This document shows, piece after piece, positions 1 through 33,839 of a DNA stretch of 33,839 bases. The notes beneath the pieces were generated by a model. It saw only the letters and a list, made by a program, of their open reading frames with translations, was not told the origin of the DNA and made no database searches. The number at the start of each line of letters is the position of its first letter. Position 1 is the stretch's first letter. Position numbers and translations under genes: made by a program. Location of the stretch: contig JAGYML010000009.1 in the NCBI GenBank assembly GCA_018400615.1, positions 1 to 33,839 on the forward strand. Direction: 5' to 3'. The DNA is from a bacterium. GTDB lineage: Bacteria > Bacillota_I > Bacilli_A > Izemoplasmatales > Izemoplasmataceae.

Positions 1-1203
1 CTCTCAAGAGCCATGATCGCGGTGAGCGGCGCTTATACGTTTGACAATCTGGATGTAAGTGGGGATGTCTATCAGACCAACACCGTTCCAAATGGTGCAT
101 TCAGAGGCTTCGGCGCCCCACAAATGATGTTTGCGATAGAAATGTTCATTGAACACGTCGCAAACACATTGGGAATTGATCCTTTGAACACCCGCATGAA
201 GTACCTTGCAAAACAAGGAGACGCCACCTCTACAGGGGGGACTTTCAGAGACCCAATCATTTTAAATAAAATGATTGAGAAAGCCAAAAAACAGGCACAT
301 TACGACGACCTTAAAAACGCCTATGCCAATCCCAGTGTTTTTAAAGGCATCGGAATGAGTGTCTTCCTGCATGGATGTGGGTTCACAGGAAGTGGTGAAG
401 CCGACATCATCAAAGCCAAAGTCAAACTGAAAAAAGACGCATCGGATGACATACATATCCTCGTTGCGGCGGTGGACATGGGCCAAGGTCCGAAGACCAC
501 ACTCAGAAAAGTCGTGTCAAACATCATGGAAGTGCCCATGAAAAAAGTCCACTACCCAAACCCTGACACCTTGCACGTGCCTGACAGCGGCCCGACTGTG
601 GCCTCACGAACAGCGATGATTGTCGGAGGGCTTTGTGCCAGAGCTGCAGAGAAACTCAAAAAAGTCTATGTACCCGGCAAAGCGGACACCGTCTATGAAA
701 CCTACGTTCAACCCAAGGAAATGACGTGGGACGAAGACACCATGCAAGGCGACGCTTACCCTGCTTATTCATGGGGCGTCAACATCGTGGAAGTCGAAGT
801 GGACAAGGAAACCTATCAGATAGACATCAAGAAGATGACCAGTGTCTATGACATTGGAAAGGCCCTGGATGAGCGCATCATAGAAGGGCAAATTCACGGT
901 GGTCAGGCTCAGGGACTCGGCTATGGGTACTTGGAAGTCATGAACCATAAAGAAGGTCGCCTTCAACAAACGACCATGACCGATTACATCATTCCCACCG
1001 CTATGGACACCCCACCTATGGAATCTAGTATCATCAACAACCCCTACGCTCTTGGCCCCTATGGCGCGAAAGGAGCGGGTGAACTAACCCTTGTTGGGGG
1101 CGCTCCCGCCCTGGCAAAGGCCGTTGAACAGGCCATTGGCAGGGAAATCCACACAATCCCTCTGAGCCCCGAGACCATTATGGAGTTGATGCAGCGTGAA
1201 TAA
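1..1203 (+). CDS. Xanthine dehydrogenase-type molybdenum hydroxylase, Mo-binding subunit (5' truncated by window edge)
   Basis: Frame is open from base 1 (CTC TCA AGA GCC ATG...). Motifs GAFRGFGAPQ, DMGQG and GAKGAGELTLVGGAPALAKAV are typical of the xanthine dehydrogenase Mo-cofactor subunit. Followed directly by 2Fe-2S and FAD subunits. Confidence 0.93.
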   Translation, partial: LSRAMIAVSGAYTFDNLDVSGDVYQTNTVPNGAFRGFGAPQMMFAIEMFIEHVANTLGIDPLNTRMKYLAKQGDATSTGGTFRDPIILNKMIEKAKKQAHYDDLKNAYANPSVFKGIGMSVFLHGCGFTGSGEADIIKAKVKLKKDASDDIHILVAAVDMGQGPKTTLRKVVSNIMEVPMKKVHYPNPDTLHVPDSGPTVASRTAMIVGGLCARAAEKLKKVYVPGKADTVYETYVQPKEMTWDEDTMQGDAYPAYSWGVNIVEVEVDKETYQIDIKKMTSVYDIGKALDERIIEGQIHGGQAQGLGYGYLEVMNHKEGRLQQTTMTDYIIPTAMDTPPMESSIINNPYALGPYGAKGAGELTLVGGAPALAKAVEQAIGREIHTIPLSPETIMELMQRE

Positions 1204-1669
1204 TGTGACGTTCACATTGAATGGAAAAAAAACGACACTCTCAATCGACCCTTCCAAAAGATTTCTTGACGTACTTAGAAACGATTTGAATCTCAAAGGC
1301 CCCAAAGAGGGCTGTGGTGAAGGCGAATGTGGGGCATGCGCCGTATTGATAGACGGAGACATCGTCAATACCTGCATCTTGCCTGCAGCGAATGTCGAAG
1401 GGAAAAATGTTACCACCATCGAAGGGTTCGCCCATACGAAAAAATACGCTGTCATAAAGGAAGCGTTCAAGGAAACGGGAGGGGTCCAGTGTGGCTTTTG
1501 CACACCAGGCATGATCATCGCCACTGAAAGTCTTTTGAACAAGAACCCCTCTCCAAGTGATGAAGCCATAAGAATTGGCCTTTCAGGCAACCTTTGTCGG
1601 TGCACAGGGTATGAACTTATCATAAAAGCCGTAAAAAGGGCTGCCAAAAGAGGTGAAGGTCTATGGTAA
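1196..1669 (+). CDS. xdhC: Xanthine dehydrogenase-type 2Fe-2S subunit
   Basis: 157 aa with two Cys clusters: GCGEGECGACAVLIDG...C and CGFCTPGMI...GNLCRCTGY. Likely GTG start overlapping the upstream stop. Confidence 0.93.
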   Translation: MNNVTFTLNGKKTTLSIDPSKRFLDVLRNDLNLKGPKEGCGEGECGACAVLIDGDIVNTCILPAANVEGKNVTTIEGFAHTKKYAVIKEAFKETGGVQCGFCTPGMIIATESLLNKNPSPSDEAIRIGLSGNLCRCTGYELIIKAVKRAAKRGEGLW

Positions 1670-2502
1670 GTCACCGTCATCCAAATTCATTGGAGGAAGC
1701 CCTTGAAACACTTAAGAACGAACCCTGTCACATCGTCGGGGGTGGCAGTGATTTATGGGTCAAAAACAGAAGCTGGGCCAACACGCCACCCGCATTCAAA
1801 AAGACCCTGCTTTACCTTGCCCACCTTGAATCCTTGAAAGGCATCAGGAAGACAGATGACTCACTCATCATTGGTGCCATGACACCTTATGAAACCATTC
1901 TCAACCACCCTGAGACCCCTGCTTTATTGAAGGCATGCCTCTATGAGCTCGCGTCTCCTGCGATAAGACATGTGGCAACCCTTGCGGGGAATATTGCCAA
2001 TGCCTCTCCCGCAGCCGACGCGGTACTCGTACTCATCGCACTGGACGCCACACTTGAAATACAGAACCACGCCTTCAAAAGAACCGTGAAAGTGAAAGAC
2101 CTGATTGAAGGTCCTGGCAAAACCTCCCTTGAGTCAAGGGATCTCATTACAAGCATCCGCATTCCACGCCGCACGTTTACCCATCAAACGTACAAAAAAG
2201 TCGGGGGAAGAAAGGCGGATGCCATCAGCAAAGTCGCCTTTGCAGGCGGCGCTGTGATAAAGGATGGCACGGTAAAACATCTCAGTCTTGCACTCGGAGC
2301 CGTCAATGCGACGGTCGTGCGCGATGAAGGGGTCGAAAAGCCCTATATCAATCAGCCTCTGAGTAAGCTTAAAAGCGAAAAAGAAGCCTTCAAAAAGGCC
2401 CTAAGCAGTTCAATCAACCCGATTGACGACCAGCGTTCAAACGCCTTGTACCGTAAAAAGGTTGCCCTCAACATGATCAACCGTTTCATAGAGTCACTTT
2501 GA
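1663..2502 (+). CDS. xdhB: Xanthine dehydrogenase-type FAD-binding subunit
   Basis: 279 aa, HIVGGGSDLWV and ATLAGNIANASPAADAVLVLIALDA (FAD-binding motifs of the CO-DH/XDH medium subunit). Overlaps the 2Fe-2S gene. Confidence 0.92.
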   Translation: MVSHRHPNSLEEALETLKNEPCHIVGGGSDLWVKNRSWANTPPAFKKTLLYLAHLESLKGIRKTDDSLIIGAMTPYETILNHPETPALLKACLYELASPAIRHVATLAGNIANASPAADAVLVLIALDATLEIQNHAFKRTVKVKDLIEGPGKTSLESRDLITSIRIPRRTFTHQTYKKVGGRKADAISKVAFAGGAVIKDGTVKHLSLALGAVNATVVRDEGVEKPYINQPLSKLKSEKEAFKKALSSSINPIDDQRSNALYRKKVALNMINRFIESL

Positions 2503-2509
2503 GAAAGGG

Positions 2510-4240
2510 ATGGAAATCATGAACACTAAAACACTGATGGCCCGCGCAAGTGGTAAAGAAAAAGCTTTGAAAGTCTTCAAAAATGCCAGACTCCTCAACG
2601 TCTATTCCAAGGAAATTGAAAAAGTGGATATTGCTGTAGAGAAGGCTACCATCATTGGCATTGGCACCTATGAAGGAGAAGAGGAAATCGATTTGAATGG
2701 GGCGTATGTGGCGCCTGGCTTCATTGATGGGCATGTTCACATCGAATCGTCCATGGTCACGCCTGAAGGCTTCGCTTCACTCGTCATGCCCCATGGCACG
2801 ACCACCGTGATCGCCGATCCCCATGAAATCGCCAACGTAGCCGGTGAAAAAGGCATTCGTTACATGCTTGAATGTGCCAAACGAACCCCACTCGATATCA
2901 AGATGATGCTGCCCTCGAGTGTCCCCTCAACCACTTTCGAAACCTCTGGGGCTACTATGGACAGCTCGTCCATCAAGAGAATGAAGGATCTTGAAGGGGT
3001 CTTTGGGCTTGGGGAAGTCATGAACGACCCTGGGGTCATCAACGGTGAAAAAGACATACATGAGAAAATAGCCCTTATGAAAGGCCGTCCAATTGACGGA
3101 CATGCGCCCGCGCTCAAGGGACTTGACTTGAATGCCTACATCCTGGCGGGGGTCATGACCGACCACGAATGTGAAACCCCCACCGCCTTGCTTGAAAGAG
3201 TCAAAAAAGGGATGTATGTCCATCTGAGAGAAGGCTCTCAGACTAGAAATGTCACTGACCTTCTCTCAGCAGTCAATAAGAATATTTTGCCACGTCTCCT
3301 TTTTTGCACAGATGACAAGCACCCCGAAGACATCAAACAAGAAGGACATATCAACTACAATGTGAACCTTGCCATCAAACATGGCCTTGATCCCATTGAT
3401 GCCGTAAGCATGGGCACGCTCAATGCGGCAAACTGTTACAACCTGAAAGACATCGGGGCCATAGCACCTGGTAAAAAAGCAGACTTCATCGTCTTTGATT
3501 CACTTAAAACCATTCATCCCAATGCCGTATATAAAAACGGTGAACGTGTGGCTGAAAACAAGAAAATGCTCAAAAACGTGACGTCTTATCATGATGAATC
3601 CCTTGAAAATACTGTTCACATTGATAAAGCCAGCCTTGATTTCAGCCTTCATCTGAAACAGGAAAGAGTCCATGTCATTGGCCTCAACGAAAACAACATT
3701 ACCACAAAAAATCTGATTGAAACTGTAAAAATCAACAACGGGCTTTATCAAAACGCGCCGGATGACGACATCATGAAACTTGCGGTTGTCGAGCGACATA
3801 AAGCCAGTGGTAACATAGGTCTCGGCCTTGTAAAAGGGTTTGGGTTCAAACACGGAGCGCTTGCCATGAGTATCGGACACGATGCCCACAATGTCTTGGT
3901 GCTAGGAGACAGCGATGAAACCATGACCCGCGCCACAGAAGAAATCATCGAGATGCAGGGAGGCATCGCCCTCGCTCAGCGTGATGGAAAAGTTCAGTCA
4001 TTGCAACTCGAAGTCGGTGGACTCATGACCAAGGCCCCACATGAAGACGTTGAAAAGACCCTCAGTCAGATGAAACAAACACTCAGAATCATGGGCCTCA
4101 ATGAAACCATCCGCGACCCGTTCATTCAACTCGCATTCTTGTCATTGGCCGTCGTACCCAGTTTGAAACTGACAGACAGAGGTTTGTTTGATGTCGAAGC
4201 TTTCAAGCTCATACAAATTGAAGCCAGGGAAGGTGAATAG
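2510..4240 (+). CDS. adeC: Adenine deaminase
   Basis: 576 aa; APGFIDGHVHIESSMVTPEGFASLVMPHGTTTVIADPHEIANVAG is a signature of AdeC amidohydrolases. Start could also be 2519. Confidence 0.95.
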   Translation: MEIMNTKTLMARASGKEKALKVFKNARLLNVYSKEIEKVDIAVEKATIIGIGTYEGEEEIDLNGAYVAPGFIDGHVHIESSMVTPEGFASLVMPHGTTTVIADPHEIANVAGEKGIRYMLECAKRTPLDIKMMLPSSVPSTTFETSGATMDSSSIKRMKDLEGVFGLGEVMNDPGVINGEKDIHEKIALMKGRPIDGHAPALKGLDLNAYILAGVMTDHECETPTALLERVKKGMYVHLREGSQTRNVTDLLSAVNKNILPRLLFCTDDKHPEDIKQEGHINYNVNLAIKHGLDPIDAVSMGTLNAANCYNLKDIGAIAPGKKADFIVFDSLKTIHPNAVYKNGERVAENKKMLKNVTSYHDESLENTVHIDKASLDFSLHLKQERVHVIGLNENNITTKNLIETVKINNGLYQNAPDDDIMKLAVVERHKASGNIGLGLVKGFGFKHGALAMSIGHDAHNVLVLGDSDETMTRATEEIIEMQGGIALAQRDGKVQSLQLEVGGLMTKAPHEDVEKTLSQMKQTLRIMGLNETIRDPFIQLAFLSLAVVPSLKLTDRGLFDVEAFKLIQIEAREGE

Positions 4241-4241
4241 G

Positions 4242-5483
4242 ATGCGTTATGTCACCCACTTGAGCTGCACCCTGTGTGGCAGGACTTATGCACCGGATTT
4301 TAAGTATCTGACCTGTCCCACATGTGGTGAAACCGGTATTTTGGATATTCACTATGATTATGAAGGCCTCAAGACCATCATCACAAAAGCGTATTTCAAA
4401 AACAATGAAGACCATTCGATTTGGCGCTACATTCCCCTGATGAGTGTCAAAGGCATTGAAACCGATTCAACTTTGAAAGTGGGGTGGACCCCACTTTACA
4501 GAGGCAAAAACCTTGAAAAAATTCTAGGAATCAAAACATTGACGTTCAAGGATGAAGGCGTGAACCCTACAGGGTCTCTTAAAGACCGAGCCTCCGTCGT
4601 CGCCACCATTAAAGCGATGGAAGGCGGACATACAACTCTCGCCTGCGCTTCAACAGGCAACGCCGCCTCGAGTCTTGCAGGCAACGCCAGCAAGTTGGGG
4701 CTTAAGAGTGTCATCTTCGTACCCAAAAGAGCCCCAAGAGGCAAACTTACGCAGCTTCTTGCTTATGGGGCGGATGTCATTAGTGTCCAGGGAGACTACA
4801 AAGAAGCCTTCAAGCTTTCAAGAGATGCCATCAATCATTACGGTTGGTACAACCGCAACGCCGCCATCAACCCTCATATGGTAGAAGGCAAGAAAACCGT
4901 GGCCTATGAAATCATCGAACAACTCAATTTCAATCCACCAGACTGGATTGTGGTGAGTGTGGGCGATGGGTGTACCATCGGCGGCGTGTACAAGGGATTG
5001 CATGATTTCCATGCACTTGGACTCATTGAGCACATTCCGAGAATCCTGGGCGTCCAAAGCGAAGGCTGTGCGCCGTTTTACAAAGCATGGACCACAGGCA
5101 AACCCTTGAAGGAAACGGAAGAAAACACGCTAGCTGACAGTATCGCCGTAGGCATACCTAGAAATCCTGTGAAAGCCATGCGGGCCGTGGATTATTCAAA
5201 CGGCGCCTGGATTACAGTGACAGACGACGCGATCATCAAAGCCATAAAAACCCTAGGAAGCACGGAAGGCCTGTTTTGTGAACCCGCCGCAGCAGCGGCG
5301 TACGCAGGCCTAGAAGCGGCACTTGACCAAGCCATCATAGATAAAGACAGTCACGTCAGTGTTATCCTCACAGGCAACGGACTCAAAGACCCTGATACCA
5401 TAGGAAAAGCCATCAAAGGGCCTGTGAAACTGGATAATGATCTGGATGCACTGATTAACCATATAGAAAGCACCCATGACTAA
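4242..5483 (+). CDS. Threonine-synthase-like PLP enzyme (fold type II) with N-terminal zinc ribbon
   Basis: N-terminal CTLCGRTY...CPTCGE zinc ribbon; PLP lysine region NPTGSLKDRAS; ASTGNAASSLAG; C-terminal LTGNGLKDPD. Start trimmed from 4188 to ATG 4242. Confidence 0.88.
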   Translation: MRYVTHLSCTLCGRTYAPDFKYLTCPTCGETGILDIHYDYEGLKTIITKAYFKNNEDHSIWRYIPLMSVKGIETDSTLKVGWTPLYRGKNLEKILGIKTLTFKDEGVNPTGSLKDRASVVATIKAMEGGHTTLACASTGNAASSLAGNASKLGLKSVIFVPKRAPRGKLTQLLAYGADVISVQGDYKEAFKLSRDAINHYGWYNRNAAINPHMVEGKKTVAYEIIEQLNFNPPDWIVVSVGDGCTIGGVYKGLHDFHALGLIEHIPRILGVQSEGCAPFYKAWTTGKPLKETEENTLADSIAVGIPRNPVKAMRAVDYSNGAWITVTDDAIIKAIKTLGSTEGLFCEPAAAAAYAGLEAALDQAIIDKDSHVSVILTGNGLKDPDTIGKAIKGPVKLDNDLDALINHIESTHD

Positions 5484-5500
5484 ATCGAAGGAGTAATACC

Positions 5501-6862
5501 ATGACAAAGATTCCATTTGGTCCAACGTACGAGGAAATGCTTCATCCAAGCAAGATTGAGCCTTCAATTCGAAAGAAAGCCCTGAAAGCCAAGGACAATG
5601 AACTCGATCCTTTGAACCTTTTCAATATTACTTGGCGAAAAGAGGATAATACCATCCACAAGATAGTGCTTCCAAAAGCGTTAACAGGCGTGGATGCGAA
5701 TATTGTGGTGCTCTTGGGAAAGGACTTTCCAAGTGGCTCTCACAAAGTAGGACCAGCCTATTCGACCTTGATAGAAGGGGCTGTGGACGGCACAATCGTG
5801 CCTGGCAAACATAGGATACTTGGGCCTTCCACGGGCAATTTTGGTATTGGCGTCTCTTATATCTGCAATCTTATGCACTATGATGCCACGGTCATCATGC
5901 CCGACAATATGAGTAAGGAGCGCTACACGCGCATCAAGCAATATGGCGCGGATCTGGAGCTTACCCCAGGAAGTGAATCGGACGTGATTCTCACACTTGA
6001 AAAAACCTTTGAAATGGCCAAGGACGAAAATAACGTGTCACTTGCCCAGTTCGAACTCTTGCCCAATTACCGTTTTCACCGCTATGTTACAGGGCATTCA
6101 CTCATTGAAGCGGTCAAGGGCATCGGCAATTCACGCATCGCTTGTTTCACCTCGGCGCCGGGCAGTGCAGGGACGCTTGGGGCAGGGGATCAAATCAAGA
6201 AAGCCTTCCCTGAAGCCAAAATAGCCGCCCTTGAACCTTATGAATGTCCAACACTGAGCGAAGGGGGACGCGGCCAACACAGGATCGAAGGCATCGGTGA
6301 TAAGATGTGTACCCTTATTCACAATGTACTCAATACCGATTTCATCGCTAAAATCAAGGATGAACAATCCGTACGAGGACTCAAGATTATCGAAGAAGGC
6401 CAGGACGTGCTTGTTGAAAACGGCCTTAGTGAAGAAGAGGCGAAAAGCCTGCAAGGCCTTTTTGGCATTTCATCCATCTGCAACATCCTTGGTGCGATCA
6501 AGATGGCAAAATTTCTGAAACTTGGGCCTGAAGACAACATCGTCACCGTTGCCACTGATGGGCCTGATCGCTACGGAAGCGTCCTTAAAGACGTAGATAA
6601 GCGCTATTTGGAAGTGGAAGATTTTGTCTTGGACCGCTGGTTCAAAGACCATTTCATCGGGGCCGTTCCCAAAGATGTCCTCGATACACGTGTTGAAAGT
6701 GAAAAAGCACGTCTTTTCAGACAAAAAGAGAGTGATTGGCTGAAATTCGGCTATTCCAGGGATTATCTCAATCAAATGAAGGAGATGGCCTTTTGGGATG
6801 ATGAATACAATAAGGTTTTTACTTACAATGAACGCATAAAAGCCATGAGAGAGGAGTCATAA
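5501..6862 (+). CDS. PLP-dependent fold-type-II lyase-like protein (divergent cysteine synthase/threonine dehydratase superfamily)
   Basis: 453 aa; [14 protein letters not shown] (putative PLP lysine), [71 protein letters not shown]. Strong operon context. Confidence 0.8.
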
Positions 6863-6863
6863 G

Positions 6864-8069
6864 ATGGAGTTCGAAAACATTTTGAAACACGCAAGGCATT
6901 ATGAAAAAGCCATGACCAAATTTCTTCGTGACATGGTCAGACTGCCTTCTGAGGGCAGAGAGGAAGAAGCCGTCATCAAAAGAATCAAAGAAGAAATGGA
7001 AACGGTCGGTTTCGATGAAATCACCATCGACAAGATGGGCAACATTCTGGGACGCATTGGAAATGGCAAACACATCATCGCCATGGATGCCCATGTCGAT
7101 ACAGTTGGGGTGGGTGAACGTTCCAACTGGACATTTGATCCCCATGAAGGTTTTGAAGACGATGCAACCATTGGTGGAAGAGGCACAAGCGACCAGGAAG
7201 GCGGCATGGCCTCAATGGTTTACGCAGCTAAAATCATCAAAGATCTGGATCTTGAAGATGACTACACCCTCTATATAACAGGCACCGTACTCGAAGAGGA
7301 CTGCGACGGATTATGCTGGCAGTATATCGTTGAGGAAGACAAGCTCAAACCGGAGTTTGTCGTCATCACCGAGCCCACCTCCCTCAATATATACAGAGGC
7401 CACAGAGGTCGAATGGAAATAAAGGTTACCACCCACGGGACCTCGTGTCATGGCAGTGCCCCAGAGCGAGGGGACAACGCCATCTACAAGATGGCGCCCA
7501 TCATCAGTGAACTTGAAGCGCTCAATCCAAATTTGAAACACGATGATTTCCTTGGAAAAGGCACCCTCGCTGTCAGCGAAGTATTTTCGAAGTCGCCCTC
7601 AAGATGTGCCGTCGCAGATGGGTGTTCCATATCCATTGACCGCAGGCTCACTACTGGAGAAACCTGGGAAGGGGCACTCGATGAAATACGGGCCCTTGAT
7701 TCAGTGAAAAAAGCGCATGCCAAAGTTGAAATGTATGAATACAAGGAGCCCTCCTATACAGGACTCGTGTATCCGACTAAAGCGTATTTTCCAAGCTGGG
7801 TACTGGATGAAGACCATATCGCCACAAAAACACTCATAGAAAGCTACAAAGGACTTTTCAACAAGGCGCCACTTGTCGACAAGTGGACGTTTTCCACCAA
7901 CGCCGTTTCCATCATGGGACGCTACGGCATTCCTTGCATCGGGTTTGGCCCTGGCTTTGAAGAACAGGCCCACGCCCCCAATGAAATCACAAAAAAAGAT
8001 CATTTGGTAAAGGCCGCCGCCATGTACGCCGCCATTCCAAAAGCCTATATCAACAAAATCCAATCCTAA
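6864..8069 (+). CDS. ygeY: M20 family metallohydrolase, YgeY-like (selenium-metabolism-linked hydrolase family)
   Basis: 401 aa; [26 protein letters not shown] and VLEEDCDG metal-binding motifs; located next to a YgeW-like carbamoyltransferase. Confidence 0.85.
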
Positions 8070-8081
8070 AGGAGTGATTCC

Positions 8082-9065
8082 ATGAAACCGAAGTTCAAAG
8101 GCAAACATTTCATTACGTTACAAGAATGGGAAAACAGTCAAATCGATACCCTGCTTGACGTATCAAAGACCCTCAAGGAAAAGTTTCTGAACAACGAAAT
8201 TACCAACTACTTGGAAAACAAAACAGCCTTTTTGATGTTTTTTGAACAGTCCACCCGTACAAGAAATTCCATGGAAGCGGGCATCGCCCAACTTGGAGGC
8301 CACGGAAATTTCTTAGATACCTCTACCATGCAAATATCCCATGGAGAAAAAGCCAAGGACACAGCCATCATCCTTTCGAGTTATGGACACGCCATCGCGT
8401 GTAGAAACTGTTTTTGGGGCATTGGCAATCAGTTTCTCCGCGACATGGCGCAACATGCCACAGTCCCCGTAATGAACTTGCAGTGTGACCTCTATCATCC
8501 CATGCAGGCTTTGGCCGATCTCATGACCATTCAGGAAGTGAAAAAGACCACGAAAAATCTCAAGGTATCCATCATTTGGGCGTATGCGACCTCACACAAA
8601 AAGCCAATCAGTGTCCCACTTTCACAAAGTCTTTTGTTTCCACGCTACGCAATGGATGTGACGCTCGCCCATCCAAAAGGCTACGAACTTCCAAAGTGGG
8701 TCATCAAACAAGCGAAAGACAACGCACTGAAAAACGGTGGAAGTTTCAGAGTCACGAACAACCAAGAAGAAGCCTACAAAGACGCAGACGTCGTCATCCC
8801 CAAAAACTGGGGAAGCTGGGTATCCAACCAGTCCAAGGATGTCCTTGATGACACACTTGAATCAAACAGACACTGGAAATGCACACAAAAACTCATGGCA
8901 CTTGCAAACGACACTGTAGCCTACATGCACGCACTGCCTGCAGATCGAGGCAACGAAGTGGAAGACATGGTTATTGACGGACAACACTCAATAGTGTATC
9001 AGGAAGCGGAAAATCGTCTTCATACTGCCAAAGCCGTCATGGCCATGACCATTGGAAACAAATAA
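8082..9065 (+). CDS. ygeW: Aspartate/ornithine carbamoyltransferase superfamily, YgeW-like
   Basis: 327 aa; FFEQSTRTRNSMEAGIAQLGG carbamoyl-phosphate motif, HPMQALADLMT; WAYATSHKKP insert region resembling YgeW rather than OTCase/ATCase. Confidence 0.87.
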   Translation: MKPKFKGKHFITLQEWENSQIDTLLDVSKTLKEKFLNNEITNYLENKTAFLMFFEQSTRTRNSMEAGIAQLGGHGNFLDTSTMQISHGEKAKDTAIILSSYGHAIACRNCFWGIGNQFLRDMAQHATVPVMNLQCDLYHPMQALADLMTIQEVKKTTKNLKVSIIWAYATSHKKPISVPLSQSLLFPRYAMDVTLAHPKGYELPKWVIKQAKDNALKNGGSFRVTNNQEEAYKDADVVIPKNWGSWVSNQSKDVLDDTLESNRHWKCTQKLMALANDTVAYMHALPADRGNEVEDMVIDGQHSIVYQEAENRLHTAKAVMAMTIGNK

Positions 9066-9105
9066 AAAATGCGACCATATCACAAAGATATGGTCGCACT
9101 TTTTC
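9066..9105. terminator. Shared bidirectional terminator between convergent ygeW-like and guaD-like genes
   Basis: Perfect 11-bp stem gcgaccatatc-acaaa-gatatggtcgc (9071-9097) flanked by A-run and T-run. Confidence 0.88.
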
Positions 9106-9619
9106 AATAAAGCTGTTTGTTTTTTTCCTTGTATTCCTTGAAAAGTTCCAGGCATTCTTCACGGTAGGCTTCCTTGGTAACGAGTATGGATTCGTCCTTT
9201 TGATCCTTTTTGAAGAATTCATAAATGAAATCATCACGAAACCCTATCGCGTCAGCATCTTCGGGTCTGCATCCGTAGATGACGTGTTTGATGTTGGCCC
9301 ATATTGTGGCGCCAAGACACATGGGACAGGGGTAAGCTGTCGTGTAGAGTGTGCAGCCACTCATATCGTGCGTGCCCAGGGCCTTTCCGGCTTGTCTTAT
9401 GGCGTTGATTTCTGCGTGAGCTGAAGGATCAGCGTCTGCCAAGACGCTGTTGGAAGCCACCGACAGTACAGTGCCCTCAGGGCCAATGACTGCTGCACCG
9501 AAGGGGCCGCCCAAATCCTGGTTCATCGTTTCACGTGCACGTGCAATCGCTTTTTGCATCACCTGTTCATCCAGATTCCTGTTGATTGAAATCACCCCAT
9601 CTTCAAGTTTGCTTAACAC
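9104..9619 (-). CDS. guaD: Guanine deaminase / nucleoside deaminase (CDA-like fold)
   Basis: 171 aa; HAEINAIRQAGKALG and PCPMCLGA zinc motifs; C-terminal GFRDDFIYEFF...CLELFKEYKEK resembles GuaD-type rather than TadA. Confidence 0.85.
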   Translation of the reverse strand: MLSKLEDGVISINRNLDEQVMQKAIARARETMNQDLGGPFGAAVIGPEGTVLSVASNSVLADADPSAHAEINAIRQAGKALGTHDMSGCTLYTTAYPCPMCLGATIWANIKHVIYGCRPEDADAIGFRDDFIYEFFKKDQKDESILVTKEAYREECLELFKEYKEKNKQLY

Positions 9620-9800
9620 ATTATTATAGCGCTTTCATGTTATTTTATCAATGCGCGCAGTGAATTTAAAAGCTATTTTATTATATGAAGAAAATTTTCA
9701 AATTAACAGTGCTCGTCATTCTTAAGTCTCTCAAGCCATCGGATAAAGAGAATTTAAAAGGAAATTAATAAAGGAATGCCTTTTATTTTGACGTCCTTTT

Positions 9801-9809
9801 TGCTATAAT
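9801..9809 (+). promoter_or_regulatory. Extended -10 promoter (TGCTATAAT) for the gmk-like gene
   Basis: TG-N-TATAAT about 28 nt upstream of ATG 9837, RBS aaaggag. Confidence 0.55.
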
Positions 9810-9836
9810 TTATGAGAGTTAAAAGGAGCGATTAAT

Positions 9837-10382
9837 ATGTTGGTGTTGGTCGGTGCCAGTGCAAGTGGCAAGACAGAAATAGCAAAGCTCATCATCCATA
9901 AATACAACTTCAGTAAAATGGTGACCTACACCACTCGTGAAAAACGGTCGGGTGAAGTAAACGGCGTGGATTATCATTTCATTGATGAAGATACGTTTCA
10001 AAAGAAAAAAGCATCAGGCGACTTTGTAGAAACCACAACTTATAACCACAACCACTACGGTACGGCTTTCAGTGAAACCGGCAAAAAGAAGGTACTTATC
10101 GTGAACGTGGAAGGCGCCAACAGTCTTTATGAAAAAATACCGAATGATTTGGTGATTTTCCTTTTGCATTCTCCCGAAAAAGTAAGAGAAGCGCGTATGC
10201 TGAAAAGAGGCGACTCTTTAACTAGCGCTAAAGCTCGCCTTAAAAAGGATACGGCCCTTTTCAGACGTGACAGACTCACCCACGTCGATTTTGTCATCGA
10301 AAATGCGAAAAACATCGGTCTTGATGAACTTTCAGACCACATTTATTCGCACTATATCAACCACCCAAAAAACCAGCGCTAG
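9837..10382 (+). CDS. Guanylate kinase-like protein
   Basis: 181 aa; P-loop GASASGKT, YTTREKRSGEVNGVDYHFIDEDTF and HYGT match the guanylate kinase fold. Confidence 0.8.
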   Translation: MLVLVGASASGKTEIAKLIIHKYNFSKMVTYTTREKRSGEVNGVDYHFIDEDTFQKKKASGDFVETTTYNHNHYGTAFSETGKKKVLIVNVEGANSLYEKIPNDLVIFLLHSPEKVREARMLKRGDSLTSAKARLKKDTALFRRDRLTHVDFVIENAKNIGLDELSDHIYSHYINHPKNQR

Positions 10383-10400
10383 CGTCTGGTTTTTTTTAAA
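10373..10400 (+). terminator. Intrinsic terminator overlapping stop codon of the gmk-like gene
   Basis: accagcgctagcgtctggtttttttt hairpin plus T-run. Confidence 0.65.
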
Positions 10401-10425
10401 ACAATAAAAAAAAGGAAGTGTTCTA

Positions 10426-11049
10426 ATGGAAACGATTATTCTCAATCACCCACTCATCAAGCACAAACTTGTCAAGCTCAGAGACAAAAACACCAACACG
10501 AAGGAATTCAGAGAAGCCCTCAATGAAATTGCAGGGTTCATGAGTTATGAAGCCACAAAAGATCTCACCCTCCAAATGACGGATGTGGAAACCCCAATTA
10601 AAAAAACACAAGGGGAAGTGCTTAAGAAAAGTGTTGTCATCGTTCCAATCCTTAGAGCGGGGCTGGGCATGGTTGACATGATTCAAAATCTCATTCCCAG
10701 TGCCAAAGTTGGTCATATTGGACTATTCAGAAACGAAGAGACTTTTGTACCCGAAGAATACTATACCAAGTTGCCGGCAGATTTGGAGCATGCTACAATA
10801 TTGTTGTTGGACCCCATGCTCGCAACCGGTGGTACAGTCAAGGCGTCTTATGACATCCTGAAGCGTCATGGTGCCACCGATATAAGGTATCTGGGCATCG
10901 TAGGCGTACAAGAAGGCCTCGACGAACTTGAAAAACATTGTCCTGACATGAAAACCTATCTGGCCGTCAAAGACGAAGGCCTCAACGAAAACAGATACAT
11001 CGTACCAGGCCTCGGTGACGCAGGAGACAGACTTTTCGGCACCAAATAA
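10426..11049 (+). CDS. upp: Uracil phosphoribosyltransferase
   Basis: 207 aa; VPILRAGLGMVDM, LLLDPMLATGGTVKASYDILK (PRPP-binding), YIVPGLGDAGDRLFGTK. Confidence 0.97.
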   Translation: METIILNHPLIKHKLVKLRDKNTNTKEFREALNEIAGFMSYEATKDLTLQMTDVETPIKKTQGEVLKKSVVIVPILRAGLGMVDMIQNLIPSAKVGHIGLFRNEETFVPEEYYTKLPADLEHATILLLDPMLATGGTVKASYDILKRHGATDIRYLGIVGVQEGLDELEKHCPDMKTYLAVKDEGLNENRYIVPGLGDAGDRLFGTK

Positions 11050-11059
11050 GGAGGGCTTT

Positions 11060-12565
11060 ATGGAATCTTTTGTATGCACAAAAGAAGAAATCAGGCAACT
11101 TGAACAGGCGACAATGACTAAGGAAAATATTGATTCGTTCACCTTGATGAACCGCGCAGCCAAAAGACTTTTCGAATTCATACTCAATGAAAAACTGATT
11201 CAGGACAATGCAAGAATACTCGTGTTTGCAGGCACGGGGAATAACGGCGGAGATGCTTTTGTGCTTGCGCACATGCTCGCGACTTCAGGCTACCATGTCA
11301 AGGTCCTCAGAGTCGGGAACACAAAAAAAGCGAGCCCTGAAAACAAGCAAGCATTCAAACTCGTAAAGAAATCCCTCAATGTCACTACCATTGAGGAGGG
11401 CTCTGATCTTCAAAATCTTCAGTCACTTTTAAAAGCGAGTGACGTCATCATTGACGGCTTGTTCGGAGTAGGCCTCGACAGACCCCTCACTTCACCATTC
11501 AAGGAAGTGGTTGAACACATCAATCTTGCTGGCAAGCGCACCATCAGCATTGACATCCCATCGGGTATCAATGCGGATAATGGTCTTTTGCAAGGCGATG
11601 CCATTATTGCGAGCCATACACTGATCGTAGGGGCCTACAAGCCCGGTAATCTTCTTGGGGATGCACTTGATACACATGGCCTCTCTCACTTGATTCCAAT
11701 TGGCTTGAAACAGGATTCCTTGAACTCCAAATTCCTTATTTCTCTTGATGATGCCAATGATTCCATCGAAAAAAGAAAACACAATACCCATAAATACCAT
11801 TACGGACAGGTCATGGTTATTGGTGGAAGCCCCGACATGCCAGGTGCGCCTCATTTAAGCGGGCTTGCCGCGCTTAAAACAGGCTCGGGACTTGTGCGTC
11901 TCGCGTTTGACAAGGCGACCAAGCAAGCTGTTTCGCCGGTGGCCTATGAACTGACTTATCATACTTATGATGCCATTAATGAGTTGCTTGATAAAACAGA
12001 CAAGACCACGAGCATCGTTTATGGGGTAGGCATGGGTGAAACCAATAACCAGGAAGCCTTTCTAAAAGCCCTTATTGAAAAGAAAATCCCAATCATAATC
12101 GATGGCGACGGATTAAAAGTGTTAAAAAATATTATTTGGGACTTCCCTAATTCGCTTGAACATGTTATTATAATGCCGCATGTCGGTGAGATGGCAAGAC
12201 TTCTCGATCGAGCGTCAAAGGATATAATAAGTGATCCTTTAGGTGCCCTCAGCAGTCTCACATCAAAAACAAACATGACCGTTGCTTTAAAAGGCCCGGC
12301 AACGCTCATCGCCAACCGTGACAGTGTAACGTTCCTTCAAGCGAAGAACCCAGGACTCGCCACCGCAGGCAGTGGAGACACACTCGCAGGCATTACTGCA
12401 AGTCTTCTGGGCAGACATATGCTTCCCTTAGACGCCATGCGTCTTGGCGCAATGCTTCATTCCAAAGCCGGTTTCTATGCACGTGAAGCCCTCGGCGAGG
12501 AATCCTTGATAGCGAGCGACATCATTACTTACTTGCCACATGCAATCAAAGACATTAAAAAGTAA
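11060..12565 (+). CDS. nnr: Bifunctional NAD(P)H-hydrate repair enzyme (epimerase/dehydratase)
   Basis: N-terminal FAGTGNNGGDAFVLA (epimerase) and C-terminal VIGGSPDMPGAPHLSGLAALKTGSGLVR...NPGLATAGSGDTLAGITASLLG (ADP-dependent dehydratase). ATG 11060 after aaggagg RBS. Confidence 0.95.
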   Translation: MESFVCTKEEIRQLEQATMTKENIDSFTLMNRAAKRLFEFILNEKLIQDNARILVFAGTGNNGGDAFVLAHMLATSGYHVKVLRVGNTKKASPENKQAFKLVKKSLNVTTIEEGSDLQNLQSLLKASDVIIDGLFGVGLDRPLTSPFKEVVEHINLAGKRTISIDIPSGINADNGLLQGDAIIASHTLIVGAYKPGNLLGDALDTHGLSHLIPIGLKQDSLNSKFLISLDDANDSIEKRKHNTHKYHYGQVMVIGGSPDMPGAPHLSGLAALKTGSGLVRLAFDKATKQAVSPVAYELTYHTYDAINELLDKTDKTTSIVYGVGMGETNNQEAFLKALIEKKIPIIIDGDGLKVLKNIIWDFPNSLEHVIIMPHVGEMARLLDRASKDIISDPLGALSSLTSKTNMTVALKGPATLIANRDSVTFLQAKNPGLATAGSGDTLAGITASLLGRHMLPLDAMRLGAMLHSKAGFYAREALGEESLIASDIITYLPHAIKDIKK

Positions 12566-12576
12566 TGTCGCCCTAC

Positions 12577-12667
12577 GGAGGGGTACCCAAGGGGCTGAAG
12601 GGGCTGGCTTGGAAAGCTAGTAGTTCGCTAAAACGAAGCGGGAGTTCGAATCTCCTCCCCTCCGCCA
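12577..12667 (+). tRNA. tRNA-Ser (anticodon GGA), CCA encoded
   Basis: Acceptor GGAGGGG/CCCCTCC, discriminator G, CCA; anticodon arm CTGGC-TTGGAAA-GCTAG; long variable arm; T-arm GGGAGTTCGAATCTCC. Confidence 0.95.
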
Positions 12668-12680
12668 TTTATCTATAACA

Positions 12681-12716
12681 GCCACCAGACATTTTGATTT
12701 GTCCGGTGGCTTTTTT
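12681..12716 (+). terminator. Intrinsic terminator after tRNA-Ser
   Basis: gccaccagac-attttgattt-gtccggtggc followed by TTTTTT. Confidence 0.85.
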
Positions 12717-12736
12717 AATGATGCTTGATTATTGTG

Positions 12737-12765
12737 TTGCTAATTCTATAGGCTTTTGATAAAAT
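12737..12765 (+). promoter_or_regulatory. Candidate sigma-A promoter of the toxin-antitoxin pair
   Basis: TTGCTA - 17 nt - TAAAAT upstream of 12806 ATG with gaggaaaa RBS. Confidence 0.5.
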
Positions 12766-12805
12766 ATAGTTAGAAAGTAATAAAGTAAGAAAAGAGGAAA
12801 AACTT

Positions 12806-13102
12806 ATGATAATTGAGTTAAGAAAAAAATCACAAATAACAATACCCAAAGAAATCATAAATTCTTTACAGTTGAAAGAAGGCGATTACTTGGATATAAG
12901 CACAAGAGAAGGTGCAATTTTAGTGGAACCTGTCTCAATTTATTCAAAAGCCTACGTTAAGAAACTGGAAAAAACAATCATGAAGATAAGCGAAGAACCT
13001 GATAAATATACTGAAGGACCGTTTTCATCAATAGAAGATGCAATTGAATATCTTGAATCAAATGATGATAAAGAGAAAAAAAAGAAAGACAAAAAAGATT
13101 GA
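12806..13102 (+). CDS. AbrB/SpoVT-type antitoxin
   Basis: 98 aa; MIIELRKKSQITIPKEIINSLQLKEGDYLDISTREGAILVEPV is a SpoVT/AbrB swapped-hairpin N-terminus; charged C-terminal tail; overlaps a RelE-like ORF. Confidence 0.85.
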   Translation: MIIELRKKSQITIPKEIINSLQLKEGDYLDISTREGAILVEPVSIYSKAYVKKLEKTIMKISEEPDKYTEGPFSSIEDAIEYLESNDDKEKKKKDKKD

Positions 13103-13370
13103 TTTGAACTATCAAATAGTATTCTCACAGCACTTCAAGAAATCATTTGATAAATTAGAGGTCTCTGAAAAGAAAGTGTTTTATAATAAATTGAAATTAT
13201 TCATAGATGATCATCGTCATCCGAGTTTGAGAAGTAAAAAAATCAAGGGCATTAGCATGCTTTTTGAATCAAGTATCAATATGTCCATTCGAGTTATCTG
13301 GACTTACAAGGAGAATGATTTAATCATCATGTTGGATATTGGTCACCATGATGTCTTGAAAAAATATTAG
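13038..13370 (+). CDS. RelE/ParE-type toxin (exact start uncertain; possible starts 13038, 13062, 13065, or TTG 13104)
   Basis: YQIVFSQHFKKSFDKL...KKVFYNKLKLFIDDHRHPSLRSKKIKG...MSIRVIWTYKENDLIIMLDIGHHDVLKKY matches RelE/YoeB-like toxin architecture. Confidence 0.8.
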   Translation: MQLNILNQMMIKRKKRKTKKIDLNYQIVFSQHFKKSFDKLEVSEKKVFYNKLKLFIDDHRHPSLRSKKIKGISMLFESSINMSIRVIWTYKENDLIIMLDIGHHDVLKKY

Positions 13371-13469
13371 CACGGCTATCCTTTCAAAGGTGAGGAAATT
13401 GTGTGGTAAAGTCGCAACATATTAAATAAATCATTATGAATGAAGTATGATAAACACACAATGAATAAA

Positions 13470-13509
13470 CAAAGCCATTTGACGATTTACTGTTCTCAAA
13501 TGGCTTTTT
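13470..13509. terminator. Intrinsic terminator after the TA module
   Basis: aaagccatttga - 14 nt - tcaaatggcttttt hairpin. Confidence 0.75.
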
Positions 13510-13603
13510 ATATATTTTGCAAGCGTTCCTTGACACATGTGCAATAAAATTTGGTTGTATTATGGCATGGGTATACTTATAATTAGTCTGAGAGGTGAGA
13601 AAT

Positions 13604-14374
13604 ATGGGATTTGGAAGCAGACTTTACGAACTCAGAAAACAATCGGCACTGTCTCAAGTAGATGTCGGTGAAAAACTCGGTGTTTCCAGACAAAGCGTCA
13701 GTTTGTGGGAAACCGATCAGGCCACGCCTTCAATCAAGAATCTTATTGCCTTGTCCAATCTATTTGGACTTTCTTTGGATGCCTTGATCAATTCCAATAG
13801 TGATGCAGACCGATTTTTGAATTTGACCACAGATCCTGAATACGCCCTCACTTATGAAGAAAACAGGAAAATCATTTATCGAAGAGATTATCAGTATATC
13901 AATGATTTTAAAGTGCTGAGCGTAGTAACTCTGAGTCTGCTTTTCCTTCTTTTTGCTTTGTTTCTATTTTTAAGTGCGCTTTTTCAAACGCTTGAAGTGG
14001 CCAGAGTTCGGTTGATAACTGGCAATCTAATGATAATTGCAGGCCTTCTTATATACCCTCTTTATGTGTTTATCAATACGAGGAAGCGTATTAAACGTAA
14101 ACTGGAGCCAAGTATTGAATTATACAAGCATTCATTTCATTACACTGAAGGCTTGTTAAGATTAGATAAAGACTATACCCATATAGATTATTACATAGAT
14201 AAGAAAGATTATGCCATCTTGTATCTGATTGATGGAAAAAGACTCTATCTGCCTAAAGAAGGTGTGTCAGGAATAGATGGATTTTTAAGGGAACGGGCTG
14301 CAAGAAGAACGAGAAGCAGACCCTTTTGGAAATCACTTAAAAAGAGACATAAAATACAAATAAAAAAGGGGTGA
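13604..14374 (+). CDS. XRE-family HTH regulator with C-terminal transmembrane region
   Basis: LYELRKQSALSQVDVGEKLGVSRQSVSLWETDQATPSIKNLIALSNLFGLSLDALI HTH, then two hydrophobic segments. Start trimmed to ATG 13604 after gagaggtga. Confidence 0.88.
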   Translation: MGFGSRLYELRKQSALSQVDVGEKLGVSRQSVSLWETDQATPSIKNLIALSNLFGLSLDALINSNSDADRFLNLTTDPEYALTYEENRKIIYRRDYQYINDFKVLSVVTLSLLFLLFALFLFLSALFQTLEVARVRLITGNLMIIAGLLIYPLYVFINTRKRIKRKLEPSIELYKHSFHYTEGLLRLDKDYTHIDYYIDKKDYAILYLIDGKRLYLPKEGVSGIDGFLRERAARRTRSRPFWKSLKKRHKIQIKKG

Positions 14375-14378
14375 TTCA

Positions 14379-14609
14379 ATGAAAAAACTGTATTTCGGTT
14401 TCATGCTTATGCTTACGGGTTCGATTATGCTTGCAGGCGGTCTCATAGGTGGTGGTGCGGTTGCCGGAGGACGCAATACAAATGTCAATTTCTTTTATGA
14501 CATTGTGGATTCTGAAGTCGGCATGACGTTTGTAGTTATCGGCACATTGATTTTCTTGATTGGTCTGATGTTTTCCATACGTTATACGTTTTTAGAAAAT
14601 CAATCATAA
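14379..14609 (+). CDS. Small membrane protein (two TM segments)
   Basis: 76 aa, hydrophobic N- and C-terminal helices, RBS aaaggggtga, 4 bp after the XRE gene. Confidence 0.7.
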   Translation: MKKLYFGFMLMLTGSIMLAGGLIGGGAVAGGRNTNVNFFYDIVDSEVGMTFVVIGTLIFLIGLMFSIRYTFLENQS

Positions 14610-14744
14610 GCAAGCCATTTAAGGGTTGCTAGGGTATTCAGACATTCAATACTCAGCATTTACCAATGCAATCCCAGGTTCAATCAAACATTTTATCTTC
14701 TAAAGATTTCAGTGGAGATAGACTGTTTTTTTGATGTAAACTTA

Positions 14745-14773
14745 TTGACAAATAAAATTGTTCGATATAGAAT
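14745..14773 (+). promoter_or_regulatory. Promoter of the marR-ABC operon
   Basis: TTGACA - 17 nt - TAGAAT. Confidence 0.75.
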
Positions 14774-14790
14774 TGTTTTATATAAAACAA
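14773..14790. promoter_or_regulatory. 18-bp perfect palindrome, candidate MarR operator
   Basis: ttgttttatataaaacaa equals its own reverse complement; lies at the -10/transcription start region. Confidence 0.72.
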
Positions 14791-14803
14791 ATGAGGTGCG
14801 TCT

Positions 14804-15274
14804 ATGAGTGAAAAAAGAATTGGTCCGGAGTTCAAAGCTCTGGGCAACATCATGAAGCGGTATTTTGAAAGTGCGAGTTCTCTCAAATACGTTAAAAGCA
14901 TTACAGGTGAGAATACTTTTATTTTGAGTTATCTTGCGAAAAATGCTGATGAGCCCATCTATCAAAAAGACATTGAAAAAAGGTTTTCCATTACACGTTC
15001 AACCACCTCTAACGTGCTCTCACTCATGGAAAAGAAGCATCTTATAAAACGAATGCCGGTTGAAAACGACAAGCGTCTCAAACAGATTGTACTGACAGAT
15101 GAAGCCAAAACCCTTCACGCTGACATCGTAAAGGAAATCGAACATTTCGAGACGACCATGCGTCGTGGATTCAAAGAAGAAGAAGTTGATAAGCTTCTAT
15201 CCTTCATAGACCGGATCAAGACCAACCTGGAAGAAGCCCAAAAAGGCATAGAAGGAGATAAAGACCATGTTTAA
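14804..15274 (+). CDS. MarR-family transcriptional regulator
   Basis: 156 aa; IYQKDIEKRFSITRSTTSNVLSLMEKKHLIKRMPVENDKRLKQIVLTDEAK winged helix. Confidence 0.93.
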   Translation: MSEKRIGPEFKALGNIMKRYFESASSLKYVKSITGENTFILSYLAKNADEPIYQKDIEKRFSITRSTTSNVLSLMEKKHLIKRMPVENDKRLKQIVLTDEAKTLHADIVKEIEHFETTMRRGFKEEEVDKLLSFIDRIKTNLEEAQKGIEGDKDHV

Positions 15275-17039
15275 AACCCTCGCAAAATCTGTACGTGAAT
15301 ATAAGAAGGAAAGCCTGCTGTCTCCTTTTTTTGTGACCCTCGAAGTCATTTGTGAAATATTGATTCCGCTTATCATGGCCATACTCATTGATGAAATCCT
15401 TGCCAATGACATCACGAGTCTCGTATTGCTTGGCAGTGTGCTCTTAGGTCTTGCGATGCTTGCGCTATTCTTTGGTTACTTGAGTGGTAAGTACAGTGCA
15501 GTAGCTGCGTCAGGGTTTGCCAAAAACATTCGTAAAGACATTTTCTACAACGTTCAAACCCTATCATTTGCCAATATCGATCGGTACTCGCATACAGCTC
15601 TTGTCACACGAATGACCACGGATACGACCAATATCCAAAACGCTTACGGCATGCTCATAAGAATTGCGATGCGTGTACCGCTTATGCTGATATTCTCAAT
15701 CATCATGGCGTTTTCCATCAATGTAGAACTCAGCTGGATTTTCCTATTGGCCCTGCCGGTATTAGGTCTTGGCCTCTTTGTCATATTCAAGACAGCCATT
15801 CCGGTTTTCAGACGGGTCTTCGACAAATATGACACACTGAATGGATACGTACAGGAAAACATAAAAGGCATTCGCGTCGTCAAAACCTTTGTCAAAGAAG
15901 ACTATGAAAAAGAACGCTTCAAGAAAAACAGTGAAGATATACGCGATGATTTTGTCAAAGGTGAACGCCTTGTTGCGCTCAACCAGCCTGTATTCCAGTT
16001 TGCGCTTTATGCGGTTATGACTGCCGTATCCGTATACGGGGCCTACATTGTCGTTTCCACATTCGGTGGCTACAATGCAGCGGGCAACCCCGTTTGGGGC
16101 GAACTTTCAACAGGCAACCTTTCAAGTCTCATCATTTATGGCATGCAAATACTCGCAAGCCTTATGATGCTTGCGATGATTTTCGTGATGTTCACCATCT
16201 CGAGTGCATCCGCCAAAAGAATCGCGGCCGTACTTGATGAGAGAAGTGATCTCAAAAATCCTGAAAATCCCATTGAAACTGTTCCTAACGGTGCCATAGA
16301 TTTCGAAGATGTTTATTTCAAGTATAAAAAAGATGCTGAAGCCTGGGTGCTTGAAGCCATCAATATTAATATTCCCAGCGGATCAACGGTGGGTATCATC
16401 GGAGGGACCGGGGTTGGGAAGTCAAGCCTCATCAACCTTATAAGTCGATTTTATGATGTCAGCAAAGGGCGCCTTGAAGTTGCAGGCCATAACGTGAAAA
16501 ACTATGACCTTGATGTCCTGAGAAAAGAAGTAGCGGTCGTACTTCAAAACAATGTGCTCTTCACAGGGACCATCGCTGAGAACATTCGCTGGGGCGATGA
16601 ACATGCCACAGATGAAGAAGTCAGACACGTTGCAGAAATCGCCAGCGCCCATGAATTCATCATGGAGTTTCAAAATGGCTATGATAATAAAATAGAACAG
16701 GGCGGATCCAACGTATCAGGTGGACAAAAACAGCGCCTTTGCATTGCCCGAGCACTGCTTAAAAAACCAAAAGTCCTCATCATGGACGACTCCACCAGTG
16801 CAGTCGACACCAAGACCGAGGGTAAAATCAGGAGAGCGCTTCGTGAAGACCTTCCATCCATGACCAAAATCATCATCTCACAAAGAATCTCTGCAGTGGA
16901 AGATGCTGATCAGGTCCTCGTCATGGATCAAGGCAGAATCGTAGCCAGAGGCACCCACGAAGAACTCCTCAAAACCAGTAATATTTATGCTGAGACCTAC
17001 GCCATGCAACAAACGAAAGAAGGTGGGGCCAATGACTAA
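15267..17039 (+). CDS. ABC exporter half-transporter (degenerate catalytic site partner)
   Basis: 590 aa; TMD plus Walker A GGTGVGKSS, signature VSGGQKQR, Walker B VLIMDDSTSAVD (Asp in place of catalytic Glu), IIISQRIS (Gln in place of H-loop His). Confidence 0.95.
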   Translation: MFKTLAKSVREYKKESLLSPFFVTLEVICEILIPLIMAILIDEILANDITSLVLLGSVLLGLAMLALFFGYLSGKYSAVAASGFAKNIRKDIFYNVQTLSFANIDRYSHTALVTRMTTDTTNIQNAYGMLIRIAMRVPLMLIFSIIMAFSINVELSWIFLLALPVLGLGLFVIFKTAIPVFRRVFDKYDTLNGYVQENIKGIRVVKTFVKEDYEKERFKKNSEDIRDDFVKGERLVALNQPVFQFALYAVMTAVSVYGAYIVVSTFGGYNAAGNPVWGELSTGNLSSLIIYGMQILASLMMLAMIFVMFTISSASAKRIAAVLDERSDLKNPENPIETVPNGAIDFEDVYFKYKKDAEAWVLEAININIPSGSTVGIIGGTGVGKSSLINLISRFYDVSKGRLEVAGHNVKNYDLDVLRKEVAVVLQNNVLFTGTIAENIRWGDEHATDEEVRHVAEIASAHEFIMEFQNGYDNKIEQGGSNVSGGQKQRLCIARALLKKPKVLIMDDSTSAVDTKTEGKIRRALREDLPSMTKIIISQRISAVEDADQVLVMDQGRIVARGTHEELLKTSNIYAETYAMQQTKEGGAND

Positions 17040-18924
17040 GAAAGAAACGCTCATGCGCCTCATCAAGGGCCTGTTCGCATCCAATAAAAAAGCCATGATC
17101 ATCGTATTGATTTCACTGATATTCTCTTCGGCCGGCATCATGTCCATATCCGTGTTCATCCAGCTCATCATCGATGAAGCGATTATGCCCGCACTCACAC
17201 AAGGATGGTCGACGGTCTCTTCAACACTTTTCACCATTCTCACTTTCATGATTATTCTTTACAGTGTGTCTGTCATCGGTACATTGATCTATACACAAAT
17301 CATGGCCAAAATCGGTCAACACTACCTCGATGACATCCGCAAGGAAATGTTTGAAAAGATGGAGTCTTTACCCATAGGCTACTTCGATCAACGTTCACAT
17401 GGTGACATCATGTCTTACTATACAAATGATGTGGATACCTTGAGGCAATTCATCACTCAAAGTCTAATCCAGTTTGCGATGACGCTGCTCACCTTGGTTT
17501 TCGTCATCGCCGTCATGCTTTATTACAGTTTCTTTTTGACCCTTTTCGTCGCCATTGGTGCCTTTACCATGTTCAAGGTAACCGCGCATATCGGTGGAAA
17601 GTCTTCAGCATCCTTCAAAGACCAGCAATATTCAATCGGTCGCCTTGAAGGGTATGTCGAGGAAATGATGTATGGACAACGCGTAGTCAAATCATTTGTA
17701 CGCGAAGAACATGCCAAAAAGGATTTCGACAAGGAGAATGAAAACTGGTTTGAGGACTCCAAAAGAGCGCGCCACTACGGTAACATCCTGATGCCCATCC
17801 TTCACAACATCGGTAATCTGATGTACGTTTTGCTGGCGGTACTTGGCAGTGTGCTTATCTACTTCAGTGTTACAAACGTCGGGTTCAGTGGCATTTATCC
17901 ATTCTCCATAGCCCGCGTAGGGATTGTCGTATCGTTCTTATCTCTATCCCGTCAGTTTTCACAAAACATCCGCATGATAAGCCAGCAAGCCCCCATGGTC
18001 GGTATGGCACTTGGCGGGGCTTCACGCGTTTTTGAATTCCTCGCACTCGAAGAAGAACAAGATACCGGCTACGTCAAACTCGTCAACTGCATCGAACATG
18101 ATGACGGCACCATCGAGGAAACAGACAAAGTCACCAATGAATGGGCCTGGCGTCATCCCCACAGTGATGGGTCTGTGACCTATACGAAACTAAAAGGCGA
18201 CATCGTGCTTGAAAACGTGGATTTTGAATACGTTGAAGGCACCCCGGTTCTAAAAGACATCTCCATATATGCAAGACCCGGTGAAACCATCGCACTTGTG
18301 GGTGAAACCGGCGCAGGCAAGACCACCATCACGAACCTCATCAATCGTTTTTATGAAATCCATGAAGGCAAGATCCGTTATGACGGCATCAATATCAAGA
18401 AAATAAGGAAACCGGATCTCAGAAGATCATTAGGAATTGTGCTTCAGGATACCAATCTCTTCAGCGGCACCGTCCGCGACAATATCCGCTACGCCCGCAT
18501 GGAAGCGAGTGAGGAAGAAGTCATAGAAGCGGCCAAGACCGCCAATGCCTATGACTTCATCAAACACCTTCCAAAAGGCTTTGATACGGAACTTTCGGCT
18601 AACGGGGAAAACCTGAGCCAGGGTCAAAGACAGCTTATCTCCATCGCCCGCGCGGCGTGTGCAAATACGCCGGTACTTATCTTGGATGAAGCGACGTCTT
18701 CAATTGATACGAGAACCGAAGCGCTTGTACAAAAAGGCATGAACCAGCTTATGGAAGGCCGCACGGTATTCGTCATCGCCCACAGACTTTCAACGGTCAG
18801 AAACTCCGATGCCATCATGGTCATGGACCATGGTGAAATCATTGAACGTGGCGATCATGACTCCTTGATCGAACAAAAGGGCATTTATTATCAGCTTTAT
18901 ACAGGGGCCCTTGAAATGGAATAG
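17032..18924 (+). CDS. ABC exporter half-transporter (canonical partner)
   Basis: Walker A GETGAGKTT, LSQGQRQL, VLILDEATSSID, VIAHRLSTV. Start trimmed to ATG 17032, overlapping the upstream gene. Confidence 0.95.
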   Translation: MTKKETLMRLIKGLFASNKKAMIIVLISLIFSSAGIMSISVFIQLIIDEAIMPALTQGWSTVSSTLFTILTFMIILYSVSVIGTLIYTQIMAKIGQHYLDDIRKEMFEKMESLPIGYFDQRSHGDIMSYYTNDVDTLRQFITQSLIQFAMTLLTLVFVIAVMLYYSFFLTLFVAIGAFTMFKVTAHIGGKSSASFKDQQYSIGRLEGYVEEMMYGQRVVKSFVREEHAKKDFDKENENWFEDSKRARHYGNILMPILHNIGNLMYVLLAVLGSVLIYFSVTNVGFSGIYPFSIARVGIVVSFLSLSRQFSQNIRMISQQAPMVGMALGGASRVFEFLALEEEQDTGYVKLVNCIEHDDGTIEETDKVTNEWAWRHPHSDGSVTYTKLKGDIVLENVDFEYVEGTPVLKDISIYARPGETIALVGETGAGKTTITNLINRFYEIHEGKIRYDGINIKKIRKPDLRRSLGIVLQDTNLFSGTVRDNIRYARMEASEEEVIEAAKTANAYDFIKHLPKGFDTELSANGENLSQGQRQLISIARAACANTPVLILDEATSSIDTRTEALVQKGMNQLMEGRTVFVIAHRLSTVRNSDAIMVMDHGEIIERGDHDSLIEQKGIYYQLYTGALEME

Positions 18925-18933
18925 AACTTTAAA

Positions 18934-18971
18934 AACAAACGAGATCTCGAAAGCGCGAGATCTCGTTTGTT
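18934..18971. terminator. Bidirectional terminator between convergent genes
   Basis: 16-bp perfect stem aacaaacgagatctcg / cgagatctcgtttgtt. Confidence 0.85.
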
Positions 18972-18981
18972 ATTTGGATAT

Positions 18982-19590
18982 TTAGGCTTGAGCGGGTTTT
19001 CTTTTCTTGTAATATGTCTCAAGTTTCATGCTGCCTTTCAAAAGAAAATACACACCGAAAATCGCAATGTACATCCACATCCTGTCGTTTTGTATGAAAA
19101 TAAGATGAAGCCCGACCATGGCATAAAAAAGATACGCGAACTGGTGAAGCTTCTTCCAGCGTTTCCCACCGACTTGTTTCCTTACAAACATGAAAGACGT
19201 CAGTGTCAAAGGCACCATGATTAGAAAAGCTAAAATGCCCAGATAATAGGCAATGGTGCCACTAAAAACGCCCACATCTTCAAGCAAGTATTCAGTGAAA
19301 GACACTGCGTGTGGCAATAAAAGAATGGAGGCAATGATTGACAGCTCAGCTCTTACGCCCATCAGGCGTTTCCAAACCAATCCTCGGTTCAAAACGCCTG
19401 TATACATGACAACCAGAAAAATACCGAGTGCTACATATCCCAGACTCACGATGGTGGCTTCCGCTTCGCTGATTATGAGCGCAGCGAGCGCAAAGAAGGC
19501 GTAGATGAAGTACCTGTAACGTTTAATGGATCTGTTTAAACCTAAAGAAAGCAATACTGTGAGAAGCGTGGTTGCAAGTATGATGGTCAT
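18982..19590 (-). CDS. Ferric reductase-like transmembrane (heme b) protein
   Basis: 202 aa, about six hydrophobic segments; conserved histidines in LPHAVSFTEYL, KKLHQFAYLFYAMVGLHLIF, as in FRE/MsrQ-type membrane domains. Confidence 0.75.
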   Translation of the reverse strand: MTIILATTLLTVLLSLGLNRSIKRYRYFIYAFFALAALIISEAEATIVSLGYVALGIFLVVMYTGVLNRGLVWKRLMGVRAELSIIASILLLPHAVSFTEYLLEDVGVFSGTIAYYLGILAFLIMVPLTLTSFMFVRKQVGGKRWKKLHQFAYLFYAMVGLHLIFIQNDRMWMYIAIFGVYFLLKGSMKLETYYKKRKPAQA

Positions 19591-19775
19591 CAGTCATCGT
19601 CCTCCTCATCTTCATCCTCATCGTCTTCAGTGGCGGATGCCATGGCATCCAAACTGACGCTATAAGTCGGATTTGTGGATCCGGCAATCGCATCCAGTGT
19701 ATCATCAACGGGTTCTCTTATAATGGCTACTACAAACACTGCAATGAACAATATAAGGACTATCGCGTTACGCAT
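19590..19775 (-). CDS. Small single-TM protein with poly-Asp/Glu tail
   Basis: MRNAIVLILFIAVFVVAIIREPVDDTLDAIAGSTNPTYSVSLDAMASATEDDEDEDEEDDD; RBS aaaggagtgg before ATG 19775; stop overlaps the next gene start. Confidence 0.7.
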   Translation of the reverse strand: MRNAIVLILFIAVFVVAIIREPVDDTLDAIAGSTNPTYSVSLDAMASATEDDEDEDEEDDD

Positions 19776-19882
19776 GAGAACCACTCCTTTATAAAAAGGG
19801 TATCAAACTAGCGAATATATCGCAAAGGAAAATTGTACTTATTTATGCTGATTGCCAAAGCATCTCCAAAAAGTTAATTCTC

Positions 19883-21487
19883 TTATCCTTGAAGATCTCT
19901 TTTCTGATAAACGGTAAAGCCCACAAAACCAGCGATGATACCTAGAAGCGTTATGACTGCAGCCGTAAGGGGTTTAGCGTCTTCTATGGGCATCCTCGGC
20001 ATGTACTCATAAGGTGACATGTTGAGCATCCATTCCTTGAAATCGAGCATATTTCCAAAATACAGAAGGATGAAGGCGAAGGTGAGATAAAGCCACAAAA
20101 GCCATGTCTTTGTAGAAGAGAGTCCCATGATTAGAGCGCCAAGCCCTAAAAATGCGAATATGGCGGGATAAAATGCAAATCCTGAGATGAAGACCGTATA
20201 GAAACTGAAAGGCTCGTCCATCACGCTCGCTGAAGCGACGTACATTCCAAGAACCCCAAAGAACAACAAAACAAGACTTGTAATGAAGCCTACAAATACA
20301 TACGTTAAAAAGAGACGGGCTCTTGATAGATTGTTTGCATAAAGCTGAAGCGTTCTTCCTTTTCTTTCTTCACCCGTGAGACGCACGAGTATCATAAGGG
20401 CTCCGAGTGTGGCTGCAACAACCATGACGCTCATTACCGTAGAGAGAAACTGTGCTTCAAGAGACCCCCCGAGGGTATCTGGGATAAGGTCTTGAAGCTG
20501 TTGGTTGCTGTCAAAGAAAGCGGTGAGATCCCCGAATATGGATCCGTAGGTAATCCCTAAAATGAAGATGACGATGATCCATGTGATAATGGAGGTTCTA
20601 AGCAGTCTGAGTGCAAGGCCACTCGGTGTCTTGAGAAACTTGGATGCTTCCTTTTTGCCTTCCTTGGCTTTGAAGAGTCCACTGCCAACATCGCGTCTGT
20701 TATTCAAGTGGTAGGCGAATGCGAACAGAAGAAGCGCAAGCATTAAAGCAATCCAAAGTGGCCAGGTGTAGTTGTTCACAAACGTCTCAGTCCTATGCAG
20801 CAAACCAAGAGGGGATATAAAGGATAACCATGGTGCGCTGACATCGCCGAAGGCTCTCAGGATGTAGAAGAATCCGAGCGTGGAAAAACTGAAAGTGAGC
20901 GCAGTGCGTGTGTTTTCAGTGAGTTGGGCAAACAAGGCCGCAAACCCTGCGAACACGATGCCTGAAAAAGCGAGTGAGAGTCCGAATACGAACGACCCTG
21001 CCCAAGTGAATGAACTGTGCGCGAAAAGTGCGAGACCAAACCCGATAAGAACGCCAATAAGCAGATTGGCGAGAATGACATAAAGCGTGGCGGCTACGAT
21101 GTTGGCGATTCTTCCAATGGGGAAACTTTTGATGAGTTCGAGGGTGCCATCCTCTTCATCCCCGCGCGTATAGCGGGTCATCATGAGAATGCTCATGACC
21201 CCGGTTGTTGCAAGCATGAAGACATTCATTTCAATTGCAAAAAGGGACGCCGGACTGGGCGTTTCTATGCCAAAAGGCTTTCCAAACATCGCAATCATGG
21301 CAGGGTTTTCCATAAGTTGTGCCATCACGGCCTGCTGTTCAGCACTTGGGAAAAGTTCAGGATAGGCGAAAGCCACTGCAAGCGTCAGGGCAAATATTCC
21401 AACAGTCCATGCCACAAGTTTTATTCTTTCTCTTCTTAGAATCAGCCCAAGAAGTTTGAAGGTGCCTTTAAAGCTGTTTCTGTCCAT
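19883..21487 (-). CDS. ABC-2 type exporter permease
   Basis: 534 aa, ~12 hydrophobic segments, TRGDEEDGTLELIKSFPIGR and TGEERKGRTLQLYANNLSR; directly downstream of an ABC ATPase. Confidence 0.9.
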   Translation of the reverse strand: MDRNSFKGTFKLLGLILRRERIKLVAWTVGIFALTLAVAFAYPELFPSAEQQAVMAQLMENPAMIAMFGKPFGIETPSPASLFAIEMNVFMLATTGVMSILMMTRYTRGDEEDGTLELIKSFPIGRIANIVAATLYVILANLLIGVLIGFGLALFAHSSFTWAGSFVFGLSLAFSGIVFAGFAALFAQLTENTRTALTFSFSTLGFFYILRAFGDVSAPWLSFISPLGLLHRTETFVNNYTWPLWIALMLALLLFAFAYHLNNRRDVGSGLFKAKEGKKEASKFLKTPSGLALRLLRTSIITWIIVIFILGITYGSIFGDLTAFFDSNQQLQDLIPDTLGGSLEAQFLSTVMSVMVVAATLGALMILVRLTGEERKGRTLQLYANNLSRARLFLTYVFVGFITSLVLLFFGVLGMYVASASVMDEPFSFYTVFISGFAFYPAIFAFLGLGALIMGLSSTKTWLLWLYLTFAFILLYFGNMLDFKEWMLNMSPYEYMPRMPIEDAKPLTAAVITLLGIIAGFVGFTVYQKRDLQG

Positions 21488-21489
21488 GC

Positions 21490-22371
21490 TTACGCCTCCT
21501 CATAATGGCGCATGAAGAGGTCTTCAAGCGTAGGGGGTGTGCTTTCAAGGGCCTCTATGCCGTAAGGATTGAAGGCTTTTAGAATTTTACCGATGGTGTG
21601 GGTCTCAACTTGGAAGGTGTAGGTCGTGTGGTTGGCATCGAGGTCAAAAAGACCGTTGATGGATTCGATGTCCTTCACGGGTTTTTTGGTAACAATGCGT
21701 ACGCGGGTTCTTGTAAGGTGTCTCAGGTCCTCGATTTTTCCGGATTCGATGATTTTACCATCACGAATGATGCTGACCTTGTCACAGAGTTTCTCCACTT
21801 CACTTAGAATGTGAGAGGAGAGAAAGATGGTTTTGCCTTCTTTTTGGACCTCGCGTACGGTTTCTTGGAATACGCGTTCCATGAGTGGATCAAGGCCACT
21901 TGTGGGTTCATCAAGGATATAGACATCCGCATCCTGCGCAAAAGCGGCAATCAAGGCGATTTTTTGTTTGTTGCCTCTGGAATAGCTTCTGCATTTCTTT
22001 GTGGGATCAAGTTTGAAACGTTCAATCATCGCATTTTTCTTTTCACTGTTGACTTCGTTTTTAAGCCCAATCAAAAGATCGATGACTTCGCCACCGGTGA
22101 GATTTGGCCAGAGGTTGACCTCACCTGGCACAAATGCGACATTTCTGTGAATGTCAACAGCCTCCTGCCAAGCGTCCTTGTCAAAAACTCGAGCACGGCC
22201 GTCATTGGCTTTCAAAATACCTAAAAGAATCCGAATGGTGGTGGTTTTACCAGCCCCATTGGGCCCGATGAATCCGTAGATATCCCCTTTTTCCACGTTC
22301 AAGTCTATGCCTTTTAACGCTTCTGTAGACCCAAAGTTTTTTTTGAGATTTTTTATTTCAATCACACGCAT
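21490..22371 (-). CDS. ABC transporter ATP-binding protein
   Basis: Walker A GPNGAGKTT, signature YSRGNKQK, Walker B VYILDEPTSGLDP. ATG 22371 preceded by agaggtg RBS. Confidence 0.95.
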   Translation of the reverse strand: MRVIEIKNLKKNFGSTEALKGIDLNVEKGDIYGFIGPNGAGKTTTIRILLGILKANDGRARVFDKDAWQEAVDIHRNVAFVPGEVNLWPNLTGGEVIDLLIGLKNEVNSEKKNAMIERFKLDPTKKCRSYSRGNKQKIALIAAFAQDADVYILDEPTSGLDPLMERVFQETVREVQKEGKTIFLSSHILSEVEKLCDKVSIIRDGKIIESGKIEDLRHLTRTRVRIVTKKPVKDIESINGLFDLDANHTTYTFQVETHTIGKILKAFNPYGIEALESTPPTLEDLFMRHYEEA

Positions 22372-22511
22372 GGTAAGCACCTCTTTTGTTTTACTTGGTA
22401 TTTGAGTCCATTATACGCCAATTTATCCAGTCTTTACAAGTTAGTATGTAAGGCATATCAATTTATGATAAAATAGAAATGAAAGATTAAGTTAAACGCT
22501 AAGGAGTCAAT

Positions 22512-22790
22512 ATGAAATTCTTTGATCGCTTGTTGATGGCCTCGCTTTATTTGGTTACTGGCCTTTATTTTTATAACCTGACCCTCTCCATCATGGATAT
22601 CGCGGGGTATGTGCTCGAAACCGCATCGGATACCTTGTTTTTGATATTTGCATTGGTGTCACCATTTTATTTCTTTTTGAGATGGTACATGAATAAAGCC
22701 TTTGCACGGTATCAGTTATTCATTCTTTCCCTGTTACCTTTGGTTTTATACCTCATATGGACGATTGCGATTACCGTATTGCTTGGATAG
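22512..22790 (+). CDS. Small membrane protein, unknown function
   Basis: 92 aa with three hydrophobic segments; RBS aaggag; extended -10-like TGATAAAAT upstream. Confidence 0.65.
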   Translation: MKFFDRLLMASLYLVTGLYFYNLTLSIMDIAGYVLETASDTLFLIFALVSPFYFFLRWYMNKAFARYQLFILSLLPLVLYLIWTIAITVLLG

Positions 22791-22799
22791 GAGGCGCCC

Positions 22800-23345
22800 A
22801 TGGATTCCATTACGTCTTTCAATAAAAGCATTCTTTTAAAATATATAGACAGTGCATCAACTGTCGTGGATGCTACGTTAGGCAATGGCCATGACACGCT
22901 CTTCTTGGCGGAACACGCCAAAGAAGTGCACGCCTTTGATGTACAAGAGAGTGCCTTGAACAAAGCAAAAAAGCTTCTTGATGACCACGGGGTTACCAAT
23001 GTAATTTTTCATGGAATGAGTCATCACCGAATGGATGAGGTCATTTCAAAGAAAGTACGCGTGGTCATGTTCAATTTCGGTTATCTTCCTGGAGGCGACC
23101 CCACAAAAACCACAAAGACCCATTCATCCCTCATAGCGCTTGAAAAGGCGCTTGATAGGCTTGAAAAAGGCGGCGTTGTGACTTTGGCGCTCTACCCCGG
23201 ACACAAAGAAGGCAAAAAGGAAGCCAAAGCACTGGAAGCTTACGTCAGTACTCTTGAGATGACCCGGTATCAAGCCATTGCCTATAAGCCTTTAAACGCA
23301 ATTGAGAGTCCCTATTCCATCATTATTGAAAAACGAAAGGATTGA
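22800..23345 (+). CDS. mnmM: tRNA mnm5(s2)U-type methyltransferase MnmM (YtqB family)
   Basis: VVDATLGNGHDTLFLAEHAKEVHAFDVQ (SAM motif) and MFNFGYLPGGDPTKTT family motif. Confidence 0.88.
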   Translation: MDSITSFNKSILLKYIDSASTVVDATLGNGHDTLFLAEHAKEVHAFDVQESALNKAKKLLDDHGVTNVIFHGMSHHRMDEVISKKVRVVMFNFGYLPGGDPTKTTKTHSSLIALEKALDRLEKGGVVTLALYPGHKEGKKEAKALEAYVSTLEMTRYQAIAYKPLNAIESPYSIIIEKRKD

Positions 23346-23349
23346 TTGT

Positions 23350-23907
23350 ATGTACAGACAAAGAATCATCTCCGCAATGCCCTTGATTTCATTACTGTTG
23401 TTTCTTTACAGTGGATTCGTGCTTGAAGACTGGATCCTGGGGCTCACATTTTTTGCTTTGGTGCCCCTTTCCACATTGCTATTGTCTTCTAAACCACTCA
23501 AAAGGATTGTTCAATCGATGCCACTTATTACCATCGTCGTATTTCTTTGGCTTGCACTCGGACTTGACATGGCGCATCCGGGATGGGTGGTCTTCTTGGC
23601 CATTCCGCTTTCAGATATGCTGTACAACGGAAAACTGGAACCAAGAAAACTCATCAGTGTATTCGTGACCGGGGCGTTTTTGGTCATCGGATTTGTTGGG
23701 GATGCCTGGCATCCAGGGTGGCTCGTATTCCTGTTGATTCCGATTTTGAACACACTCTTTTTCCCGAAGAAAAACTTCAATTTCAATCACAAGGCATTCT
23801 TTACTCAATTCAGCACGGGTTTTGAGTCCACTCAAAACACAAACAAAAAACATAAGAAGACTGCCGATGATGAAGACATCATCATCGAAGACGAAACATA
23901 CAGATAA
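23350..23907 (+). CDS. Membrane protein with internal three-fold repeat, unknown function
   Basis: Hydrophobic repeat units containing [20 protein letters not shown] / [20 protein letters not shown] / [23 protein letters not shown] 23350. Confidence 0.75.
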
Positions 23908-23918
23908 GGAGCATTCAT

Positions 23919-24359
23919 ATGGATAAGAGAGAAAAGGCAAAACGCCTCAAAAAATTGAACTCTGAACAGTACAAGGTTACACAAAAAAATGGTACCGAAA
24001 GGCCTTATCAAAACGCCTATTACAACAACACAGAAGAAGGGCTGTACGTCGACATCGTCAGTGGCGAAGTGCTTTTTACCAGCAACGAACAATATGATGC
24101 AGGATGTGGCTGGCCGAGTTTCACGAAACCAGTAGGCGAAGTGAACATCGATCTCGATACGACTCACGGCATGCGCCGTGAAGAAGTCAGAAGCGTCGAA
24201 GCCGATTCTCATCTGGGCCATGTGTTCAACGACGGCCCACCTGAAGAAGGCGGATTGCGCTATTGCATGAATTCTGCAGCCATGCGCTTTATTCCCAAAG
24301 CCAAACTGAAAGAAGAAGGCTATGGTGCCTATCTCAAATACTTTGGCGAGGAGGAATGA
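23919..24359 (+). CDS. msrB: Peptide methionine-R-sulfoxide reductase
   Basis: [38 protein letters not shown]. Confidence 0.96.
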
Positions 24360-24361
24360 CC

Positions 24362-25066
24362 ATGAAATTCCTTATTGCCCCTTCCAAAACCATGGAACCG
24401 ACATTGAACTGTGAGGCCAACACGATTCTTTTTCCAAAGATGCGTGCCACCATGCTTGAGTATTTGAAATCGATGAACAGAGAAACCCTTAGAGAATTTT
24501 ACGGCGTATCACAGGAACTCGCCGATTTCAATTATGAAAGAGTGCATGATTTCAAAGAAAACAACCATGCGCTTTATACGTATGTGGGTGAGCAATTCAA
24601 AGCCCTTGAAGCGGAATCATTGAATGAAGAAGCCGTAGCGTATCTCAATGATCACCTGATTATTCTGAGTGCCATGTATGGCGCTGTGAGACCCTTTGAC
24701 TGCATTGGCCTTTACAGACTCCCCATGGGCCTCAAGAAAGACAATAAAAAGTTTTCCAGTCTCTGGCGGGATACGCTGGAACCCCATTTTCAGGGTGAAA
24801 CCCTGATCAACCTTGCCAGCAAGGAATATGCAGATGCCCTTAAAGGCCTCCCGATGACACGAATCGATTTTATGATTCCCAGTAAAAAAGGCGGGTACCG
24901 AAAAGCCCATGCGATGGAAGCGAAAAAAATGCGCGGTCTATTTGTGCGGTATGTTGCACAAAATAAAGTCAAAGGCCTGGAAGGTCTAAAATCCTTCGAC
25001 TGGGAAGAGTATGCTTATGATGAATCCTTGTCCAACGAGGGCATGCTTGTGTTTAAAAGGGCGTAA
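24362..25066 (+). CDS. yaaA: Peroxide stress protein YaaA (DUF328)
   Basis: MKFLIAPSKTM..., LSAMYGAVRPFDCIGLYRLPMGLK, GLFVRYVAQNKVKGLEGLKSFDWEEYAYDESLS. Confidence 0.93.
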   Translation: MKFLIAPSKTMEPTLNCEANTILFPKMRATMLEYLKSMNRETLREFYGVSQELADFNYERVHDFKENNHALYTYVGEQFKALEAESLNEEAVAYLNDHLIILSAMYGAVRPFDCIGLYRLPMGLKKDNKKFSSLWRDTLEPHFQGETLINLASKEYADALKGLPMTRIDFMIPSKKGGYRKAHAMEAKKMRGLFVRYVAQNKVKGLEGLKSFDWEEYAYDESLSNEGMLVFKRA

Positions 25067-25233
25067 CCGGCGTTCATAAAAACCTTGTAAAAAAGTCCCA
25101 TGGTCTTTTGTGAATTCACACGAACAGATGACTTTGAAACTTAAAAAACACTGTCGAAAAGAAGGTACGCTTATAATCGAACCCTCAAACCCAAATAGAA
25201 AGCCAAACAATTTGGCTTATACACCAAGAATGC

Positions 25234-25262
25234 AAAGCCTTACGCGCGTAAGGCTTTTATTT
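25234..25262 (+). terminator. Intrinsic terminator
   Basis: aaagccttacgcgcgtaaggcttttatttt; perfect palindrome then T-rich. Confidence 0.75.
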
Positions 25263-25267
25263 TGCAG

Positions 25268-25297
25268 AAAAAAAGACACGGAATTCCGTGTCTTTGT
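25268..25297. terminator. Second palindromic terminator (probably for the minus-strand nucleoside kinase)
   Basis: aaaaaaagacacggaattccgtgtcttt: 24-bp perfect palindrome with a T-run on the minus strand. Confidence 0.75.
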
Positions 25298-25313
25298 TAA
25301 GGAGAGGGGAGGC

Positions 25314-26960
25314 TTAGAGTTCGAAACAGCTGCCCCCGATAAATTCACGCAAGAGTGAATTGCATGGGACGTGGCGGTCATCGATGTCCTTGAAGTATTT
25401 GAGGAACTTGATGAGTCTGTTGGCGGTAATGAAGTACTCGCTTTTGCGTGGGATGTCCATAAGGGAATCGAGTGCATACTTTTTCATGACTGAAAGTTCA
25501 TAAGAAAGGGCGCTGTTGAAGATGTAATCGGCCCCTTCTTGGTGAGGATAGATCCATCTGAATTCACCTGCGCGTACAGAAGGCCACATGCCAATGGTTT
25601 TGCTCGCGGGGGCATTTCTGAATTTCTTGTCACGCACAATTCTTCTTAGAAGACGCAGGTTGGTGATGCTGATGGGGTTGTGGTTGTCGATGTTCATTTG
25701 CAGTTGAGGACTGATGAAAATCTTGTATTTCTGATGTTGAGGAATCAGTTCAGTAAGGGTTTCGTTGAGGGCATGAATCCCTTCAATGATGATGGGGTTG
25801 TTTTCACTGATTTGCATTTTCGTATAGCCATTGCGTTTTTTCTCCATGAAGTCAAAGATTGGAATTTTGACTTCTTCACCTTGAATGAGGTCAAGCATGT
25901 TCTGGTTGAAAAGATCGATGTCAAGCGTGTTGATGTGTTCGAGATCGATTTGGCCGTTCTCATCGGGTTCTATCTTGTCACGGTCAAGGTAATAGTTGTC
26001 AAGTGAAATCATGACCGGTTTCAACCCTTGTGAAAGCAGTTCAACACGCAAGCGGTTTGAAAATGTGGTTTTGCCACTTGAAGAAGGGCCGGCAATTGCG
26101 ATGAGACGGATGTCGTCGTTGTGTGCCTTGATGGTGCGCCCAATTTCAGAAAGCATCTGATTATGCTTGGCTTCATTGACCTGGACAAAATCCACTAAGG
26201 CGCTACTTTCGGCGTGGTGGTTGATTTGAGCGATATTTTCAGCATCAATACGCTGGCTCCAGCGGTTTGCTTGTCTCAGAGTCCGTCCATAAGAGGGGGC
26301 GTCTTCGAACTTGGGAATCTTTCCATTCACTTCGGCGCGAGGATACTGAATCAGGAATCCGGGTGGGTAGGCTCTTAACTTAAAGCGTTTGAGATACCCC
26401 GTAGAAGGCACCATGAGTGCATACATGTAGTTCATGTAATCGCCGGCCTGATAAAAGTGGACCGTATCTTCAGGACGGTATTGGATAACATCGATTTTAT
26501 CGTCATATCCGTGTTTTTTATAAAATTCAATGGCTTCTTCAGTATTCATTTTTTTACGCTTGAGTGGAAGGTCTTCCTCAATAAGACGGGTCATTTCCTT
26601 GCGCAATTTATTGAGTATGCCACTCATGTCGCTGCCTTTTTCCAAATTCAGAATATGACAGAACGTGGTTCTTGAAATACTGTAGTTGAATTTGAATTCA
26701 AAATCCGGGTAGATATTGTGAAAGGCCATGGCCACTAAAAAGCGTAGTGACGCTTCATACGTATGAATTGCCTCGGAATGCGTCGCATCAAGAAACTCCA
26801 CTGTGGCGTCATAATCCACTTCATAGTGAAGTTCACGTAAACGGTTGTTGACAAGCGCAATGAAATACTGCTGGTCCTTGTCTTCAATGAGATCCAGCAA
26901 ACGCACTTTTTCCTTGAATGTTTTCTTTTCGTTGTTAAGGGTTAGTGTAAACATAGACAT
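25314..26960 (-). CDS. Nucleoside (uridine-like) kinase with N-terminal TGS/threonyl-tRNA-synthetase-like region
   Basis: 548 aa; C-terminal IAGPSSSGKTTFSNRLRVELLSQGLKPVMISLDNYYLDRDKIEPDENGQIDLEHINTLDIDLF uridine kinase; N-terminal TGS-like region. Confidence 0.9.
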   Translation of the reverse strand: MSMFTLTLNNEKKTFKEKVRLLDLIEDKDQQYFIALVNNRLRELHYEVDYDATVEFLDATHSEAIHTYEASLRFLVAMAFHNIYPDFEFKFNYSISRTTFCHILNLEKGSDMSGILNKLRKEMTRLIEEDLPLKRKKMNTEEAIEFYKKHGYDDKIDVIQYRPEDTVHFYQAGDYMNYMYALMVPSTGYLKRFKLRAYPPGFLIQYPRAEVNGKIPKFEDAPSYGRTLRQANRWSQRIDAENIAQINHHAESSALVDFVQVNEAKHNQMLSEIGRTIKAHNDDIRLIAIAGPSSSGKTTFSNRLRVELLSQGLKPVMISLDNYYLDRDKIEPDENGQIDLEHINTLDIDLFNQNMLDLIQGEEVKIPIFDFMEKKRNGYTKMQISENNPIIIEGIHALNETLTELIPQHQKYKIFISPQLQMNIDNHNPISITNLRLLRRIVRDKKFRNAPASKTIGMWPSVRAGEFRWIYPHQEGADYIFNSALSYELSVMKKYALDSLMDIPRKSEYFITANRLIKFLKYFKDIDDRHVPCNSLLREFIGGSCFEL

Positions 26961-27060
26961 TCTCCTTCAAAACTAATGGGTAACATACCATTATATCAAT
27001 TAGTTTTTGTTTTGCAAGCGCTTATTTTTATAATTTTAGCTGGGTTTTATAAATAGTCCT

Positions 27061-28236
27061 TCAAGCAGGGGACTCCTTGCGTAGAAGGGCCAATTGAGTT
27101 CGATCGGTGAGTATGGCTCCAAGGGGAGCGGTTATGAGGATTGAAAGCACTGCAATGGCCAGCATGGTTTCACCACGGTTGATGCCCATGGACAGAGGAA
27201 TGGATGCGATGGAGGCTTGCACAGTGGCTTTGGGTAAATAGGCGAATACGACGAAAAGCCGTTCTTTTTTTGTAAGTGGCGTGTGTTGCGTTGCGAAGAA
27301 AGATCCGATGCTTCTTATGAAAAGTGCTCCGAGAATCAAAGCAACGGCCATCAGACCGACTGTGGGAATAAGGGTGATGTCTACCGCCGCGCCCACTAGT
27401 ACGAAGAGAAGCAGTTCTGTGAATACCCAGATACGCTCATACTTGTATACAAGGCGTTTAGCAAGCAATTGATAGCGAGCCAGCAAGGTAATGCCCATCG
27501 CGAATATGGCCAGTAATCCAGAAATCATGAGTATGTCTTCAAGCGCAATGAATAAGAATGAAGCACTCAGAAGAATCATGATTTTCCCTGTATCACGTAG
27601 GTGGTAGTATTTGAAAAGTCTCACAAAAAGCTCCCCAAAGACCGCGCCCAAAAGCACACCACCAATCAACGTGACTGGCAGGAATAAAAAGGATGACAGT
27701 CCAGCCTCACCTGTTGTGTAACTGCTTATCAATGCCGTGAACACTACAATCACATAGATGTCATCTACAGAAGCTCCGGCGAGTATCATCTGTGGAATCT
27801 TCTGATCGGTCCCCTTTTTCAATTTCATCATTTTAAGCATTCTCGGTACGACGATAGCGGGTGAGACAGCCGCAAGTATGCCCCCGAGGATCGCGGCTTC
27901 CAAATAGGTAAAGCCCAAAAAGATGGGGGCGAGGATAACCACTGCCAACAGTTCCAAAGAAGCCGGAACAAAAGCCAGAAGAATGGCGGGCCGTCCCACC
28001 GTTTTCAAATCGTTCAAATCGAGGGACAGTCCAGCTCTAAGCAATATCACAACCAACGCAATCTGTCTGAGATCAAGAGAGATGTCAAGGAGGCTTTCAT
28101 CAAGCAAATCAAGGACATAAGGTCCAAGCAGCATCCCCGTAAAAATCATTCCGACAATCCTTGGCAAACCAATTTTCAAACTGATTTCAGACAGAAACAA
28201 GCCGGTGAGTATAATGAGTGCAAGTGATAAAAGCAT
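27061..28236 (-). CDS. Cation:proton antiporter (CPA family)
   Basis: Many TM segments; LPRIVGMIFTGMLLGPYVLDLL, GILAAVSPAIVVPRML, LPKATVQASIASIPLSMG. ATG 28236 preceded by ggagg. Confidence 0.9.
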   Translation of the reverse strand: MLLSLALIILTGLFLSEISLKIGLPRIVGMIFTGMLLGPYVLDLLDESLLDISLDLRQIALVVILLRAGLSLDLNDLKTVGRPAILLAFVPASLELLAVVILAPIFLGFTYLEAAILGGILAAVSPAIVVPRMLKMMKLKKGTDQKIPQMILAGASVDDIYVIVVFTALISSYTTGEAGLSSFLFLPVTLIGGVLLGAVFGELFVRLFKYYHLRDTGKIMILLSASFLFIALEDILMISGLLAIFAMGITLLARYQLLAKRLVYKYERIWVFTELLLFVLVGAAVDITLIPTVGLMAVALILGALFIRSIGSFFATQHTPLTKKERLFVVFAYLPKATVQASIASIPLSMGINRGETMLAIAVLSILITAPLGAILTDRTQLALLRKESPA

Positions 28237-28426
28237 AGTCTGGCCTCCATAAATGTCAATTACATGAAAAGTGTATGCCAAAACACCTTGGGTGTCAATG
28301 TGAAAGGGAGGAGCTTAACACTTTATTAATCACGCTCAAGATGGTAAAATTTTATTGTTTCCTTAAAAAAGGGCTTTTCAACCATATAAATTCATGGTAG
28401 AATGATTAAGGCTTTTATGGCCCAAT

Positions 28427-28503
28427 GCCGCTTTAGCTCCAACCGGTAGAGCAGATCCATGGTAAGGATAAGGTTGCTGGTTCGACTCCGGCAAGCGGCA
28501 CCA
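28427..28503 (+). tRNA. tRNA-Thr (anticodon GGT), CCA encoded
   Basis: Acceptor GCCGCTT/AAGCGGC-A-CCA, D-arm GCTC/GAGC, anticodon loop ATGGTAA, T-arm GCTGG-TTCGACT-CCGGC. Anticodon stem has a G27-A43 mismatch. Confidence 0.87.
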
Positions 28504-28515
28504 TTTGAAATTGAC

Positions 28516-28544
28516 AATAGCTTGCTTCGGCAAGCTATTTTTAT
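28516..28544 (+). terminator. Intrinsic terminator with UUCG tetraloop after tRNA-Thr
   Basis: aatagcttgc-ttcg-gcaagctattttta. Confidence 0.85.
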
Positions 28545-28568
28545 TACCATTAACCAGGGAGGCAATTT

Positions 28569-29387
28569 ATGAAAAGAATACTCGTCACAGGGGTCACCAG
28601 CGGAATTGGTGAAGCGTTGCTTCGCCACTATGTGAATCAGGGCCATTTCGTCATAGGCATCGCCAGGAATCAAAAGAAAATCGATGCGCTTTCGAAGTCA
28701 ATAAAAGAAGCCAATTATAAAATTTATCGTGCGGATTTTTCCGCATTAAAAAGTGTGCGAAGCCTTTCTGAAAAAATCCATGAAGCATACGGAGATGGTT
28801 TGGACATCCTCATCAATAATGCAGGTCTCGTATCAAGTGGAAAAACGTTCACTGAAGATGGCTTTGAACTTCAGTATCAGGTCAATCATCTGAGTGGGGT
28901 GCTTTTGACACTGAACCTTTCACCTCTATTGATGAAGCGCAATGGGCGCGTAATCATGACCGGAAGTGACGCCCACAAGAAAGCGCGCTTTGAACGCGAA
29001 GACATTGAAGCCTTGACGCATTACCATGCGATCAGGAGCTATGCAAGAACCAAACTGTACAATCTTATGTTTGCCCACTGGCTCAATGCCTCACCCAAGA
29101 CCCCACACTGTTACGTCGTATCGCCTGGGCGTGTCAAGACGCCCATCGGCACCAAGGATACCTCGGTTTTTCACGCCACTTTCTGGAAGCTCTTCACCTA
29201 TTTTGGAAAAGGACCAGAAAAAGTCATAAAAACTTATGATTATTTGATAAAAACGCCTAGCTCAGAATTGACAGCCACCTATTATCATGACGCAAAAGTT
29301 CATGAAGAAAGCCCCCTTGCACAACACCAGTCCAATATCGATGCCTTGATGGACAAAACACTGAAAGACTTGAATCTGGACCAATAA
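28569..29387 (+). CDS. Short-chain dehydrogenase/reductase (SDR)
   Basis: VTGVTSGIGEALL Rossmann motif, LINNAGLVSSG, SYARTKLYNLMF (YxxxK), VVSPGRVKTPIGT. Confidence 0.92.
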   Translation: MKRILVTGVTSGIGEALLRHYVNQGHFVIGIARNQKKIDALSKSIKEANYKIYRADFSALKSVRSLSEKIHEAYGDGLDILINNAGLVSSGKTFTEDGFELQYQVNHLSGVLLTLNLSPLLMKRNGRVIMTGSDAHKKARFEREDIEALTHYHAIRSYARTKLYNLMFAHWLNASPKTPHCYVVSPGRVKTPIGTKDTSVFHATFWKLFTYFGKGPEKVIKTYDYLIKTPSSELTATYYHDAKVHEESPLAQHQSNIDALMDKTLKDLNLDQ

Positions 29388-29413
29388 AAAAAGGAGACCG
29401 CGTCTCCTTTTTT
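29388..29413. terminator. Bidirectional terminator
   Basis: aaaaaggagac-cgc-gtctcctttttt between convergent genes. Confidence 0.8.
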
Positions 29414-29800
29414 CTATTCCACCACGATTTCGACAATGTCGCCATCATTGGATTGAATGTCTACGAGTTTGCCCACAGTACCCGCTTCAATCATATCGAC
29501 AATGCTGGAAAAATCAAAGTCGGGATCGATTTCCTTGAGTTTGTCCAGTTTTGGAATGCCCTTCTTGCCGGGTGATTTCAAAACCATTTTTGCGAATTCC
29601 AGAGGAATCTGAACGTTGACCTTGTCACCATCACTGCTTAAAATTCGGATCTTGAACATTTTGAAAGCCTGTTTCTTAGGGGGCTTGGGACTCTGCTCAT
29701 CACTTTTTACTTTGAGGGCTTTAAGCAATTCAGAGCCTTCTTGTGGTGTGATCGTCCCTTTTTCAATCATTTGAAGTATTTTGAGTTTTTCCTCATTCAT
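29414..29800 (-). CDS. SHOCT-like domain protein, unknown function
   Basis: MNEEKLKILQMIEKGTITPQEGSELLKALK N-terminal helical motif and a beta-rich C-terminus; ATG 29800 overlaps the upstream gene end. Confidence 0.72.
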   Translation of the reverse strand: MNEEKLKILQMIEKGTITPQEGSELLKALKVKSDEQSPKPPKKQAFKMFKIRILSSDGDKVNVQIPLEFAKMVLKSPGKKGIPKLDKLKEIDPDFDFSSIVDMIEAGTVGKLVDIQSNDGDIVEIVVE

Positions 29801-30176
29801 TGTCTTCACCTCCAAGAAGATTCATGGCTTCTTGTGAACTGATTTCGCCATTGGCCAGTCTTTGAAGTACCTGGTCCTTTTCATAGTCCATCGGTTCATC
29901 GGAATCGTCATCCGTATAACCTAGGGCCGTAATGACTTCGCTGAGTTGTTTCTTGACTGTTGGATAAGAAACTTTCAATTCTTTTTCCAGTTTTTTGATG
30001 GACCCCTTGTTCTTGATGAAGAGTTCAATGAAGTAAAGATTTTCCTTTGAAAGATAGTTGAATTTTGACAATTGAAATTCGCCACTGATTTCAGTGTGGC
30101 AGTTAGAACACTGAAGCTTTGTTACATAGAGATCCTGTCCGCAAATGGGGCATTCTCCAATGACATGTTTAGCCAT
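29793..30176 (-). CDS. DUF2089-family protein (zinc ribbon + HTH-like + C-terminal helical motif)
   Basis: CPICGQDLYVTKLQCSNCHTEISGEFQLSKFNYLSKENLYFIELFIKNKGSIKKLEKELKVSYPTVKKQLSEVI...VLQRLANGEISSQEAMNLLGG. Confidence 0.85.
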   Translation of the reverse strand: MAKHVIGECPICGQDLYVTKLQCSNCHTEISGEFQLSKFNYLSKENLYFIELFIKNKGSIKKLEKELKVSYPTVKKQLSEVITALGYTDDDSDEPMDYEKDQVLQRLANGEISSQEAMNLLGGEDNE

Positions 30177-30187
30177 ATAATCACTCC

Positions 30188-30559
30188 TTAATATAGTTTG
30201 ATGTACACAGTCGCATCTTTTGACTCAACTGTGATGGTGGTATTCTTGGCATACTTGAGCATTTCAATCAAGGTCTCTTTTTCAAGCGTCCACTCTTCGT
30301 TCTTGCTCAGTTGTTTGTGCAATTGGTTGACAACCGCAAAGCGTATCAGTCCAAGTGGTAGAGGCAACGCAAAGAGGATGCGCAGGAACGCTCTAACGGC
30401 TTTTGATTCATCGTGAGGGTCCACATAGAGTTTCACAAAACGGGCCTTTTTCGGCTTGTCAGGCAAAAGGGTATGGTGCTCCAAAAGCGCATGGGCCTGA
30501 AAAATACTGATTTGACCATCCGCCAAATCGTTAAGGACTTCAAGTTCGTTCATAAACAC
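30188..30559 (-). CDS. SHOCT-like domain protein, unknown function
   Basis: N-terminal VLNDLADGQISIFQAHALLEHH motif, central hydrophobic segment; upstream member of the DUF2089 operon. Confidence 0.7.
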   Translation of the reverse strand: MFMNELEVLNDLADGQISIFQAHALLEHHTLLPDKPKKARFVKLYVDPHDESKAVRAFLRILFALPLPLGLIRFAVVNQLHKQLSKNEEWTLEKETLIEMLKYAKNTTITVESKDATVYIKLY

Positions 30560-30812
30560 CTCCGGGTATTGAAAAGGGTTCTATACACACATTATAGAGC
30601 GTGCAAACAAAAAAGTCAAACATAAAATGAAATAAATTAATATAAATGTTAATATTATTAAATTATAATATGCTACACATTTAAAATATAAACAAAATAA
30701 CTCAATTTAAAATGTTTTTATATATTGATTCAGTCAACTTTGTAGAAAAAAGGACGGCTTTGGTATATAATAGATAAAGATAGGATAAGGACACATTACG
30801 TAAGGTGATACA

Positions 30813-33776
30813 ATGACTCGCTATCGTGTAGGGATCGATATAGGCAGTACAACCATAAAAGTCGTCGTGGTGGATAGTACCAACACCATCATATATAGAA
30901 CATACAACCGACATAAAAGCAGCATAACCAAATCATTGCAGGTCATGTTCAAACAACTCAAGGATCGCTTCAGCGATGAAGCGATGCATTTTAATTTTAC
31001 AGGCAGTGCGGGCCTTGACCTTGCAAAAGCCATCAAAGCTCAGTTCACCCAGGAAGTCATCAGTGCCACTTCGGCCTTGAGACACTCAGTCGAAGGCATT
31101 GATGTTGCAGTCGAACTCGGTGGTGAAGACGCAAAAATCATGTTTTTTGACGGCGTCAATGTCGAACAGCGCATGAATGGAACCTGCGCTGGAGGGACGG
31201 GGGCGTTTATTGACCAAATGGCTTCCTTGCTTGATACGGACGCAGAAGGGGTCAATGAACTTGCCAAAGACTATGAAAAACTGCATGACATCGCTTCAAG
31301 GTGTGGGGTATTCGCGAAAAGCGATATCCAGCCCCTGCTCAACCAGGGGGCCAGAAAAAGTGATATTGCTGCGTCAATCTATCAGGCGATTGTGAACCAG
31401 ACCGTAGCCGGCCTTTCCCAAGGGCGAAAAATCAAGGGGAAAGTCGCGTTTTTAGGGGGGCCTTTGACCTTTGCGAGCGAACTGAGAAAACGGTTCATAG
31501 AAACATTGAACCTGGAAGATGTGTATATGCCGGAATTCGGTGAAGTATTCGTCGCTTTTGGGGCAGCGCTTGAAGCCAATGAAACACCCCTTACGATTGA
31601 CACGCTCATAGAGAATATTTCTCAGTATAGAAAAAGTCATAAAGAAGGCTCACGTCAGCGAATCGAACCTTTGTTCAAAGACGATGAAGAGTATGAAACA
31701 TTCAAAAAACGGCATGCCAACGCATCTTTGAAAAAGATGGACCCATCAAAGTATGAAGGCAGTGCGTATCTTGGCATTGATGCGGGGAGCACTACGACCA
31801 AAATGATACTCATTGGCGAAAACGATGAGCTGCTATATGATTTTTATGCCCATAACAGAGGCAACCCTGTTGAGATAGTCAAGAACGCCCTTGTCAAAAT
31901 GTATGAAGCGATTCATGAGGGCATCATCATCAAACAAGCTTATTCCACAGGCTATGGTGAAGCCTTGATCAAACACGGCTTCAACCTGGATGGCAGTGAA
32001 GTGGAAACCATCTGTCACTATGAAGCAGCCAAGCATTTCAAGCCGGATGTTAATTTCGTAGTGGACATCGGCGGACAGGATATGAAGTGTTTCAAAGTCG
32101 AAGATGGCGTGATCACCTCAATCATATTGAATGAAGCCTGCAGCAGTGGCTGCGGTTCTTTCATTGAATCGTTTTCGGAATCCCTTGGATTTGAAATAGG
32201 CGATTTTTCAAACATGGCCCTTACCTCAAAGGCGCCTGTGGACCTTGGTAGCCGGTGTACGGTTTTCATGAACTCCAGTGTCAAACAAGCCCAGGCGGAA
32301 GCCGCTTTGACTGAAGACATCAGTGCAGGGCTTGCGATGAGTGTCGTGAAAAATGCATTGTACAAAGTTATCCGTGCCCATGATGTCAAGGAAGAATATG
32401 GCAACAAGATCATCGTGCAAGGGGGCACTTTTACCAATGATGCTGTCTTGCGTGCCTTTGAGAAGGAAACCGGTGCGGACGTTACAAGACCTTCTATTGC
32501 GGGGCTCATGGGCGCTTTTGGCGCTGCGCTTTTGGCCCGTGACAAGGCAAAAGCCTACGATGTTTCTTCATTGCTCAATAAAGAAAACCTCATGACTTTT
32601 ACCTATGATACGAAACGCGCCATTTGCAACAAGTGTGAAAACCGGTGCCCTCTCACGGTCAATATTTTTGGAACCGGTGAAAAATACATCAGTGGCAACC
32701 GGTGTGAAAAAGGCGCCGGTATCAAAGTGAGTTACGACGATGTGCCCAACCTTTATTTATACAAGTACGACAAGCTTGCGTCCTATAAACCTTCAAAAGA
32801 CAAAGCCTATAAACTGAGCGTGGGCATTCCATTCGTACTCAATATGTATGAAAACATTCCTTTCTACCAACCTTTTTTCGAAGCCTTGGACATGAAAGTC
32901 GTCTATTCGAGTCGTTCAAGCAAGAAACTCTATGAACGCGGTCAGGATACCATTCCAAGTGATACGGTATGTTATCCTGCGAAGCTCGTCCATGGTCACA
33001 TCGTTGATTTGCATGAGAAAAAAACCGATATCATCTTTTACCCGAACATGCCTTACAACGTGATAGAAAAACAACATGGCGACAACCACTACAACTGTCC
33101 TGTCGTGGCCCATTATCCAGAAGTCATCGACGCAAACATGACTGATATCGACCTTTCCAATTTCGTCATACCCTACGTCACCTTTGAGCACAAGAAGAAG
33201 TTTCTAAGTGCTATGAAGGATGCCTTGAAACCATTTATAGAAGTGAGCAAAAAGGATCTTTCAAAGGCTTATGATGCCGGGATGAAAGCTTATGCGGACT
33301 TTAGAAAAGACATTCAAAGAGAAGGTGAACGCGCTCTTGAATATGCCAAGGCCCACAATCTCAAGACCCTTGTGCTGGCAGGAAGGCCTTACCATATTGA
33401 TCCGGAAATCAACCATGGCATCCCGAAACTCATCAGAAGTTTCAATGTTGTGCTGATCAGCGAAGATGCCATCAACCATCTTGCAGACAAGGAAAAAGTG
33501 AACGTCTTGAACCAGTGGACCTACCATACAAGGCTTTATGACAGTGCTCGCGCCGTTGCGAATATGGACAACGTAAACCTCGTTCAGCTGGTGAGTTTCG
33601 GCTGTGGGCTTGACGCGATTACGAGTGATGAAGTCAAGACCATTCTTGAGAGCAAGAACAAACTCTACACACAAATCAAGATTGATGAAATATCAAATCT
33701 TGGCGCCATCAATATCCGCCTGAGAAGTCTGCTATCCACCATGAACAAAGAAGGTGACACCCATGGCCAAGCTTGA
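30813..33776 (+). CDS. 2-hydroxyacyl-CoA dehydratase activase-type ATPase (two BadF/BadG/BcrA/BcrD domains + DUF2229-like region)
   Basis: YRVGIDIGSTTIKVVVVD and AYLGIDAGSTTTKMILI ASKHA motifs; NGTCAGGTGAFIDQM...RCGVFAKSDIQ and NEACSSGCGSFIESF...RCTVFMNSSVKQ cysteine ligands; CNKCENRCPLTVNIF. Confidence 0.93.
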   Translation: MTRYRVGIDIGSTTIKVVVVDSTNTIIYRTYNRHKSSITKSLQVMFKQLKDRFSDEAMHFNFTGSAGLDLAKAIKAQFTQEVISATSALRHSVEGIDVAVELGGEDAKIMFFDGVNVEQRMNGTCAGGTGAFIDQMASLLDTDAEGVNELAKDYEKLHDIASRCGVFAKSDIQPLLNQGARKSDIAASIYQAIVNQTVAGLSQGRKIKGKVAFLGGPLTFASELRKRFIETLNLEDVYMPEFGEVFVAFGAALEANETPLTIDTLIENISQYRKSHKEGSRQRIEPLFKDDEEYETFKKRHANASLKKMDPSKYEGSAYLGIDAGSTTTKMILIGENDELLYDFYAHNRGNPVEIVKNALVKMYEAIHEGIIIKQAYSTGYGEALIKHGFNLDGSEVETICHYEAAKHFKPDVNFVVDIGGQDMKCFKVEDGVITSIILNEACSSGCGSFIESFSESLGFEIGDFSNMALTSKAPVDLGSRCTVFMNSSVKQAQAEAALTEDISAGLAMSVVKNALYKVIRAHDVKEEYGNKIIVQGGTFTNDAVLRAFEKETGADVTRPSIAGLMGAFGAALLARDKAKAYDVSSLLNKENLMTFTYDTKRAICNKCENRCPLTVNIFGTGEKYISGNRCEKGAGIKVSYDDVPNLYLYKYDKLASYKPSKDKAYKLSVGIPFVLNMYENIPFYQPFFEALDMKVVYSSRSSKKLYERGQDTIPSDTVCYPAKLVHGHIVDLHEKKTDIIFYPNMPYNVIEKQHGDNHYNCPVVAHYPEVIDANMTDIDLSNFVIPYVTFEHKKKFLSAMKDALKPFIEVSKKDLSKAYDAGMKAYADFRKDIQREGERALEYAKAHNLKTLVLAGRPYHIDPEINHGIPKLIRSFNVVLISEDAINHLADKEKVNVLNQWTYHTRLYDSARAVANMDNVNLVQLVSFGCGLDAITSDEVKTILESKNKLYTQIKIDEISNLGAINIRLRSLLSTMNKEGDTHGQA

Positions 33777-33839
33777 ATACACTGAAGAGGGACGCCTTTT
33801 GTTCACAGAAGAAATGCGTAAGGAATACACCATCCTCGT
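33763..33839 (+). CDS. Start of the downstream half of the activase/dehydratase-like protein (truncated by window edge)
   Basis: ATG 33763 overlaps the previous stop; MAKLEYTEEGRLLFTEEMRKEYTIL... open to the end of the window. Confidence 0.6.
   Translation, partial: MAKLEYTEEGRLLFTEEMRKEYTIL

Follow-up and report, generated by a model that had tools for sequence, protein, structure and literature searches.

What does an operon do whose three products all carry the same short helical motif, and does this motif bring the three proteins together? The question is raised by a window of 33,839 nt (the whole stretch of DNA that was analysed) from a bacterium of the Izemoplasmatales, an order of which a cultured member has no distinct cell wall (PMC8397711); the host of this trio is probably wall-less.

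The trio operon and its shared motif

The three genes, hereafter P1 (30188..30553, 121 aa), P2 (29793..30176, 127 aa), and P3 (29414..29800, 128 aa), lie head to tail on the minus strand, as do the signals given below. The start of P1 was corrected to the ATG at 30553, the GTG at 30559 falling within its GGAGG ribosome-binding site (30559..30563), and that of P3 to the ATG at 29800, where the start ATGAATGA overlaps the P2 stop by 8 nt; because P3 begins 8 nt inside P2, this suggests translational coupling from P2 to P3. Ahead of P1, TTGACT-17-TATAAT (30591..30619), whose layout recurs in relatives, reads as a strong promoter, and the operon closes on a terminator hairpin (29386..29412; identified from sequence and fold, -15.4 kcal/mol on the minus strand, z = -3.6) that it has in common with the convergent short-chain dehydrogenase (SDR) gene 3' of P3. 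The large divergent gene on the other side looks like a BcrAD/BadFG-type activase, and because both flanking genes point the opposite way, the trio is a self-contained unit. The layout and the promoter and terminator thus bear out the single operon proposed in an earlier note on this DNA, and the co-occurrence that the same note had anticipated extends to gene order, which is P1-P2-P3 in 47/47 loci compared (Izemoplasmatales, apparently wall-less), with a P1-P2 gap of 8-21 nt in 44 of the 47. Among 61 relatives, P1 homologs are found in 51 and DUF2089 in 54, and the trio extends to further families within the class. Many relatives have an exporter gene after P3, of the MFS type in 20 loci and of the ABC half-exporter type in 12 (L079-L126, L200-L213); the operon of the window has neither after P3. 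Separately, in a genus with 2.4-3 Mb genomes (L210, L219), either the trio or a set of three SHOCT-like genes lacking DUF2089 is surrounded by genes that look, by their sequences, like rsgA-rpe-thiN and asp23-fakA.

P2 is a DUF2089 protein, in which a zinc ribbon (30060..30152, residues 9-39; PF22747, 1.4e-15, 57.5 bits, over the cut-off of 27.6) precedes a helix-turn-helix (HTH) domain (29913..30053; PF09862, 4.1e-21, 74.8 bits, over the curated cut-off of 33.4) and a C-terminal SHOCT-like motif. Its cysteines 9, 12, 23, and 26 are invariant in 37 relatives, and the zinc ribbon and HTH agree with the DNA-binding role that the earlier note had predicted. The motif common to the three proteins corresponds to the Pfam family SHOCT-like_DUF2089-C (PF22746), a two-helix motif. 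It is N-terminal in P3 (ILQMIEKGTITPQEGSELLKAL, 29702..29794), where PF22746 matches with 5e-11 and 42.2 bits, above its cut-off of 27 (3e-10 in a genome search), and C-terminal in P2 (VLQRLANGEISSQEAMNLLGG, 29811..29882), where the match lies at the expected position with 0.0016 and 18.4 bits, below the same cut-off. In P1, where it is again N-terminal (VLNDLADGQISIFQAHALLEHH, 30476..30550, residues 2-26), the Pfam search gave no PF22746 match for the window protein and gave matches under the cut-off for relatives (1.6e-4 and 0.0037; 21.6 and 17.3 bits), and the assignment rests on profile-profile comparison. Indeed, the motif segments of 36-47 relatives match one another with E = 5e-11 (P1-P2), 2e-11 (P2-P3), and 1e-7 (P1-P3), against 0.12-0.22 for non-motif segments of P2 compared in the same way, which puts the match across the three proteins beyond chance as far as sequence comparison goes. 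Structure predictions place two helices at the motif positions, at residues 3-11 and 17-25 in the P1 model. The earlier note was therefore right that one motif is present in all three sequences and stands at opposite ends of P2 and of its partners; the explanation it had named as fatal to its proposal, a generic low-complexity helix, fails, since the motif is a specific Pfam family.

The two partners of P2 are related well beyond this motif. P1 and P3 are, by comparison of their sequences, full-length diverged paralogs in which the motif is followed by the same alpha/beta domain, which has no Pfam family in P1: their family alignments (47 relatives for P3) match across 108 columns with E = 1.6e-11, and the profile of each recovers the other family too in independent genome scans. 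The C-terminal domains alone, about 80 aa with predicted helices flanked by strands, match with E = 1.9e-8 in profile-profile comparison, when 30 column-shuffled controls gave 0.037-0.86 and a reversed alignment 0.0025. This homology contradicts the earlier description of P1 and P3 as two unlike effectors. It also divides the argument built on the shared module, which keeps its force for a link to P2 and loses it for P1 with P3, because paralogy alone explains their common N-terminal motif.

The earlier note had also placed a hydrophobic segment in one partner and IRILSSDGDKVNVQIPLEFAKMV in the other, and these are found in P1 and P3, respectively. The maximal 19-residue hydropathy reaches 1.94 in the window P1 and averages 1.9 in its relatives versus 0.85 in P3, and the P1 AlphaFold model (pLDDT 87.5) predicts a helix for this segment where P3 has a strand. 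The P3 model is poor (mean pLDDT 68) and unfit for structure search; with the P1 model, Foldseek returned nothing below E = 1.6 from the PDB, no solved structure related to P1, P2, or P3 was recovered with the profiles of the three families, and NCBIfam yielded nothing relevant. In nine loci of a sister family (L077-L085), a long N-terminal extension precedes the P1 part; it is a VanZ domain in the four of the nine put to Pfam (4/4). L086 instead encodes VanZ by a gene of its own immediately upstream of P1. P1 relatives of 260-300 aa had raised the idea of P1 as a shortened LiaX/Toastrack protein, which was rejected, the extra part being the N-terminal VanZ. Because of its hydrophobic helix and of this fusion in relatives, P1 is probably the membrane-facing member of the trio.

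Motif-only proteins are found between P2 and P3 in some loci: 39 aa in L214 and L216 (at 4868 and 4933, respectively) and, in L086 (4737-4922), a 61-aa protein with two SHOCT-like motifs and little else.

A phased array upstream of DUF2089 operons

Upstream of the trio, at 30627..30661 on the minus strand, lies an array of four boxes, TTAAT-N4-TTAAC-N7-TTAAT-N4-TTCAT, with one mismatch to TTRAYN4TTRAYN7TTRAYN4TTRAY; a second register at 30606-30640 takes in the -35 element, whose TTGAC serves as an in-phase box. The box pair TTRATN4TTRAT is found in 41/61 operon upstream regions versus 2 of 170 control regions, which are other upstream regions of the same loci (dinucleotide-shuffle mean 2.6), and box pairs spaced by 9, 12, 21, and 30 bp number 91, 55, 103, and 45, respectively, versus 2, 2, 2, and 4 in the controls. 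A distance of 21 bp corresponds to two helix turns. With up to two mismatches allowed, 25 of the 30 f1 promoters (f1 being the family of the window) and 9 of the 9 f4 promoters contain the 35-bp array, hence 34/39, against none of the 170 control regions and 2 of 600 shuffled sequences, counts that are partly circular for trio promoters, from which the motif was derived, and that overstate independent events because related genomes are not independent.

DUF2089 also heads operons that have no P1 or P3, and none of their five promoters was used in deriving the motif. A zero-mismatch array stands directly before DUF2089 in 5/5 of them (three f2 relatives and two genomes of other families), and in the four of the five put to Pfam (4/4) a HAAS-Toastrack (DUF4097) protein comes next, the gene order in the f2 relatives being DUF2089, HAAS/Toastrack, and small membrane protein. 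Since zero-mismatch arrays occur in operons so differently composed, comparison establishes that the operator follows DUF2089. Short DUF2089 proteins without zinc ribbon had no array or just two-mismatch matches nearby. Loci with such short forms (L281-L286) mostly have an adjoining membrane protein of about 90-135 aa; their DUF2089 is similar to the one found in leaderless bacteriocin clusters.

Of 36 promoters inspected, 32 have arrays upstream of the -35 element and 18 have them downstream of the -10 element; the distances of the upstream arrays to the -35 show a periodicity of about 10-10.5 bp (R = 0.88). With regard to the sign of the regulation by P2, upstream phased boxes would suit contact with RNA polymerase, and the copies downstream of the -10 would suit repression.

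A second locus and its microprotein genes

The only zero-mismatch array of the genome itself is found on another contig (C29:55746-55780), the window promoter being among the one-mismatch sites. From this array it is 600 bp to a second P3-like gene downstream (C29:56381-56665), in a locus that adjoins a TetR-ABC-permease-permease operon. Within this locus (L278 7747-8669), four small ORFs with a YW core precede the P3-like protein, which is devoid of the SHOCT motif. A protein search of 20 genomes identified 11 second P3 paralogs outside the genome of the window, of which 9 have an array 0.4-1 kb upstream and 2 have none within 1.5 kb upstream, so that the second locus, too, is established by comparison. 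The space between array and paralog holds one to six tiny ORFs, which have good ribosome sites and are often repeated in tandem; examples are MNEAMIRTYEKIKADEAIRKNR in G035 and, in G011, MMHSGYSIIEYYEINKAKRDAMKGKK, which has three paralogs. Four of these loci (L361, L363, L360, and L368) show tandem microprotein genes of 22-38 aa, each with its own ribosome site.

ORFs of similar size recur in two other places. They occupy the P2-P3 gap in 11 relatives; in L108-L117 and L127 the ORF there has 34-38 aa and an AGGAGG-type ribosome site, its position conserved and its sequence diverged. In family f3 they lie between the array and VanZ-P1 and carry a P-x-x-Y-W core, found again in the C29 microproteins of the genome itself. 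A single family uniting the three groups (second locus, P2-P3 gap, and YW type) was not supported, profile comparison giving E = 0.05-0.26. Differences between homologous copies number 58/36/84 on codon positions 1, 2, and 3 (chi-square 19.5, p = 6e-5), a distribution like that of translated genes under selection. Most of the microproteins are hydrophilic and have a basic tail; 49 of 53 carry a net positive charge, which sits in their second half. The set was gathered by eye and by ribosome site, and single members may therefore be spurious; its solid part is formed by the tandem paralogs, for which the ORFs are established by comparison.

The array also stands directly upstream of MFS homologs in G029 (L275) and G051 (L304). 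No clear target gene could be assigned to clusters in G171 C7 and G193 C1 (L276 3927-4033, L272 3350-3456) or to a lone site in G156 C1. In the genome of a cultured strain (G022), which has the trio at about 622,765-623,999 and a 35-aa ORF in its P2-P3 gap, the only clustered sites with up to one mismatch are at the trio promoter, and the regulon is therefore not universal. Matches with two mismatches were discarded, being hardly above the reversed-pattern control in these AT-rich genomes, and the regulon therefore rests on clusters with up to one mismatch and on conserved context; as judged from sequences, operator and regulon are well supported.

A candidate membrane-response regulon and its known relatives

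On this basis, the best supported reading of the sequences is that DUF2089 would be an autoregulatory transcription factor reading the phased array. P2 would bind the TTRAY boxes (at 0, 9, 21, and 30 bp) at the promoter and control its own operon; it would also control the second locus, with its tandem microproteins and P3 paralog, in its own and several related genomes, and the MFS exporter in some relatives. P1 would sit at the membrane through its hydrophobic helix, and the SHOCT-like modules would couple P1 and P3 to P2, such that a membrane disturbance could reach transcription without a kinase. We infer from the comparisons above the direct binding by P2, its sign, the contact between SHOCT-like modules, the membrane signal, and the function of the microproteins. 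Most likely, then, DUF2089 autoregulates a small membrane-associated stress regulon in which SHOCT-like modules link P2 to P1 and P3, and the genomic context makes a role of the trio in envelope stress plausible. The whole chain, from P2 on the phased array through its own operon and the second locus to a membrane signal passing via the SHOCT-like modules of P1 and P3, we hold to be somewhat better than an even bet.

Part of this chain would fall if the motif reflected common ancestry only and the three proteins did not assemble through it, which we consider doubtful while giving it real weight. The full-length paralogy of P1 and P3 speaks for it. However, the motif is all that P2 has in common with P1 and P3, and P2 carries it at the other end; in L214, L216, and L086 the operon also encodes motif-only proteins. 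Because of these two facts, a binding module is the easiest reading of the motif. More unlikely still is that the array is bound by some other regulator, or serves as an AT-rich UP element for RNA polymerase, with DUF2089 acting otherwise: the position of the arrays upstream of the -35 and in phase with it would fit, but the 9/12/21/30 spacing is far too specific for a UP element and is absent from the 170 neighboring upstream regions, the array tracks DUF2089 into an operon of different make-up, and copies downstream of the -10 are present in half of the promoters examined (18/36).

Another reading would turn the microproteins into peptides of a leaderless bacteriocin-like system, secreted by the adjacent ABC exporter, with the SHOCT/alpha-beta proteins as immunity proteins, and this, too, appears unlikely, if slightly less so than an array foreign to DUF2089. 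Known leaderless bacteriocins are larger, hydrophobic amphipathic peptides, unlike the microproteins, most of which are hydrophilic and basic-tailed. The second-locus microproteins are tandem and adjoin the TetR-ABC-permease-permease operon, as such a system would have it, and DUF2089 is annotated in the clusters of bawcin (PMC10707071), enterocin DD14 (PMC7332713), and thucin A (PMC9484092); in the thucin A cluster, three homologous peptide genes stand in tandem and ABC genes are also present. Yet the DUF2089 of bacteriocin clusters has only 89-98 aa, the size of the short forms without zinc ribbon sampled here (95-128 aa as called), and the one microprotein of the cultured strain is encoded within the regulator operon, with no exporter nearby.

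Autoregulation by DUF2089 through the phased array, thus preferred, would matter because DUF2089 regulators are widespread and uncharacterised: a sharply defined operator that tracks DUF2089 across different operons makes of it a transcription factor whose predicted targets, some of them in a cultured strain, can be put to the test. The regulon further reveals conserved microprotein genes that usual annotation cut-offs have likely missed, and the P1-VanZ fusion puts the regulator system at the membrane of apparently wall-less organisms. Operator, regulon, and microproteins, all of which escaped the earlier note, are more informative than the points it raised. The phased operator appears new, and the literature searched, with incomplete coverage, describes no DUF2089 operator, P1/P3 domain family, P1-VanZ fusion, or microproteins. 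More broadly, DUF2089 may head a kinase-free membrane-response system in apparently wall-less and related Bacilli, in which a 9/12/21-bp phased array would drive tandem cationic-tailed microproteins of 22-45 aa, SHOCT-alpha/beta proteins, and exporters, the regulon and peptide families being new, a view on which we are evenly divided.

Several known systems resemble parts of this picture. LiaX/YvlB (DUF4097) likewise begin with a SHOCT-like helix pair, after which comes a domain containing beta strands, and have a membrane-stress context; P1 and P3 differ from them in having no DUF4097/Toastrack match in Pfam. The membrane-stress context of LiaX/YvlB is found in PMC11237479. VanZ-like proteins (PF04892) are fused N-terminally to P1 in L077-L085 and encoded by the adjoining gene in L086, and are absent from the window's own operon. 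Leaderless bacteriocin clusters (bawcin, enterocin DD14, and thucin A) are alike in their DUF2089 annotation, small membrane proteins, ABC exporter, and nearby tandem small peptide genes, and differ in the length of DUF2089 given above. The closest framework is that of Ravi et al. 2024 (PMC11237479), whose account covers the architecture of DUF2089, the occurrence of SHOCT-like domains at either end of diverse proteins, and DUF2089/Toastrack contexts with a likely role in membrane-linked signalling, the main text giving no operator or microprotein for these systems. No Pfam match to Toastrack, PspC, LiaI/LiaF, or PspA was found in P1-P3 or in the flanking genes tested. The PSP/Lia-linked DUF2089 contexts of that study (PMC11237479) share with the trio a DUF2089 protein made of zinc ribbon, HTH, and C-terminal SHOCT-like motif, SHOCT-like operon partners, and a proposed signal from membrane to transcription, whereas the operon partners in the window are two SHOCT-alpha/beta paralogs.
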